Source: Acinetobacter sp. ANC 3832 (GTDB lineage: Bacteria > Pseudomonadota > Gammaproteobacteria > Pseudomonadales > Moraxellaceae). Taken from it: a DNA stretch of 64,000 nt. The stretch spans positions 1-64,000 of the forward strand of contig NZ_NEGJ01000010.1 in assembly GCF_002135415.1 (NCBI RefSeq). The letters are read 5' to 3'. Every line of letters starts with the position of its first letter. Position 1 is the stretch's first letter. Made by a program: the position numbers and the translations under genes. The notes under the pieces are model-generated. The model was given only the letters and a program-made list of their open reading frames with translations. It was not told where the DNA came from and searched no databases. Positions 1 to 64,000 of this stretch are shown in pieces.

Positions 1-126
1 TTGTGGGTGAGCATACCATTGAGTCCTAGGATCAAACCAAATCGAGATATTTCCTCGATTTATTAATGCTCGGTTATAAGAGGACCAATTGGTCGTATGA
101 TAAGTTTTCGATGCTGGCTTCTTCAT
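1..126 (-). CDS. IS5-family transposase, N-terminal 42 residues (runs off the left edge)
   Basis: The minus strand opens with ATG at 126 and reads without a stop to the window edge. The visible residues begin MKKPASKTYHTTNWSSYN and include the TNWSSYNRAL and ISIWFD segments that are typical of the N-terminus of IS5/IS903-type DDE transposases in Acinetobacter. The catalytic residues are outside the window, so whether the gene is intact cannot be judged. It belongs to the element whose end lies at 181. Confidence 0.75.
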   Translation of the reverse strand, partial: MKKPASKTYHTTNWSSYNRALINRGNISIWFDPRTQWYAHPQ

Positions 127-181
127 ATTGAAATTATATTGCTAAAGAAGCCTTTAAGAACAGCTTTGTGCAACAAAGCCC
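1..181 (-). mobile_element. IS5-family (IS903-like) insertion sequence, one end only
   Basis: The inward end of an insertion sequence that continues beyond the left edge. Read on the minus strand it starts with GGGCTTTGTTGCACAAAG at about position 181, which resembles the terminal repeat of the IS903 group of IS5, and is followed about 55 bases later by the transposase start. The repeat itself contains a perfect small palindrome (CTTTGT/ACAAAG, 164-178). The other end and any target duplication lie outside the window or cannot be verified; bases 181-190 would be the first flank. Confidence 0.75.
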
Positions 182-488
182 ACTAATTGTGCTAATTTTT
201 TAGTATATTGCATATTAAATTTCTACTATTTTATTAAATTTTAATAAAAAATGAATGAATTTATAATTAACTTAAGATTCTAGCAATCATGCTCTTTTTT
301 TAAAGTTTATTTTTGTTAAAAATTAAGTTTAAATTAATTTGGATGCGTACGTTGAAAGCCCCTCTTTTATATCAACTAAATTTATAAAAATAATTCAAAA
401 AAACAATATAAAGCTCTACAATATTTGGAGATACCTCATCTTGCTAGAGCTATACTAATCAACGTTCAAACTAGGAAAATTTTTATTA
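182..488. other. AT-rich gap between the IS end and the ArsR-type gene
   Basis: About 300 bases of very AT-rich DNA. I see no open reading frame with a ribosome binding site and no RNA gene. It presumably carries the promoter of the regulator that starts at 489, but I cannot choose among the many A/T hexamers. The insertion sequence to its left may have displaced the original upstream region. Confidence 0.5.
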
Positions 489-800
489 ATGGATAATGCT
501 TTTGAAATAAATGTAATGCGCGATTCAGCTGAGTCTGTGGTCACCATTTTAAAATCTTTAGCGAATACGGATCGTTTGCTTATTCTTTGTCACCTTGTGC
601 AAGAAGAGTTAAATGTCTCCCAAATTGAAGATAAAACCAAAATTACTCAACCTACACTCTCTCAACAATTGATGATGCTTCGCAAAAGTGATGTCGTGAA
701 TACACGACGTGATGGCAAACAGATTTTTTATTCCATCAAAGATCAAAAGTTAGCGACTGTGCTCAATACCTTATATGAACTCTACTGCCCTACACCTTAA
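489..800 (+). CDS. bigR: ArsR/SmtB-family repressor, BigR/SqrR-like persulfide sensor
   Basis: A 103-residue winged-helix regulator. The recognition helix region (QIEDKTKITQPTLSQQLMML) and the wing (RRDGKQIFYSI) are typical of ArsR proteins. There are two cysteines, Cys34 in LLILCHL and Cys100 in the C-terminal LYCPTP. Their positions and 66-residue spacing equal the Cys42/Cys108 pair of BigR, which forms a tetrasulfide or disulfide on exposure to reactive sulfur and releases DNA. Metal-site motifs of ArsR or SmtB (CxC, ELCVCD) are absent. It lies 116 bases before a SulP transporter in the same direction, so it probably represses that gene and itself. The function is inferred from the cysteine pattern; the family assignment is firm. 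Confidence 0.72.
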   Translation: MDNAFEINVMRDSAESVVTILKSLANTDRLLILCHLVQEELNVSQIEDKTKITQPTLSQQLMMLRKSDVVNTRRDGKQIFYSIKDQKLATVLNTLYELYCPTP

Positions 801-916
801 TATCTTGATTAAATATTGATGTAAATCAATTCATCATCATCTATTGAATAGTCATCGCTGTATTCTTTATCTTTTTTTATGCATAATATATATGTAAATA
901 TGATAATGAAGACAGT

Positions 917-2644
917 ATGGCTCTCCCAAAATTTCGACTCAGCTCTATTTTACCTGTATGGTCATGGCTTCAGGATTATAATCTACCGAAATTTAGGGCA
1001 GATTTACTGTCGGCATTTATTGTAATTGCAATGCTGGTTCCACAAGGCATGGCATATGCGATGGTGGCAGGTTTGCCCCCAATAACAGGTTTATACGCCA
1101 GCATTTTACCCATGATTATTTATGCATTGGTTGGTGGAAGCCCTACGTTATCGATTGGACCAGTCGCACTCATCTCTATGATGACTTTTGCCACTTTAGA
1201 GCCGTTGTATGAAGTGGGGTCACCTGTATACATTCAGGCAGCATGCTTACTTGCTGTTTTAGTTGGTGTTCTTTCCTTACTTTTAGGTGTGTTCCGTTTT
1301 GGCTTTCTGATTCGTTTGATTAGCCATCCTGTGATTAAAAGCTTTATTATTGCTTCAGCTGTACTTATTGCACTCAGTCAATTTAAATTTCTGGTGGATC
1401 TTCCTTTAAAATCAGGCAATATCATTGAATTTGCAATTAGTTTTTGGCAATACTTTCGTTTTATTCATATCGAAACATTCATTTTTGGTCTACTCGCTAT
1501 TTTATTCTTGGTTTATGCCCCTAAAATTTTAAATTCAGATTTCATTAAAAAAATTACAACATCTGCTCATTTCCTCGTTAAAGCACTGCCCTTAATTTTA
1601 GTCTTTGTATCCATCGGATTGGTTCATTTTTTACATATCGATCAACTCGGTATTAAAACCGTAGGTGAAATTCCATCAGGCTTCCCACCAATTAATATGC
1701 CATTTTGGACTTGGGAAATGGTGATTCAATTGCTACCCGGGGCAGCAATGATTGCAATGGTCAGTTTTGTTGAATCTATTTCTATTGCGCAAGCCACTGC
1801 ATTTCAACAGCGTAGTGAACTGAATAGTAATCAGGAATTAATTGCTTTAGGTTTAGCCAATATTGGTGCAGGAATAACATCAGCCTTTCCAGTGACAGGC
1901 AGTTTATCTCGTACTGTTGTGAATGCGGATGCTGGTGCAAGAACACCGATGGCAGGTGTGATTTCCTCCTTCTTTATTATATTAGTCAGTCTATATTTTA
2001 CGGGGCTATTTCGGGAACTTCCTTTAGCCATTTTAGCGGCCACCATTATTGTTTCAATTTGGAAACTCGTCGATTTTAAACCGTTCATAGAATCTTGGCA
2101 TTATTCTAAAGCGGATGGGATTGCAATGTGGGTTACTTTTTTGGGTGTACTCTGCATTGATATTTCCACAGGTTTAATTATTGGTATTGTTTCAACGTTT
2201 ATCCTTTTATTATGGCGGATCAGTCGTCCACATATTGCTGTGATTGGTTTGGTGGAAGGTACACAACATTTTAGAAATATTTCTCGGCATTCTGTTGTAA
2301 CCAGTGCCAATATTGTGTCAATTCGTATAGATGAAAACTTAACTTTTTTGAATGCCAATACGCTCAAAGAATTTATCATCTACGAAGTCAGTCAAAATAA
2401 TGATTTACATCATGTTGTCATCAATTGCTCAAGTATTAGTAATATTGATTTAAGTGCTTTAGAAACATTGGAAGAAATTAATGCTGAATTGGCTAAATTA
2501 GACATCAAACTACATTTGTCTGAAGTCAAAGGGCCAGTGATGGATCGATTAAAATCATCTAAACTACTGAAACAACTCAGTGGAAATATCTATTTAACGC
2601 ACTATCAAGCAATGTATGAATTAGATTTAAAAACATTTTGTTAA
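917..2644 (+). CDS. SulP-family anion transporter with C-terminal STAS domain
   Basis: A 575-residue inner-membrane protein. It starts with the SulP N-terminal segment (PVWSWLQDYN, then the PQGMAYAMVAGLPPITGLYAS signature) and has about a dozen hydrophobic helices up to residue 435. A STAS domain follows (about 455-565, core SSISNIDLSALETL). SulP proteins carry sulfate, bicarbonate or organic anions; the substrate cannot be read from the sequence. The BigR-like repressor gene just upstream suggests sulfur-responsive expression and export or import of a sulfur oxyanion, as in RSS-detoxification loci where SulP or TauE transporters accompany BigR. The length is normal and there is no sign of damage. 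Confidence 0.9.
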   Translation: MALPKFRLSSILPVWSWLQDYNLPKFRADLLSAFIVIAMLVPQGMAYAMVAGLPPITGLYASILPMIIYALVGGSPTLSIGPVALISMMTFATLEPLYEVGSPVYIQAACLLAVLVGVLSLLLGVFRFGFLIRLISHPVIKSFIIASAVLIALSQFKFLVDLPLKSGNIIEFAISFWQYFRFIHIETFIFGLLAILFLVYAPKILNSDFIKKITTSAHFLVKALPLILVFVSIGLVHFLHIDQLGIKTVGEIPSGFPPINMPFWTWEMVIQLLPGAAMIAMVSFVESISIAQATAFQQRSELNSNQELIALGLANIGAGITSAFPVTGSLSRTVVNADAGARTPMAGVISSFFIILVSLYFTGLFRELPLAILAATIIVSIWKLVDFKPFIESWHYSKADGIAMWVTFLGVLCIDISTGLIIGIVSTFILLLWRISRPHIAVIGLVEGTQHFRNISRHSVVTSANIVSIRIDENLTFLNANTLKEFIIYEVSQNNDLHHVVINCSSISNIDLSALETLEEINAELAKLDIKLHLSEVKGPVMDRLKSSKLLKQLSGNIYLTHYQAMYELDLKTFC

Positions 2645-2828
2645 ACAATTATTTGATAAATAGTTTAAAATTCAAGCTGAAAAATAAGTTTGAATAAGAA
2701 AAACTTACATATTTTTTAATATCTTAATTTTTATGACAAAATAGTATTTTTTTTGTTACACAGTTTAGGTATAGAATAGTAAGTCTCGTTTATTGATTTT
2801 AGGCCAGTTTAGGCATTAAGGTTCAATT

Positions 2829-4025
2829 ATGTTCGCTGCCCTAGCACGATTAAGTTTAGTTACACGTATTTTAATTGCCATCATCCTTGGTTTCATCGTT
2901 GCTTATTTGTTTCCAAATGTAGCACCTTATGTCAGCCTTTTGGGTGACTTATTTATTAAAGCACTAAAATCAGTGGCACCTATTTTGGTGTTTGTTCTGG
3001 TTCTGGCTTCAATTACCAACTTTAGAGTCGGTCAGGGTGCAGGCAACTTAAAGCCTATTTTAGGCATGTATGTCGTTGGCATGTTATTGGCTGCCTTGAG
3101 TGCTGTTGCTGCAAGTATTTTATTCCCAAGCACATTATTATTTACCAGTGGGACAGAAGCAACGTTACAACCACCTGGTAGCATCTCAGAAGTTTTAAAG
3201 AACTTATTGCTGAGCTTTATTACAAATCCAATTACAGCTTTAAATGAAGCAAATTTCATTGGGATTTTAGCTTGGGCTGTGGGCTTAGGTGTGGCATTAC
3301 GTCATAGTTCTGATACAACGAAACACGTGATTACCGACATTTCAAATGCGGTAAATTCAATGATTCGTATTGTCATTAATTTTGCACCTTTGGGTATTTT
3401 TGGTTTGGTTGTGGCAACTTTTGCGCAAGCAGGTTTAGAAACATTAGAAAATTATGCACACTTAATTATCGTGCTTGTTGCGACCATGTGTTTTGTTGCC
3501 TTGGTGATTAATCCAATTCTTGTTGCAATTGTCATGCGCAAAAACCCATATCCTTTGGTACTCAAATGCTTAAGAGAAAGTGGTATTACTGCATTCTTCA
3601 CACGTAGTTCAGCAGCAAATATTCCTGTGAATTTAGACTTAGCCAAACGTTTAGGTGTCAATGAAGCAACGGCTGGAGTTTCGATTCCATTAGGCGCAAC
3701 CATTAATATGGCAGGGGCTGCTGTTACAATTACCATATTAACGCTAGCGGCTGTAAATACCTTACATATTCATGTCGATTTTGTGACGATGATGATTTTA
3801 TCTGTTGTTGCAGTGGTTACGGCATGCGGTGCTTCTGGTGTTGCAGGTGGATCATTATTACTAATTCCTGTTGCATGTGGTCTATTCGGTATTCCAACTG
3901 AAATCGCAATGCAAGTGGTCGCAATTGGTATGGTGATTAGTGTATTGCAAGATTCGACTGAAACTGCACTCAACTCTTCGACTGATGTCTTATTCACTGC
4001 TGCTGTAGATCTTTCAAAAAAGTAA
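2829..4025 (+). CDS. sstT: Sodium:serine/threonine symporter SstT
   Basis: A 398-residue member of the dicarboxylate/amino acid:cation symporter (DAACS) family. The N-terminus ([20 protein letters not shown]), the serine-rich hairpin ([20 protein letters not shown]), the NMAGA sodium-site motif ([12 protein letters not shown]) and the C-terminal [14 protein letters not shown] match SstT rather than GltP or DctA. It imports serine and threonine with sodium across the inner membrane. It is preceded by a 184-base gap, has its own apparent promoter region, and is followed 38 bases later by a DUF1275 gene that could be co-transcribed. Confidence 0.93.
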
Positions 4026-4063
4026 TATACTGATTCTTTTATTATTTAGTATTTGATGGACTT

Positions 4064-4738
4064 ATGCCTTTTCAGCATTTACCTGTCTGGATTCAACTTG
4101 GTGCTTTCATGCTCGCCATTAATGCGGGCATGATTAATGTACTGGGTTTAATTACTGTTTTACATCAATCTGTATCTCATATGACAGGGAATGCTAGCCT
4201 TCTCGCTCAAGCCTTAATTTATCAACAATATGATGTCGTGGTTTATCTATTTCTGATTATCTGTAGCTATGTTTTAGGTTCAAGCTATAGTGGTTTAATT
4301 CTTGGAAATAGTCACTTTGAACTTGGACGACGTTATGGAATACCACTGAGTTTAGTTGCTCTGTTTATTTTTCTATGTTGGCTTTTCCTGCCCTATTTCC
4401 CACGTTATGCTTTGCTTTGGGCAAGTGCGGCTATGGGTATACAAAATGCGATGGTCAGTCATTATAAAGGCGCTATCATTCGTACTACCCATTTATCAGG
4501 TGTACTGACAGATTTAGGTTTAGCATTGGGTTATCGTTTTAGAGGCTTAATTGTTGAAAAACGCAAAGTCATCTTACATTTATTAATATTGATTGGTTTT
4601 ATTTTAGGTGGAGTAATTGCAACTCTTGCCTATCCTTATTTACAATTACATGCTTTCCTTATACCCGCAGGACTCAGTTTGATTCTCTGCGTTGTTTATT
4701 GGTTAATTTATTTACAGTATTCTTTTGCTCAAAAGTAA
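4064..4738 (+). CDS. DUF1275 (YoaK-type) membrane protein
   Basis: A 224-residue protein with about six hydrophobic segments. The family hallmarks are visible: GMINVLGL near residue 25, SHMTGNASLLAQAL (helix with the TGN motif), and MGIQNAMVSHYKGAIIRTTHLSGVLTDLG around residues 125-155. DUF1275 proteins are small integral inner-membrane proteins of unknown substrate, suspected to be transporters. It is 15 bases upstream of the DUF2058 gene in the same direction. Confidence 0.85.
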   Translation: MPFQHLPVWIQLGAFMLAINAGMINVLGLITVLHQSVSHMTGNASLLAQALIYQQYDVVVYLFLIICSYVLGSSYSGLILGNSHFELGRRYGIPLSLVALFIFLCWLFLPYFPRYALLWASAAMGIQNAMVSHYKGAIIRTTHLSGVLTDLGLALGYRFRGLIVEKRKVILHLLILIGFILGGVIATLAYPYLQLHAFLIPAGLSLILCVVYWLIYLQYSFAQK

Positions 4739-4753
4739 TGGTTGGTATTTGAT

Positions 4754-5290
4754 ATGGTTAAAAATGCGTTGCAAGCACAGCTTTTAAAAGCAGGCTTGGT
4801 GGATAATAAAAAGGCAAAAAAATTGTCTAAACAGGCGCAACATGAGCATCGTACAGGTCAAAGCCTTGAAGCTGAAATGAAAGCAAAGATTGAACTAGAC
4901 AAGCAAGAAAAAATTGCGAAAGATCAGTCTTTGAATATGGAAAAACAACGACTTTTAGAAGAAAAAGCGTTAAAAGCATCCATCATTCAAATGATCACGC
5001 AACATAAAATTAAAGATACGAATGGCGATGTTGTTTATCAATTTATTGATGACTCTAAAATCAAAAAAATGTATATCAATCAACAAATCTATAATGCCCT
5101 CGTTTCTGGGAGTTTAGTCGTTGCAAAAGATCATGAATCTTATGCTTTTTTACCAAAAGCATTGGCTGATCGTATTGATGAAAAACAACAAGGCTTTATT
5201 ATTGTGAATAATTCTGAAAAGAATAATGAAACAACAGATGAAGAAGATCCATACGCAGCCTATGTGATTCCTGATGATTTGATGTGGTAA
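4754..5290 (+). CDS. DUF2058 family protein (YaiL-like)
   Basis: A 178-residue soluble, highly charged protein. The N-terminal region (about 1-80) is rich in Lys, Glu and Gln and likely forms a long helix or coiled coil (SKQAQHEHRTGQS). The conserved C-terminus ends in YVIPDDLMW, a hallmark of DUF2058/YaiL, which is described as a nucleoprotein/polynucleotide-associated factor. I chose ATG at 4754 because the protein then starts MVKNALQAQLLKAGLVD like other family members; a TTG at 4742 in frame would add four residues. A strong terminator follows directly. Confidence 0.85.
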   Translation: MVKNALQAQLLKAGLVDNKKAKKLSKQAQHEHRTGQSLEAEMKAKIELDKQEKIAKDQSLNMEKQRLLEEKALKASIIQMITQHKIKDTNGDVVYQFIDDSKIKKMYINQQIYNALVSGSLVVAKDHESYAFLPKALADRIDEKQQGFIIVNNSEKNNETTDEEDPYAAYVIPDDLMW

Positions 5291-5303
5291 ATATTTTTTA
5301 TAA

Positions 5304-5330
5304 AAACCAGTGCTTGTCACTGGTTTTTTT
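5304..5330 (+). terminator. Rho-independent terminator after the DUF2058 gene
   Basis: Inverted arms AACCAGTG and CACTGGTT enclose a five-base loop (cttgt) and run into seven T residues on the plus strand. It lies 14 bases beyond the stop at 5290 and closes the sstT-DUF1275-DUF2058 group. Confidence 0.9.
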
Positions 5331-5470
5331 ATGGCTTACATTTGAAAAGTAAAAGTAACAATAAAAATCTAGAGAATACACAATATTTTTCTAAAAATGC
5401 TATTTCCTCAAAATTTCTACATAATTGTCAGTTATTCTTGCGAAAAATTACACAAATGGATTTGCGTCAC

Positions 5471-7540
5471 ATGAATCGCACCCGACCTTATTTAAAATTA
5501 AGCACCTTAAGTTTTGCAGTATTATGTGCATCATTTTCCGTATGTGCAGAAGAAAATAATAATGTTGCTGTAACACCACAGGGGGCAGATCCTGCTGTAA
5601 AAAATTTATCTACCCTAACCTTTCAGGCTCAGGCAGAAGCACCTAAAGATCCTGATATTAGCGCTGTTGCGAAAACGATTGTGACACGAGAGGAAATGCT
5701 TCAATTCGGTGACCAATCCGTCAATGATGCATTACGTCGTGCTGCTGGTTTTCAAATACCAACACCAGGTCAAGGTCCACGTGGCGGAGGTGGTGCATCA
5801 GGTATGCGCTTCCGTGGTGGCGGTGCACCTATTTTCTTAATCAATGGTGAACCCGTTCAAGGGGGTCCTCGTGGTGGTATGTCCATTGTAGATACATTAA
5901 CACCCGATATGATTGAAAAAATTGAAATTACCAAACAACCCAGCGTGGCACAGGCTTCAGTTTCTTCATCGGCTGTGATTAATATTATCCTTAAAGTACC
6001 TTTAGATGATAAACGTTTAGGTGGCACAATTCGCGCGGGTTATGGTGTCGCTCAATCTGAGCGTAAAGAAGAAGAGCGCAAAAATCTAAGTGTCCAAATG
6101 GATGGTCGTGATAAAGCATGGTTATACAGCCTTTCTGCAAATCAAATGTGGAATGACACGACCTCCGTCACTAAAACACAGACAGCAAATCAAACCAGAG
6201 AACAAAAACGTGTTACTGAGCGTAATTCATTTATGTTTTCACCTCGCCTTGAATACGAATTAGATGATCAGCAAAAATTGGTGGGTGAAATCTTCTATCG
6301 TAATAATAAAAGTGATGGTTTAACTGGGGATCAAGTTCAAAAAGATAAAAATGACAGTATTCGTTTAAACACCCGTTATGAACGTAAAGATAAAGGTGAC
6401 TCCGATAAAATTCGTTTATCTGTAGAAAAACAGAATGAAACTGAATCAACACGTTCAAGTCAGTTAAATACTTATACTGATGAAACGGTGAATGAGTATG
6501 GATTCGCGTATGATGGGGTTCGTAAGTTTGGTGAAACCAAGCAAATTAAGTTTGGGGTTGATACTCGTGCTAGTGAATTAGAAAGTAATATTACAGATAC
6601 TTTAGATGAACAACGTTATGCGCTATATAGTGAAGGTAGTTTACGTTTTACCAAACGCCAAACAGTCACTCTTGGTGTGCGCCAAGAATGGGTTCAGCGA
6701 TCTGGATTAGTCGATTATAGTGATCAGCACCTAAGTCCAGTTTTAGCACATCGTTTTGATTTTACTCAGAACTGGTCATTGCAAACTAATTTAAGTCAGG
6801 CATTCAAAAGCCCAAACAGCAATAGTCTTTCACCTACGATTTCAGTATCTACTGACTCAGATGCAGGTTCTCTAAATAATCCTGATCGTGGTGGTAATCC
6901 TAATCTTCGTCCTGAAAAAATATCTGCAATTGAATCAACACTTGGCTATAACACGGCTTCAGGCGGTGTAAATGTCACGGCTTTCCATCGTAAAATTGAT
7001 GATTATATTGAAAAAGTGATTCAGCTTGAGGGTGATCGCTTTGTAGAGCGTCCACATAATCAAGATAATGCAACAACCTATGGGGTCGAAGTTTCAGGTC
7101 GTTATGCTTTAAAACAAACAGAGCATGGTCATTCATTTATGCTCAATGGACAACTTTCAACAGTCCGAGCTAAGGTTGAAGATGAAAATCATCAAGAACG
7201 CTTAGCCAGTGATGTTGCACCCTACACAGCAAGTGCAGGCGTCTCTTATAATTATCAACCATGGCAACTTGCAACCAGTATCAATGTGAGTTATGTACCA
7301 GAGTTCACTCGTGATTTAGATAATCAACCTTATACACGGACAATAAACGAACGTTTCAACGTTGATATTAGTATGACCAAACGCTTTAAACAAGGTTGGG
7401 CAACCACTCTCAGTGCACGTAATATTTTAAGCACAGACTACAAAGAACGTTTAAATAATCAAACCGATGGCAGTTTGTATCAAGCACGGATCAATGAAGC
7501 CATTCCGAGTGTTTTATTGAGTTTAGAGAAGAAATTTTAA
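5471..7540 (+). CDS. TonB-dependent outer membrane receptor
   Basis: An outer membrane ligand-gated transporter of 689 residues when started at ATG 5471. That start gives a clean signal peptide (MNRTRPYLKLSTLSFAVLCA, cleavage after SVCA); an upstream TTG at 5342 would place 43 polar residues before it. The plug (about 45-170) has the TonB-type sequence VTREEMLQFGDQSVNDALRRAAGF and a Gly/Arg-rich stretch (GPRGGGGASGMRFRGGG). The beta barrel ends in the expected C-terminal Phe (LSLEKKF). The NPNLRPEK motif is present. The substrate is unknown; the neighbouring Fur-linked operon points to an iron chelate. It converges on the flavoreductase operon across a shared terminator. Confidence 0.88.
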   Translation: MNRTRPYLKLSTLSFAVLCASFSVCAEENNNVAVTPQGADPAVKNLSTLTFQAQAEAPKDPDISAVAKTIVTREEMLQFGDQSVNDALRRAAGFQIPTPGQGPRGGGGASGMRFRGGGAPIFLINGEPVQGGPRGGMSIVDTLTPDMIEKIEITKQPSVAQASVSSSAVINIILKVPLDDKRLGGTIRAGYGVAQSERKEEERKNLSVQMDGRDKAWLYSLSANQMWNDTTSVTKTQTANQTREQKRVTERNSFMFSPRLEYELDDQQKLVGEIFYRNNKSDGLTGDQVQKDKNDSIRLNTRYERKDKGDSDKIRLSVEKQNETESTRSSQLNTYTDETVNEYGFAYDGVRKFGETKQIKFGVDTRASELESNITDTLDEQRYALYSEGSLRFTKRQTVTLGVRQEWVQRSGLVDYSDQHLSPVLAHRFDFTQNWSLQTNLSQAFKSPNSNSLSPTISVSTDSDAGSLNNPDRGGNPNLRPEKISAIESTLGYNTASGGVNVTAFHRKIDDYIEKVIQLEGDRFVERPHNQDNATTYGVEVSGRYALKQTEHGHSFMLNGQLSTVRAKVEDENHQERLASDVAPYTASAGVSYNYQPWQLATSINVSYVPEFTRDLDNQPYTRTINERFNVDISMTKRFKQGWATTLSARNILSTDYKERLNNQTDGSLYQARINEAIPSVLLSLEKKF

Positions 7541-7628
7541 GTTTAAAACTCGCTGACTTTAATAGTGTTTTGAATAGTTTTCTTGTATGAATCCTTCATC
7601 GTTTTTATACAGAATATTTATTGATAAA

Positions 7629-7656
7629 AAAACCGATGATCAATCATCGGTTTTTT
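7629..7656. terminator. Bidirectional terminator between convergent genes
   Basis: A near-perfect palindrome with arms AACCGATGAT and ATCATCGGTT, flanked by A residues on the left and T residues on the right, so it can work in both directions. It separates the rightward TonB receptor (stop 7540) from the leftward flavoreductase (stop 7681). Confidence 0.9.
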
Positions 7657-7680
7657 AATTAAAATGAAGAAGAAAAGCTC

Positions 7681-9168
7681 TTAATAAACATCTCGTAAAT
7701 AGCGATTTTGATCCATCAATTCCGAAACTTTATCTATACCTAAAATCTGAATCAATGCTTGATCAACACCTTGTGCCATGCCTTTTAAGCTACCGCAGAC
7801 ATAAATTGTCGCACCTCTTGCTATCCATTGCTTTAATTGCTCAGATTTTTCAATTAAACAATCTTGTACGTATCTTTTATGATTCAGTTGATTAACTGAT
7901 TGATCTCGCGAAAAAGCATAGTCAACATCAGCCAATACACCTTGAGTTTGCCACAGTTGAATTTGTTCAGCGTATAAATAATCAAACTGCTGTTGGCGTT
8001 CCCCAAAAATCAGCCAATTTTGTGTATAACCCCATTCTACACGTTGCTGTAAATGTGACAATAAGCCTGCGATACCAGAACCATTCCCAATCAGGATAAT
8101 TGGCTGATTATTTTTACTTAAATGGAAGGAAGCATTTGTGCGAATTCTCGCTTTAATTATTTCACCAAGCTTTAGACCTTGGGTCAGCCATCCTGAACTT
8201 AATCCTAAACCATATTTACTGATTTCTTGACGTACAACAAGTTCTAAATAACCTTGTTTAGGAATACTGGCAATTGAATAATCTCGAGGATTTAAATCCT
8301 CAAGTTGCATAGTCCAATCTGAAAAATATTGATGATTCTCTCGAACTGATTGCTGAGCCTGACGGAGGTTTTTATATTTCAAACTTTCAATGTTCGCATC
8401 AGAAATCATTTGCTGATGTTCAGATAAAAAAGCATGGATTCTATTGGTAGCATTTGCACAGTGAACTTCTAAAATATCACCAGATTCCCATGCTATTGCT
8501 TCACTATAATCAAGTCGGATACGATAAATTGGATGACCTTGACTCCCTTCATTCAATAAATCACGCTGTTTAATCTTAAAATCAATCCAACGCTGATCTT
8601 TCAGGGGAATAAGTGTCTTTTGAGTTATTTTCTCAAGCTGTTTTTTCCATATCGATAAATCATCAGCTTTCAACTGGTCAACACAGACCAAATCAAAATA
8701 AGCCTGTGCATTTTGTCTTTGTAGCCATTGATTTAAATTCTGACCAAACTGACAAAAGTAATGATAATAGCGATCACCCAAAGCCAAAACTGCATAATGT
8801 TGATGTGATAAATCAATAGATTGACTCATCACTTCTTTAATGAATTGACGTGCAGTATCTGGTGCATCACCTTCACCATAAGTACTGACAATCCAAAGTG
8901 TCTTTTGGGCTTGTTTTAAATGCTCAACTTTTATATTTTGAATATTGAAAACGTCGACAGAAGATCCAATATTTTGCAATTGCAGTGCCGTTTGTCGTGC
9001 TAAGTTTTCAGCATTTCCAGATTGGCTTGCATAAACAATTAAATAATCAGTATTTTTTTTCTGAATTGGCTTTGATTTCTTACACCAAATCAATATCACA
9101 AGAATGATGATATTCAATAAAAGAAGCAAAGCAAGTGCAATTAGAATGGTTATTACCGCATGTGTCAT
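7681..9168 (-). CDS. Membrane-anchored flavodoxin/FAD/NADPH reductase (CysJ-like), iron-operon type
   Basis: A 495-residue diflavin reductase. Residues 1-30 form one transmembrane helix ending in WCKK. Residues about 43-180 are a flavodoxin domain (YASQSGNAENLA for FMN phosphate). A CysJ-type FAD domain follows with RDYSIASIP, then an NADPH domain (IGNGSGIAGLL, GERQQQFDYLY, VCGSLKGMAQGV). It passes electrons from cytosolic NADPH through FAD and FMN. No sulfite-reductase haemoprotein is nearby, and the membrane anchor and partners (PepSY, ApbE-DUF2271) argue for a ferric or periplasmic flavin reductase role, not sulfite assimilation. The gene is last of a leftward three-gene operon. Confidence 0.85.
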   Translation of the reverse strand: MTHAVITILIALALLLLLNIIILVILIWCKKSKPIQKKNTDYLIVYASQSGNAENLARQTALQLQNIGSSVDVFNIQNIKVEHLKQAQKTLWIVSTYGEGDAPDTARQFIKEVMSQSIDLSHQHYAVLALGDRYYHYFCQFGQNLNQWLQRQNAQAYFDLVCVDQLKADDLSIWKKQLEKITQKTLIPLKDQRWIDFKIKQRDLLNEGSQGHPIYRIRLDYSEAIAWESGDILEVHCANATNRIHAFLSEHQQMISDANIESLKYKNLRQAQQSVRENHQYFSDWTMQLEDLNPRDYSIASIPKQGYLELVVRQEISKYGLGLSSGWLTQGLKLGEIIKARIRTNASFHLSKNNQPIILIGNGSGIAGLLSHLQQRVEWGYTQNWLIFGERQQQFDYLYAEQIQLWQTQGVLADVDYAFSRDQSVNQLNHKRYVQDCLIEKSEQLKQWIARGATIYVCGSLKGMAQGVDQALIQILGIDKVSELMDQNRYLRDVY

Positions 9169-9178
9169 GACTCTGCCC

Positions 9179-9769
9179 TTAAACTGCTGACCAAATCAGA
9201 AACATCAGTACAATTAAACTGGTTGCGGTTAAAACTAGATGTGTTACTAGACGAGTTTTAATACTTAAAAATAAAATAAAACCTGCCAAAGATAAGGCAA
9301 CGATTAAAATCGCGCTGATATCAATGAGTAAACTCCAAGCTGTACCTGAGTTTTTACCACGATGTAAGTCATTGATTAAAGAAATTGTAGATGCAGGTTT
9401 TTGCGTAATTTCAGCTTGACCATTATCTAAAGTAACCCAAATATCAGTTGCACCTGCTGGGCTTTCTAAATGAATCATGACTTCATTATCAATCACTTCA
9501 CTACTTTGATAGCGCCCAACAACAGACTGATTTTGACGAACATAATCTAAAATCGTATTGCTTGGGTTTTCTTGCTGTTTAATGCTTTCTAGTATAGGAG
9601 TAGGCAAAGTAATTTTAGTACTTTCTTCTGTTTTAGCAGGTTCAAACCAATTAGGATGGTTGAGAAATAATCCTGTAATTGAAAAGAAAATAAGAACTAA
9701 AAAAGCAAATGCAGATAACCAGCCATGCACATAACGTGCATGGCGGTAAAAGTCTCGACGTTGATACAC
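9179..9769 (-). CDS. PepSY-associated membrane protein
   Basis: A 196-residue inner-membrane protein. It has the PepSY_TM start RHARYVHGWLSAFAFLVLIFFSITGLFLNHP, a periplasmic domain (about 41-145) and two further helices at the C-terminus (about 146-166 and 173-193). The sequence SPAGATDIW (Thr108) in the periplasmic part resembles the S/T-G-A-T site at which ApbE attaches FMN, although the residue before Gly is Ala. PepSY membrane proteins of this kind accompany siderophore receptors and act in reduction of imported iron. It starts 28 bases after the ApbE-DUF2271 gene and ends 10 bases before the flavoreductase, so all three are likely one transcript. Confidence 0.8.
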   Translation of the reverse strand: MYQRRDFYRHARYVHGWLSAFAFLVLIFFSITGLFLNHPNWFEPAKTEESTKITLPTPILESIKQQENPSNTILDYVRQNQSVVGRYQSSEVIDNEVMIHLESPAGATDIWVTLDNGQAEITQKPASTISLINDLHRGKNSGTAWSLLIDISAILIVALSLAGFILFLSIKTRLVTHLVLTATSLIVLMFLIWSAV

Positions 9770-9797
9770 GATTTAAATCTCGATCTGTGAATAGTGC

Positions 9798-11354
9798 TTA
9801 ATTCACTTTTTGGAAGTTAAGTTTAAGTGTACCAATTTCCTTTTGTGCAGCTAAAGTCTGATTTGCAGCCTTTGCTTTTACATCCAAATCAAATGTCTGA
9901 TAAGAATGGTCGCCGTGTTCACGTGATGTTTCAACATGAATTTGATATTGCCCAGCTGCAACCGCTTTTCCTGCATCATCTTTACCATCCCAAGCCAATT
10001 TATATTGACCTGGTTGACGTGAAGGTTTTGCCACAGCATCTAAGTTCGGCATTTGGCGACCATAACGTCTCCACCACACATAGTTAGAATTAATCCATTT
10101 TTCATCTTGTCCCCACACAGCTAAAGTACGGACAATTTTTTTATCACTATCCGTGACCCAAACCGAAACGTAAGGCGCACGATATTTTTCAACACTTATC
10201 TTTGGGATATTCACATCTAAAATGGCTTGATAACCCGCTGGCCATTTTGCGGAAGCTGTACTAGCAACAGTCAACATTTCTGCATTTTGTGGCGTTTGGA
10301 TTAAATTATTCCAACCACTACTTTGATACATTTGTCCATTACTCATGGTCATTTGAGCTTCATAGCCAACCAATGCTTCAATGAGTTCAATGCCTTCCGA
10401 TGGTGTCATCGCAGTTAAAGCCGTTGCTAAGGCATCTGAATCAGCAGCACACGTACCGACAACCACACATTGCTCAACTTGATTTAAAGGCAGCCCTGTT
10501 TTTGGATTCAATAAATGAGTTTGACCTGCTAAATTTCGATAACCTTTACCACTAAAGGCAACAGCTTGATCATTTAAATTAAGAACTTGCTGTGGAGTTG
10601 CATTATCAAAGTGATTGAACGCATCTTGTACACCAATCGCCCAACCTGATTTCTGTGGCGCATTGCCCCACACACGCATATCACCACCAATATCAATCAA
10701 TAAACCTTGAATAGAAGGAACTTGTTGACGTGCAACAGCTAAAGCTTTATCAATAATATAGCCTTTTGCATAAGCATCGGGTGCGAATTGAACCGATGAA
10801 TCAATACTAATTTTCTGATTGTTATGATCTAAAACAACGCTATTGTCTTTTAGTTGCTTCAATACCTGTTGACGAGTCGTTTGATCTAACTCGACTACAC
10901 CTTGTGATTTTTCCCAAAGTGCAATTAATTGACCTAAGCGTGCATCAAAAGCACCACAGGTTTGACCACGCATATTTTCGCAAGCTGCAATGACTTCAAA
11001 AAGCTCAGGTGAAGCTTGAATGCTTTTATTTTGATTCAGTGTGCTAATTTCACTGTCATCACGCCATGTTGATAAAGCTTGATCCAAATGTGCTATTTCT
11101 TTTTCAATAATTGATATTGCACGAGTTGCCTCTTGCTTCGATGTACCTGTAATCACGACATCTAATGATGTTCCTAGGACATGGTCACGGTGGAATCTGT
11201 GGCTCTGTAAGCTGGCTTGATCTAGTTGTTCTAAGGTTTGACCCGTATTTTCTGCATGAACACTTAGAGGAGAAATCAGTGCGATTGCCATAACCAGAGG
11301 GGTGAGTTTAAAAGCAGCGCGGATAGGATAAAAATTTCTTACAGATGTAGACAC
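9798..11354 (-). CDS. FAD:protein FMN transferase (ApbE) fused to a DUF2271 domain
   Basis: A 518-residue exported fusion. It has a signal peptide (cleavage near SVHAEN), an ApbE domain (about 55-345; features include LSTWRDDSEISTLN, YAKGYIIDKAL and LLIDIGGDMRVWG) and a C-terminal DUF2271 domain (about 375-515, with the Asp/Gly-rich core AWDGKDDAGKAVAAGQY). ApbE flavinylates Thr or Ser in periplasmic proteins. DUF2271 is commonly found in flavinylation-linked iron loci together with DUF4198 and PepSY proteins. The start is GTG at 11354, supported by GGAG eight bases upstream. It is the first gene of the leftward operon and directly faces a Fur box at 11389. Confidence 0.85.
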   Translation of the reverse strand: MSTSVRNFYPIRAAFKLTPLVMAIALISPLSVHAENTGQTLEQLDQASLQSHRFHRDHVLGTSLDVVITGTSKQEATRAISIIEKEIAHLDQALSTWRDDSEISTLNQNKSIQASPELFEVIAACENMRGQTCGAFDARLGQLIALWEKSQGVVELDQTTRQQVLKQLKDNSVVLDHNNQKISIDSSVQFAPDAYAKGYIIDKALAVARQQVPSIQGLLIDIGGDMRVWGNAPQKSGWAIGVQDAFNHFDNATPQQVLNLNDQAVAFSGKGYRNLAGQTHLLNPKTGLPLNQVEQCVVVGTCAADSDALATALTAMTPSEGIELIEALVGYEAQMTMSNGQMYQSSGWNNLIQTPQNAEMLTVASTASAKWPAGYQAILDVNIPKISVEKYRAPYVSVWVTDSDKKIVRTLAVWGQDEKWINSNYVWWRRYGRQMPNLDAVAKPSRQPGQYKLAWDGKDDAGKAVAAGQYQIHVETSREHGDHSYQTFDLDVKAKAANQTLAAQKEIGTLKLNFQKVN

Positions 11355-11388
11355 ACTGATACTCCGAAATATTTTTACAAATAATATT

Positions 11389-11407
11389 GATAATGATATT
11401 TGTTATC
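11389..11407. promoter_or_regulatory. Fur box in a divergent promoter
   Basis: GATAATGATATTTGTTATC matches the 19-bp Fur consensus at 16 of 19 positions by eye. It sits 35 bases before the leftward ApbE-DUF2271 start and 52 bases before the rightward DUF4198 start, so one Fur dimer pair could shut both transcripts when iron is plentiful. Confidence 0.85.
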
Positions 11408-11458
11408 AAGTACATTATTGCAAATTATTTAAAATATTCTCGAGTAGGTGGTTTTATT

Positions 11459-12355
11459 ATGAATAAATGGTTGAAAATAGCTTTCCTTTCATCACTTCCT
11501 GTGATGAGTTCTGCACATACAATTAGTCCTTTTGTACTTCCTGAAGTATTTGATACAAAGGCAGCTCAGAATATTAGTTTCCAAAGTGCATTAACGATTG
11601 AGAAGTTTTTTGTACCAGGTATTAATTTTAAGACCAATTATGTCATTACAGAACCTGATGGCAAACAAACCACTATTAGCCCAGCAGCAACGCTGAAGCG
11701 CTTTAATGTTGCTGAATTTGATTTACCTAAAGATGGTACTTATCGTATTCGTACTCAAGATGCTTTAGGTAACAGTGGTAAATATGCTTTGGTTGATGGT
11801 CGTTGGTTACGTGTCCGCCCTGTTCGCCCACAAATGCAGAATGCAGAGCAAAAAGTTGAACCTAAACCAGTACAAGCTGAAAACACAAAGCCAGCAACTG
11901 CGAATCAACCACCCCGTATGATTTCAGCGGATCAAGTTCCTGCAAATGCTCCAACTTTAGAAGTTAAAAATAATATTATTGCAGAAAGCTTTGTGACAAA
12001 AGGCAAACCAAGCCCGTTGCCTGCTGTAAACAACAAAGGTTTTGAGTTTAAATTGCTGACACATCCAAACGAATTGTTTGCTGGTGAATCATTAAAAGCA
12101 CAAGTTTTGAATAATGGTAAACCTGTTCCAAACCTTGAAATTGACGTTTTTAAAGGTGCTGGAAGCTATGAGACCAGTGCTCAACGTGAATTACCGCATG
12201 TAAAAACCAATGCAAAGGGTGAAGTTGAAATTAAATTGGAAAAAGCAGGCATTTATTTAATTTCTACAGCCTATCCAGAAGCAAATCCTGATAATACCAA
12301 GAAACCTGAAAGTGATATTTATAGCTATGGTTTAACAGTAGAAGTCACTGAATAA
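11459..12355 (+). CDS. DUF4198 domain periplasmic protein
   Basis: A 298-residue exported protein with signal peptide MNKWLKIAFLSSLPVMSSA. The mature start HTISPFVLPEVF and the later beta-rich repeats (LLTHPNELFAGESLKAQVLNNGKPV, VKTNAKGEVEIKLEKAGIYLIST) are typical of DUF4198/NikM-like proteins, which are predicted metal-binding or metal-uptake accessory proteins. A Pro/Lys/Ala-rich linker spans about residues 125-170. I chose ATG 11459 because an upstream in-frame start at 11387 would lie inside the Fur box and extend past the signal peptide. It is divergent from the ApbE-PepSY-flavoreductase operon under the same Fur box. Confidence 0.85.
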   Translation: MNKWLKIAFLSSLPVMSSAHTISPFVLPEVFDTKAAQNISFQSALTIEKFFVPGINFKTNYVITEPDGKQTTISPAATLKRFNVAEFDLPKDGTYRIRTQDALGNSGKYALVDGRWLRVRPVRPQMQNAEQKVEPKPVQAENTKPATANQPPRMISADQVPANAPTLEVKNNIIAESFVTKGKPSPLPAVNNKGFEFKLLTHPNELFAGESLKAQVLNNGKPVPNLEIDVFKGAGSYETSAQRELPHVKTNAKGEVEIKLEKAGIYLISTAYPEANPDNTKKPESDIYSYGLTVEVTE

Positions 12356-12460
12356 CAGACACCTTGCAGAACTATTCACAACATTTTTATGTTTCTTCTC
12401 TACGAATGAAAAAGATTGTTTCATAGGGAAGTAAGCTGTAATTCGTTTAGTAAAATGTAT

Positions 12461-12490
12461 AAAAATGGAGGATAAAATATCCTCCATTTT
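12461..12490. terminator. Bidirectional terminator
   Basis: Long inverted arms AAAATGGAGGAT and ATCCTCCATTTT with a short A/T loop. The arms end in A and T runs, so it can serve both the rightward DUF4198 gene and the leftward ThuA-like gene that converge here. Confidence 0.88.
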
Positions 12491-12529
12491 CATTTCACAT
12501 TAAGTCAAAAGCTTTTTCAATAAATCCTT

Positions 12530-13237
12530 TTATTGCAGAAGCATCCATTCAATGGCTTGATCGAATAACTTAAGACCATCTGAATTCAAATTGGTAAAAG
12601 TATCATTATTCATAAAAAACATCATACGCTTTGCAGGAGCAAGTGTTTCATAATCCATTGTTGCGCCCTTCTCATAAGCCCAAATTGCAGGTTTTTCTGG
12701 TTGCCCATACACTGTCGCAATGATTGTCGCCCCTAAACCAGGTTTACCCCAACTCATAGGTGCCTGAGCTTGATAGACATTCAACGTACCCGCAGCTAAA
12801 CCTGCTGATAAAGGATGTGGTGCATTCACCATCCATAAATATCGATCTTTTTCGACTTCACCAAAATCAATATCTGAACGCTTTCCCGTCATGGCTAAAT
12901 CATCTAAATAATCATTTTCCCAAGTGAGCAAAGGAATAGCCAACTCTCGCCACCCTTTTTGCAAATTTTTTGAAGCAACCGTTGAGGAAAGAATAACAAG
13001 ATCTATTTTTTGAATATCAGTAGGTTGCTGAATCTGATCTACTACTTGAACATGATAGCCTGAGCTTTGTAGATGCTTTTGAATTGCAAGATCAGTAACT
13101 GCTGATGAACTGTTGATTTGAGAAACAAGCATAATATTCAATGGTTTTGCAAATGTGGCGTTTGCAAGTAACAGAAAGATACTCATTACGACACTATGCA
13201 TAAGAGTCTTTGATTTTAAAAATAATTTTATCAACAT
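12530..13237 (-). CDS. Exported ThuA-like (class I amidotransferase fold) protein, function unknown
   Basis: A 235-residue protein with an N-terminal hydrophobic signal (SVVMSIFLLLANATFA). The mature part begins with a beta strand LNIMLVSQ and contains VDLVILSSTV, LAIPLLTWENDYLDDLAM and MMFFMNNDTFTNLNSDGLKLFDQAIEWML. This pattern resembles ThuA-like or glutamine-amidotransferase-like folds that occur in exported proteins near TonB receptors. I could not identify a catalytic triad with confidence. ATG 13237 is preferred over the TTG one codon earlier because AAAGG lies six bases before it. It follows the siderophore receptor on the same strand and may be co-expressed. Confidence 0.6.
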   Translation of the reverse strand: MLIKLFLKSKTLMHSVVMSIFLLLANATFAKPLNIMLVSQINSSSAVTDLAIQKHLQSSGYHVQVVDQIQQPTDIQKIDLVILSSTVASKNLQKGWRELAIPLLTWENDYLDDLAMTGKRSDIDFGEVEKDRYLWMVNAPHPLSAGLAAGTLNVYQAQAPMSWGKPGLGATIIATVYGQPEKPAIWAYEKGATMDYETLAPAKRMMFFMNNDTFTNLNSDGLKLFDQAIEWMLLQ

Positions 13238-13289
13238 CAATACCTTTTAAGAGAGTAATCACAATTTGGTGATTACTCCGATCTCACGA

Positions 13290-13378
13290 ATATAGATTTC
13301 TTTCACAAAGCCTTGTCATTTTTCTTTAAATAATAAATATAAAAAGCTTTTTAAATTACTTATGCAAGAAATCTATAT
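13290..13378. repeat. 13-bp inverted repeat with an internal palindrome downstream of the siderophore receptor
   Basis: ATATAGATTTCTT at 13290-13302 is the exact reverse complement of AAGAAATCTATAT at 13366-13378. Between them lies a second palindrome (AAAAAGCTTTTT near 13351-13362). The whole 89-base structure occupies most of the gap between the receptor stop (13395) and the ThuA-like gene start. It lacks a T-run at the outer end, so it is not a textbook terminator; it could be an RNA-stabilising hairpin or a tiny mobile relic. Confidence 0.6.
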
Positions 13379-13394
13379 TTCCATATTAAAGCCC

Positions 13395-15548
13395 TTAGAA
13401 TTTTACAGTTGCACGTAACACAGCTTGACGAGAATCACCTTGTGAAACCGTAAGGTTATTCACACTGGCTGTGTAGTAAGTTGTATCGAACATATTATTT
13501 AAGTTCAGTTTGAAATTTACATCTTGCTTCGCAATTTTAGTGTCATAACTTACAAATGCATTGGCAACAGCATAATCAGGTAAATCAAATTTATTTTCTG
13601 TATCTCCTGCACGTTTGCCAACATAGTTTCCGCTTAAACCTAGACGTAACTGACCATTTAAGAAATCACCATAATTATAAGCAAATGCTAAAGAAGCCGT
13701 ATTCTTTGCGACATTACCTAGACGATTATTGACTAAATTTTTATCATCATCTTCAGTAATTTTTGCATCTGTATAAGCATAAGTGAGTGTCGCATCTAAT
13801 TGATCCGTTATACGTCCTGTTAGGTCAAATTCAGCACCTTTTGAGCGAACGCCACCTGCAGTATGTAATTGAGTTTCACCATTGACGGTAATGGTGTCTA
13901 AAACATTACGTTTTTTAATATCATAAAGCGCAAAATTAGCTTGTATACGGTCATTTAACTCGTATTTGGCACCGAATTCATAAGACTTAGATTGTTCAGG
14001 TTCAATATTAGAATCAATCACCGTACCATTCATTGGCGCAATAGATGATGAAGGCTTTAATGACTCGGTATAACTTGTATAAAGTGAAAGTTGGTCATTC
14101 CATTTATAAACTAAACCGACATGAGGTAGCCATGCACTATCATCTGTATTGGTATTTAAACCAAAAGGTCTCCCTCGGCCTGCTTTTTGTTGATATGCAA
14201 TATAGCGTCCACCTAAGATCGCAATCCATTGATCATTTAAATGTAGTGCATCTTGTAAATAAAAACCGTAAGTGTGTAATTTATCGGTTTGATCACTATC
14301 TGATGCAACAATATTTTTTGAAGGTTCAACCTGACCAAAACTTGGATTTAAATAATCTAGAGTCGATGTATTACCACGTACCATATCGGGTCTAAAGTAT
14401 TTGCGATATTCAATATCAGTCCCCAATTGAATATCATTTTTAAAGCCAAAAAGATTTAAATTACCATTGATGTAAGCTTGCGCATTACTATCAACACTTT
14501 CAGCATTGAGCGTTGCATCAGTTCGACGCGTCACTGTGTGTTTAACTGTATCGAGTTTGGTTATACGTAATTGGTTTGCATCATAGGTTTCATAGTTATA
14601 GCTATAACCTAAATGTGCGCTCCAATCATCATTAATTTTATGATCAACAGAAAGTTGCGCTAAATGGTCTTCACCTTGCATTTGATTAAATGCTTCGTCT
14701 AAACGTGTATATTTTGAAATGGGTAGCGCTTTACCTGTAGCTAAATCAAAAATGGTGCTTCGATCAAATGGCACATCAAAGTCACGATATTGATAACTTA
14801 AATTCACTTGAGTTTGACCATTATCCCAAGCAATAGATGGTGCAATTAAAGTTTGTTTGCTATTTCCAAAATTACGCCAATAGTCGGCATCTGAATGGTC
14901 GACAATCAATCGATAAGCAAAATTACTATTCTCTATCGCACCAGTGGTATCAAAACTTGCACCATAGCCATTTTTGCCTGCTTCATAGCTTGAACCATAA
15001 AGTGATACTTCTGTACTTTGTTCTTTTAATGGTTTCTTGGTAACAACATTAACAACACCACCAGGGTCCATAATTCCATATAACAATGATGCGGGACCTT
15101 TTAATACTTCCACTTGTTCAACGGCTGCATTCATGACTCGACCTTGAACAATCGGCATGCCGTTGACCATAATTGAGCCATCACGGTTATCACCAAAACC
15201 GCGTTTCATTACAGTATCTTGTGTCCCACCCAAGGTATTACCTTGAGTAACGCCACTCACTTGTGTTAATGCATTATCTAAATTAGCGGGATCATAATCT
15301 TGGATATATTGTTTAGATACAACATTTACCGTTTGTGAAGTTTCTAAATTTTTCGTATTTCCTCTTAAAGTACTTGCTGATTTCTGAGCCAGATAATGCT
15401 GTGATGAATCATTTTCAGCTGTTACTTGAATTGTTTCTAGCTGATTAATATTCGGTTGTGCATCAACGGCATGAGAGATGCTTGGTGTGATGAAACCAAT
15501 TCCCAATAATAATTTTATACTGACACTTAAAGAATTTAATGTACGCAC
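13395..15548 (-). CDS. TonB-dependent siderophore receptor
   Basis: About 717 residues from the preferred GTG start at 15548 (GAG 6-8 bases upstream; VRTLNSLSVSIKLLLGIGFITPSISHA forms the signal peptide). A GTG at 15602 would add 18 residues without a visible ribosome binding site. The plug contains ETSQTVNVVSKQYIQDY, a TonB-receptor segment VEQVEVLKGPASLLYG and DPGGVVNVVTKKP, which are signatures of the FhuA/FhuE/FpvA siderophore group. The barrel ends with VLRATVKF. It imports a ferric siderophore with energy from TonB-ExbBD. A Fur-like site lies just upstream at 15609. Confidence 0.9.
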   Translation of the reverse strand: MRTLNSLSVSIKLLLGIGFITPSISHAVDAQPNINQLETIQVTAENDSSQHYLAQKSASTLRGNTKNLETSQTVNVVSKQYIQDYDPANLDNALTQVSGVTQGNTLGGTQDTVMKRGFGDNRDGSIMVNGMPIVQGRVMNAAVEQVEVLKGPASLLYGIMDPGGVVNVVTKKPLKEQSTEVSLYGSSYEAGKNGYGASFDTTGAIENSNFAYRLIVDHSDADYWRNFGNSKQTLIAPSIAWDNGQTQVNLSYQYRDFDVPFDRSTIFDLATGKALPISKYTRLDEAFNQMQGEDHLAQLSVDHKINDDWSAHLGYSYNYETYDANQLRITKLDTVKHTVTRRTDATLNAESVDSNAQAYINGNLNLFGFKNDIQLGTDIEYRKYFRPDMVRGNTSTLDYLNPSFGQVEPSKNIVASDSDQTDKLHTYGFYLQDALHLNDQWIAILGGRYIAYQQKAGRGRPFGLNTNTDDSAWLPHVGLVYKWNDQLSLYTSYTESLKPSSSIAPMNGTVIDSNIEPEQSKSYEFGAKYELNDRIQANFALYDIKKRNVLDTITVNGETQLHTAGGVRSKGAEFDLTGRITDQLDATLTYAYTDAKITEDDDKNLVNNRLGNVAKNTASLAFAYNYGDFLNGQLRLGLSGNYVGKRAGDTENKFDLPDYAVANAFVSYDTKIAKQDVNFKLNLNNMFDTTYYTASVNNLTVSQGDSRQAVLRATVKF

Positions 15549-15608
15549 GAATATCTCAATCTGAACAAAGGGAGAGTAAATAAAGTGCACATTGTAATTC
15601 ACATAAAA

Positions 15609-15627
15609 GATAATGAGAATTGTTTTT
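15609..15627. promoter_or_regulatory. Probable Fur box upstream of the siderophore receptor
   Basis: GATAATGAGAATTGTTTTT resembles the Fur consensus strongly in its left half (GATAATGA.AAT) and more weakly in its right half. It lies about 60 bases upstream of the chosen GTG start on the minus strand, in the expected promoter region. Confidence 0.65.
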
Positions 15628-15817
15628 AACTTTATTTCTTCTAATTATTGAAGTCTATTTACCGTGTAAAACCTCAAAAAAGGTTGATATTCATTAAATT
15701 AAGTTAATAAGTTGCTCAGAATGCTTCATTTTTTAATGTAGTCAAAATGTTAAACTAAACGCATATTATTGATATTCATTCATAATGTATCATTTTAAAT
15801 GATAAGAGACTGTTTCT

Positions 15818-17059
15818 TTGTATAAATTTGCTTTCCTTCAAGAAATTCAAGACTGGTCAGATCAATATCCATGGTTAGAAATGTTAAGTGCTTTAGCAGT
15901 GCTCCTCTTTTTTGCATTGGTGGCAAATCTAATTGCAAAAAAAATCATTGTAAAAGGTATCCGAAAACTTATTTCAAAAATGAAATTTGCCAATAACGAG
16001 ATCTTTGCTCAGCATAGTGTTATTCGACGTATTTCTAATATTGTTCCCGCAATTGTTATTTTAAATGGAATCAAAACTGTTCCCTATCTGACAGAAAAAA
16101 TTATTGTTTTGGTTCAGATGATGGCGCAAGCCTTTATTTTTCTGACGATCGCCTTGGCCATTAGTGAATTCTTAAATATTTTTAATTTAATCTATCAACG
16201 TAATCCAAAATCGCACAACAAACCAATTAAGGGTTATATACAACTGGTTAAGCTGATTTTATATATTGTCTGCGGATTAATGATTTTAGGTACTTTTTTA
16301 AATAAAGATATCTTTACTCTCATGGCAGGCTTTGGTGCTATGGCTGCCGTATTGATGCTGGTTTTTCAAAATACAATTTTATCTCTGGTCGCTTCTGTAC
16401 AAATTTCATCTTATGATATGGTACGAATTGGTGATTGGATTGAAATGCCTTCACTGAATGCCGATGGTGATGTCATTGATATGTCATTACATACCATTAC
16501 TGTTCAAAATTTTGATAAAACGTTAACCACCATTCCAACCAATCGCTTAGTCACAGACACCTTTAAAAACTGGCGAGGTATGCAGCAATTAGGTGCACGC
16601 CGTATTAAACGCTCCATTTTTATTGATCAAACAAGTATTCATTTTATGAGTGATCCCGAGCTAGAAAAGCTCAAAGCTTTCTTATTATTAAACCAATACT
16701 TAGATCATAAGCAAGCTGAGCTGACTGACTTTAATCAACAATTGGGAAATCAATCAGTATATAATTGTAGACGTCTAACGAATGTTGGTACATTTAGGGC
16801 ATATGTCGAGTTGTATCTTAAACAACATAGCGATATTTCTCAAAATTTGTCGTTAATCGTACGCCAATTACAACCGACCAGTGAAGGTTTACCTTTAGAG
16901 ATATATGCTTTTACCACCACCACTGTTTGGAATAGTTATGAAAAAATTCAATCGGATATATTCGATCATTTAATCGCAATTATTCCTGAATTTGGATTAA
17001 GTATTTATCAAGCGCCTTCAGGTGCAGATCTTCGGGCACTTTCTAGAAATAGTTTATAA
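15818..17059 (+). CDS. MscS-family mechanosensitive ion channel
   Basis: A 413-residue protein. It has N-terminal helices (about 22-45, 75-115, 140-165) followed by the MscS pore and beta domain: FGAMAAVLMLVFQNTILSLVASVQI, then VRIGDWIEM and HTITVQNFDKTLTTIPTNRLV. It resembles the YbdG (MscM-type) group in its long C-terminal cytoplasmic part (EIYAFTTTTVWNSYEKIQSDIFDHLIAIIPEFGL). It opens in the inner membrane on hypo-osmotic shock. The start is a TTG with AAGAGA about nine bases upstream; the first in-frame ATG is 21 codons later and would cut into the first helix. Confidence 0.88.
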   Translation: MYKFAFLQEIQDWSDQYPWLEMLSALAVLLFFALVANLIAKKIIVKGIRKLISKMKFANNEIFAQHSVIRRISNIVPAIVILNGIKTVPYLTEKIIVLVQMMAQAFIFLTIALAISEFLNIFNLIYQRNPKSHNKPIKGYIQLVKLILYIVCGLMILGTFLNKDIFTLMAGFGAMAAVLMLVFQNTILSLVASVQISSYDMVRIGDWIEMPSLNADGDVIDMSLHTITVQNFDKTLTTIPTNRLVTDTFKNWRGMQQLGARRIKRSIFIDQTSIHFMSDPELEKLKAFLLLNQYLDHKQAELTDFNQQLGNQSVYNCRRLTNVGTFRAYVELYLKQHSDISQNLSLIVRQLQPTSEGLPLEIYAFTTTTVWNSYEKIQSDIFDHLIAIIPEFGLSIYQAPSGADLRALSRNSL

Positions 17060-17082
17060 CATCAAACCAATAAGAGAATTTT

Positions 17083-18936
17083 ATGCTGCAATGGTTCGAA
17101 AAATTAGTTGACCCCTATCCATCAAAAGGTTTAAACGAACCATTGCCAAAAACCTTCTTTCCCTTTGTATGGCAAGCTGCAAATGGAGTGAAACGCTATT
17201 TATTGGTACTTATTTTACTGACAGCAGCTACAGCAAGCTTTGAAGCCATTTTCTTCTCTCAGATCGGACATTTGGTTGATTGGCTAACTCAATCTAAACC
17301 CGAAGATTTCTTAAAAAATCATAAATCTAACCTCATCGTACTCAGTTTCTTTTTGTTTGGTAATATTATATTTGCCAGTATGCAATCGGTAGTACGTCAT
17401 CAAATTTTATATAGTAGTTTTCCAATGCGCTTGCGTTGGAGGTTTCATAACTTATTACTATTACAAGGTTTTGATTTTTTTCACAATGATTTCGCAGGAC
17501 GACTTTCTGCAAAAGTGATGCAAACCTCACTCGCGGTTCGTGAGTTTTGGGTTATTTTGGGCGATATGCTGACCTACGTCATAATTTACTTTATTACGAT
17601 TAGTATCGTATTTGGCTCAATTTCTCCTATTCTGTTATTACCTTTATTTTTATGGCTAATTCTATTTGTAAGTTCTGCCTGTTTCTTCATTCCTAAATTA
17701 GGGAAAATTTCAAAAGAACAAGCAGATGCGCGCGCCGTAATGACAGGTCGTGTCACAGATGCTTATACCAATATTCAAACAGTTAAACTTTTTGCACATG
17801 CGGGTCGTGAAAGCCAATATGCCAAAGAATCTATGCAAGAATTCATGCGTACTGTGTTTAAGCAAATGCGTTTGGGTACACTTTATGAAATCAGTACTAA
17901 TCTTTTGACTGCTGTTTTATTCTTTGGTGTTTTGGGAACTGCTGTTTGGTTGTGGATGCAAGGCCAAGCTGCGATTGGGGTGATTGCAGCAACCACTGCA
18001 ATGATTCTTAAATTGAATAGTATGGCGACATTTATGATGTGGCAAACCTCTGCCCTATTTGAAAATGTTGGAACAATTCAAGATGGTATGATGACCTTAG
18101 GTAAACCGATTCATATTGAAGACAAAAAAGATGCTCAACCGCTAAAAATTATTGCAGGTGAAATTAAATTTGAAGATGTTACTTTTGCCTATAATGATAA
18201 GAATGTAATCGATCATTTTAATTTACATATTAAGCCAGGTGAAAAAATCGGTATTGTTGGACGCTCAGGTGCGGGTAAATCTACGCTGATTCAATTATTA
18301 CTGCACTTTTACAGGCTCAACCAAGGTCGTATTTCTATTGACAACCAAAATATAGAAGATATCACCCAAGATAGTTTGCATAAAAATATTGCTTTGGTTA
18401 CTCAAGATACTTCTTTATTGCATCGCTCAGTGTCCGAAAATATTAAATATGGACGACCTGAAGCCAGTGATGAAGAAATGTTTGCTGCTGTACGTAAAGC
18501 CAAAGCAGATGAGTTTATTCCTCATTTGACCGACTTACGTGGCAAAAAAGGTTACGAAGCTTATGTTGGTGAGCGTGGCGTAAAATTATCAGGTGGTCAA
18601 CGTCAACGTATTGCAATCGCTCGTGTTTTCTTAAAAGATGCACCTATTCTTATTTTAGATGAAGCCACCAGTGCTTTAGATTCTGAAGTTGAAGCAGCCA
18701 TTCAATCAAGTTTAGATGATCTTATGGCAGGAAAAACGGTGATTGCAATCGCACATCGTCTATCCACAATTGCACAAATGGATCGTTTAATTGTATTGGA
18801 CCAAGGTAAAATTGTTGAGCAAGGAACACATGAAGAGCTGATTGCGCAACATGGCATATATGCACAATTATGGCAACGCCAAACAGGTGGATTTTTAATA
18901 GAACAACAACACGTGAAAAACAGGGAACAAGAGTAA
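17083..18936 (+). CDS. ABC transporter, fused permease and ATPase (exporter type)
   Basis: A 617-residue half-transporter. The type 1 exporter membrane domain has six helices within about residues 35-320. The nucleotide-binding domain (about 355-600) has Walker A GRSGAGKST, the Q-loop TQDTSLLHRSV, the signature LSGGQRQRIAIARV, Walker B ILILDEATSALD and switch His AIAHRLSTI. It works as a homodimer in the inner membrane and probably exports a hydrophobic or drug-like compound. It is 23 bases after the MscS gene and one base before the MaoC gene. Confidence 0.9.
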   Translation: MLQWFEKLVDPYPSKGLNEPLPKTFFPFVWQAANGVKRYLLVLILLTAATASFEAIFFSQIGHLVDWLTQSKPEDFLKNHKSNLIVLSFFLFGNIIFASMQSVVRHQILYSSFPMRLRWRFHNLLLLQGFDFFHNDFAGRLSAKVMQTSLAVREFWVILGDMLTYVIIYFITISIVFGSISPILLLPLFLWLILFVSSACFFIPKLGKISKEQADARAVMTGRVTDAYTNIQTVKLFAHAGRESQYAKESMQEFMRTVFKQMRLGTLYEISTNLLTAVLFFGVLGTAVWLWMQGQAAIGVIAATTAMILKLNSMATFMMWQTSALFENVGTIQDGMMTLGKPIHIEDKKDAQPLKIIAGEIKFEDVTFAYNDKNVIDHFNLHIKPGEKIGIVGRSGAGKSTLIQLLLHFYRLNQGRISIDNQNIEDITQDSLHKNIALVTQDTSLLHRSVSENIKYGRPEASDEEMFAAVRKAKADEFIPHLTDLRGKKGYEAYVGERGVKLSGGQRQRIAIARVFLKDAPILILDEATSALDSEVEAAIQSSLDDLMAGKTVIAIAHRLSTIAQMDRLIVLDQGKIVEQGTHEELIAQHGIYAQLWQRQTGGFLIEQQHVKNREQE

Positions 18937-18937
18937 G

Positions 18938-19381
18938 ATGTTGTATTTAGAAGATTTAAAAATAGGTGATCATTTTCAAAGCCGTGAGTATGAAATGACT
19001 TTGGATGAGGTTTTAGAGTTCGCACAAAAGTATGATCCTCAGGTTTTTCATACTGATGCAGAGAAAGCAAAAGAACATCCTATTTTTCAAGGTCTTGCTG
19101 CGAGTGGTTGGCATACTTCAGCTGTTACCATGCGTTTATGGACAGAATGTTTTCCCATTGCAAAAGGTTTGATTGGTTCAGAATCTAGCCTTCGTTGGCC
19201 AAAACCGACTCGAGTTGGCGATAAAATACATGTTGATGTTGAAATTGTAGCTATTACACCTTCTAGAACCAAAGCGGATCGTGCAATTGTGACCTATATT
19301 ACCCAAGCTAAAAATCAATCTGATGATGTTTTACTAATTTCTACGACTAAAATTGTTGTATTTAAAAGAGAGTTTCAATAA
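18938..19381 (+). CDS. MaoC-family (R)-specific enoyl-CoA hydratase-like protein
   Basis: A 147-residue hot-dog fold protein. The hydratase motif FAQKYDPQVFHTDAEKA (about residues 29-45) contains the catalytic Asp and His pair, and the substrate-tunnel region GLAASGWHTSAVTMRL is also recognisable. It would hydrate a trans-2-enoyl-CoA, or act in a related acyl-CoA step; the substrate is unknown. Its ATG begins one base after the ABC transporter stop, which indicates co-transcription. Confidence 0.85.
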   Translation: MLYLEDLKIGDHFQSREYEMTLDEVLEFAQKYDPQVFHTDAEKAKEHPIFQGLAASGWHTSAVTMRLWTECFPIAKGLIGSESSLRWPKPTRVGDKIHVDVEIVAITPSRTKADRAIVTYITQAKNQSDDVLLISTTKIVVFKREFQ

Positions 19382-19482
19382 AGTCATGGGATGTCTGTCA
19401 GACAATTTTAATATCACATATTTAAATTTCATGACAATATGCAGTTAAGCCAACACTAATATGTGAGAGCAGCGGTTTGCAA

Positions 19483-20511
19483 ATGAAAACAATGTCAGCT
19501 CGTCAAGATCAGGGGATTCCTGGCGTTTATGGTCTTTTGTTATTAGATGTCGTTTCGCGTTGGGGATATAGTGCTGAAACATTATTTGCACCTTTTCATT
19601 TTACCAGTGAAGAGCTTGCAGATCCTGAGTTTAGAATTCCGACACCCGTTGCAAATGAGTTAATTAAACACGCGCTAAGAATGACGGGTGAAAGTACACT
19701 CGGCTATCATATTGGTACGCAAATGCGGATATCCATTCATGGATTTATTGGCTATGCGATTATGACTGCGCACGATATAACAGATGCTTTAGTACTCGCC
19801 AATCGTTTCATTCAGCTACGTATGCCCTTTTTACAATTGTATTTTTCTACCTTTGGTGAAAAAGCGACCTTACAATTGCAATGTGATATCTCGATTGAAC
19901 CATTACGCACAGAAATTGTGACCAGCTTAACCTTTGGCATTATGACAATGGCAAAAGCAATCACAGGGATTGATGAACTCGAAGCAGAGATTGATTTTGA
20001 TTTTGCCAAGCCTGAAGGTTTTGATAAATATTTAGCTAAGCTTTCAACATATAATTTTAGATTTGAACAGCCTCATTTATTATCCAGTTTTGATAAGAAA
20101 TACTTGGGCTTAAAAATGGTGAATGCTGACCCAATTGCAAGTCAGATTGCCATTAATCAATGTGAATCTGAACTATCAGCATTAGGTGAGCGTCGTCGTT
20201 TAGCAATGCGTGTACGTGATATTTTAACCCATTCAGAACAGCATTATTTAAGTATTGAAAACGTTGCTGAACGTTTGCATATGTCTGATCGAACATTGAA
20301 ACGTCAACTTGCAGCGGAAGGTACCTCTTTCTCTACACTGGTAGATGAGGTTCGATATCGTCATGCAACATCATTATTATCACGCACAGATTATACACTT
20401 GAACAAATTGCAGATGAATTAGGTTATTCGGATGTGGCAAACTTTAGTCGTGCATTTAAGCGCTGGAGTGGGCGTAGTCCAAGCAGTTGGCGTAAAGATC
20501 CCTATTTATAA
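19483..20511 (+). CDS. AraC-family regulator with arabinose-binding-type N-terminal domain (OruR/ArgR group)
   Basis: A 342-residue regulator. The N-terminal PF12625-like domain (about 15-200; GYHIGTQMRISIHGFIGYAIMTAHDITDAL) is followed by a double helix-turn-helix AraC domain (about 235-340; SIENVAERLHMSDRTLKRQLAAEGTSF and TLEQIADELGYSDVANFSRAFKRWSGRSPSSWR). ATG 19483 follows GCGG at a plausible distance; a TTG two codons earlier and an ATG three codons later are alternatives. The effector is unknown. It stands alone between the MaoC gene and gcvH. Confidence 0.87.
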   Translation: MKTMSARQDQGIPGVYGLLLLDVVSRWGYSAETLFAPFHFTSEELADPEFRIPTPVANELIKHALRMTGESTLGYHIGTQMRISIHGFIGYAIMTAHDITDALVLANRFIQLRMPFLQLYFSTFGEKATLQLQCDISIEPLRTEIVTSLTFGIMTMAKAITGIDELEAEIDFDFAKPEGFDKYLAKLSTYNFRFEQPHLLSSFDKKYLGLKMVNADPIASQIAINQCESELSALGERRRLAMRVRDILTHSEQHYLSIENVAERLHMSDRTLKRQLAAEGTSFSTLVDEVRYRHATSLLSRTDYTLEQIADELGYSDVANFSRAFKRWSGRSPSSWRKDPYL

Positions 20512-20580
20512 TATTTGATATGCTTGATTAAAAAGCGTATATAACTTTAGTAAAAAATGGACAGCATTTAAGGAGTCATT

Positions 20581-20955
20581 ATGAATCATCCTTCAGATTT
20601 GAAGTATGCCGCTACCCATGAGTGGGTTAAAATTGAAGGTGATCTCGTGATTACTGGTATTTCTGACCATGCTCAAGATGCTTTAGGCGACTTGGTGTAT
20701 GTAGAAGCGCCAGAAGTAGGTCGTCATCTTACTGCAGGTGAACAAGCTGGTGTTGTTGAATCTGTGAAAACTGCATCTGATATTCATGCACCGATTTCAG
20801 GTGAAGTTGTCGAAGTGAATAGCGAATTAGAAGATGATCCAGATTTTGTGAATGATGCACCATATGGTAAAGGTTGGATTTACAAAATCAAACCTGACAA
20901 TATGGCAGATGTAGAAAAACTGTTAAGTAATACTGAATACGAAGCAGGTCTATAA
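20581..20955 (+). CDS. gcvH: Glycine cleavage system H protein
   Basis: A 124-residue lipoyl carrier. The lipoylation site is Lys63 in [10 protein letters not shown], and the N-terminal [13 protein letters not shown] and the C-terminal [15 protein letters not shown] are canonical. It shuttles the aminomethyl group among GcvP, GcvT and GcvL, and also serves as a lipoyl donor for 2-oxoacid dehydrogenases in some bacteria. An AAGGAG ribosome binding site lies just upstream. No gcvT or gcvP is nearby and no glycine riboswitch is visible, so this H protein is genetically separate from the rest of the complex in this window. Confidence 0.95.
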
Positions 20956-20970
20956 AAGACCGGATACAAT

Positions 20971-20998
20971 AAAAAATCAGCTAAATAGCTGATTTTTT
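20971..20998. terminator. Bidirectional terminator between gcvH and pilU
   Basis: Arms AAAAAATCAGCT and AGCTGATTTTTT flank a four-base loop (aaat). Both sides end in A or T runs, and the two flanking genes converge here. Confidence 0.92.
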
Positions 20999-21020
20999 AT
21001 TGGGTGTTCATAGCTAACTT

Positions 21021-22184
21021 TTAAACATCAGCTGCCTCAGCTTCTGCCATACCAAAGGATGATGGACGAGCCTCTTCATTTCGCTGACGTGAACTTTTTA
21101 ATTTAATCTGCAAGCGTATTTCATTAATAGAATCTGCGTTACGCAGGGCTTCATCATAACCAATCGAACCATCATTATATAAATCAAAAAGTGCTTGGTC
21201 GAAAGTTTGCATGCCTAATTCACGGGATCTTGTCATGACTTCTTTAAGTTCATGAAAATTACCTTTTAAAATAATGTCTGAAACTAATGGTGTATTCAGC
21301 ATAATTTCTACTGCAGCACGACGACCTTTGCCATCCTCAGTACGAATTAAGCGTTGTGAGATAATGGCTTTCATATTGGATGATAAATCCATGAGTAACT
21401 GATTTCGTCGTTCTTCTGGGAAAAAGTTAATAATACGATCTAAAGTTTGGTTGGCATTATTGGAATGTAGTGTTCCTAAACACAGATGACCCGTCTCAGC
21501 AAATGCAATTGCATGTTCCATCGTTTCAGTATCACGGATTTCACCAATTAAAATAACATCTGGAGCCTGACGCAAGGTGTTTTTTAAAGCATTATGCCAA
21601 GAGTGACAATCAACACCGACTTCACGATGGGTAATCATTGATTTTTTATGTTTATGCACATACTCAACAGGATCTTCCACTGTAATAATATGCCCTGCTG
21701 AATGTTCATTTCGATGATCAATCATGGCAGCCAATGAGGTCGATTTACCAGAACCAGTTCCACCCACCACTAAAATTAGACCACGCTTTTCCATAATCAC
21801 ATCTTTTAGTGACTCTGGTAATTTTAATTTTTCAAAATTTGGAATTTCAGCTGTAATCGCACGAATGACCATCCCAACTTGTAATTGTTGTTGGAAAACA
21901 TTGACTCGGAAACGGGATACATTAGGCACTTGAATCGCAAAGTTACATTCTAATTCTGACTCGAACTCAGATCTTTGCTTTTGATTCATTAAACCATAAG
22001 CAAATAGTTTGGTTTTTTCAGCATCTAATACTTGTTGTCCAATCGGTTTCATCAAACCTTGATGCTTAATACTGGGCGGAAAATCTGCTGAAATAAATAA
22101 ATCTGAACCTCCATATTCCACTACTTTAGTCAGCATATGGAACATAAATTTTCGAGCTTCATCTAATAATTCTTCGCTATACAT
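21021..22184 (-). CDS. pilU: Type IV pilus retraction ATPase PilU
   Basis: A 387-residue hexameric ATPase of the PilT/PilU group. Walker A is GGTGSGKST (141-149), followed by the Asp box VEDPVEYVHKHKK, Walker B ILIGEIRD (211-218) and the His box GHLCLGTLHSNNA. The C-terminal extension beyond residue 340, rich in Arg, Ser and Ala, is typical of PilU rather than PilT (about 345 residues). It works with PilT in pilus retraction, twitching and DNA uptake. No pilT is adjacent here, so this locus is separated from, or additional to, a pilT-pilU pair. Confidence 0.85.
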   Translation of the reverse strand: MYSEELLDEARKFMFHMLTKVVEYGGSDLFISADFPPSIKHQGLMKPIGQQVLDAEKTKLFAYGLMNQKQRSEFESELECNFAIQVPNVSRFRVNVFQQQLQVGMVIRAITAEIPNFEKLKLPESLKDVIMEKRGLILVVGGTGSGKSTSLAAMIDHRNEHSAGHIITVEDPVEYVHKHKKSMITHREVGVDCHSWHNALKNTLRQAPDVILIGEIRDTETMEHAIAFAETGHLCLGTLHSNNANQTLDRIINFFPEERRNQLLMDLSSNMKAIISQRLIRTEDGKGRRAAVEIMLNTPLVSDIILKGNFHELKEVMTRSRELGMQTFDQALFDLYNDGSIGYDEALRNADSINEIRLQIKLKSSRQRNEEARPSSFGMAEAEAADV

Positions 22185-22497
22185 TGTGCATCATTCCCTT
22201 TCATTCAAAAAATATTGAGTATCAATTTAGTTTTTAAAATGCATGGTTTAACAGTGATTTAACACTTGTTTTATCATTCGTTTTATCTGTTGCATATAAT
22301 GAATAAACCTCAATATAAGCTCAAATTTATAAAATCAACTTTTTAAAAGAATTCAAGGAAAGTGTGTGCAATATCTTATTATTTTAGATGGATATTTAAT
22401 CACTTGAATTAAATGCTCATTTATTTTATTTAAGCAAAAATATAGCCCCTTTAAAGGAGCTCTATTCTGAAATATGACATCATTTATGATGCTTAAA
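22185..22497. other. Intergenic region between aro gene and pilU
   Basis: About 310 AT-rich bases that hold the presumed pilU promoter on the minus strand and, at the right end, the DAHP synthase terminator. I see no coding sequence or RNA gene. Confidence 0.5.
22443..22460 (-). terminator. Likely terminator of the DAHP synthase gene
   Basis: On the minus strand, AGCTCCTTT and AAAGGGGCT form a stem with one mismatch, followed by ATATTTTTG. It lies about 37 bases beyond the stop at 22498. The stem is imperfect, so confidence is moderate. Confidence 0.6.
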
Positions 22498-23553
22498 TTA
22501 GGCACTGCGTTTTAAAGTATTTAACTGCAAATTTTTAGCAACATTCAATAAAAGCTGTTGTGTCTTATCCCATCCTAAACAACCATCTGTCACCGATTGT
22601 CCATAAGTCATATCACATGAAATCTTTTGCTGACCATCGACCAAATGGCTTTCCAACATTACACCACGAACGTTAGTGAAATGACGTTCAGCAATAATTT
22701 GCTCTAAAACTTCAGGTTGTAATAAAGGATTTTTTGAACTATTACCATGACTACAATCAATCACTAAAGCAGGCAATTGAATATTATATTTTTCCTGAAT
22801 TTTTTGAATCGAATGTAAATCGTAATTTGAGCCTGTATTTGAACCACGTAAAATTAAATGTGCACATGGATTACCTTGGCTTTGTAATAAGCTTGGGAAA
22901 CCAGATTGGCTCATGCCTAAGAATTGGTGCTCATTCGACGCAGATTGGATCGCATCCAAAGCAATTTGAATTGATCCATCTGTACCATTTTTAAAGCCAA
23001 TACTGAATGGCATATGACTGGCAATTTCACGATGAATTTGTGATTCACTGGTGCGTGCGCCAATTGCGCCCCAAGCCAATAGATCATCAAAATAAGCTGT
23101 CGCCATTGGACTCAAAATTTCACTGGCAATGGGTAAACCTAATTCAATAATTTCAAGATATAACCCACGAGACTTTTCTAGCCCCATTTGTAAATTTGAT
23201 GACCCATCTAACTGAGGATCATACATATAACCTTTCCAACCCACTGTTGTACGTGGTTTTTCAATATAAGCACGCATGACAAAGAAAATCTGATCTGAAA
23301 CTTGTTGTTGTAATTGTATTAATTTATCAGCATATTCTCGGACAGCAATAGAATCATGAATTGAACAAGGACCTGTGATCACCAATAAACGAGGATCTTG
23401 TCCTGATAAAATATTTTGGATGGTTTGTCTCTGTTCAGCAATTTGTTTTGCTAAAGTGACATTGAGTGGATACTCAGCCTTTAATTGATGGGGCAAACTT
23501 AATTCTATTTCTTTTTTAATATTACTGTTCAGTGCATGGTTTAGCGCATTCAT
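22498..23553 (-). CDS. 3-Deoxy-7-phosphoheptulonate synthase, class I (AroF/AroG/AroH type)
   Basis: A 351-residue enzyme of the E. coli AroFGH type. It condenses phosphoenolpyruvate and erythrose 4-phosphate in the first step of the shikimate pathway. Seen motifs include ITGPCSIHD, RAYIEKPRTTVGWKGYMYDP, GARTSESQIHREIAS, HLILRGS and VIDCSHGNSSK (metal and PEP site). The N-terminal extension of about 40 residues has the allosteric segment, but which aromatic amino acid inhibits it cannot be read safely. AAAGGAAAG precedes the ATG. It is preceded by an attenuator with an aromatic-rich leader peptide and by a second aromatic-rich small ORF, so it is probably controlled by Phe/Tyr supply. Confidence 0.93.
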   Translation of the reverse strand: MNALNHALNSNIKKEIELSLPHQLKAEYPLNVTLAKQIAEQRQTIQNILSGQDPRLLVITGPCSIHDSIAVREYADKLIQLQQQVSDQIFFVMRAYIEKPRTTVGWKGYMYDPQLDGSSNLQMGLEKSRGLYLEIIELGLPIASEILSPMATAYFDDLLAWGAIGARTSESQIHREIASHMPFSIGFKNGTDGSIQIALDAIQSASNEHQFLGMSQSGFPSLLQSQGNPCAHLILRGSNTGSNYDLHSIQKIQEKYNIQLPALVIDCSHGNSSKNPLLQPEVLEQIIAERHFTNVRGVMLESHLVDGQQKISCDMTYGQSVTDGCLGWDKTQQLLLNVAKNLQLNTLKRSA

Positions 23554-23591
23554 GGGTCTTTCCTTTGGACTTTATATTTCAGTCCGATCTT

Positions 23592-23696
23592 TTATTTGAG
23601 CTTCTGGGATCTATTCGATTGCAAGGCTTGAGTCATCACTTGACTAAAGTAAAACCAATAAGAGTTGCTAAAATATGAAAAGTTAAAGTTGTACAT
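23592..23696 (-). CDS. Small aromatic-rich ORF (34 aa) between attenuator terminator and DAHP synthase
   Basis: ATG at 23696, stop TAA at 23592, ending 38 bases before the DAHP synthase start. GGAG lies seven bases before the ATG, a good ribosome binding site. The first 17 residues are MYNFNFSYFSNSYWFYF, with ten aromatic residues; the remaining half is polar (ends NRSQKLK). Such composition is expected of a regulatory leader peptide sensing Tyr and Phe supply. There is no terminator hairpin after it, only a weak GGACT/AGTCC stem before the next ribosome binding site, so any control would be translational or Rho-dependent. Being translated and regulatory is inference. Confidence 0.6.
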   Translation of the reverse strand: MYNFNFSYFSNSYWFYFSQVMTQALQSNRSQKLK

Positions 23697-23728
23697 AATA
23701 TTCTCCAAAAATGTTAAAAATAAAGCAT

Positions 23729-23760
23729 AAAAAAACCTGACCGGTGTTGCCGATCAGGTA
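23729..23760 (-). terminator. Attenuator terminator upstream of the DAHP synthase gene
   Basis: On the minus strand ACCTGA-T-CGG and CCG-G-TCAGGT form a GC-rich stem around the loop CAACA, followed by seven T residues (plus-strand A run 23729-23735). It comes 47 bases after the stop of the 18-residue leader peptide and before the DAHP synthase gene, the order expected of an amino-acid attenuator. Confidence 0.9.
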
Positions 23761-23790
23761 TAAACTTTGATGGGCAACTTATATTTGCCC
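23746..23790 (-). promoter_or_regulatory. Mutually exclusive antiterminator and protector stems
   Basis: Two competing pairings can be drawn on the minus strand. GGGCAA and TTGCCC (23772-23790) form a protector hairpin. Alternatively GTTGCC-C-ATC (23769-23778) pairs with GAT-C-GGCAAC (23746-23755) inside the terminator stem, with nine of ten bases complementary, and would block termination. This is the standard layout of ribosome-mediated attenuation. Confidence 0.8.
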
Positions 23791-23806
23791 AAACATATTC
23801 GAGCAA

Positions 23807-23863
23807 CTATCTAAAGAATTGCCAAAAATAATATGCGTTTGTAATCAAAGGTTGTTTTAACAT
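23807..23863 (-). CDS. Aromatic leader peptide of the DAHP synthase attenuator (18 aa)
   Basis: ATG at 23863, stop TAG at 23807. The peptide is MLKQPLITNAYYFWQFFR, with Tyr-Tyr-Phe-Trp and Phe-Phe in the last eight residues. The control codons fall just before the stem-forming segments, so ribosome stalling there would free the antiterminator. Both Tyr and Phe codons (and one Trp) are present, so the sensed amino acid is likely Phe and/or Tyr. The ribosome binding site is weak (only AAAG before the ATG), which lowers certainty of translation efficiency but not of the overall arrangement. Confidence 0.8.
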   Translation of the reverse strand: MLKQPLITNAYYFWQFFR

Positions 23864-23898
23864 CTTTATTTCAATATCTAAAATCTGTATATAAAACT

Positions 23899-23927
23899 AC
23901 AATACGCGTAGTTATAGCCTTTGACAA
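23899..23927 (-). promoter_or_regulatory. Predicted sigma-70 promoter for the aro leader transcript
   Basis: On the minus strand TTGTCA (23927-23922) and TATTGT (23904-23899) are separated by 17 bases. The match is 5/6 to the -35 and 4/6 to the -10 consensus. Transcription would begin about 30 bases before the leader peptide ATG at 23863. Confidence 0.65.
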
Positions 23928-24011
23928 GTACTTTTAACGAAAAAATTTTAATAAATCACATAACAAAATATAATCAATACGCTTTGATTTATTTGATTAA
24001 AAACTGAATAT

Positions 24012-26120
24012 TCAACTTAACATTTTTAAAGCATGTTCAGCGCTAATTGCCTTACTAAATAAGAAACCTTGACCTAAATTACAGCCCACAGCTCTTAAAC
24101 TTTCAAGTTGCTGATCCGTTTCAATCCCTTCTGCAATAATATCTAAGGAGAGAATTGGACCCAACTTAGCAATTCCTTCAACAATGGCATTGATTGACTT
24201 CTCTTCATTCATTCGATTCACAAAACCATAATCAATCTTTAAACAATCAACGGGATAATCACGTAAACGCGTTAAAGAAGAATGACCTGTACCAAAATCA
24301 TCTAAAGCAATCCGTACACCGACATCCTTTAACTTTTTCAAAGCACGGATGACATATTCAGAGCCACGCTCTGCCAAAATATGTTCTGTAATTTCAATTT
24401 CAATCAAATGGTGCGGAATTTTAAAGCTGGTTAATCGTTTTAATAAAAGTTCTGCATAGTTATCACGCATAAATTCTACAGGTGATGCATTAATTGAAAT
24501 TGGAACAACATTTATTCCTTGTGCGATCCAACTTGCCATATCTGTAAAAATTTTAGTTTGCATGGTTGTGCTAATTTTACTGGCCAACTCATAATCATTA
24601 AATGCTTCAACAATGGTAGCTGGTAAATGTATTTCATTGTTTTCATCACGCCAACGCAATAAAGCTTCAAAACCAATCAGCGATCGATCATCCAATTTCA
24701 CTTTCGGTTGATAGAATGGCTCTATGGCATTATTTCTTAAAATTTGACGTGCTGTATCAAGTTGCAATGCTTTTTGTTCAGCCAATTCATACATCTCTTG
24801 GCCAAATACTCGTGCACCGCCACGTCCTCTTTCTTTTAAATCATTTAATGCCGTATCTGCACATTTCATTAAACCGACAACATCTTTAGCATCATCAGGA
24901 TACATCGCACAGCCAATACTCATTCCACCATTGATTAATTTACCTGCATAGGTAATTGGTGCATCTAATTGTTTTAAGGCTTCTTGAGCAACAAGAGTCA
25001 TTTCAGCAACACTATGGATTTGGTTGACGATGATTGCAAACTCATCTCCACCTAAGCGCGAAATATAGGCATTTGAATCCAAGCAGCCAGCTAAACGCTT
25101 CGATAAAACTTTCAGTAAATGATCACCTGCAGAATGACCAAGCGTATCATTAATATGTTTAAAGTGATCTAAATCAATCAACATCATACCAACATGGGTA
25201 CGATTTTCTTTCGAACGAATTAAGGATTGTTTTAAGTGTCGTTTAAATGCGCGACGGTTCATTAAGCCTGTCAGTTCATCAAACTCACTTGAAACTCTTA
25301 ACTTATCTTCCGCTTTTTTTTGTAATGTAACATCACGAGATACACATAGAATACTGGTGGTTTGACCTTCATCATTTACGACAGGTGTTAAAATATTATC
25401 CCAATATTGTCGACCTGCACCTAAACCACTCATTCCTGCAAAACGAGCATTTTTGCCTTTTATTGCATCATTAATCGCCTTTTGACCTTTATGACGAACT
25501 TCGGGTGGCAATAAATCTAGCCATTTCATACCAAAGTTTTTTTCACGTTCTTTACCCAATAAGGCAATACAACCTGATCGGTTCATGTGTGAAACATTGC
25601 CGTTTGGTCTGACAATTTTGATGCAATCTACACTGACATCGAGCATATCTGTATGTGCACGTAACATGTCAGTAGTTTCGCGAAGTAAAATGGCGCGCTC
25701 ATGAATATTGGTACAACTAATGGTCCAATTATAAATGTTATTTTTTAAGGGCTTACTTTGTGCAATTAATAAAAACCATTGGTAATCACCTACTGAATTA
25801 CGAATGCGACATTCTTTTTCAAATTTCTGCCCTGTTTTTTGTGCATTCGTCCATAAATTATAAATATGTTCGGCATCTTCAGAATGTATAAATTTAATCC
25901 AATCAGTATCACAGATATTATTAGTTTCAACACCGATGTATGTTTTTAAAGCAGTATTACAATAACCGATATTAGACTGAGTGATCCAAATCAAATGGGG
26001 TAATAAATCTAATGCGAATTTAATTTCATCACTTAATTGCACTGTTTTTATAGGAGTAGAATTTACAGATGCATCTGTCTGACTCAAATTTGAATCACTT
26101 TGTACATTAATGCGAGCCAT
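24012..26120 (-). CDS. PAS-PAS-GGDEF-EAL cyclic-di-GMP protein
   Basis: A 702-residue cytosolic signalling protein with no membrane helix. Two PAS domains (about 30-140 and 155-270) precede a GGDEF domain (about 285-440) with an intact RLGGDEF active site and LMNRRAF start, then an EAL domain (about 450-700) with FEALLRW, NASPVEF, EITEHIL, DDFGTGHSS, KIDYGFV and AEGIET. Both catalytic centres look complete, so it could make as well as degrade c-di-GMP; one activity often dominates. The PAS domains would sense a small ligand or redox state. It is a single-gene unit upstream of the aro attenuator on the same strand. Confidence 0.92.
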   Translation of the reverse strand: MARINVQSDSNLSQTDASVNSTPIKTVQLSDEIKFALDLLPHLIWITQSNIGYCNTALKTYIGVETNNICDTDWIKFIHSEDAEHIYNLWTNAQKTGQKFEKECRIRNSVGDYQWFLLIAQSKPLKNNIYNWTISCTNIHERAILLRETTDMLRAHTDMLDVSVDCIKIVRPNGNVSHMNRSGCIALLGKEREKNFGMKWLDLLPPEVRHKGQKAINDAIKGKNARFAGMSGLGAGRQYWDNILTPVVNDEGQTTSILCVSRDVTLQKKAEDKLRVSSEFDELTGLMNRRAFKRHLKQSLIRSKENRTHVGMMLIDLDHFKHINDTLGHSAGDHLLKVLSKRLAGCLDSNAYISRLGGDEFAIIVNQIHSVAEMTLVAQEALKQLDAPITYAGKLINGGMSIGCAMYPDDAKDVVGLMKCADTALNDLKERGRGGARVFGQEMYELAEQKALQLDTARQILRNNAIEPFYQPKVKLDDRSLIGFEALLRWRDENNEIHLPATIVEAFNDYELASKISTTMQTKIFTDMASWIAQGINVVPISINASPVEFMRDNYAELLLKRLTSFKIPHHLIEIEITEHILAERGSEYVIRALKKLKDVGVRIALDDFGTGHSSLTRLRDYPVDCLKIDYGFVNRMNEEKSINAIVEGIAKLGPILSLDIIAEGIETDQQLESLRAVGCNLGQGFLFSKAISAEHALKMLS

Positions 26121-26534
26121 AAATTATCCTTTTTAATATCAGCACAGTATTTAATATAAACCAAAAAAACAAATTGTATAGTTTTTCATCATTAATTTAT
26201 TGAAATAACTAAATAAATTTTTAAAATAAGATAAATATTAAGATCTAATTAATATAAATACGACTTAAATCACACTTATCTGTATTTATGAAGAATTATA
26301 TCTGTTTTAATTTTAAAAGTAATGATGCTTTGCATCCAACAGTATAAATTTTATGCTAAATCTTTATATTTAGATGTACGTCAATATGGATATATAGTTA
26401 AGTTTAATTAAATGAAGAAACATTTGAATTAAATAATTTAAAGGATATTTTAAATAAGCCTTTTAAAATAAAAATAAGCCATTGATGTATTTAAAATCAT
26501 GGCTTAAATACTACACTTTGGTTAAAAATCATTC
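26121..26534. other. AT-rich intergenic region
   Basis: About 410 bases of very AT-rich sequence between two leftward genes. It contains the esterase-side terminator described at 26475 and presumably the promoter of the GGDEF-EAL gene. I see no convincing ORF or RNA gene. Confidence 0.5.
26475..26506 (-). terminator. Probable terminator of the alpha/beta hydrolase gene
   Basis: TAAGCCAT and ATGGCTTA can pair across an A/T-rich loop, and on the minus strand the stem runs into TTTTTATTTT. It begins about 28 bases beyond the stop at 26535. Confidence 0.65.
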
Positions 26535-27305
26535 TTAAATTGAATGTAAATAAGCTTTAATCAGTGTAATGACTTGCTCTGGTTGTTCTGCATGTAACCA
26601 ATGTCCTGCATTTTCCACGATTTGTATTTCAACATTGGAAAATTGCTGATGTATGGCTTCCAATTTATCAGGCTGAGCGACATAAGGTGAGTTTTCACCA
26701 CGAATAAACAAGGTGGACTTACTCCATACTTGAAGATTATCCCAAGATAAAATATCTGCGTAATGTTGATACAAAGCATCCACATTAAAAAGCCACTGCC
26801 CCTTGTTAAAAGATTTGAGTAAGAATTGAATCACCATATTTTCTTGTAAATATTGCGCCATAATTTCAGTCGCTTGTTTACGACTTTCAATATTGGCACT
26901 TTTAACTGCAAATAATGCTTTAAAAATTTGATCATGATGATTTTCTTGGTAGGCAAAGGGTGCCATATCCAAAATGACAAGTTGTTGTAAGCGTGATGGA
27001 GCGACTTCTGTTAACTTCATCGCCAACTTTCCACCCATGGAATGCCCAATTGCAGAAAATTGCTCAATGTTCAGATAATCTAGAGTTTCCATGACATCTT
27101 GCGCCATGACTGCATAATTCATCTCATTTGTATGCGCTGATAGACCATGATTTCTGACATCAATTTGTACGATATCATATTGATCATTCAAAGCTCGAGC
27201 AAGAATGCCTAAATTAGACAAACTTCCAAATAAACCATGAATCAAGACAATTGGAATATTTTGATTGGGTTCAGTAGCAGGATGATATTGAAAATTGAGT
27301 AACAT
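26535..27305 (-). CDS. Alpha/beta-fold hydrolase, YbfF-like esterase
   Basis: A 256-residue hydrolase. It shows the oxyanion HGLFGS, the nucleophile elbow GHSMGG, a C-terminal catalytic His in NAGHWLHAEQP, and IVQIDVRNHGLS, which is close to the acyl-CoA esterase YbfF. It probably cleaves short-chain esters or acyl-CoA thioesters. I prefer ATG 27305 (MLLNFQYHPATE, the usual family start, with TTGGAT upstream) over the ATG eight codons earlier. It stands as a single gene between two terminators. Confidence 0.85.
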   Translation of the reverse strand: MLLNFQYHPATEPNQNIPIVLIHGLFGSLSNLGILARALNDQYDIVQIDVRNHGLSAHTNEMNYAVMAQDVMETLDYLNIEQFSAIGHSMGGKLAMKLTEVAPSRLQQLVILDMAPFAYQENHHDQIFKALFAVKSANIESRKQATEIMAQYLQENMVIQFLLKSFNKGQWLFNVDALYQHYADILSWDNLQVWSKSTLFIRGENSPYVAQPDKLEAIHQQFSNVEIQIVENAGHWLHAEQPEQVITLIKAYLHSI

Positions 27306-27385
27306 GAGAATATCCAAATTGAATTTCATACTTTATCAATCAGTATCATCTCAGGATCATGCTTATTGAACAATATTGAATTGAT

Positions 27386-27416
27386 AAAAAAGGCATAATC
27401 AGAATTATGCCTTTTT
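27386..27416. terminator. Terminator after the DUF6607 gene
   Basis: Arms AAAAAGGCATAAT and ATTATGCCTTTTT surround a three- to four-base loop. On the minus strand it follows the DUF6607 stop (27435) by about 20 bases. Confidence 0.9.
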
Positions 27417-27434
27417 AATAAAGTTCAATTGTCT

Positions 27435-28430
27435 TTATTTCATATGACCCGTTGTTAATTCTTCATTTAACAAGGTCTTGGTCGCTTCATTCAATTGCTT
27501 TTCAGGTACATTTTTACCTGCAAATTTTTCAGCCTGTTTCATGAAATGCATATAATGTGCATCTTTATCACTGTCTTTTTGGCGAGTAAAACGCAAACCT
27601 AAGACCTCATTTTCTTGAAATGCTTTATCCCAAGCTAAACGTACGGAACCCCAATAGGCTTTATTCTTCTCCCAATAGGTATAAGCAGGTTTGAAGTCGG
27701 TTTTGGTGACACGTACATAGGTATTGATACCTAATTCACGTGTTAAAGCAGATTTAGTTTTACTGTCATATTTAATATTGTCTTGTTCATGCACCCAACC
27801 TTCTGAGGTAATCGCTTGACGATTAGTTCCTGAAATCACGTCATAATCATCACGTGTAGTTAATTCACGACGTGGTAATGGGCGATAAGTGGCTTGAGAT
27901 GACCAAGATTCAATACCATGGTCTTTAACCCAAACACCTAAACCTGCATAACGTGGTGAATCATCTACTTGCCAAACAGTTTGCAGCCATTTTCCTTTGC
28001 TTTGTTCAGGCGTTAATTGAACTTTTTTCCATTCATAATTACCAATGTATGACCACTTTGTGGTTGGCTCATAAGTCCAATCTTGACGCCAATGTTTGAC
28101 AACATGCTCACCCACCATCAATAAATGTTGTAGTGAAATTTTATTTGGCGTGTTTTCTAAAACGATAACTGTTTCAAAGCCTTTAGAAATATCTGGTGGG
28201 TTAATATCGTAACCATTTTTTGCTGGGTAGATTTCTTCAAAACGGAAAGTGACTTGATATTCGCCTGCCATTTTTAAAATCGCTTGGCGTGCTTGTTCTG
28301 GGGTTAAATTTTCATGCAAAGATTGCTGTTGTGATGCATCAGTTAGACGGACTGATTTTTGTTCTGCATGCACTGCTGTTACCCCTAAAGCTAACATCGT
28401 TACTAAAATATAAGAAAGCTTAAATTTCAT
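27435..28430 (-). CDS. DUF6607 family exported protein
   Basis: A 331-residue protein with signal peptide MKFKLSYILVTMLALGVTAVHA. The mature part has repeated Trp/Tyr-rich strands (VKHWRQDWTYEP, WSYIGNYEWKKVQL, WLQTVWQVDDSPRYAGLGVWV) that match the DUF6607 pattern. The function is unknown. It is divergent from a TonB receptor plus HmuY-like lipoprotein and shares the Fur-like site at 28542 with them, so a part in periplasmic heme or iron handling is a reasonable inference. Confidence 0.75.
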   Translation of the reverse strand: MKFKLSYILVTMLALGVTAVHAEQKSVRLTDASQQQSLHENLTPEQARQAILKMAGEYQVTFRFEEIYPAKNGYDINPPDISKGFETVIVLENTPNKISLQHLLMVGEHVVKHWRQDWTYEPTTKWSYIGNYEWKKVQLTPEQSKGKWLQTVWQVDDSPRYAGLGVWVKDHGIESWSSQATYRPLPRRELTTRDDYDVISGTNRQAITSEGWVHEQDNIKYDSKTKSALTRELGINTYVRVTKTDFKPAYTYWEKNKAYWGSVRLAWDKAFQENEVLGLRFTRQKDSDKDAHYMHFMKQAEKFAGKNVPEKQLNEATKTLLNEELTTGHMK

Positions 28431-28541
28431 ATTTACATTCCAAGATTGTATTAAAGCTGTGATTCATTCCGATTACATAGCAGAAGTGTTCGCTATTTGT
28501 TGTCTTATGAAATAAATCTAAAGGGTATTGTAAATTATTAT

Positions 28542-28560
28542 GATAATGATTACCATTTAC
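28542..28560. promoter_or_regulatory. Fur box in the divergent DUF6607 / TonB receptor promoter
   Basis: GATAATGATTACCATTTAC agrees with the 19-bp Fur consensus at about 15 positions. It lies 26 bases before the rightward receptor start and 112 bases before the leftward DUF6607 start. Confidence 0.75.
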
Positions 28561-28585
28561 AGAAGTTAAATATTTCTATTTGTGA

Positions 28586-30625
28586 ATGGTTGTTGTGAAT
28601 AAACAGTCCCCGATTAAAGCTAAATTTAAGTCTAAGCCGAGTTTTTTATTATTCTCTCTCATTGCCTGTGGGCTTTTCTCAGTTCAACAGACATTTGCTG
28701 AACAAGTCGAAATTCAGAAATTACAAACTATTGTCGTGACAGGAACTCGTTCAGAAAAGATATTATTGGACAGCCCTATTCGTACAGAAATTATTAATGA
28801 AGATGAATTAAAACGAACCAATGCCACAACATTAAAAGATGCTTTAGAAAACGTTCCCGGCATTTTACTAAGAGAAATTCATGGTAAATCTGGTTATGAA
28901 ATTTCCCTTCAAGGTCTAACCAGTGATCAAGTTCTGATTTTAATTGATGGTCTGCCCCTCGCTGCGAGCACAGGGTCAGTGGTTGATTTAAACCAGTATT
29001 TAGTTGCTGGAATTGACCATATTGAGGTGATTAAAGGTGCTGCATCTGCTCAGTACGGTTCCTCTGCAATGGGTGGTGTGATTAATATCATTACCAAGAA
29101 AGTACAAGAAGGCATTTCCGTTTCAGGGCAAGTTGATATTGGAAGCTATGGCAAACAGAATGCCAATGGAAAATCAGCATCTGTTAATAATCACCATGAA
29201 AAAATTAATATTGAAGCTTCACAAGGTGCATTTAAGGGCAGAATTACAGCAGACCAATTCAACAGTGATGGCTTTGCAGTTAATCCAGATCAATATCCTT
29301 TACAAGGTGATGAGCAAAATCGTCAGCAATATTCAATTTATGGTGCATGGCAACAGAGTGATCAATTTTCTATTTGGGCTGACTTCAATGACTATCAAGA
29401 AAAAGATCATCAGCGTAGTTTAATTTTTATTTCTCCATCTAATCGTGAAGAATACAAAGTTGAAGACATTGAACGCCAACGAATCAGTGCAGGTTCAAAA
29501 TTTACGTTATTGAGCAATATCAATGTTGATGTAAAAGGTGTGCATGAAACTTATGACACAACGTCTACTCAAATGACGGATCATTATTTATCAGCTTCTC
29601 GGGTTTCAAATCAGGAAAATAATCATTTCAGTTCACAAGTTTCATTACCGACTTGGTACAAGCAAAATTGGCAATTTGGCTATGATTGGCATGAAGAAAA
29701 GCTAGAACAAAGCAATAACGGTAAATTTGAATTGCAAGGCGGATCGGTCTCTCGTGATCGCCATGAAGTATATGTACAAAATGATGCACAACTGACATCT
29801 AAATTAGATGCGGTATTCGGTTGGCGTTTTCAAAATGATGATGATTTTGGTGATCATAATGCCTTTAAACTCAGCACTAAATATCGTTTTCTTGAACAAA
29901 ATGATCTATTGGCTGATTTAAGATTCAGTTATGGACAAGGTTATCGTGTTCCAAATTTAAAAGAACGCTTCTACTCTTTTGATCATAGTCATTTGGGCTA
30001 TATCGTGATTGGTAATCCCAATTTAAAACCTGAATCATCTGACAGTTATCAACTGGGTATCAGTCTGGTTAACAATAATATTTGGAATGCTGATATCAAT
30101 TTATTCTGGAATGATATCAAAGACCTCATCCAAACTGATTATGACAGTGCTGTGGTTATCAATGGTATTACTCAATATTCATACAGCAACGTTGCTGAAG
30201 CATCAACCAAAGGAGTTGAAACTACAGCTCAGTGGAATGTTAATCCTTATTTAACCCTTTCAGGTGGCTATACCTATACCGAAGCCAAAGACAAAACCAC
30301 AGACAAATGGCTGACACGTAGACCGAAGCACATCGCACGATTAGGTGCAGATTATGCCTTAAATGATCAACTCGATTTCACGGTACGTGCTCGCTATCAA
30401 AGTGATGAATATGGTGATAGTGCCAATTTACATCAATCACCCGACTGGTTCAGCTTCGATACGCAAATCGATTATCAAATTTCACCTTACATCAGTGCCT
30501 TTGTGGGTATTGACAATATCTTTAACGAACAACGTGACTTTAATGCCTCGTTTGATTATCGCCCGATTGAAGGACGTTATACCTATACAGGGCTTCGTTT
30601 TAATTGGAATAAAAACCTTAAATAA
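28586..30625 (+). CDS. TonB-dependent receptor, probable heme/iron transporter
   Basis: A 679-residue outer membrane receptor. A signal peptide (LFSLIACGLFSVQQTFA) is followed by the TonB box-like region LQTIVVTGTRSE, a plug with TTLKDALENVPGI, VLILIDGLPLA and VIKGAASAQYGSSAMGGVINIITKK, and a barrel that includes the FRAP-like segment YGQGYRVPNLKERF and NPNLKPESS (typical of CirA/HmuR-type receptors) and ends in Arg-Phe-Asn-Trp. It is 17-26 bases before a HmuY-like lipoprotein gene, a pairing known for heme uptake. The ligand is inferred from that partner. ATG 28586 was chosen; a GTG three codons later is equally possible. Confidence 0.88.
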   Translation: MVVVNKQSPIKAKFKSKPSFLLFSLIACGLFSVQQTFAEQVEIQKLQTIVVTGTRSEKILLDSPIRTEIINEDELKRTNATTLKDALENVPGILLREIHGKSGYEISLQGLTSDQVLILIDGLPLAASTGSVVDLNQYLVAGIDHIEVIKGAASAQYGSSAMGGVINIITKKVQEGISVSGQVDIGSYGKQNANGKSASVNNHHEKINIEASQGAFKGRITADQFNSDGFAVNPDQYPLQGDEQNRQQYSIYGAWQQSDQFSIWADFNDYQEKDHQRSLIFISPSNREEYKVEDIERQRISAGSKFTLLSNINVDVKGVHETYDTTSTQMTDHYLSASRVSNQENNHFSSQVSLPTWYKQNWQFGYDWHEEKLEQSNNGKFELQGGSVSRDRHEVYVQNDAQLTSKLDAVFGWRFQNDDDFGDHNAFKLSTKYRFLEQNDLLADLRFSYGQGYRVPNLKERFYSFDHSHLGYIVIGNPNLKPESSDSYQLGISLVNNNIWNADINLFWNDIKDLIQTDYDSAVVINGITQYSYSNVAEASTKGVETTAQWNVNPYLTLSGGYTYTEAKDKTTDKWLTRRPKHIARLGADYALNDQLDFTVRARYQSDEYGDSANLHQSPDWFSFDTQIDYQISPYISAFVGIDNIFNEQRDFNASFDYRPIEGRYTYTGLRFNWNKNLK

Positions 30626-30651
30626 CTTTTTGAATTTCTTGGATGAATAAC

Positions 30652-31893
30652 ATGCTCAATACTCAATCAAACTTTGCAAAGCTATTTGCTTTATCGTCAC
30701 TAAGTTTACTTTTAGCTGCCTGCGGTGGTGGCGGTGGAAGCGATAATTCAACAAGTGGTGGTACCACGACTCCTCCTGTCACCAATACTGATTTATTTAC
30801 AGTCAAAGCCAAAGAATGGAAAATTGAACCTACTGTTAATACTTCATATTGCTATGATATTGATACTCAAACCGCAATTTCATGCGAAGGCTCAGATTGG
30901 GATGTAAAATTTGCAATGGGTACAAGAACTCCAGCACTATTTACCAATAGTGGCGTGAGCGGTTCAGGCACGGGTGGTGCTTTATATTCACCATTTAATG
31001 CAACATGGGAAAATCTGATTAAAGAAAAAGATGCAACGCAAGGTGGAAGTTTACCTGCTGCTGTTTGGATTGCCGATTCATATAGTAATGCCTTTATGGA
31101 CAGTCAGAATGGCTTTAATAGCTTCTTTGAATATGATTTATTTGGTGATCACCGTATGTCACCTAACTTTAAAACGTTCTTAGTGACAACCGATACCACA
31201 AAAACAGCAACTATCGGAACAGCGGAAAAACCTATATTTGCCTTACAAATTTCAGACTACTATAAAGGTACAGCTTCTGGAAATATCACTGTTCGTTATA
31301 TCAATACTTTAACTCCAGATGCTGATGCAAAAGTACTTTCAGTAGATGCAACGCAAGGTTGGGCGTATGTTGATTTAAAAACAGGCACAGTGAGCAATAG
31401 TAAAGATAGTAATTGGCAAATTGCATTTAATCGTTATAGCGTTCAATTAAACACAGGAATTGGCTCGCAAGTTGCTTCACAACCTGCTGGATTCTACACA
31501 ACTGAAGGAAAAGCAATTGTTGAAAAATTTAAAGATGTCAATGCTGTAACAGCAACACTTGCAGATCTAAAAACGGCATCATCTGCAAAAGTCACCAAAT
31601 GGGGCTCAAATACGATTACCTCAGTATTAAATCCTGTTTATCAAGGGGCATATCCAAATAAATTGTCTTATGGATGGTATAGCTATTATCCAACCATTGA
31701 ATCTGCACAAGCAGATGGTTTACAAGCGGCCCATTCACTTGGGGCAAATCAAAATGCAGCAACGATGCTTCGTGGTAATAAAGGCAATAGCTATGCACGT
31801 ATGCATTTAAAAACCATTGCTTATGCTGATCCAAGTAATTCTGGAAGTGCGACGAATTGGACATTTGAATTTGATGTTCAACCTGCTCAATAA
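30652..31893 (+). CDS. HmuY-like heme-binding lipoprotein with two repeats
   Basis: A 413-residue lipoprotein with lipobox LLAAC (Cys24) followed by a Gly/Ser/Thr-rich linker. The mature part has two HmuY-type units: one with SDWDVKFAMGTRTPALFTN (about 80-100) and one with KDSNWQIAFNRYSVQLNTG (about 245-265), each followed by an alpha/beta segment. HmuY captures heme and hands it to a TonB receptor, which is the gene just upstream. I chose ATG 30652 since GGATG lies at a suitable distance; an ATG three codons earlier overlaps that site. A terminator follows at 31990. Confidence 0.8.
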   Translation: MLNTQSNFAKLFALSSLSLLLAACGGGGGSDNSTSGGTTTPPVTNTDLFTVKAKEWKIEPTVNTSYCYDIDTQTAISCEGSDWDVKFAMGTRTPALFTNSGVSGSGTGGALYSPFNATWENLIKEKDATQGGSLPAAVWIADSYSNAFMDSQNGFNSFFEYDLFGDHRMSPNFKTFLVTTDTTKTATIGTAEKPIFALQISDYYKGTASGNITVRYINTLTPDADAKVLSVDATQGWAYVDLKTGTVSNSKDSNWQIAFNRYSVQLNTGIGSQVASQPAGFYTTEGKAIVEKFKDVNAVTATLADLKTASSAKVTKWGSNTITSVLNPVYQGAYPNKLSYGWYSYYPTIESAQADGLQAAHSLGANQNAATMLRGNKGNSYARMHLKTIAYADPSNSGSATNWTFEFDVQPAQ

Positions 31894-32196
31894 TAAATCA
31901 TTGGCATAGAACCTTTTCAATTATTTCTTTTACAAGAAAATGAACAGATTCAGTTTATGCAAAATGATCCTTAAATTCCATCGTATTAGACGGAGCACTT
32001 GCTCCGTTTTTTATTGATAAAGCATCTTTAAATTAAAAACTAAGATTTTAAAACGATGATTTAAGAAAAGCCGATTGTATATAATCTAAAGTCGAAGCAA
32101 TAATTAGAAATAATCCCTCATCAACTGTTGAGTCTGCCTTACTATTGGCTATATGATCTAGTTCAAATATTTTCGTTTAATTTAGGACTTTGAGCC
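31894..32196. other. Intergenic region before tyrB
   Basis: About 300 bases. The left third contains the HmuY-operon terminator; the rest is AT-rich and must hold the tyrB promoter. I looked for an aromatic leader peptide like the one before the DAHP synthase and did not find one. Confidence 0.5.
31990..32012 (+). terminator. Terminator of the receptor-HmuY operon
   Basis: ACGGAGC and GCTCCGT pair around a short loop (actt) and are followed by six T residues on the plus strand. Confidence 0.9.
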
Positions 32197-33402
32197 ATGT
32201 TTCAACATGTAGATCCTTATGCAGGTGACCCGATTCTTTCTCTTATGGAAGAGTTTAGTAAGGATGAACGGACACAGAAAGTCAATTTGAGTATTGGTCT
32301 ATATTATAATGAGGACAATGTTGTTCCTCAGTTAGAAGCGGTGAAAGCGGCTTTTAAAAATATTGAACCAACCAATGATAAAGTTAAACTTTATTTACCA
32401 ATGGATGGGTCTAAATCTTATAATCAAGCGACTCAAACCTTGGTTTTAGGAAAAGACAGTCAAGCACGTAAAGACGGACGTGCTGTCACTATCCAAACGC
32501 TTGGTGGTTCAGGTGCATTAAAAGTAGGCGCAGATTTCCTTAAAAAATACTTCCCAGAATCTGACGTTTGGGTCAGCCAACCGACATGGGAAAATCACAT
32601 CGCGATTTTTAATGGTGCTGGTATTCAGTCACATTTTTATCCGTATTTCGATGCTGAAACCAATGGTGTCAACGTAGCTGCTATGCTTGCAGAGCTGAAT
32701 AAGCTTTCTGCAAAAAGCATCGTATTGCTTCACCCATGTTGCCATAACCCAACAGGTGCAGACTTAACCCCTGCTGAATGGGATCAAGTGATTGAAGTTC
32801 TTAAAGCAAAAGACCTCATTCCTTTCTTAGACATTGCTTATCAAGGCTTTGGTCAAGGTTTAGAAGAAGATGCTTATGCAATTCGTGCTTTAGACCAATC
32901 TGGTATGAGCTTTATCGTCAGTAATTCATTCTCTAAAATATTTTCACTCTATGGTGAACGTGTGGGTGGCTTAACATTTATTTGTGATGATGCTGCAACT
33001 GCACAAAAAGTATTGGGGCAATTAAAAGCAACAGTACGCCGTATTTATTCAAGCCCACCAACAACAGGTGCGTTATTGGTTGATAATGTATTGAACAGTG
33101 CTGAATTAACTGCTCAGTGGCAAGTTGAACTACAAGAAATGCGCGAACGTATTATTCAAATGCGTGTATTACTACAGTCTAAACTTAATGCTGCTCTGCC
33201 TGATCGTGACTTTAGCTACTTAGTGAAACAACAAGGTATGTTTAGCTACACAGGCTTAACTGCGCAACAAGTTGATATTTTAAAAGATACATACGGTATT
33301 TATCTGCTTCGTAGTGGTCGTATGTGTGCTGCTGGTTTAAATTTGAATAACATTGATTATGTTTCAAATTCAATTGTAGATGTTTTAAAAGCAACAGCTT
33401 AA
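32197..33402 (+). CDS. tyrB: Aromatic amino acid aminotransferase
   Basis: A 401-residue class I PLP aminotransferase of the AspC/TyrB group. The start [20 protein letters not shown], the PLP lysine in [18 protein letters not shown], the HPCCHNPTG loop and the [11 protein letters not shown]-terminus are typical of Acinetobacter and Pseudomonas TyrB. It transfers amino groups among Phe, Tyr, Asp and 2-oxoglutarate, the last step of Phe/Tyr synthesis. Aspartate activity cannot be excluded. It is monocistronic, with its own terminator. Confidence 0.9.
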
Positions 33403-33447
33403 TTTAAGCATTAAACTTTTTTCACCAATATTCAAAAAAAATCTAAT

Positions 33448-33476
33448 AAAAAACGGGCGCATTGTCCGTTTTTTAT
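33448..33476 (+). terminator. Terminator of tyrB
   Basis: AAAACGG and CCGTTTT flank a loop in a stem with one mismatch (gCgcattGt) and run into six T residues on the plus strand. It could also act leftward for nothing obvious, since the next gene (33503) also ends here. Confidence 0.8.
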
Positions 33477-33502
33477 TTTTGAACTAAAACCAGTTAATTT
33501 AC

Positions 33503-33919
33503 TCATTCATAATTCGCATGTTCATAAGTGACTTTAAATGGATTACGCTTCACATTGACATAAAAAATCTTTTGGCTCACTGAATCTACAAATGCATAAC
33601 TCGATTTATCATTGGTTTGGGCTAGATCCGTAAAAAATCGTTTTGCATACGCCACATTCGGCGGATAAGTTAAATCATATTGCGTCACGCCAATAAAGAT
33701 GGGATAGGTATCCTTATTACACAATTGAATTTGTTGAACTTTAAACTGATTTTTCTCAAGAAGCTCTTTGTTTGGATGGCTCCACTTCGTAATATCAACC
33801 GTTTTGCACCCCTTCGCCACTTTTTGATAAAGCTTAGTTGATGATGGCGGTAATTTTGCATATATATTGCTACATATCAGTAGCATAGAAAGTAATCCAA
33901 GATATTTTATAGTTTTCAT
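33503..33919 (-). CDS. Small exported protein of unknown function
   Basis: A 138-residue protein with a signal peptide (YLGLLSMLLICSNIYA). The mature part is basic and contains two cysteines (GCKTV and QLCNKD) that could form a disulfide, plus a repeated Tyr-rich pattern (VTQYDLTYPPNVAYAKRFF). I do not recognise the family. ATG 33919 is preferred over the adjacent ATG 33922 because AAGGA then sits six bases upstream. It stands alone between tyrB and frmA. Confidence 0.65.
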   Translation of the reverse strand: MKTIKYLGLLSMLLICSNIYAKLPPSSTKLYQKVAKGCKTVDITKWSHPNKELLEKNQFKVQQIQLCNKDTYPIFIGVTQYDLTYPPNVAYAKRFFTDLAQTNDKSSYAFVDSVSQKIFYVNVKRNPFKVTYEHANYE

Positions 33920-34055
33920 CATTCTTCCTTTTTTATCTTCACTTATGAATAACTATTTTTGTTTTTAAAAATATAAAGCGTTGTTAATTTATCATTATTT
34001 TGTGACTAGTTATACACTAATATATAACCAGTCTGTATTAATTTTAATTTTCTGG

Positions 34056-35186
<1,131 letters not shown>

Positions 35187-35287
35187 TCAGTACTTGAATA
35201 GATGAGCTACAGTAACCTTTTTCACTTTACAGATTCAAGCAGTAACTCATATTATGCTTGGGTGAAGATTGAGTTTTTAAACTATAA

Positions 35288-36835
35288 ATGAAATATCAAC
35301 CAGCTACGATAGCCATCTTACTTTCTGTTTTTACTATTACGGGATGTTCTTTGCCGATGAATCAATCAAAACAAGAAAATGCCATTATTGCGCACCCTGA
35401 ACATTGGATTAACAATTCAGAAACTGCATCAAAGCTACAACAAGGTCTGACCGCTTATTTGGCAATGAATGATGCTTTTCAAAGCATTGCAGCACGGGTT
35501 CATCTGATTAGAGAAGCTAAATATAGCCTTGATTTGCAATATTATATTTGGGCTGATGATTTTATTGGCAGATTGATGTTGCATGAGCTATTAAAAGCGG
35601 CTGATCGTGGTGTGAAAATTCGCTTATTACTGGATGATCAAAATGGAACGAAAATAGACCCACAATTAAAAGCCTTGTCTGTACATCCTAATATTTCAAT
35701 TAAAATTTATAATCCTTATAAATACCGAAAGTTTAGAATCATGGATTATTTATTAAGAACCATGAAAATTAATTATCGAATGCATAATAAACTGATTATT
35801 GCGGACGGCATTATTGCAGTAACAGGTGGTCGAAATATCAGTAGTGAATATTTTGATGCCAGTGATTCTTTCCAATTTACAGATATGGATATTTTATTTT
35901 TTGGTACTGCCGTTAAACATGCCAATGAAGTCTTTCATGATTTTTGGAATTTTGAATTAAGCTATCCAGTTCAACAGTTGATTGCTCAAGGAAATCAAGA
36001 TGATCTTAAAAAATTACGTGTTGAATATCAAAAATTAGAACGTAATGATGTTCCGACGGATGAAAAAGTCAATGAAGAGCAAAAAGAACTTGCCAATGAA
36101 TTGAATCAAAATCGTATCAATTGGGCACATGCTGACTTTTTAGCAGATTCGCCGAAAAAAACCTTGGGTCATGCGCAAGGCAATGAACTTATTTCCCATC
36201 AAATTAGAAACCACATGGGCGACCCCAAACAGGAAATGGATTTAATTGCAGCTTATTTTGTTCCAACGCAAAGTGGTACAAACTACCTTACTCAATTTCC
36301 AGCGAAAAATGTCAAAGTTAGAGTACTTACCAATTCATTTGTCGCAAATGATGTTGCGCTCGTACATGCTTTTTATCAGAAATATCGTGTGGATTTACTC
36401 AAAGGTGGGGTTAAACTGTATGAGTTTAAACCCTATATTGAACGTAAACGTCGTACATGGTATGAAGTTGTAACAGGTAACGTGATTCCTAAAAAGGGAA
36501 AAAATACTTCTAGTTTGCATGCCAAATTTATTGATATTGATGACAAAGTTTTTATTGGCTCATTTAATTTAGACCCACGCTCATTCAATTTAAATACTGA
36601 AGTCGGTTTAGTGGTTAAATCTGATCTATTACAAGAACAAGTATCCAGTTTATTAGATCGTACTTTACTGACTGTTTCCTATGAACTTAAGCTAAACAAT
36701 AAAGGTGAAATCATTTGGCTTGATCATCAACAAGATGGTAAAACCATTGAATATACAACAGATCCTAAAACCTCAAAATTTCAAAGATTTGTGATGCATT
36801 CAGTCTCATATCTACCGATTGAATGGTTAATGTGA
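35288..36835 (+). CDS. Phospholipase D / cardiolipin synthase-like lipoprotein
   Basis: A 515-residue protein of the PLD superfamily with lipobox TITGC (Cys20), so it is probably membrane anchored on the periplasmic side. Two HKD motifs are intact: MHNKLIIADGIIAVTGGRN and LHAKFIDIDDKVFIGSFNLD. The layout matches the ClsC/YmdC-like PLD group (two catalytic halves, IEWLM C-terminus). It likely hydrolyses or transfers phosphatidyl groups. The next gene is a close paralogue in the same direction, implying a tandem duplication. Confidence 0.88.
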   Translation: MKYQPATIAILLSVFTITGCSLPMNQSKQENAIIAHPEHWINNSETASKLQQGLTAYLAMNDAFQSIAARVHLIREAKYSLDLQYYIWADDFIGRLMLHELLKAADRGVKIRLLLDDQNGTKIDPQLKALSVHPNISIKIYNPYKYRKFRIMDYLLRTMKINYRMHNKLIIADGIIAVTGGRNISSEYFDASDSFQFTDMDILFFGTAVKHANEVFHDFWNFELSYPVQQLIAQGNQDDLKKLRVEYQKLERNDVPTDEKVNEEQKELANELNQNRINWAHADFLADSPKKTLGHAQGNELISHQIRNHMGDPKQEMDLIAAYFVPTQSGTNYLTQFPAKNVKVRVLTNSFVANDVALVHAFYQKYRVDLLKGGVKLYEFKPYIERKRRTWYEVVTGNVIPKKGKNTSSLHAKFIDIDDKVFIGSFNLDPRSFNLNTEVGLVVKSDLLQEQVSSLLDRTLLTVSYELKLNNKGEIIWLDHQQDGKTIEYTTDPKTSKFQRFVMHSVSYLPIEWLM

Positions 36836-37121
36836 TCGATCATTAAAGTATATCTATACGAAATACATCCATCTTTAAGTTTTGAGTAGCTATATAAACT
36901 AAAAATGTATTTAACAGTTTTACTACATATTGATGTTTTTTAAATAGCGTACTCAACCTCTCAACTGTTAAGCTAAAACGAGAATAATGATCGATTTTTT
37001 ACGCATTATATAAAATCATGAGCTTTCCTAGTCTCTTTTAAAAAGCTTTAGATCAAAAGTTTATTCATGATTTTTATCTTTATAATTTAAGAAAATACAA
37101 AAAATAGGATGGTAGACATTT

Positions 37122-38612
37122 ATGAATCAAGACCAACAAAATCAAATAAATTCGAAGCATAAAAATATTTTAGAAAATGGACAGTGGATTAATGATCCGC
37201 AAATTAGGGAAAAATTAGCACAAAATTTAACGGCTTATTTGGCAATGAATGAAGCTTTTCAAAGTATTGCAGCACGTGTACATCTTATTCGAAATGCCCA
37301 GAATACTCTTGATTTGAAATACTATATTTGGAGTAATGATTTCATTGGGAATTTATTACTGGATGAATTATTACAAGCGGCTGATCGCGGAATTAAAATT
37401 AGATTATTGATTGATGATCAAAATGGCGTATCACTGGATGAACATTTAAAGCACATCAGTGGCCATCCCAATATTCAAATCAAAATTTATAATCCTTACA
37501 AATTTAGAAATTTTAGAGCCATTGATTATGTGATTCGGGGTAAACAAATTAACCATCGTATGCACAATAAATTGACCATTGCTGATGATGTCATTGCAGT
37601 TACAGGCGGACGGAATATTGGCAGTGAGTACTTTGAAGCAAGTGATCATTTCCAATTTACAGATATGGATATTTTGTTTTTTGGTCATGTGGTACGTGAT
37701 GCGAAAGCTGCGTATTTACAATTTTGGGAACATCCATTAAGCGTCCCTGTGATTGATATTATGGGCACGGGTACAGCTGAACAATTACAACAGTTAAGAG
37801 ACGAATATATTGAACTAGCAAAGAAGAATATCCAGATCGATTATAAGGTCGATACTGAGCAAAAAAAGCTAGAAAATCTTTTACAAAAAACGATTTTGAA
37901 TTGGGCCCCTGCCTTTTTTCTTGCGGATTCTCCTAAAAAGACCTTGGGACAAGCCAAAGGTCATGAGTTGATTTATGAGCAAATCATGCAAGAAATGGGC
38001 ACCCCAAAACATCAATTGGATTTAATTTCAGCTTACTTTGTGCCTACCAAAGAAATTGATTATTTATCAAAACTTCCTGCTCAAAATGTCAAAGTTCGTG
38101 TATTGACCAATTCTTTTCTTGCCAATAATGTGGCTATGGTTCATGCCTTTTATCAAAAATATCGTCATCGACTATTAAAAAGTGGCGTAAAACTTTATGA
38201 GTTTAAATCCTTGATTGAACGTGAAGATTTAACTTGGTATGAGCGTATGACAGGCAATATTATTCCGAAAAAAGGCAAAGATCGCTCTTGCTTACATGCC
38301 AAATTCATTCATGTCGATAACAAAGTTTTTATTGGTTCTTTTAATTTTGATCCGCGTTCTTTTGAACTGAATACTGAAGTGGGTTTACTGATTGAATCGG
38401 AACAATTGAAAAAGCAAATTACAGATTTACTCGATCAACATCTGCATAAAATTGCCTATGAATTAAAACTGAATCAACAAGGTAAAATCATTTGGCTTGA
38501 GCATACAGATAACGGGGAAATTAAAGAGTTTAACAAAGACCCTAAAACTTCAAGATTCCAAAGATTTATGATGAAATCGACTTCATTACTTCCTATTGAA
38601 TGGATGATGTAA
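37122..38612 (+). CDS. Phospholipase D / cardiolipin synthase-like protein, paralogue without lipobox
   Basis: A 496-residue paralogue of the preceding gene, alignable over its whole length (for example AAYLAMNEAFQSIAARVHLIR, MHNKLTIADDVIAVTGGRN, LHAKFIHVDNKVFIGSFNFDPRSFELNTEVG, LLPIEWMM at the end). Both HKD motifs are intact. It begins MNQDQQNQINSKHKN, has no signal peptide or lipobox, and so lacks an obvious route to the periplasm. It may be cytosolic or inner-face associated. The gap from the first copy is 286 bases, so it probably has its own promoter. Confidence 0.87.
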   Translation: MNQDQQNQINSKHKNILENGQWINDPQIREKLAQNLTAYLAMNEAFQSIAARVHLIRNAQNTLDLKYYIWSNDFIGNLLLDELLQAADRGIKIRLLIDDQNGVSLDEHLKHISGHPNIQIKIYNPYKFRNFRAIDYVIRGKQINHRMHNKLTIADDVIAVTGGRNIGSEYFEASDHFQFTDMDILFFGHVVRDAKAAYLQFWEHPLSVPVIDIMGTGTAEQLQQLRDEYIELAKKNIQIDYKVDTEQKKLENLLQKTILNWAPAFFLADSPKKTLGQAKGHELIYEQIMQEMGTPKHQLDLISAYFVPTKEIDYLSKLPAQNVKVRVLTNSFLANNVAMVHAFYQKYRHRLLKSGVKLYEFKSLIEREDLTWYERMTGNIIPKKGKDRSCLHAKFIHVDNKVFIGSFNFDPRSFELNTEVGLLIESEQLKKQITDLLDQHLHKIAYELKLNQQGKIIWLEHTDNGEIKEFNKDPKTSRFQRFMMKSTSLLPIEWMM

Positions 38613-38660
38613 TGACATTCACCATATATTTAAGCTGATTCTTAAAATTTTAAGTGCTAT

Positions 38661-38738
38661 AGACCTCTTGCATAAACATTTTTATTTCCCATTCGAAGAG
38701 TAAAATAAATAGCCTTTGAAGATTTATGCAAGATGTCT
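38661..38738. repeat. 78-bp MITE with 16-bp terminal inverted repeats
   Basis: AGACCTCTTGCATAAA (38661-38676) and TTTATGCAAGATGTCT (38723-38738) are inverted repeats with one mismatch, and both sides are flanked by TAT (38658-38660 and 38739-38741 with the T shared), consistent with a short target duplication. The 46-base interior has no coding capacity. The right end touches the stop codon of the methyltransferase gene. Terminal sequences of this kind belong to IS elements that mobilise in Acinetobacter, but I cannot name the parent. Confidence 0.7.
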
Positions 38739-39361
38739 TATACAGCAGATTCAAACAAACATAGCCCACTCTTTTGCATCACGACTTTTACCTGACTAAA
38801 ACTAGCTTGGTTTAATGCAACTAAATGTTCTTGCTGTGACATATATAATTGATTATTTTGCATCGCATTTTCAGCAAATAAATGGTCACAGACTAAATAG
38901 ATAGCATTGGGTTTAAGTAACATTTTAACTTTTTGATGAAATTTTTCTGCATATGCTTTATGACGTAATTCGTGTAAAGCCTGATGAATAATCACAACAT
39001 CATACTGCCCTACATCTTGGTTCCAATGTTCTGTTTTAAAATCACCTAAGTAAAATTTTGACCTATCTAGATCATCAGAAAGTAGCTTACTTTTAGATAG
39101 TTTATGCATAGCATCTGAAAAATCAAAAGCGCTATATTCAATCTTTTGGCAATGGCTGAGCAAATGCTTGGCTAAAAAGCCAGGACCAGAACCAAGTTCC
39201 AAAACTTCAACTTTAGATTGCTTTAAATTTTGAATGCGTTGTACATAACGATCAAAAAATTCATAACGCCAAGGGCGTTTGGTATTGGCTTCACTCGCCC
39301 ATTTTTCTGCATCTTTTTCATTGCGCAAATCAATTGGGCTTGGAACTTCTCTTATATTCAT
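38738..39361 (-). CDS. Class I SAM-dependent methyltransferase
   Basis: A 207-residue methyltransferase. The SAM motif VLELGSGPGFLAKHLL (about 55-70), motif II FYLGDFKTEHW and YDVVIIHQALHELRH are visible. The substrate is unknown. The C-terminus is ...CLFESAV and its TAA stop lies at the edge of the inserted 78-bp element, so the natural C-terminus may have been altered by the insertion. It is 66 bases downstream of the MocR-type gene on the same strand. Confidence 0.8.
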   Translation of the reverse strand: MNIREVPSPIDLRNEKDAEKWASEANTKRPWRYEFFDRYVQRIQNLKQSKVEVLELGSGPGFLAKHLLSHCQKIEYSAFDFSDAMHKLSKSKLLSDDLDRSKFYLGDFKTEHWNQDVGQYDVVIIHQALHELRHKAYAEKFHQKVKMLLKPNAIYLVCDHLFAENAMQNNQLYMSQQEHLVALNQASFSQVKVVMQKSGLCLFESAV

Positions 39362-39426
39362 TGTTCTCTCTTTGACCGGTAGGAATGGAATGTTTTATAC
39401 AATTCTTAAATCTATATGTTTCATAA

Positions 39427-40827
39427 TTACTCAAATTTATTATTGTTTACCATGTCATCCATAACAAGTTTTAATACATCAAATACTCGTTTATCAATAC
39501 ATTGAGCCACATTAAATCGCATAAAACGGTGCGCATCTTGTGACTGGCTAAAGGAATTTCCCGGAGCTAAAATAACACCTTGGTTTAGACATAATTTGGA
39601 TAATATTGAAGCATCGATATGTTCAGGTAATTTACACCACAAAAAAATTCCTGCTTTAGGAACCATCCATGGATGAATATCTAAAAGCGCTAATTTTTTA
39701 ATGGTTTCATTCATTTGCTTAATTAGCGTTTTTCTTAACCAATCTAAATGTTTAGGATAGCTACTATCCATTAAAGCTTGATAAATAATTTCAGTATTTA
39801 AATTACCACCACTAAAATGTGTTGCAATGTTTAAATCAATCAGTTGATCTATTCGGTTTAAATTTGAAATAATGTAACCACAACGAATTGACGCTGAAAG
39901 GGTTTTAGAAAAACTTCCGATTTGAATCACATGTTCAAACCCTGAAAGTGAGGCATATCTTGGCGCAGGTATAAACTCAAAATCAGCAAAAATATCATCT
40001 TCAACAATAAGTAAATTTTCTTTTTCAGCGAGTTTAGCAACTTGGTATGCCGTTTGGATTGAAAGACTTGCTCCTGTCGGATTATGAATACCCGAATTGG
40101 TTAAATAAATTTTAGGTTTTAAATTTAAAGTGCGTTCAAAATATTCAATATCAGGACCTTTCTCTGTAAAAGGAATTGCAACTGCTTGTAATTTATGTGC
40201 TTTGATTAAAGCTTGAAAATTAAAATAGCAAGGATCATCAATTAAAATGACATCCCCAGCTTGTAGTAATAATCTAAAAATCAAATCGATAGATTGTGTG
40301 GCTGAATCAGTAATTAAAATTTGTGATGTATTAATTTTTAAATCATAACGCTCTTTTTTCCTTGCAATATACTGCCTTAAACCTAAATGTCCATTAGGTT
40401 CAGCGTAGTCTAAAAGTACTGTCGCATTTGAACGTGATACAACTTTTAATGCTTTTCGAATACTTTGCTCAGGCATCCATTCTGTGGGTAACCATCCACA
40501 CCCAGATTTTAAAACCTCTGGTTTTGCTTCCAAAGACTGCCTTGAAATCCATAATGGATCGACTTCGCGATCCAATTTCATCGGAGCTTCATGAAATTGA
40601 GTGAATGATGATTTTCCTAGTACGAAATAGCCTGCACCAAGTCTTGGCTCAATAATTCCTTCCGCCACTAAGCGAGAATAGGCTTCTACGACAGTAGATA
40701 CAGAACAATTTAATTGTTTCGAAAACTGACGTACTGATGGTAAACGAGTACCTGCAATCAAACTTTTGTTGGCGATTTGATCTTGGATGAATTGTATCGT
40801 CTGATCAATCTTGGTTTTTTTCATCAT
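39427..40827 (-). CDS. MocR-type GntR/aminotransferase regulator
   Basis: A 466-residue fusion. The N-terminal GntR winged helix (about 1-70, IAGTRLPSVRQFSKQLNCSVSTVVEAYSRL) is joined to a fold-type I PLP aminotransferase-like domain; the PLP lysine is in IGSFSKTLSASIRCGYI. MocR proteins use the PLP domain as a sensor and commonly control a divergent transporter or biosynthesis gene. Here the divergent neighbour is an EamA transporter (41021), the likely target. ATG 40827 (an ATG pair, MMKKTKID) is preferred to an upstream start because the winged-helix domain starts there. Confidence 0.87.
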   Translation of the reverse strand: MMKKTKIDQTIQFIQDQIANKSLIAGTRLPSVRQFSKQLNCSVSTVVEAYSRLVAEGIIEPRLGAGYFVLGKSSFTQFHEAPMKLDREVDPLWISRQSLEAKPEVLKSGCGWLPTEWMPEQSIRKALKVVSRSNATVLLDYAEPNGHLGLRQYIARKKERYDLKINTSQILITDSATQSIDLIFRLLLQAGDVILIDDPCYFNFQALIKAHKLQAVAIPFTEKGPDIEYFERTLNLKPKIYLTNSGIHNPTGASLSIQTAYQVAKLAEKENLLIVEDDIFADFEFIPAPRYASLSGFEHVIQIGSFSKTLSASIRCGYIISNLNRIDQLIDLNIATHFSGGNLNTEIIYQALMDSSYPKHLDWLRKTLIKQMNETIKKLALLDIHPWMVPKAGIFLWCKLPEHIDASILSKLCLNQGVILAPGNSFSQSQDAHRFMRFNVAQCIDKRVFDVLKLVMDDMVNNNKFE

Positions 40828-41020
40828 AATTTCATCATCTGAATTTAACAGACATCTCAAAATAATTAAATTGTACTGGTTAAATAAGCATTACAGTTTG
40901 TTTTAATCGTACTGTATTGTGCATATTCATTTTTATCTTATCGCAGTTTAATCATCCTATTCAACGCATAAATGCAATGTGCTTTTTTTTAGATAAATGA
41001 TTTAAGATGAGTAATACCGA

Positions 41021-41884
41021 ATGGATAAAATAAATCAGGGTTGGTTAAATGGTTTAATCGGGGTCATAATTTTTGCAGGATCAATGCCTGCGACACGAAT
41101 TGCTGTGACAGGTTTTAATCCTGAGTTTTTAACGGGAATTCGTGCGGTGATTGCAGGCGTACTTGGGCTGATTTGTCTTATAGCCTTACATCAAACTAAA
41201 CCTAATAAACCACAAACCCACTCATTGATCATTGTCGCAGTTGGTGTGGTTATTGGCTTTCCATTATTTACAGCTTTAGCATTACAAACCATTAGTTCTG
41301 CTCGCGCACTGGTATTTGTAGGATTACTCCCTCTTTCTACGGCTATTTTTAGTGTATTACGTACAGGTGAGAGACCTAATTTAAAATTTTGGTTCTTTGC
41401 CATTTTAGGCAGTAGTTTTGTTATAGGTTTTATGTTGCTTCATGGTCAAGATCAAATATTGGCGATAGGTGATCTGTATATGCTCGCTTCGATTATTCTC
41501 TGCGGATTAGGCTATGCGGAAGGTGGTAAACTTTCTCGTGAATTGGGTGGATGGCAAGTGATTTGTTGGGCATTGGTGATTGCTTTGCCTTTTATGATTT
41601 TATTCAGTTTATATTCTTTGCCTGAAAATTTTGACCAAGTCACCAGCTCATCTTTCATGGGGCTATTATATGTCTCTACTTTCAGTATGTTGATTGGATT
41701 TTTCTTTTGGTACAAAGGTTTAGCTTTAGGTGGCATTGCTAAAGTTGGACAAATTCAATTGGTTCAACCATTTATAGGACTGATACTCTCTGCATTTTTA
41801 TTGGGAGAACATGTCAGTTTATCAATGATCTTGGTCTCTTGTGCAGTTGTGCTTTGTGTCGCATTGGCAAAGAAGTTTGCTTAA
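41021..41884 (+). CDS. EamA (DMT superfamily) transporter
   Basis: A 287-residue inner-membrane protein with ten helices in two EamA repeats: N-terminal GWLNGLIGVIIFAGSMPATRIAV, middle FVGLLPLSTAIFSVLRTGERP, and C-terminal repeat FFWYKGLALGGIAKVGQIQLVQPFIGLILSAFLLGE. Family members export amino acids or other metabolites. It is divergent from a MocR-type regulator, a frequent regulator-exporter pairing, so it is probably induced by an amino acid or amine sensed through PLP. Confidence 0.88.
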   Translation: MDKINQGWLNGLIGVIIFAGSMPATRIAVTGFNPEFLTGIRAVIAGVLGLICLIALHQTKPNKPQTHSLIIVAVGVVIGFPLFTALALQTISSARALVFVGLLPLSTAIFSVLRTGERPNLKFWFFAILGSSFVIGFMLLHGQDQILAIGDLYMLASIILCGLGYAEGGKLSRELGGWQVICWALVIALPFMILFSLYSLPENFDQVTSSSFMGLLYVSTFSMLIGFFFWYKGLALGGIAKVGQIQLVQPFIGLILSAFLLGEHVSLSMILVSCAVVLCVALAKKFA

Positions 41885-41968
41885 CCTTTATAGATTTTTA
41901 TTTCACTTATAGGGTAAAAAAGAAAGTAATTTTAAGTATTTATAGAAAATGTCTTTTTTATAATTCAG

Positions 41969-42547
41969 TTAAATTAAGCCTATTTCTAAAAATAACTCTC
42001 GGTATACATCTGCCTTCTTCTCTAAAGCCAAAGGATAAGCTCTGGATGAAGATGGCATTCGGTACAATGTTATTTCACGCTTAGCAAAATAAACCTGTGA
42101 AGATTCGCCAATCATTGGTTTTACAGACCCTTCGGGCATAGATAACATCAAAGTATCTGTGGCTTTATCGCCAGTCGTCATCATGTTGTGACACAAAGGA
42201 ATTTGAGCTAACAGTTTATTCAAATCAGTGGGTGTTTCAATTTGTAGGAACTTATCAGCAGCATTGGCTTTTAAACGAATCACTTGATAAGCCGTGTCAA
42301 AGATCGCAATCCCCTTTTCGGTTAGAAAATTTCGAATCAAATCTTCTTTAAAATTTTTATTGAATAAATCTAAAAAATAATCTTTATCTTGAAAAAATAT
42401 AATACCAAATATTCGCCACATATCATTTTGATAATTCGGATAATAGAAATCCATTTTCCAACGTGTTTGAGGTGGTGGAAAACTTCCAAGCATGAGTAAC
42501 TTGGCATTTATCGGTAAAAAAGGTTTAAGCGGATGGGTTTCAATCAT
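41969..42547 (-). CDS. Uracil-DNA glycosylase superfamily protein (MUG/hypoxanthine-type)
   Basis: A 192-residue protein of the UDG fold. The N-terminal loop LMLGSFPPPQTRW and the region DMWRIFG resemble the catalytic and phosphate-binding loops of small DNA-deoxyinosine or mismatch glycosylases, and a C-terminal Ser-rich segment (MPSSSRAYPLA) fits the minor-groove loop. It would remove a damaged or mismatched base. The exact substrate (U, T or hypoxanthine) is not determined. It is a single gene converging on the EamA gene. Confidence 0.75.
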   Translation of the reverse strand: MIETHPLKPFLPINAKLLMLGSFPPPQTRWKMDFYYPNYQNDMWRIFGIIFFQDKDYFLDLFNKNFKEDLIRNFLTEKGIAIFDTAYQVIRLKANAADKFLQIETPTDLNKLLAQIPLCHNMMTTGDKATDTLMLSMPEGSVKPMIGESSQVYFAKREITLYRMPSSSRAYPLALEKKADVYRELFLEIGLI

Positions 42548-42895
42548 GTAATTAACTTAATCAATTAAAACTAATATTTATAATTTATTTACTATAATAA
42601 GTATACTAAAATAGTATGAATAATAAAATTTGTATCAATATATTTATTAAAAATTAAAAAAGTTATAAAAAACAACATTAAAAAATTTTGCATAACGTTT
42701 ATTAAAATTCTTAATTTTGTAAAAATAAGTCACAAATATTTATTAAATTGCATATTTATTAAAATAAGAATTGTTAAAAAAATCACAATAATTAAATAAA
42801 ATAATAAAAATAACTATAAATCTTATTATCTTAAAAGTAATGATAAAAATATAATTACTGATATTATTATTTCGCCATTATCAGGATAATTAGAA
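42548..42895. other. Very AT-rich region upstream of the NRPS-like gene
   Basis: About 350 bases composed almost only of A and T, in line with the low-GC NRPS gene that follows. It must contain the promoter for that gene and the divergent glycosylase. A ribosome binding site (AGGAT, then eight bases to ATG) is visible at the end. Such composition is typical of horizontally acquired, H-NS-bound DNA. No other feature is evident. Confidence 0.6.
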
Positions 42896-45800
42896 ATGAA
42901 TATAAATGTGAATTTAGAAAAATTAAGCGTACTACTTGGGGAAAGTTTAAAATTTGATTTAGATGATCTAAATAAAATACTTAATATTAATTTTGATAAG
43001 TATAGTCATAAAAAAGCGATAATATTTGGTTTGCAAGAAATTAATTATCTTGATTTAAAAAATAAGGTTTTAAGTCTTTCTAAAAAACTACTTAAATTTG
43101 AATTAAGTATTGAAGAGCCCATCGCTATTTTATTAGAACCATCTATAGAAAATATTATTGCTCAGCTTGCTATATTAAATATAGGCGCAACTTGCGTGCC
43201 ATTGGATATTAATCAGCCTAATTTAAGATTAGGAAAAATGATAGAAAGTTTAGATATTAAAGTAATTATCAAAAAAGAAAATTGTAAAAATAAACTAGTG
43301 GCTGAAAATCATGTCTATATTGACAATGTTGATGAATTTGTAGGAATTAATAATGGACTAGTAGAACTTAAGTCAGATCACCGTACACATATATTACATA
43401 CTTCAGGAACAACTGGAACACCTAAAGCAGTGCAAATACAAGCCAATGGTCTATTAAGACTGGCTTTTAATACTGAGTTTTCACCTATCTATGAATCAGA
43501 TGTAGTCGCACATATTAGTAATACTACCTTTGATGCATCATTATTTGAAATCTATGGTGCATTGCTAAATGGTGCAACATTATGCATATTACCAAAACAA
43601 ATAATATTAGACAGTTATTCATTTAAAGACTCCATACAAAAATATAAAATTGATGTAATGGCTATTACAACAGCGTTATTTAATCTAATTGGTACGGCAG
43701 ACCCAGCGACATTTACTGGATTAAGAACTGTTATTGTCGGCGGAGAAGCTGCAAATGCTTATATTATGCGTGATGTTCTTCTTCATTCAGGGATATTAAA
43801 TTTAAGAAATGGATATGGACCTACTGAGTGTACAACTTATGCATCTTCACGCCATGTAACACTAGAATATTTAGATAACAAGTCAATTGTTGATATTGGC
43901 TCCCCAATTAGTAATACACATATTTATATTTTAAATGAACATCAACAGGTCGTTCCTGTAGGTGAAACAGGTGAAATATATATTTCAGGAAATGGTGTAG
44001 CTCGATCATATTTTAACAATGATGAGGAAAATTTTAAAAAATTTATAACAATCGATATTTTTGGTCATCAAATTAATATGTATAGAACAGGTGATATTGG
44101 TTATATCACGCAAGACCAACATGTAGAATATCTAGGTAGAAAGGATAATCAAATTAAAATACGAGGACATCGTATTAATTTAGAAGAAATTGAAAACGAA
44201 ATTTTAAATACCCAATTAATAAAATCAGTTGTTATTGATTTTATTAAACCTGAAGATATAAATAAAGAAGCCTACTTAAAAGCTTTTATTGTTCCAAGTA
44301 ATGAAAATTTCAATATGGATCAATTTAAAAATAATTTAGAGCAGATTCTTCCTATATATATGCTACCACGTATATCTATCGTACCCTATATTCCACTAAA
44401 CCCTAATGGTAAGGCAGATAAAAAACAACTGCATGAATTTGAAAAAATTAATAATATATTTCAAGATCAAAACGAATCTGAAATATTAGTGAGTTTAAAA
44501 GGAATATGGAAAGATCTGTTAGATTACAATCATATTAAAAATGAAGATAATTTCTTTGACTTAGGTGGTAGTTCTCTACAGGTTGCCACACTTGTCATGG
44601 AAATAGAAAAAAAATATCAGATTAAATTACCTATAATCACACTTTATGATTATGCAACAGTTGCTCAATTAGCAAAATTGATAGAAGGAAAACAAGCAAA
44701 AATTGATAGCCAATACATTGATAATACTATTGATATTCTAAAAAAAGATAGTGAAATAGAACTGCCTTCTTTCGATCAAAATTTTAAAAAAATTGATTGG
44801 CTATCATCAGATGAAGGTCAAGTATTTGTTACAGGCGTTACAGGCTTTTTAGGTGCTTTTTTTCTTGCAGATTTATGTGAACTAGAACATGTTAAAAAAG
44901 TATATTGCCTCGTTCGTGCAAAAAATCATGATGATGGATTTCAAAGAATTCGAGAAAACTTAGTTAAATACGATATGTGGCATGAAAATTATATTGATAA
45001 AATTGTCGTGCTTACAGGCTACTTAGATCAAGTTAAATTTGGATTAACAGATTCTATCTATCAAAATTTATGTACGCATATTAGTGTTATTTTTCATTTA
45101 GGTGCGCACGTAAACTACATTCAACCTTATTCTATTCATAAACCAGCTAATGTCATTGGTACATTGAATATTCTTCAATTTTCTATTGAAGGACGAGTGA
45201 AACCATTGCATTACATATCAAGTATTGCTGCATATGGACCGACTGGCTTCTTTAATGGAACAAAGATCCTTTTAGAAAATGATGACTTAGACTTACATTT
45301 AAATTGTTTGAAATATGATACTGGTTATTCTCAGAGCCAATGGGTCGCAGAAAAAATCATTACTCGTGCCCAAAACTTAGGTCTGCCTATAAATATTTTT
45401 AGACCTGGATTTATTATGGGCGATAGTCATAAAGGCATAGGTAATGAAAAAGACTTTGTTGCTCGATTTATAAAAGGTTGTTTATTGATATCTGCATTTC
45501 CTAAATTAGAAAATCAGAAAAAAGAATTTATTGCTGTTGATTATGTAAGTTCTACTTTGTTAAATATTTCAAGTCAAATGAATCACTATGGGGAAGCTTA
45601 TAATTTAGTTCCATTAGATCATCAGTCTTCTATTTCATTAATTGATTTATATCATTATCTTGATGATTTAGATTATCCACTTGATCTATTGGATTATTCT
45701 TCATGGATTAATAAATTGGAAACGTCTGAAAATTTAGACAGTAATCCTTTATTACCTCTTTTACCCATGTTAAAAGAATCTGTATATGGTTCTTTATCGC

Positions 45801-45946
45801 GTTGGGAGGTTTATGAAAATATGCCTATTTATAGTACAGATAACGTTAAAGCTAAACTAGGTCAAGATATTGAATCGCCGACTTTAAATAAGAGTATTTT
45901 AGATAAATATTTATCTTATTGGAAAGCAAGTGGTTTTTTATCCTAA
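42896..45946 (+). CDS. NRPS-like A-T-R protein: adenylation, carrier and thioester-reductase domains
   Basis: A 1016-residue single module. The adenylation domain (about 25-510) has A3 LHTSGTTGTPK (168-177), A5 NGYGPTE (305-311), A7 YRTGD, A8 GRKDNQIKIRGHRI and catalytic Lys506 in NPNGKAD. A carrier domain follows with DNFFDLGGSS (Ser560 is the phosphopantetheine site), then an NADPH-dependent reductase (about 640-1010) with TGVTGFLG (646-653) and GYSQSQWVAEK. The enzyme would activate a carboxylic acid, load it and release it as an aldehyde or alcohol. The substrate code read by hand is DAFAIGGTYK, nearest to valine/branched-chain codes. No condensation domain, phosphopantetheinyl transferase or tailoring gene is adjacent. 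Very AT-rich, so likely acquired. Confidence 0.88.
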   Translation: MNINVNLEKLSVLLGESLKFDLDDLNKILNINFDKYSHKKAIIFGLQEINYLDLKNKVLSLSKKLLKFELSIEEPIAILLEPSIENIIAQLAILNIGATCVPLDINQPNLRLGKMIESLDIKVIIKKENCKNKLVAENHVYIDNVDEFVGINNGLVELKSDHRTHILHTSGTTGTPKAVQIQANGLLRLAFNTEFSPIYESDVVAHISNTTFDASLFEIYGALLNGATLCILPKQIILDSYSFKDSIQKYKIDVMAITTALFNLIGTADPATFTGLRTVIVGGEAANAYIMRDVLLHSGILNLRNGYGPTECTTYASSRHVTLEYLDNKSIVDIGSPISNTHIYILNEHQQVVPVGETGEIYISGNGVARSYFNNDEENFKKFITIDIFGHQINMYRTGDIGYITQDQHVEYLGRKDNQIKIRGHRINLEEIENEILNTQLIKSVVIDFIKPEDINKEAYLKAFIVPSNENFNMDQFKNNLEQILPIYMLPRISIVPYIPLNPNGKADKKQLHEFEKINNIFQDQNESEILVSLKGIWKDLLDYNHIKNEDNFFDLGGSSLQVATLVMEIEKKYQIKLPIITLYDYATVAQLAKLIEGKQAKIDSQYIDNTIDILKKDSEIELPSFDQNFKKIDWLSSDEGQVFVTGVTGFLGAFFLADLCELEHVKKVYCLVRAKNHDDGFQRIRENLVKYDMWHENYIDKIVVLTGYLDQVKFGLTDSIYQNLCTHISVIFHLGAHVNYIQPYSIHKPANVIGTLNILQFSIEGRVKPLHYISSIAAYGPTGFFNGTKILLENDDLDLHLNCLKYDTGYSQSQWVAEKIITRAQNLGLPINIFRPGFIMGDSHKGIGNEKDFVARFIKGCLLISAFPKLENQKKEFIAVDYVSSTLLNISSQMNHYGEAYNLVPLDHQSSISLIDLYHYLDDLDYPLDLLDYSSWINKLETSENLDSNPLLPLLPMLKESVYGSLSRWEVYENMPIYSTDNVKAKLGQDIESPTLNKSILDKYLSYWKASGFLS

Positions 45947-45984
45947 ATTCTTATATTTAATTAATTATTAATTAATTAATAGTT

Positions 45985-46014
45985 ATCCTAAGTTAAACCT
46001 CTTTAGCTTAGGAT
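45985..46014. terminator. Terminator between the NRPS-like gene and the GDSL hydrolase gene
   Basis: ATCCTAAG and CTTAGGAT pair perfectly around a 14-base loop. It lies 38 bases beyond the NRPS stop and overlaps the end of the convergent hydrolase gene (46008). T-richness after the stem is modest, so strength is uncertain. Confidence 0.65.
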
Positions 46015-46730
46015 GCTTTATTTAAATTGTATTTAATTAAACTTGCCACTTCTTTCGCCCAAATTTGATAAATTTCCTTACTAGGATGAAAGCCATCTTC
46101 TGCCATTTCGAGATTTAAAGCTTGAAACTTCTTTAAGTCATATTTAATCAACTCATAATTCGATTTTTTCTCTACAAATTGAATTAAAGCTTGATTCATT
46201 TTTTTCGTATATTGTCCAAAGAGCCAAGCCAATGGATTGGGTAATGCAGGAAACATATTCATGGGTGGAACGCCTGAGACTAAAACTAAATTTGGACTAA
46301 AGCGCTGTTCAATTTCACAATAAAGCTGAGTTTGTTGTTTGATCCATTTTTGTGGCGAAGTTAGTTTTGTTACATCATTTACACCCACAGAACTAATCAC
46401 AACATCAAAATGCTGAGGTATTAATTGCTTGGCATTTTGAATGACTTGAAGTGTTGTATCACCCGTCTTGGCTTGCAAATGATAGCTAATTTCAAACTGA
46501 TTTTTCAATTCAGATAATACACAACCAAGTAAAGCATGTTCTTGCGATTGAACCCCAACACCCGCTGCTGCGGAGTCACCTAGAATTAAAATTGATAAAC
46601 TTTTACCCTGCCCAATTACACCACAGCGCTCACCCTCTGGTTCAAGTAAACGAGGTGTATTTTTCTTTACTTGATAGCCTTGAATAATCAGTGCTGGAAT
46701 CAATACAAATGTAAAAGCTTTAAGTAGCAT
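46008..46730 (-). CDS. SGNH/GDSL-type esterase or lipase, exported
   Basis: About 240 residues. An N-terminal hydrophobic segment (LLKAFTFVLIPALIIQGY) suggests a signal peptide or anchor. Blocks of the SGNH family follow: LILGDSAAAGVGV (catalytic Ser), SSVGVNDVT (Gly/Asn) and DGFHPSKEIY (Asp-x-x-His). It likely cleaves ester bonds in lipid or polysaccharide in the periplasm. I selected ATG 46730; a TTG seven codons earlier is possible. It is not clearly linked to the neighbours. Confidence 0.8.
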   Translation of the reverse strand: MLLKAFTFVLIPALIIQGYQVKKNTPRLLEPEGERCGVIGQGKSLSILILGDSAAAGVGVQSQEHALLGCVLSELKNQFEISYHLQAKTGDTTLQVIQNAKQLIPQHFDVVISSVGVNDVTKLTSPQKWIKQQTQLYCEIEQRFSPNLVLVSGVPPMNMFPALPNPLAWLFGQYTKKMNQALIQFVEKKSNYELIKYDLKKFQALNLEMAEDGFHPSKEIYQIWAKEVASLIKYNLNKAS

Positions 46731-46917
46731 AAAAGTTAAATATGGTGACAAACAATCAATGTATTTTATCTGTATTCTTTGGTCAATATCGGCTTATCTA
46801 ATTCTTTATTGATCTAGATTACATGATATAAGCTTATTACATAAAGCCTTTTATAGAAAAAACCCTAAACTAAGAAATTGAGCAAAACTTTTAAGAGCTT
46901 TGCTCAATAAATGGATA

Positions 46918-47661
46918 TTAACCTAACTTATTTACAATTCTCAAAGGTAATACTTTCATTGCTAAACCGAGAGGTAACCACGGCCATTGTGGCACATAGG
47001 CTTTTACGGGTTCTTTCTCTATCGCTTTCACCAATAAATGTGAACCTGTTTTTTCATCCACTTCAAAAGGTAGTTTTTTAGCACCTTCATTAATTTCTGT
47101 ACGAATATAACCAGGGAAAATAGTGGATACTTTAATTTTTGTATCAATCAATTCTGCACGTATACCTTCAGCTAAATGCGCAACGGCTGCTTTACTTGCA
47201 CCATAAGCGGTTAAATGTTTTGGCATGCCACGAATCGCACTCATTGATGAAATCATCACTAAATGACCAAATTTCTGTTCACGGAATATTTCTACAGCCG
47301 CTTCTGCTTGTGCTAAGGCTGAAATAAAATTGGTTTCTACCGTAGTACGGTTTATTTCAAATTTACCATTTCCAATACGACGACCATCACCCACACCAGC
47401 ATTCACAATAACACGGTCTATTGTGCCAAACTCCGCTTTAAACTCACGAAAGACTTGGAAAACTTGATCATAATTGGTCACATCTAAAACTTTAGCGATC
47501 ACTTTAACGCCATATTTACTTTCTAACTCTTTCTTTAAAGTTTCAAGCCGTTCTAAACGACGTGCGCAAACTGCAAGGTTATAGCCTTTTTGAGCAAATT
47601 CACGTGCCATGCCTGCGCCAATACCTGAACTTGCACCTGTAATCAAAATTGTTTTAGCCAT
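46918..47661 (-). CDS. SDR-family oxidoreductase
   Basis: A 247-residue short-chain dehydrogenase. It has the TGASSGIGAGMA cofactor motif, NAGVGDG, the catalytic Ser in MISSMSA and YGASK (Tyr-x-x-x-Lys). Arg residues after the second strand (ARRLER) suggest NADP preference. It is the last gene of a leftward operon (49592-50830, 48375-49496, 47680-48378, this gene). The spacing of 18 bases to the phosphatase gene supports co-transcription, and in that setting it may oxidise a hydroxyacyl intermediate. Confidence 0.88.
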   Translation of the reverse strand: MAKTILITGASSGIGAGMAREFAQKGYNLAVCARRLERLETLKKELESKYGVKVIAKVLDVTNYDQVFQVFREFKAEFGTIDRVIVNAGVGDGRRIGNGKFEINRTTVETNFISALAQAEAAVEIFREQKFGHLVMISSMSAIRGMPKHLTAYGASKAAVAHLAEGIRAELIDTKIKVSTIFPGYIRTEINEGAKKLPFEVDEKTGSHLLVKAIEKEPVKAYVPQWPWLPLGLAMKVLPLRIVNKLG

Positions 47662-47679
47662 ATTTATTGTCCTTTTTCT

Positions 47680-48378
47680 TTAAATCCAAGTCAGTAATTG
47701 TGAGTTTTCAGCTTTTATAAAGTGATGTTCATTTAAACTCAGTAATTGTGGTTCATTCCCAACCAATCGCAAAGTGGTCATACTCGCATTAGCAATTGCC
47801 CAATTCAGCGCAAATGTTTTATTTGGGCTCAATTCTAAAAGCTTTCCTGCTGCCACGGAAATCACACCGCCCGAAGTAAACACCACTGCATAACGAGGTT
47901 GAGTTTTTGCCAGTTCATCACATAAATTTTGCAATGCTGTTTCCACTCTTAATTTAAACACTGGCCAAGATTCATCATATTCATGGTGAAATTCACCGCC
48001 TGTCCAACGACCAATTGCACTTTCAAAAATTTTAGCTAAATAAGCACGTGGATTACTTTCTTTAGATACATCTTCTTTGAGTAAATGCGGCTCATTAAAG
48101 CGAGGTTCGTACTGTGCAAAGACTTGCTGATGATTAAATTCATTCCAAGCAGAATTTGTATGTACGTGAGCATTAGGAAAACATTCAGCTAAAGCAATAT
48201 TGGTGGTCTGTTGATGTCGTTGCATTGAACCAGAAACAACATAAGGTTCTTCTTTCAAAATTTTCTTAAAATATTGACCCAATATTTGAGCTTGTAATTC
48301 ACCATTGGCTGAAAGCTTGTCATAACTTTCAGCACCAAATGAAGCTTGCCCATGACGAATTAAATAAATTGTGGTCAT
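47680..48378 (-). CDS. Histidine phosphatase family protein
   Basis: A 232-residue phosphatase with the RHG motif (IYLIRHGQASFG), a second Arg and His in SGSMQRHQQTT and FTSGGVISV. The family removes phosphate from small molecules through a phosphohistidine. It overlaps the end of the phosphotransferase gene by four bases, which indicates translational coupling, and so probably acts on a product of that kinase or in the same pathway. Confidence 0.85.
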   Translation of the reverse strand: MTTIYLIRHGQASFGAESYDKLSANGELQAQILGQYFKKILKEEPYVVSGSMQRHQQTTNIALAECFPNAHVHTNSAWNEFNHQQVFAQYEPRFNEPHLLKEDVSKESNPRAYLAKIFESAIGRWTGGEFHHEYDESWPVFKLRVETALQNLCDELAKTQPRYAVVFTSGGVISVAAGKLLELSPNKTFALNWAIANASMTTLRLVGNEPQLLSLNEHHFIKAENSQLLTWI

Positions 48379-49496
48379 TTTCCTAAAATTTCCTTCATTT
48401 TTTCCATATACTTTTGTGCAAGTTCATTTGCTTCTAATTTTTGCAAACCAATCAATTTTAATGCACGGATATGCAACGCATGAATGACAATCCAAAAATC
48501 CTTAAATGCAGGATTATCAGTTTGCTTGTGGTAATAACGATAGTAAATTTGCTGTGCAATAACAGCTAAACGAAAAATACCAAATACTTCGTAAAATGCC
48601 CAGTTTTCAGGTTTTAATCCTGTTTTTTCTAAATAATAGTCAACCACTTCTTTTCGAGTAAACATGCCTTTTAAATGTGTAGGTTGACGACGCGTGGCTT
48701 TAAAAATTTGACTATCAGTATCTTCAACCCAATAGGCCAAAGCAGAACCTAAATCCATCAAAGGATCACCAATGGTTGCCATTTCCCAATCCAAGACACC
48801 AATCACTTCAGTCGGATTTTTAGGATCTAAAATCACATTATCAAAACGCCAATCATTATGAATGACACAACTTTTCGAATCTGCTGGAATATGATCATTT
48901 AACCATTTTCGTACGAATTTGAATGACGGTACATTAATGGTATGGGCTTTTTCGTAACGTGCATCCCAACCTTCAACTTGGCGACGACAATATCCGTCGC
49001 CTTTACCTAGTGTTTCAAGTTTAGTGCCTAAATATGGTACTTGGTGTAACTCAATGAATTTGTCTAAAACATTGGTACAAAGTTGATGAACTTGTTCTTC
49101 ATTGAACTGTAATTCTGCTGGTAATTTCGCACGCGGGATAATACCTTCAATTCGTTTCATGACATAGAAGTCGCAACCAATGACAGATTCATCCTGACAT
49201 AAAGCCACCATTTCTGGGACAACAGGATAAAAATCAGCAAGATATCTTTGTACATTATATTCACGTACCATGTCATGTGCAGACTTGGCTTTAGTACCTT
49301 TCGGTGGACGACGTAAAATTAAATCGGCATTGTTATATTTTAAGCGATATGTCCAATTCGATGCTCCACCTGAATATTGAGTAACTTCAACAGGCCCTTC
49401 AATTTCACTACCATTTTCAACAAGCCAGTTACTCACTGCGCGAGTATCAAGTTCTTCGCCTTCCCGAATATTTCCGCCAAGATCAATCACCGACAT
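48375..49496 (-). CDS. Aminoglycoside phosphotransferase-fold kinase (LvaA/ACAD10-like)
   Basis: A 373-residue kinase. The Brenner motif VIHNDWRFDNVIL (catalytic Asp) and the metal-binding IGVLDWEMATIGDPLMDLG are intact. Proteins of this family sit beside acyl-CoA dehydrogenases in bacteria, and as a fused domain in human ACAD10/11, where they phosphorylate 4-hydroxyacyl-CoA. LvaA in the Pseudomonas levulinate pathway is the named precedent. The gene lies between an acyl-CoA dehydrogenase and a phosphatase gene, a matching context. The function is inferred from family and neighbours. Confidence 0.85.
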   Translation of the reverse strand: MSVIDLGGNIREGEELDTRAVSNWLVENGSEIEGPVEVTQYSGGASNWTYRLKYNNADLILRRPPKGTKAKSAHDMVREYNVQRYLADFYPVVPEMVALCQDESVIGCDFYVMKRIEGIIPRAKLPAELQFNEEQVHQLCTNVLDKFIELHQVPYLGTKLETLGKGDGYCRRQVEGWDARYEKAHTINVPSFKFVRKWLNDHIPADSKSCVIHNDWRFDNVILDPKNPTEVIGVLDWEMATIGDPLMDLGSALAYWVEDTDSQIFKATRRQPTHLKGMFTRKEVVDYYLEKTGLKPENWAFYEVFGIFRLAVIAQQIYYRYYHKQTDNPAFKDFWIVIHALHIRALKLIGLQKLEANELAQKYMEKMKEILGK

Positions 49497-49591
49497 TTTT
49501 TATTCCCTAATCCATCATCTTTAAAATTCAAAAGAGGTTTCACCACAGCGATGAAACCTGATTTAAACTATTTTATTCATTCAAAATAGTA

Positions 49592-50830
49592 TTACTTTTT
49601 ACTTGAACCATAACCACGTTTTTTAAGTTCTAATTTTGCAATCATCCCTTTATGTACTTCATCTGGACCATCAGCTAAACGAAGGCTTCGTGCCTGCGCA
49701 AAAAATCCAGTTAAAGGTGTATCACGAGAAACGCCCATACCACCATGAATTTGAATGGCCATATCCACGACTTTTTCAAGTACATTCGGTGCGACCACTT
49801 TAATCGCTGAAATTTCAGTTAACGCAGCCATATTCCCTAAAGTATCCATTTTATAAGCAGCATACAAGGTTAAAAGTCGAGCTTGGTCAATGGCCACTCG
49901 CGCTTCAGCAATTCGTTCTAAATTTCCACCTAATTTTAAAATTTCTTTACCAAATGCTTTACGGCTCATACCTCGGTCTATCATCAATTCCAATGATTTT
50001 TCAGCAGCACCAATACAACGCATACAATGGTGAATCCGACCAGGGCCTAAACGACCTTGTGCAATTTCAAAACCTTGTCCTGCGCCACCAATAAAGTTTG
50101 CAACGGGAACACGTACATTTTCAAAGCTAATTTCGCCGTGACCATGTGGTGCATCATAATCACCAAACACAGGTAGCATTCGTTCAATTTTGACGCCTGC
50201 TGTATCTACAGGAACCAAAACCATAGAATGTTGATGATGACGATCTTTGCTTTCATCTGGCGTATGTGCCATAAAAATAATGATCTTTGCATTTGGATCA
50301 CCTAAACCTGAAGACCACCATTTACGACCGTTTAATACAATTTCATCACCAACGACCACCGCAGTCGCTTGCATATTGGTCGCATCACTTGAGGCAACCG
50401 CAGGTTCAGTCATACAAAAGACTGAACGAATTTTTCCTTCTAATAATGGCGTTAACCATTGTTCTTTTTGTGCTGTACTGCCATAACGCCAAATCACTTC
50501 CATATTGCCAGAATCAGGTGCATTACAATTAAAAACTGTCGGTGCGATTAAACTGCGTCCAGACAATTCCGCAATATGCGCATATTCTTGTACAGAAAGC
50601 CCTTGCCCTAAAATTGGATCAGGCAAGAACATATTCCACAGTCCTGCTTGTTTGGCTTTATTTTTGAGTAGTTCTAGTTGTTCTGGCCATTGCCATTTGG
50701 TCCAATCACCACCTTGATTCAGCTCATGAACTTCATTCCAAAATGCTGTTTCAATTGGTTCAATTTCATTCTTAATAAAGGCTTTGGTGCGTTCAACATA
50801 GTCTTGTGCACGTGCTGATAATTCAAACAT
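49592..50830 (-). CDS. Acyl-CoA dehydrogenase (ACAD11/LvaC-like)
   Basis: A 412-residue flavoenzyme. It has the N-terminal helical domain, the middle-domain sequence CMTEPAVASSDATNMQATA and the ACAD signature near GPGRIHHCMRCIGAAEKSLELM plus IHGGMGVSRDTPL at the C-terminus. The RIHHCMR and IEPIE patterns are typical of the ACAD10/11 group rather than classical fatty-acid dehydrogenases. It is first in the leftward operon with the kinase, phosphatase and SDR. In the LvaC-type scheme it converts a 4-phosphoacyl-CoA to an enoyl-CoA. Confidence 0.87.
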   Translation of the reverse strand: MFELSARAQDYVERTKAFIKNEIEPIETAFWNEVHELNQGGDWTKWQWPEQLELLKNKAKQAGLWNMFLPDPILGQGLSVQEYAHIAELSGRSLIAPTVFNCNAPDSGNMEVIWRYGSTAQKEQWLTPLLEGKIRSVFCMTEPAVASSDATNMQATAVVVGDEIVLNGRKWWSSGLGDPNAKIIIFMAHTPDESKDRHHQHSMVLVPVDTAGVKIERMLPVFGDYDAPHGHGEISFENVRVPVANFIGGAGQGFEIAQGRLGPGRIHHCMRCIGAAEKSLELMIDRGMSRKAFGKEILKLGGNLERIAEARVAIDQARLLTLYAAYKMDTLGNMAALTEISAIKVVAPNVLEKVVDMAIQIHGGMGVSRDTPLTGFFAQARSLRLADGPDEVHKGMIAKLELKKRGYGSSKK

Positions 50831-50924
50831 GGCAACTTCCTTCTAAATATTATCATCATTGATCTTTACAACAACATAACCTGAAAACTATTATGAACAA
50901 AATGATTTAATTCAATACTAATTT

Positions 50925-51842
50925 ATGAATACTATACATAGTAAACCCATTATTGATCTGGCCGTTTTTCACCGTATTGATATAAATTTATATCCGCTTT
51001 TTATTGCGATTTATGAGCAAAATAGTATTTCTAAAGCGGCTCAAATTTTATCGATTACACAATCTGCTGCAAGTCATGCCTTACAACGACTAAGACAACA
51101 ACTACAAGATGATTTATTTGTTCGTGCAGGCAGTAAAATGTTACCAACACCCTTTGCTGAACAAATTTATCAACCTATTCAAAATGCCTTATATGCCATA
51201 CAAAATATTGCCATTCAAAAACAGCAATTTGACCCTACTTTGGTGAAAAGCTTAAAAATTGCGATACATGATGAAATTGAACCGATTATTTTCCCTAAAC
51301 TGATTCAGCACTTTCAAAAGCTGAATTTAGAGATTGAATTTTTAAGCAGTAAATTAGACCGTAAAAATGTTGTAGCTGATCTTGCTGCACAACAAATTGA
51401 TTTTATTATTGATCTTGAACAAAGTTATGGAGATAAAGTGCAATATAAAAACTTAGTCCAAGATCATTTTGTGGTGTGTTCTCAGCAAAAAAAAATTGAG
51501 TTAGATGATTATTTTTCAGCACCACATATAGGTGTTTCATCACGACGTACAGGGGTTTTATTAGAGGATATTTATCTGAATAAGAAAAAATTGACACGTC
51601 ATATTTTTTTACGTTGCCAGCATTATTCCACAGCTTTACAAATTCTTGAACAATATCCTACTGTTATGCTAACAATCCCTCGTGGAATTTTATCGCATTT
51701 AAAAATCTCAAATTCGATTCAAATTTTTAAATCGCCTGTTGATTTACCGATTGTGAATATTGGAATGTATTGGCATAAGGATCTAGAGCAAAATTTGAGA
51801 TATGTGTTTTTAAGAAATGAAATATTAAAAATTTTTGCTTAG
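50925..51842 (+). CDS. LysR-family transcriptional regulator
   Basis: A 305-residue LysR protein. The N-terminal helix-turn-helix (about 20-80, SISKAAQILSITQSAASHALQRLR) and the LTTR effector domain are evident. It is divergent from the acyl-CoA dehydrogenase operon with only 94 bases between, the usual arrangement for a LysR regulator of that operon. The inducer would be a substrate or intermediate of that pathway. Confidence 0.9.
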   Translation: MNTIHSKPIIDLAVFHRIDINLYPLFIAIYEQNSISKAAQILSITQSAASHALQRLRQQLQDDLFVRAGSKMLPTPFAEQIYQPIQNALYAIQNIAIQKQQFDPTLVKSLKIAIHDEIEPIIFPKLIQHFQKLNLEIEFLSSKLDRKNVVADLAAQQIDFIIDLEQSYGDKVQYKNLVQDHFVVCSQQKKIELDDYFSAPHIGVSSRRTGVLLEDIYLNKKKLTRHIFLRCQHYSTALQILEQYPTVMLTIPRGILSHLKISNSIQIFKSPVDLPIVNIGMYWHKDLEQNLRYVFLRNEILKIFA

Positions 51843-51960
51843 GCTATTTTAGTTGTATTTAATTGAATGAATTTTTATAAAAACATTGTTCGTTTGATTT
51901 TTAATCGTTTAGAATATATAGGCTTTATTCTGCACAAAAAAAATTAAATGAGATATAAAC

Positions 51961-52692
51961 ATGACTTTTGAAAACCCATTAGCTCAACAAAATACACCAC
52001 TACCTTTTAAGCAAGATAATCCATTTTCACCAAAAGGTCGTTTTGGTCGTTTATCCTATATTGCGTGGCTATTCATCACGAGTATGCTGTATTCGTGCGC
52101 TCTCTTTATTGTTTTTGGGGTTGCTGCTGTTGCATTATTAAAATCAGGTGCTGGCTTTGACCCAACCTTGTTGATGACAACTGGCTTAGGCATCTTTACA
52201 ATTATTTTATTTATTGCCGTTATCATCATTTTTACAGTGGTTTCAGTTTGCCTCTGTATTCGTCGTTTACACGATTTGAATAAAAGTGGTTGGTTGTGGT
52301 TACTCTTCCTCATCCCTATTGTGAATATTATTTTTGGTATTTATATTTTTGTTGCTAAAGGTACAGATGGTCCAAATAATTATGGCCCTAAACGACCAAC
52401 AGAACAAACTGAAAAATTACTCGGTATTGTTTATAGCGTATTTTTAGCCATTTTTATTGTGGCGTACGGCGGTATAATTGCATGGGCTTATTCAATGCAA
52501 GGACAACTTCCTTATAGTCAAATGCAAAGCTATGAGCATGATATGGAAGAAATGAGCGAAGCTTCTCCTGTACAAAGTGAGGAAATTCCTGCTGAAGCAA
52601 ATACAGAAGAAACAACTCAAGAAGAGCATGCCACTGAAGAGTCACATGATACGGTAGAAATAAATACTGAAAGACCTGCAACAGCGCAATAA
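51961..52692 (+). CDS. DUF805 membrane protein with acidic C-terminal tail
   Basis: A 243-residue protein. The DUF805 domain (about 25-145) is shown by GRFGRLSYIAWLF, several hydrophobic helices, and CIRRLHDLNKSGWLWLLFLIPIVNIIFGIYIFVAKGTDGPN. An additional helix (about 160-180) is followed by a tail of about 60 residues very rich in Glu and Thr (for example AEANTEETTQEEHATEES), which is likely disordered and cytosolic. The function of the family is unknown. A strong terminator lies 40 bases beyond the stop. Confidence 0.85.
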   Translation: MTFENPLAQQNTPLPFKQDNPFSPKGRFGRLSYIAWLFITSMLYSCALFIVFGVAAVALLKSGAGFDPTLLMTTGLGIFTIILFIAVIIIFTVVSVCLCIRRLHDLNKSGWLWLLFLIPIVNIIFGIYIFVAKGTDGPNNYGPKRPTEQTEKLLGIVYSVFLAIFIVAYGGIIAWAYSMQGQLPYSQMQSYEHDMEEMSEASPVQSEEIPAEANTEETTQEEHATEESHDTVEINTERPATAQ

Positions 52693-52732
52693 AATTATGT
52701 TTTAGACTCTTTTTCTTATTAAAAACGGCTTT

Positions 52733-52760
52733 TAGGGCACAGTGTATATGTGCCCTTTTT
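52733..52760 (+). terminator. Terminator of the DUF805 gene
   Basis: AGGGCACA and TGTGCCCT pair around a short A/T loop and run into five T residues on the plus strand. Confidence 0.9.
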
Positions 52761-52824
52761 AATTTTGATTTTTTGATCTTATTTTATTATTTTGAATTGT
52801 CATAAAAATTTAAATCTGCTTAGG

Positions 52825-54288
52825 CTATTTTATAATTCTTGCTAATTCACTCTGAATCAATTGTCTGAGCTGAGTCATACATAGTTTAATTTCTGTATCA
52901 TTGAGTGAGGAAAAGCCAAGTACAAAGCCATATTCGAGATCAAAGTCATAGAACTGGCTTAAACGAGTGATATAAATCTTTTGAACTTCCGCAGCTTTGA
53001 CCAAAGCATCTTCAAGTGAGCTTGGAATTATTTTTTTGAAATAACAAGCAATCTGCATCGACGGATGATGTTCTTTAATAAAACAAAAATCACTTAGGTA
53101 TATTTCAAAATATTGTTTAAATGCTAAATAACGCGTTAGGTAAATCTTTTGCATCTCTGCTAAATATTCAGCGTAATAGCCTTTTTGCATAAAGCTCGCC
53201 AGAATCGCTTGATAATATTGAGACGGCGCACTACCCTCAATATAATTCCGATAACGTTTAAAAGGTTCAATCAGTTGATTGGGTAAAATAAGATAAGAAA
53301 GCTTTAGACTAGGTAAAATATACTTGCTGAAAGATCCTAAATAAATTGTTCGCTGATAGGGATCAAGACCTAAAATTGCTGAATTTTCAGCCTTATTCAG
53401 CATAAAAGCATCATAGTCATCTTCAATAATATAGGCCTCATGTTTTTGAGCATAATCAATCACCTGCTTTTTCCTTGCTAGGCTCATTTGAATCCCACTC
53501 GGATATTGATTTGCAGGTGTTATATACATTGCTTTAACACATTCAAGCTGTTCGCACTGCTCTATTTGTAGGCCTTGTTCATCTAAGACAATGCATTGGA
53601 CATCTAAATTCATCATTTTAAATAAGTGATAGGCATTTGAGTAATAAGGATTTTCTAAAATAATACGATCATTTTCTTGAAATAACACTCGACCACATAA
53701 ATATAAAGCCTGTTGTGTACTATTTACGATCAGTACATTTTCTGCATTAATATGGCAATCTCGATTTAAATTAACCAAATGTGCAATTTCATGGCGGAGT
53801 TGCTCATTCCCAGCACTATTATCTTTCAGGAAAATTGATAATCCATTTTGGGTCAGCACATCCTTTTCAGTGTCATACCATTTACGAAAGGGAAAGTTTC
53901 GAATTTCAGGCATACCATCTGCGAAAAAATTTAAATTTTGATCAAAAAAAAGGGCTTCAAGTCGTTCACTATTTTCAGGTAAAGAGTAATGTGTGTTCTG
54001 TTGATCTATGACTGTTTTTGTAGGGGTTGCCTTTGCAAAACTTCCTTTACCTTTAATACGATAAAGCATACCTTCTTGTTCTAATTGATCATACGTCTTT
54101 TCAACGGTATCGCGTGATACACCAATGGTTTCAGATAAAAATCGACTTGAAGGACATTTAAAATCTTGTTGTAATTGCAATTGAATCAAACTTTCTTTAA
54201 TCGCCAAATAGACCTTTGTTTTTAATTTTTTCTGCTTAGAATTTGATAAATTCCCCTGAAGTATCTGAATAAACTCATTCTGTTTCAT
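52825..54288 (-). CDS. MocR/PdxR-type GntR-aminotransferase regulator
   Basis: A 487-residue MocR regulator. The winged helix (about 20-90; CPSSRFLSETIGVSRDTVEKTYDQLEQEGMLY) is followed by an aminotransferase-fold sensor domain with AMYITPANQYPSGIQMS and the PLP lysine in YLGSFSKYILPSL. The C-terminal part (LGFSSLNDTEIKLCMTQL) is also typical. Its target is not evident because no divergent transporter or pdx gene is next to it; the upstream gene (54383) lies on the same strand. Confidence 0.87.
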   Translation of the reverse strand: MKQNEFIQILQGNLSNSKQKKLKTKVYLAIKESLIQLQLQQDFKCPSSRFLSETIGVSRDTVEKTYDQLEQEGMLYRIKGKGSFAKATPTKTVIDQQNTHYSLPENSERLEALFFDQNLNFFADGMPEIRNFPFRKWYDTEKDVLTQNGLSIFLKDNSAGNEQLRHEIAHLVNLNRDCHINAENVLIVNSTQQALYLCGRVLFQENDRIILENPYYSNAYHLFKMMNLDVQCIVLDEQGLQIEQCEQLECVKAMYITPANQYPSGIQMSLARKKQVIDYAQKHEAYIIEDDYDAFMLNKAENSAILGLDPYQRTIYLGSFSKYILPSLKLSYLILPNQLIEPFKRYRNYIEGSAPSQYYQAILASFMQKGYYAEYLAEMQKIYLTRYLAFKQYFEIYLSDFCFIKEHHPSMQIACYFKKIIPSSLEDALVKAAEVQKIYITRLSQFYDFDLEYGFVLGFSSLNDTEIKLCMTQLRQLIQSELARIIK

Positions 54289-54382
54289 TTCATATCCAAT
54301 TTGAAATTAATAAGTGTTTACTTGAACCTGCACTCAATTTACATCTCACATAATGATCTTAAAATTGATTAAGAAAATATTG

Positions 54383-55177
54383 CTATTTGGCATCTGTGTG
54401 ATGTTTAAAAATCGTTTCTGTAAACTCACCAAAAACTGATAATTTTTCAAAAATATGTTCGCCATAGAGTAAATCATCAATTAGATGTTGTGCTTTATCA
54501 AGCTGAATATTAAATTGCTGGCTCACCAATGGCGCATTGGCTTTTGCTATTCCTCGGCACACATCCGCGATATCATCTGATTTTTTCTTCCAAAAAAGTT
54601 TTTTTAAATCAATTTTATGAAAATCAAAGCTATCTTCTATAGGTGCTATTTCAGTGAATGAAATATGGGTAATCTGTGTAAATGCTTCCCTTTTAATACC
54701 TTCTAAGCCAGCATCTCCAACTAGCATAATATGCTGACAATGGGAATCTAGTAATGCACGACATAATGCATAAATAAGGAATTCTTTCGCATCTAATTCA
54801 TCAGCGACGAGATCTAAACTTAAGTGCATTTCTTGCATAGATCGTTGCTTTTCTAAATGAACCGCATCTAATGTAAAGTAATGTGGATAGACCTCTTCAA
54901 GCGTACTTTCTTTTTGAGCAATATAAACGGTCGTTTGATTTAAAACGGCACCAATAAAGGGTGAAAATAAATAGCTTAGGCTATTTCCTATAGAAGATGC
55001 TTGAAGAATATATTGATGTGAATTTGTTTCATGTTGTCGGAGAATTAAACTTTGTTGAAGTGATTGATTTAATTGCTCGATCGAATGAAAACCTAATAAT
55101 TGCAAGAGCTTATGAATATCGAATTCAAGAACATCAAATAAATTTAAAATATATTGTAAATCTAAGCTTTGTTGCAT
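54383..55177 (-). CDS. Hypothetical protein, no family recognised
   Basis: A 264-residue soluble protein from the preferred ATG 55177 (GAGAG close upstream; an in-frame ATG 11 codons earlier lacks one). The N-terminal part (about 1-60) is helical and Gln/Leu-rich (LLQLLGFHSIEQLNQSLQQSLILRQHETN). The middle has an alternating beta pattern (FSPFIGAVLNQTTVYIAQKE), then a helix-rich C-terminus with a motif-like IMLVGDAGLEGIKRE. No signal peptide or membrane segment. I cannot assign a function. It is convergent with nothing and lies 95 bases upstream of the MocR gene. Confidence 0.6.
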   Translation of the reverse strand: MQQSLDLQYILNLFDVLEFDIHKLLQLLGFHSIEQLNQSLQQSLILRQHETNSHQYILQASSIGNSLSYLFSPFIGAVLNQTTVYIAQKESTLEEVYPHYFTLDAVHLEKQRSMQEMHLSLDLVADELDAKEFLIYALCRALLDSHCQHIMLVGDAGLEGIKREAFTQITHISFTEIAPIEDSFDFHKIDLKKLFWKKKSDDIADVCRGIAKANAPLVSQQFNIQLDKAQHLIDDLLYGEHIFEKLSVFGEFTETIFKHHTDAK

Positions 55178-55257
55178 AACGCTCTCATTTGAAATCCGAT
55201 CTCTGTCCAAATACTATATTTTATATTCATTACTAAATGGGTCTGAAACACAACAAC

Positions 55258-55286
55258 AAAGTGGTCTGAAATAATCAGACCACTTT
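55258..55286. terminator. Strong hairpin between the AraC remnant and the hypothetical gene
   Basis: AAAGTGGTCTGA and TCAGACCACTTT pair perfectly around a five-base loop. On the minus strand it follows the AraC-remnant stop by about 65 bases. The T-run is short (TTTGTTGTTG), so termination strength is uncertain. A copy of GGTCTGAAA lies just to the left at 55240. Confidence 0.7.
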
Positions 55287-55350
55287 AACAGATTCATTTA
55301 ATGACTGAGGACATTAAACTAAATATCTTAAAAACTAAGATACATTTAAC

Positions 55351-55761
55351 TTACAGCCGTCGACTAAAACGGCGACGATATTCTAATGGGGTCAGCCCTG
55401 TTTTCTTTCGGAATAATCGTCTAAATGAACTCGGATCTTGATAACCCACTGCCTGCATAATCACATCAATTGAATGTTCTGTTTCTTCTAAGCGCTTTTG
55501 TGCTGCTTCTATACGTATCGCTTGAAGATAACGATTTGGTGGTAAATTCAAAGCCGAATTAAAATGTCGAATCAATGTTCTGAGTGTCACATTAAACTGT
55601 TGTGCCAAATCTTCTATGCTAAATTGTTCATGAAAATGCAGTTCTAACCATTTTTGGACTTTTTGTACCAATTCATCTTGATGAGGTTTCGCAATTCGCA
55701 TTAAAGAATAAGACAATTGGCTATCACGGCGATAATCAATAATGACGAATGATAAGGTTCT
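55351..55761 (-). pseudogene. 5'-truncated AraC/GlxA-type regulator (C-terminal DNA-binding part only)
   Basis: The double helix-turn-helix of an AraC regulator is intact (SIEDLAQQFNVTLRTLIRHFNSALNLPPNRYL and SIDVIMQAVGYQDPSSFRRLFRKKTGLTPLEYRRRF). Coding continues upstream to about 55761 (linker RRDSQLSYSLMRIAKPH typical of GlxA/FtrA regulators) and then stops abruptly at a junction with an acyl-CoA dehydrogenase fragment. The whole N-terminal DJ-1/PfpI-like sensor and the start are missing. A TTG at 55716 could yield a 121-residue DNA-binding stub, but no ribosome binding site is evident. Confidence 0.85.
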
Positions 55762-55764
55762 TTA

Positions 55765-56012
55765 GCTCTGTGTTTATTTGCAGCACGTTTAATTGATGAG
55801 CACAAAGCCAATGCAGATGAAGACAGTGCAATTCTGCTCGACTTAATTACACCTGTGGTTAAATCATTCCCATCGGCTTATGGACCTAAAGCCAATGACC
55901 TTGCCATTCAAGTGCTTGGTGGTGCCGGTTATACCCGTGAATATCCTGTTGAGCAGTATTACCGAGATAACCGCCTCAACCCTATTCATGAAGGAACCGA
56001 TGGCATGCTGAT
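55765..56012 (+). pseudogene. Acyl-CoA dehydrogenase fragment, truncated at both ends
   Basis: An uninterrupted 82-codon reading frame encodes an internal to C-terminal piece of a FadE-type acyl-CoA dehydrogenase (ALCLFAARLIDEH, then IQVLGGAGYTREYPVEQYYRDNRLNPIHEGTDGM, which carries the catalytic-loop signature). It begins immediately after the AraC junction and ends inside the hsdR stub at about 56012. It was probably once divergent from the AraC regulator; both 5' halves are lost. The fragment cannot make a functional enzyme. Confidence 0.88.
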
Positions 56013-56342
56013 GTGTTTGACGGTTTCTTCTGTGGTGAGTTGTTTGAACTTCTTCCCATGTACGGCACTGTTGCCGACCATGCGGATGTTGTCCATTTTG
56101 TCCCCAATATAGGGCGGTATCAGGTCTTTGAATTTGTTATCGTTGAGTAAGTTTTGCAGTTTTGCATCGTAGGGTTGGGTGAGTTTTTTATCATATTGAT
56201 ACAGCCACAGCACTAGGTTTTCGAGTGAGGTACGAGCTGCAGCAAGGGAAAATTGTGGAGAAATATACACAAGCTTTTCGGATTCTTTAGCAATCGCGGC
56301 CAAACTTGAAAAATCAGGTTCTAGAAACTGAAAGTTGCTCAT
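56012..56342 (-). pseudogene. hsdR: N-terminal stub of type I restriction subunit HsdR
   Basis: Starts at ATG 56342 and reads about 110 codons. The sequence MSNFQFLEPDFSSLAAIAKE, AARTSLENLVLWLYQYDKKL and NIRMVGNSAVHGKKF is the DUF4145-like N-terminal domain found in HsdR proteins. At about 56012 it is joined out of context to the acyl-CoA dehydrogenase fragment. The endonuclease and DEAD translocase domains are absent, so this locus cannot restrict DNA through HsdR. Confidence 0.82.
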
Positions 56343-56477
56343 TATTCCCTCAAAATATATTTTTAAATCTTCATTATTTACATACTATATCTCAATTAAG
56401 TTATTGAATTAAGGTCTAATTATCTAAAGTCTAAATAAATTTAATTAGCTTCATATCTAGAAAAAATTATTTCAAAT

Positions 56478-58358
56478 TTACACAATATTTTTCCATAGCT
56501 TACTGTATTCAATAAGAGATGGCTCTGTATTTGCTACATATAGAATACTACTTTTCCCAGATTTTAAGCGGGTAATAGCGGTATACAATAATGCATACTC
56601 TTTATGTAAATGCATTTTGTCCCAAACCACTAGCAGTGCTTTAGCTTCCCAACCTTTAAAACTGTGTACTGTGCAAACTTTTATTTTTGTATCGCCCTTA
56701 AAAAACCACATTTTTTTTTGTCTAGATTCGGCAGGATCATTTGAAAAAATATCAATATGTTTCAAATTGAGACTATCTAAAGCTTGGCAAACATTCATGC
56801 CTATTTCATGAGTTTGAACTAAAATTGTGATATCAGAATTACTTAACTGCAGTTTTGTAATTTCATTTCTAAATTTTTTAAAAATATCAAAAAAAGAAGA
56901 AGAGTCTAGAAATTTAAGGTTTTCCCAAATCAATGTTGATTCTTCAATAATTCCAAAGTCAAATGAGTCTTGATGTGTATTTTTAGACTCAGACTTTATA
57001 ACCTTTTCTTGTGGTAAAAACATTTCAGCAAACTTGTTTGCTAAAGGAATTAAGTTATCTGGTAATCTATACGTTTGCTTTAGTTCAGCCCAAGCCCCCT
57101 TAAACCCAGCATTTTTCATAACATCATCAGTCCATAAATCTGCAGATGAATAAATATCTTGTGTTGTGTCTGCGCATAGTAGCATTTCACCACCATCAGC
57201 TAATAATTTTTTTAAGATATCCCACCACTTCGGATTAAAATCTTGTCCTTCATCTACTAATATTGCATCATATTTTTCAGGCTCACTTATTTCTATCGCC
57301 TGATTAATTAAAGAACAAAATTTATCATTTTCAGGAAAGGAGAGACCTTGCTTTTTGGCAGTATGAAAAAGATCTGCATATTCTTTATCCAAACTGGCGT
57401 CATAGCATAATCTTCTGCATTGGTAATGAAAATTAAGCCATCTCGCATCAGTTCTTATTTTTGAGTATTCTCTTACAGCTAGATCTTGTAAGTAATTCAA
57501 TAGTGTAATGTTAAATGTAACGATCAATACAGATTTTTGTTCTCTTAATAAAGTTGCTGCACGGCCTGCAATAACAACAGATTTACCTGACCCAGCAGGT
57601 CCTTTTAAACGACGAAAACCTGATTCTGTACGTTCTTTTATAAGTTTTTGCTGTTGAGGGTTGTATTTTATAGGCTCTCTTTGTTCTTTACTCGATTCAG
57701 GTTCAATAAGCCAAATTCTCAATTGTTGAGCGATAATTTCATTCATAAATTGAGATGAATAGCGATTTATACCTGAAGGAAAGTTTTCAGCTAGATTTTT
57801 TGAAAAACTTTCTTTGGAAAAAATGAGATAACCATTATGTTGAGCTTCCTCATTAGGCGCAAAAATTTTTCTATTTCGACTTTGAAATATAGGTTGGAAC
57901 AATGTTTCGACATTTTCTTGTGTTGCTGAAGGTAGTACTAAGCCACACGAAACAACTATGGAATGTTTAGGTCTGCTCAAAATTGGGCAATATAAATCTA
58001 AGATTTCTTTACGATATAGGAGTAGTTGATCAACAGGATTTTTCTTTACGTAAGATATTTTTTCACCTTGATGATTAATTGCATACAGGTGCACTTTTCC
58101 ATTAGTTTTTGTTTCAATGCCATATTGCATTGCATTAAAGTCCCAATTTTTGACTTCAAATACACCAACACCAATTTTGGGGTGAAGAATAACAACATCA
58201 GGGCATAACCCATTTAAATGTGGCTGGATATAGATCTCCCAATCTTTAGGAAGATGCTCATCCAAATATTCAATAAATTGTTTTTCACCACTTTCTAGTG
58301 GTTGGCGTAATTTATCCCAATCTGCTTTAGGTGGTGAAATAATTCTTTGAGTTTTCAT
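56478..58358 (-). CDS. NERD-nuclease / SF1 (UvrD-like) helicase, candidate defence gene
   Basis: A 626-residue protein. The N-terminal NERD domain (about 20-120) has the restriction-like nuclease residues PDVVILHP (Asp54) and VFEVKNW (Glu68, Lys70). A superfamily 1 helicase follows: Walker A GPAGSGKS (253-260), motif II ILVDEGQDF (about 367-374), a downstream VCTVHSFKGWEAKALLVVW segment and YTAITRLKSG near the end. All key residues look intact. It probably cuts or unwinds DNA. It lies between hsdS and hsdR on the same strand, a spot where accessory defence genes are often carried. The start overlaps the small membrane gene by one base. Confidence 0.85.
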   Translation of the reverse strand: MKTQRIISPPKADWDKLRQPLESGEKQFIEYLDEHLPKDWEIYIQPHLNGLCPDVVILHPKIGVGVFEVKNWDFNAMQYGIETKTNGKVHLYAINHQGEKISYVKKNPVDQLLLYRKEILDLYCPILSRPKHSIVVSCGLVLPSATQENVETLFQPIFQSRNRKIFAPNEEAQHNGYLIFSKESFSKNLAENFPSGINRYSSQFMNEIIAQQLRIWLIEPESSKEQREPIKYNPQQQKLIKERTESGFRRLKGPAGSGKSVVIAGRAATLLREQKSVLIVTFNITLLNYLQDLAVREYSKIRTDARWLNFHYQCRRLCYDASLDKEYADLFHTAKKQGLSFPENDKFCSLINQAIEISEPEKYDAILVDEGQDFNPKWWDILKKLLADGGEMLLCADTTQDIYSSADLWTDDVMKNAGFKGAWAELKQTYRLPDNLIPLANKFAEMFLPQEKVIKSESKNTHQDSFDFGIIEESTLIWENLKFLDSSSFFDIFKKFRNEITKLQLSNSDITILVQTHEIGMNVCQALDSLNLKHIDIFSNDPAESRQKKMWFFKGDTKIKVCTVHSFKGWEAKALLVVWDKMHLHKEYALLYTAITRLKSGKSSILYVANTEPSLIEYSKLWKNIV

Positions 58359-58546
58359 TATTTATTTTTATCTGGATTAATGAACCACCATATTAGGGTT
58401 GAGATAACTGCTGTAGGCATTAAAATATATTGTATTTTTACACCAACGTAACTAAACATAGACACACACAATATAATCAAAGCAATTGATATAAATGCTA
58501 TCCATCCAAAGAATTTTGTTAAAGAAGATCGAATTTTGTACATCAT
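58358..58546 (-). CDS. Small two-helix membrane protein next to the NERD-helicase gene
   Basis: A 62-residue protein with two hydrophobic helices (FFGWIAFISIALIILCVSMF and VKIQYILMPTAVISTLIWWFI), a basic N-terminus and the C-terminal NPDKNK. It ends within the first codon of the NERD-helicase gene (one-base overlap), implying co-expression. Proteins of this sort can be effectors or anchors in defence operons; here function is unknown. An ATG one codon downstream is an equally possible start. Confidence 0.6.
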   Translation of the reverse strand: MMYKIRSSLTKFFGWIAFISIALIILCVSMFSYVGVKIQYILMPTAVISTLIWWFINPDKNK

Positions 58547-58674
58547 CTTAAATTAATTTAAATTTCGAATAACTTATTAAATATTAATGTATTACTTATA
58601 TCAACTCTTATTTTGATTAAAATATTAAAAATGGTATTGCTATCAATACCACTTTCTAAACTTAAAATTAAATT

Positions 58675-59862
58675 TTATAAAGTGCCATTAAATGCTTGGT
58701 TTTGTAATGACTCAAATAGATTGTTTACTTGATTTCTCGCACTTTTCAATTCAGTTTTCATCTTATCAATTTTTTCAGCAATGAGAAAAAAATTGTTCTG
58801 AATTTCAATACTTGGCGCAATTAATGGTAATGACCCTACAATGGTTTTATTTAGATTTGCCATTGTCTGACCTTGTGACACGTTTTCCAAATATCTTTTT
58901 ATTGAATCTGAAGATAATAACAATTCTAAGAAAAATGGATTAATTTTCTTTACATTAGGTCTAAGAAAAAGACTACCTGTCCCACATAACCAACCTATTT
59001 CATTTTGAGTTACTACAGCACATCTTCCCATTTCACCACGACGACCTAATAAAACATCATTCAGTCTAAGATGATATTGAGTTAATTCTTCATACTTCGA
59101 TTGGCTTACTGTTAATTTATGATTAGGAACAATTTTTCCATTTTTGTTATGTGATGGATTTATTAAAGGAATTCCATTCTCAATATAATCCTCTTGATGT
59201 AATTGAGTTCCGAAAGGGCCAATCTGAATTAAATCTACTTGTTCTGAAAGTTTTTTAACCTCGAAACCTTTAGGATTACTCACAGGATCGCCAAACATAT
59301 CAATAAAGGTGGCTTGTAAAAGATGATCTAACTTTTTAATCGCTTGCTGACGTTTTTGGCGTAACGTATCCGCTTGATCTAAAATAGATGCAATTCGGCG
59401 TTGTTCTGCAAGTGGTGGGAGTGGGACAGATACAGACTTAACTAATTCTGTATTTAAGTTTTTTACGACAGCACCTGCTGCTAAACTTTTGAATTTTTGA
59501 TACATAAAATCACTACCCAATAAATGATAGAAATAATCTGTGTCTACTTTTGATTTATCTGCACTCAATACCAGCCAGCCATCGTGAATACAACCTGTTG
59601 TTTTCATGATGTATGGACGACCAAAACTCATAGAGTTGGTCAATAAGAAATCATCAGGATGTACTAAACGTGTTTTATGAAGACCGTCAGGTTTAATCTT
59701 TTTTTCAGTTTTATAAATATATTTTGAACTATTAGAAGCATCTTTGATGCTAATCCAATTTAATCCATTAGGATCATCAGTAATATATTGGTCAATTGGA
59801 CGTGGAGAGCCACCACGAGCGATTTCAAAAATATCGCCTAACTTAACTTGTTGCCAACTCAC
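58675..59862 (-). CDS. hsdS: Type I restriction-modification specificity subunit HsdS
   Basis: A 395-residue HsdS with two target recognition domains (about 1-150 and 200-360), each followed by a conserved helical spacer (LPPLAEQRRIASILDQADTLRQKRQQAIKKL and the C-terminal SLQNQAFNGTL). The GGSPRPIDQYI start and IQIGPFGTQL in the second half are typical. It decides which bipartite sequence is methylated. The length is normal and no damage is seen. It overlaps the hsdM stop by four bases. Confidence 0.92.
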   Translation of the reverse strand: MSWQQVKLGDIFEIARGGSPRPIDQYITDDPNGLNWISIKDASNSSKYIYKTEKKIKPDGLHKTRLVHPDDFLLTNSMSFGRPYIMKTTGCIHDGWLVLSADKSKVDTDYFYHLLGSDFMYQKFKSLAAGAVVKNLNTELVKSVSVPLPPLAEQRRIASILDQADTLRQKRQQAIKKLDHLLQATFIDMFGDPVSNPKGFEVKKLSEQVDLIQIGPFGTQLHQEDYIENGIPLINPSHNKNGKIVPNHKLTVSQSKYEELTQYHLRLNDVLLGRRGEMGRCAVVTQNEIGWLCGTGSLFLRPNVKKINPFFLELLLSSDSIKRYLENVSQGQTMANLNKTIVGSLPLIAPSIEIQNNFFLIAEKIDKMKTELKSARNQVNNLFESLQNQAFNGTL

Positions 59863-61091
59863 TTAAGCATCTCCTTAAGCGCAGCTATTCCTTTTAAAAT
59901 ATCCTGCTCAAGCAGTTCTAAATCCGCCAAAATTTTACTTGGTGCTTCATATTCCACTTGCTCATATACCACTTCTTTATAACGGTTAATCGAAAGATCA
60001 TAACCATTGGCAGCAATTGCAGCTTTATCCACCATAAAGCTTTGATCAGTCGCCTTACGAGCAGCTTCAGCAGCTAAGTTATTAAAACGAGCAATCAGGT
60101 CAGGAATGTTGTTATTTTCGTGCTTTGACGCATCAAGTTCATTACGCTTATCGTCAAGCGAATAACCATCTGCCTGCATATCATAAAACCAAACTTTGTC
60201 CGTACCGCCCGACATGGTTTTGGTGAAAATCATAATTGCAGTTGAAACCCCTGCATACGGTTTAAACACCCCTGATGGCATCGAGATAATCGCTTCTAAC
60301 TTTTGCTCTTCCACAATTTTTTGACGCAAATCTTTATGCGCTTTAGATGAACCAAATAATCCCCCATCAGGTACGATCACCGCAGCACGACCACCTGTTT
60401 TCAGCAAACGTAAAAATAAAGCTAAAAACAACAATTCAGTCTTTTTAGTTTTAACAATACTTTGAATATTTTTGGCACAAGATTCAGCATCCAGACTACC
60501 TGCAAAAGGCGGATTGGCTAAAATCAAACTATACTTACTTTCAATATGCGAATGTGCTTCACTTAAAGAATCACGGTTTTCGATACTCGGATTTTCAACA
60601 CCGTGCAACATCATGTTCATAGAACCAATACGAAGCATGGTGCTGTCAAAGTCATAACCAAAAAAAGTTTCTTCGCTAAAACGCTTAGCCGCTTCAGGAT
60701 TGGCAAAAATCTCGGTACTGTGATGATCGTTCAAATACTCACTTGCAGCCACAAGGAAGCCTGCTGTACCACAAGCAGGGTCACAGATGGTATCGGTTGG
60801 TTTTGGCTGCATCAGCTCCACAATCATTTTAATGATATGGCGAGGTGTACGGAACTGACCATTTTGACCTGCTGATGCGATCTTACCGAGCATATACTCG
60901 TAAATATCACCCTTAGTATCTTTATCATCCATAGGCACTTCAGCCAACAGATCGACCACTTTGGTTAATAAAGCAGGCGTAGGAATGGTAAAACGAGCAT
61001 CCTTCATATGATGGCTATAGGTGGTTTCGTCTTCTACACCCAAGTTCTTAATGAACGGAAAGACCTGATTGGCAACGGTGCTATAAGGCAT
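59859..61091 (-). pseudogene. hsdM: Type I methyltransferase HsdM, 5'-truncated
   Basis: 410 residues, against about 490-520 in intact HsdM. The SAM site DPACGTAGF (104-112) and catalytic NPPF (193-196) are intact. The N-terminal helical region is missing: the frame opens at ATG 61091 with a TAA stop six bases upstream, exactly where an IS21 istB remnant begins. It therefore lost its start and promoter. A shortened protein (MPYSTVANQVFPF) might still be produced but would probably not assemble with HsdS normally. The type I locus is hsdM-hsdS-small membrane protein-NERD helicase-hsdR on the minus strand. Confidence 0.85.
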
Positions 61092-61822
61092 TACTTACTA
61101 GACTCAAACTCCATGGAGTTGTTACTTCATTAAGTGCCAATATTGATGCGGTATATTCAAATAAAATTAATTTTGAAGAGGCTCTAATTGATGCTTGTAA
61201 CACAGAATTATTAATCCGAAACTCAAGATCAATCGATCGCCTTATAAGAAGTGCAAATCTAAGATATCCTCATGCACGGATTGATGATGTGAACTTTGAA
61301 GTTAATCGTAGCGGTTTGACTCAGCAATCTATCAATAGATTTTCAGAGTGCACATGGATTCATAATCATAAAAATATGAATTTATTAGGTTCAACTGGTA
61401 TTGGCAAAACATGGCTTGCTTGTGCCTTTGCAACTAAGGCTTGCTCGAAAGGTTACAAGACTAAATTCTTTAAATATTTTGAGTTTATTGCTTTATTTGA
61501 AAAGGCAGTGGACAACACAATTGATAAGCAGTTAATCAAAAAGTTAATGACATTTGATTTACTCATAATTGATGATTTTGGGCTTACCTCTATTCCATCA
61601 GCTGTAGAAGGAATTTTATTAGATTTTATTGATAATTTTTCAATGCAAGGGAGTTTACTTATTACAAGCCAATTCTCTTATGATGTTTGGTATGAGAAAT
61701 TTAATGACCCTACGATTGCTGATGCAATTCTAGATCGAATTATTCATAACTCTTATACATTCGAAATTAGTGGAGACTCGATGAGAAAAATTAGATCTTT
61801 CGATGAAATCGCCACTCTTTAA
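61091..61822 (+). pseudogene. istB: IS21-family IstB ATPase, 5'-truncated
   Basis: The reading frame enters directly from the hsdM junction (codons TRLKLHGVVTSLSANIDA from about 61097) and continues to TAA at 61822. The AAA+ part is intact: Walker A STGIGKTW and Walker B LLIIDDFGLT, then the IstB C-terminus NSYTFEISGDSMRK. The first roughly ten residues of IstB and the whole istA transposase gene are absent, so the element is a dead remnant. It lies head to head with truncated hsdM, evidence for an IS21 insertion followed by deletion. Confidence 0.85.
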
Positions 61823-62028
61823 GAGTGGCTGGTTTTGTAGTGAAATGAGTGGCAGATTCAAGGTGTGATATACACACTTTATCAATAAATTCTAAACAAT
61901 AATTCCATGTGTCACAAAATCATTGGGTATTTCCTCGGGGAAATATCAGACCAAGCCAAATCATTGAAAAGAAAAACTTAAAAAGTGATTTTTTCTATTT
62001 TCTCATACTTAAAATAATATAAGTCATA
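61823..62028. other. Right flank of the IS21 remnant
   Basis: About 200 AT-rich bases after istB. A GCCACTC/GAGTGGC hairpin overlaps the istB stop (61811-61829). A palindrome ATTTCC/GGAAAT occurs near 61930-61945. The right IS21 terminal inverted repeat should be here, but I cannot fix its end because the left end has been deleted and no partner is available for comparison. Confidence 0.45.
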
Positions 62029-62054
62029 AAAAAGCAGATCGATTGATCTGCTTT
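62027..62054 (-). terminator. Terminator of the nitroreductase gene
   Basis: AAAGCAGATC and GATCTGCTTT pair around a four-base loop; on the minus strand the stem is followed by a run of six or more T residues. It is about 25 bases beyond the stop at 62079. Confidence 0.92.
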
Positions 62055-62078
62055 GATACAGTTAATTTTCAAATACAA

Positions 62079-62681
62079 TCATTTAAATACTTTAAAACGA
62101 GCAGCATTATCAATAAATGATTTCTCGCCTGCGGGTGCTTCTATTGAACCTAACACCAACTGAGCACGTAACTTCCAATTTGAAGGCACTTCCCATTTGG
62201 CATGTACTTGCTCATCAATGATTGGATTGTAATGTTGTAAGGATGCACCAATGCCATGCTCTGCTAAAGCCGTCCATACGGCGAATTGTGCAATTCCTGT
62301 TGAATGCTCTGCCCATACTGGGAAATTATCTGCATACGCTGCAAATTGATCTTGTAAGGTTTTTACAACGTCCATATCTTCAAAAAATAAAACGGTGCCA
62401 ACACCTGCAGCGAAACTATCAATTTTACCTTTGGTACGCGCTTCTGCTTCATCATTCTGTAAAAATTCTTTTAACTTGTTAAAAACCAAATCCCAAAATT
62501 CCTCATGCGCTTTGCCAAAAAGTAAAACGGCGCGCGAAGTCTGCGAATTAAATGCAGAGGGTGCATGGACAATCGCATTTTCAATAATTTCAGTCAGCTC
62601 ATCTGGGCTTTGTTTTACATTTTTTCCAATTGAATAAATCGTACGGCGGTTTTCTATTAATGCTTGGAAAGTATTTGGCAT
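62079..62681 (-). CDS. Nitroreductase family protein
   Basis: A 200-residue FMN-dependent oxidoreductase of the YdgI/HBN1-like nitroreductase group. The start NTFQALIENRRTIYSIGKNV, the FMN-contact region SAFNSQTSRAVLLFG and the C-terminal GASLQHYNPIID and VLGSIEAPAGEKSFI are typical. It reduces quinones, nitro compounds or related electrophiles with NAD(P)H. A clean terminator follows and it stands alone. Confidence 0.88.
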   Translation of the reverse strand: MPNTFQALIENRRTIYSIGKNVKQSPDELTEIIENAIVHAPSAFNSQTSRAVLLFGKAHEEFWDLVFNKLKEFLQNDEAEARTKGKIDSFAAGVGTVLFFEDMDVVKTLQDQFAAYADNFPVWAEHSTGIAQFAVWTALAEHGIGASLQHYNPIIDEQVHAKWEVPSNWKLRAQLVLGSIEAPAGEKSFIDNAARFKVFK

Positions 62682-62804
62682 TTTTTATCCTCAGTTGTTA
62701 TGTAATTTTTAGAGTATAAAATGCTTATGAGACATGAAAATGATATTTATTGTGGTTTTTCGTTTCAAATTTTAATAACAAACCAGTTCATAAATACATT
62801 AATA

Positions 62805-62828
62805 AAAAAGGACAGAAAATCTGTCCTT
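62805..62828 (-). terminator. Terminator downstream of the 62902 gene
   Basis: AAGGACAGA and TCTGTCCTT pair around a short loop (the central AAAA), and on the minus strand the stem is followed by a T run (plus-strand A residues near 62804-62809). It lies about 75 bases past the stop at 62902. Confidence 0.85.
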
Positions 62829-62901
62829 AATTTTGCGATCGAATAGATTAAATCAATACCTTACTCATTTGAATAAATAAGGACTTATACAAAATATCTC
62901 A

Positions 62902-63396
62902 TTATTTAAACTTTGCATTTAATACGCTAGTTGATACATCATTTTTCCAAAGATCACGTAACACTGGAAGATAGAATTTCTCACCTAAATCCACCAATTC
63001 AGCATCAATCAAACCATGAATTTCATGCATAAATAAATAATCTAATTCAACTGTAGATAATAGCTTTTGCTGTTTTTTAAATTCTTTCCGCTTCGCCTGT
63101 GCCTTTTTCACCATCTGGTCAGCGAACGCTTTATCTTTATATTGGCTAATGGCTTGTAGGCGAAGTTCAATAATGCCCCATCCGCTCAATAGTCTTTTGA
63201 AAATTTCAAAATCTTTGCTTGTAGATTCCCAAGTCATCTCTTCTAAGTTTTCATCTTCAGGCAAAACTGGAAGAAGTAACTCCATAATACTGGGGAAAAT
63301 CTTTTTAAAACTTAAAATAAATTTAACAGGATGCTCACCTGGATAATCCTTAAACTGTACCTTTTCCTGAACATCTGTTAAATAAACATCTAGCAT
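62902..63396 (-). CDS. Hypothetical cytosolic protein
   Basis: A 164-residue protein from the preferred ATG 63396 (MLDVYLTDVQEKVQF). A GTG 14 codons earlier and two other in-frame ATGs are possible, and no clear ribosome binding site decides. The sequence is charged and helical (for example MVKKAQAKRKEFKKQQKLLSTVELDYLFMHEIHGLIDAELVDLGEKFYLPVLRDLW). I do not recognise a family, signal or membrane segment. It lies between fumC and the nitroreductase gene. Confidence 0.65.
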   Translation of the reverse strand: MLDVYLTDVQEKVQFKDYPGEHPVKFILSFKKIFPSIMELLLPVLPEDENLEEMTWESTSKDFEIFKRLLSGWGIIELRLQAISQYKDKAFADQMVKKAQAKRKEFKKQQKLLSTVELDYLFMHEIHGLIDAELVDLGEKFYLPVLRDLWKNDVSTSVLNAKFK

Positions 63397-63488
63397 AATC
63401 ATCATCAATAAAAAAACTCTAGGGAGTATTGTACGCACTTACACCCCAGATAAAAACTATTGCTGATGATTAAATTCATGCTTTCGCT

Positions 63489-64000
63489 TTATTTGGCATT
63501 TGGGTGAACCATTTTTTCAGGTTGTACCACTTCATCAAATTGTTCTGCTGTCACCAACGTTAATTCAACAGCAACCTCTTTTAAAGTCTTGCCTTCTTTA
63601 TAAGCAGTTTTTGCAACTTTAGCGGCATTTTCATAGCCAATTACAGGATTAAGCGCAGTCACTAACATTAAAGAGTTATGTAAGAAGTAATCAATTTTTT
63701 CACGGTTGGGTTCTATCCCTACAGCGCAATGCTCATTAAAGCTATTACAAGCATCACCAAGTAATTGAATAGATTGAATCAAATTATATGCAATAACTGG
63801 CATAAAAACATTCAACTCAAAATTACCCGATGCGCCTGCAATATTAATGGTCGTATCATTCCCCATCACTTGTGCAACCACCATGGTCATTGCTTCACAT
63901 TGGGTCGGATTGACTTTACCCGGCATAATACTTGAACCAGGTTCATTTTCTGGAATATGCAATTCACCCAAACCACAACGTGGACCACTAGCTAACCATC
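63489..64000 (-). CDS. fumC: Class II fumarate hydratase, C-terminal part (continues past the right edge)
   Basis: The last 169 codons of a FumC-type fumarase. The superfamily signature [13 protein letters not shown] is present and the visible part begins [21 protein letters not shown]. The C-terminal segment ([26 protein letters not shown]) is typical of fumarase C rather than aspartase. It interconverts fumarate and malate in the TCA cycle without an iron-sulfur cluster. The catalytic-loop residues seen are intact; the N-terminal half is outside the window. Confidence 0.92.

Follow-up and report, generated by a model that had tools for sequence, protein, structure and literature searches.

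A conserved second aromatic-rich leader ORF before the DAHP synthase gene of Acinetobacter and its probable role as a further control layer

In the window, the whole stretch of 64,000 nucleotides of Acinetobacter sp. ANC 3832 DNA analyzed here, a DAHP synthase gene is preceded by two small ORFs rich in aromatic codons with a terminator-like hairpin between them, and the question is what the second of these ORFs (ORF2) does. All leader and synthase features described below are on the minus strand. The synthase gene (22498–23553, with its ATG at 23553) encodes a class I enzyme of the AroF/G/H family, which catalyzes the first step in aromatic amino acid synthesis and matched TIGR00034 with 401 bits (cut-off 173), NF009395 with 471 bits (cut-off 343), and also Pfam PF00793. 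Its ribosome-binding site was assigned by sequence to AGGA at 23561–23564. The 5′ leader of approximately 458–459 nt reaches back to a gene at 24012–26120 with matches to diguanylate cyclase and phosphodiesterase families and contains, in order, a promoter-like site, ORF1, the terminator, ORF2, a hairpin (23585–23567), AGGA, and the synthase ATG. The promoter-like site, TTGTCA-17-TATTGT at 23899–23927, came from a consensus scan that returned fewer sites than in shuffled sequences and is weak alone. A −35-like hexamer followed by TA after 15–19 nt was found in 70 of 71 representative loci with a permissive pattern applied without a control, and TTGTCA, TTGTAA, and TTGCCA accounted for 58, 10, and 2 representatives, respectively. 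A search of the 64-kb window against Rfam at gathering scores returned no known RNA family. On inspection by eye, we take 21021–22184 and 20581–20955 to encode a PilT/PilU-like ATPase and a glycine cleavage H protein, respectively.

The first-pass annotation had described ORF2 as a 34-codon ORF with a GGAG ribosome-binding site, 10 aromatic residues among its first 17, and an end 38 nt before the DAHP synthase start, and all of these figures proved exact. ORF2, encoding MYNFNFSYFSNSYWFYFSQVMTQALQSNRSQKLK, occupies 23592–23696, from an ATG at 23696 to a TAA stop ending at 23592, and GGAG lies at 23703–23706. A version started at TTG would be four codons longer, and the conserved start was the ATG (149/149). 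Codons 8–17 (23646–23675) encode the aromatic core YFSNSYWFYF, and codons 29–34 with the stop (23592–23612) form the tail, RSQKLK. Among the 1087 ATG starts of the window followed by 17 open codons, ORF2 was the only one with more than six aromatic residues in that stretch, and when the 459-nt leader was shuffled 5000 times with its dinucleotides preserved, one shuffle reached at least 10 in 17. ORF2 lies downstream of the terminator-like hairpin at 23759–23735, a position that bears out the earlier proposal that it is presumably translated on read-through RNA only.

A synthase match was found in all 175 Acinetobacter genomes. Upstream DNA was covered for 150 genomes (the main set, in which L151 took the place of L146) and for 24 of the other 25, with G116 left out. 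A leader-bearing synthase was present in 169 of the 175 genomes, and an ATG-started ORF2 was intact in 168 of these (149 of 150 loci in the main set and 19 of 19 further loci). This passed the check that the first-pass annotation had set, namely, conservation of the frame and its aromatic content across the genus. In L100 (G142), which was kept outside the counts of intact ORF2, a 1-nt deletion shifts the frame within the core and the hairpin, the ribosome-binding site, and the gene are intact; it is either a natural mutant or a sequencing error. The genome closest to the window, G110, has a synthase 82% identical. Six genomes (G116, G128, G129, G147, G148, and G168) matched only through a paralogue 46–48% identical, and in ten upstream regions of the paralogue (about 44–48% identical) inspected by eye (L200–L206, L233, L235, and L236) no such leader arrangement was seen. 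Five of these six genomes measure 1.4–2.4 Mb and G168 3.0 Mb; the completeness is 65% for G128 and 90–91% for G116, G129, and G147.

The distribution of ORF2 was confined to the genus in two further searches. The DNA pattern of the core matched 42 records in a second sequence collection, all 42 of which were named Acinetobacter, and an ORF2 peptide profile run on 249 genomes of the family gave E values below 1e-6 only within the genus, the best outside it being 0.006. Weak matches to the profile (E 0.006–0.14) occurred in another genus, g9 (e.g., G196, G206, G241, and G295), at profile positions 11–29 and in open frames of 40–43 codons; these may be chance matches or the leader of some other gene. 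In the genome of the window itself, no second copy of ORF2 was found, the next match having an E value of 0.08.

The substitution pattern of ORF2 was that of a translated sequence. Among close pairs of 121 distinct sequences, pN/pS was 0.25 for the whole ORF and 0.14 for the linker that joins the core to the tail, and the 2187 substitutions fell on codon positions 1, 2, and 3 in the numbers 431, 500, and 1256, respectively. A ribosome-binding motif (GGAG, AGGA, GAGG, or GGA) preceded ORF2 in 147 of 149 loci of the main set and, with a slightly wider motif set, in all 19 further loci. Two rules for the start were used, a stricter one that kept 120 of the 150 loci and another that kept 149; under the former, the peptide had 29–35 residues in 118 of 120 loci, with forms of 30, 31, and 34 residues being common, and the other two lengths were artefacts of start choice. 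The 149 loci comprised 143 distinct regions, from which 71 representatives less than 88% identical were drawn; alignment A2 held 70 of them (without L004). The aromatic fraction was 0.22–0.37 in the 149 intact peptides of the main set, and Trp, Phe, and Tyr were all present in 148 of them. Judged by these signatures, ORF2 is a genuine coding sequence under selection, and its origin as a chance ORF was ruled out by the conservation, the shuffles, the pN/pS ratio, and the bias in codon position.

Does the selection act on the peptide or on its codons? In the main clade, the peptide follows M..FN.SYFSNFYWFYF...RP..LK (45 sequences); Tyr 8 never varies, and at least 90% of these sequences keep Phe 9, Trp 14, Leu 33, and Lys 34. 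Together with the purifying selection on amino acids, as seen in the linker, this would fit an ORF2 peptide that itself acts, as a TnaC-like nascent-chain arrest peptide or as a small protein on DAHP synthase. Arrest peptides of the TnaC type are defined by invariant residues that keep a constant spacing along the chain, but the length of the ORF2 linker varies, and in 18 divergent loci (synthase 55–68% identical) the sequence has been replaced by one no longer recognizable as main-clade-like, such as MSDHFNFYFFYSQSYLSQHTHHQIRSSQK, MFTTYLVAYFQPRFWFYFSANRSEIHTPLLMD, and MYQSYFYLARFYQFWQQIRLSKHLTPLIERNLSCHKLNQQ, with the gene and the position kept. In these 18 loci, 17–31% of the residues were still aromatic, compared with 9.4% in the genes of the window; L229, with a synthase 69% identical, still carried an ORF2 of the main-clade type. 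Because the aromatic content was kept while the sequence was rewritten, ORF2 is more readily understood as a codon sensor than as a small protein or an arrest peptide. ORF1 was also under selection at the same level of pN/pS (0.17), and ORF2 peptides had no match in Pfam or NCBIfam (one and two peptides given, respectively), by which a known small protein was rejected. We therefore consider an action of the peptide itself very improbable.

The first-pass annotation had pointed to two successive aromatic-rich leaders, and both were found and are conserved. ORF1 (23807–23863), with 18 codons encoding MLKQPLITNAYYFWQFFR and a stop, was found together with the terminator by pattern in 148 of 150 loci and by eye in the remaining two. 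Its Trp-Gln codons contain the segment GGCAA (A), which is followed by segments B (UUGCUCG, 23806–23800), C (GGGCAA, 23790–23785), D (GUUGCCC, 23778–23772), and E (CGGCAAC, 23752–23746) within 23746–23806. The predicted folds are mutually exclusive, A:B and C:D with the terminator in one and B:C with D:E in the other. The putative intrinsic terminator (23728–23759) consists of a stem at 23759–23735 and a U tract. Pairing was scored in a fixed register in 84 sequences, which were 69 of the 71 representatives (without L035 and L150) and 15 of the 19 further loci (without L198, L230, and L231, in which the segment motifs were not located, and L229). The paired cells amounted to 96.0%, 94.7%, 98.6%, and 98.4% for A:B, B:C, C:D, and D:E, respectively, and to 99.9% for the terminator stem. 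Doubly changed cells numbered 15 in the terminator stem, against a maximum of 7 in shuffles, and 16 in B:C, against a maximum of 14 in 300 shuffles. A:B, C:D, and D:E showed no covariation beyond all 300 shuffles in these sequences, a result that is uninformative either way because the segments are nearly invariant. The segment order is that of the his leader attenuator, and by its predicted folds the ORF1 region appears to be a standard ribosome-read transcription attenuator.

Of the 181 nt that separate the terminator stem from the synthase gene in the window, ORF2 fills 105, and it might be thought only to keep ribosomes on this RNA and protect it from Rho, a possibility raised in the first-pass annotation, or from RNase. 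Such a function would need neither aromatic codons nor a fixed stop position, and a stall during starvation would expose the RNA to Rho, an effect of the wrong sign; we give this explanation hardly any credence.

The position of the ORF2 stop was examined in relation to the synthase start. In the main set, a hairpin, GGACU...AGUCC (23567–23585), lies between the stop and the synthase ribosome-binding site. Its presence in all 115 distinct spacers proves little because the search was permissive, and the proof is covariation: 15 cells were changed on both sides, against a mean of 2.0 in shuffles (reached in 0 of 500), and such changes occurred in five of the six pairs (1 of 500 shuffles). The hairpin was 95% paired, compared with 12–45% for controls slid along the sequence, and was the sole structure predicted by RNAalifold with default scoring. 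In a covariation scan of all pairs, standard pairs of at least 95% among the 60 top pairs listed occurred only in the hairpin (153:171 and 154:170); the top listed pair, 18:22, lies within the ORF2 ribosome-binding region and formed standard pairs in 57%, and a few isolated pairs of those listed had fractions of 0.89–0.92. In 104 of the 115 distinct spacers, 6 nt separate the stop from the hairpin, and the synthase ribosome-binding motif, found in 113, follows the hairpin by 2 nt in 91. The flanks are fixed, and the loop length is free. The distance from stop to start was 38.0 nt (sd 3.13; range 30–45 nt, the 30-nt cases L081 and L094 being measured to an alternative upstream ATG) and became 19.2 nt (sd 1.55) after subtraction of the hairpin, a constancy that in part merely reflects the conserved flanks.

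The 19 further loci fell into three groups. The stop lay 8–17 nt before the synthase start in six of them, and in seven the stop and the start were 25–34 nt apart and a hairpin was visible by eye. In L197–L199 and L230–L232, ORF2 runs out of frame into the start of the synthase gene, the overlap being exactly 25 nt in each (6/6); a fusion of ORF2 with the synthase in L197–L199 and L230–L231 was rejected, since the long open frames there are this out-of-frame overlap. A terminating ribosome would cover the synthase ribosome-binding site in 12 of the 19 loci (8–17 nt or overlap); for the main clade, the same would hold only after discounting the hairpin, which leaves a net 19 nt. The stop is at or next to the synthase initiation site in all lineages seen, and a ribosome that finishes ORF2 would therefore arrive at or next to the initiation site. 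For the same reason, a layer of control over synthase translation is the best reading of ORF2. Occlusion would be less direct in the main clade than in the lineages with short spacers or overlaps, because a ribosome at the stop would reach the hairpin and not the ribosome-binding site.

This geometry also suits plain translational coupling, in which ORF2 would deliver terminating ribosomes for re-initiation, the hairpin with its free loop and fixed flanks would hold the stop near a start that it adjoins or overlaps in every architecture seen, and the aromatic codons would only tune the supply. The sign of such coupling is wrong for an anabolic gene, however, as starvation would lower the synthase; it leaves unexplained the aromatic content kept in a rewritten sequence, and the synthase has a ribosome-binding motif of its own. 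Coupling by itself is quite unlikely in our estimation. The loci with the 25-nt overlap would provide the cleanest geometry for telling occlusion from coupling.

The results suggest that ORF2 probably lets the ribosome sense the supply of aromatic amino acids a second time and is likely to form a second control layer on the synthase. In the first layer, stalling at the Tyr, Phe, and Trp codons of ORF1 would favor B:C and D:E and hence read-through; in the second, ORF2 would be translated on read-through RNA only. With aromatic tRNAs charged, the ribosome would traverse the core to the ORF2 stop and hinder or re-set synthase initiation, and with these tRNAs uncharged it would stall approximately 100 nt short of the synthase start, leaving the site free, so that the charging of aromatic tRNAs would govern the synthase at the levels of both transcription and translation. 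We infer the stalling on ORF2, its effect on synthase translation, and its sign; stalling should raise synthase output because an anabolic gene should go up, not down, under starvation. This specific scheme, a translational leader behind a ribosome-read attenuator whose completion hinders or re-sets initiation and whose stalling frees the site, has in our judgment a slightly better than even chance of being correct.

Constraints beyond the amino acid sequence were found in the core and tail of ORF2. Synonymous divergence (pS) was 0.034 in the tail (last seven codons), 0.079 in the core, and 0.21 in the linker. In comparison with the codon usage of 40 long ORFs of the window, rare codons were kept in the core for Ser (AGC, 56/62; usage 0.10) and Asn (AAC, 44/55; usage 0.16), and Tyr was encoded by TAC at one position (48/61; usage 0.15) and by TAT at another (62/63). 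The tail kept AGA for Arg (55/59; usage 0.14), CCC for Pro (47/49; 0.10), ATA for Ile (28/28; 0.12), ACG for Thr (40/41; 0.13), and CTC for Leu (63/69; 0.05), the binomial P values for all these rare codons ignoring relatedness. The commonest tail in the genus, AGACCCAUAACGCUCAAAUAA, reads AGA CCC ATA ACG CTC AAA TAA by codon. The third base before CTC was G in 70 of 71 representatives whatever the amino acid, compared with an expected fraction of 0.18. As the same specific rare codon was kept each time, a constraint at the RNA level is likelier than merely slow codons, and from this codon pattern the core and tail look like an RNA element inside the coding sequence. The two-layer leader model does not predict the constraint on the tail.

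Pairing partners for the core and tail were considered. A helix between them was predicted by RNAalifold with RIBOSUM scoring and was absent with default scoring; it was 85.5% paired without covariation, and recoding was significant in 2 of 71 representatives for the tail and in 11 of 71 for the core. Its own pairs did score better than species-swapped ones (p 0.004). Core–tail pairing was not accepted on the grounds that covariation was absent, significant recodings were few, and CCC and CTC would each have their conserved third-base C mismatched in the helix. For the tail, the best window within the leader was the attenuator B:C segment, but an equal score was obtained for a site in the coding region; this pairing reached the 0.05 level in 21 of 70 loci, with a species-swap p of 0.09, and the signal is probably one of G+C content.

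For the core, the partner of most consequence would be the synthase ribosome-binding site. In a switch of the erm or mgtQ kind, the core codons UAUUGGUUUUACUUU would pair with AAAGGAAAGACCAAU, the synthase ribosome-binding site and start, and so mask it; stalling on the core would free the site, and a ribosome that had moved to the tail would permit masking. The complementarity is strong in part of the genus (−19.2 kcal/mol for the duplex in L010), and a core's own duplex with its site scored −13.2, against −12.3 when species were swapped, a difference reached in 0 of 2000 permutations that ignore relatedness. The likeliest partner of the site fell within UUUUACUUU (offset 26–28) in 27 of 71 representatives, the helix register was paired in 81.5% of cells, and TAC, against usage, encodes the Tyr of W-F-Y-F (48/61). 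However, as a partner of the site the core ranked in the top 5% of coding windows in only 25 of 71 (median percentile 0.117), and it beat its own synonymous recodings at 0.05 in 17 of 71 only. Five measures of covariation for the masking helix were all within shuffles. By folding, the mean unpaired probability of the site was 0.52, a ribosome mask placed on the aromatic core shifted its openness by only +0.03 to +0.08, and a mask placed a few codons further, where it spans the last part of the core and the codons beyond, by +0.14 to +0.18. Thermodynamic folding gives no clear switch, direct masking of the site by ORF2 codons is weakly supported, and we regard this switch as unlikely. The suggestion made at first reading, of a second control layer in which stalling alters access to the ribosome-binding site, therefore stands in part: the geometry of the ORF2 stop fits such a layer, but its masking component has a small computed effect and a helix without covariation.

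The preferred reading, a second translational leader, can be widened to a serial two-stage sensor of uncharged aromatic tRNA in a Gram-negative genus, in which the core, the tail, and the covarying hairpin form an undescribed element of translation control; this fuller version is possible, at somewhat less than an even chance. The finding on ORF2 is real and more general than the reading of a single sequence could show. Throughout Acinetobacter, a core metabolic gene is preceded by two small ORFs for which no publication was found, ORF2 being also without a family model. No publication on this Acinetobacter leader was among the matches listed (titles and abstract openings) in the literature on leader peptides, small ORFs, DAHP synthase, and aroG attenuation, and the main text of PMC2965389 has no mention of Acinetobacter, aroG, aromatic, or DAHP. 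If the proposal is true, two ribosome-read leaders in 168 genomes and several geometries would offer a clean system for asking why the same signal is sensed twice, with a sharper response, a lower leak, or noise control as possible gains, and for asking how a leader ORF affects the ribosome-binding site that follows it.

The leader was compared with known systems. Attenuators of the his, phe, and trp type have one leader peptide each. The Acinetobacter leader resembles them in its aromatic-codon ORF1 and in the mutually exclusive sets of A:B, C:D, and terminator versus B:C and D:E, and we know of no attenuator of this type that has another regulated leader past its terminator. Two leader ORFs, ermBL and ermBL2, take part in the translational attenuation of ermB according to the cited passages of PMC8274638; unlike the Acinetobacter leaders, they overlap and respond to erythromycin, and no transcription attenuator between the two ORFs is mentioned in these passages. 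In ermB a drug is the signal, whereas tRNA charging is proposed here. In Salmonella, the small ORF mgtQ lies between mgtC and mgtB, directly before a gene like ORF2, and alternative stem-loops mask or free the ribosome-binding site; the passages of PMC8092293 concerned describe no attenuator, unlike the Acinetobacter leader. As described there, mgtQ needs ribosome-destabilizing acidic residues and not its Pro codon, and for this reason it differs from codon-specific sensing of a pathway product.

The closest likeness is to rtpA (yczA, anti-TRAP) of Bacillus subtilis, to our knowledge the one documented case in which tRNA charging is sensed in tandem at transcription and translation. Completion of its leader peptide, rtpLP, whose stop lies a few nucleotides before the Shine-Dalgarno sequence, blocks rtpA initiation. 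According to passages of PMC4027176 and PMC11255114, which cite Chen and Yanofsky (2003, 2004), transcription and translation of rtpA both respond to uncharged tRNA-Trp, and its translation is controlled through ribosome stalling that depends on tRNA. The Acinetobacter arrangement would be similar in that a terminator decision is followed by a sensor-codon leader controlling translation of the next gene, and a putative second leader past the terminator with codons for the sensed amino acids, as in the rtpLP type, was found with its coding signature in 168 of 169 loci. Rfam includes the T-box family, and a T-box as the first layer was not among its results for the window (0 matches at gathering scores); therefore, the ORF2 arrangement is rtpLP-like in logic and not a member. 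The first layer is a T-box in rtpA and a predicted ribosome-read attenuator in Acinetobacter, the amino acids sensed are Trp only and Phe, Tyr, and Trp, and the controlled gene encodes a regulator in a Firmicute and a pathway enzyme in a gammaproteobacterium, respectively. Unlike rtpA, the main clade of Acinetobacter also has a covarying hairpin between the leader stop and the ribosome-binding site. Tandem sensing is known in kind and would be new in its Acinetobacter form.
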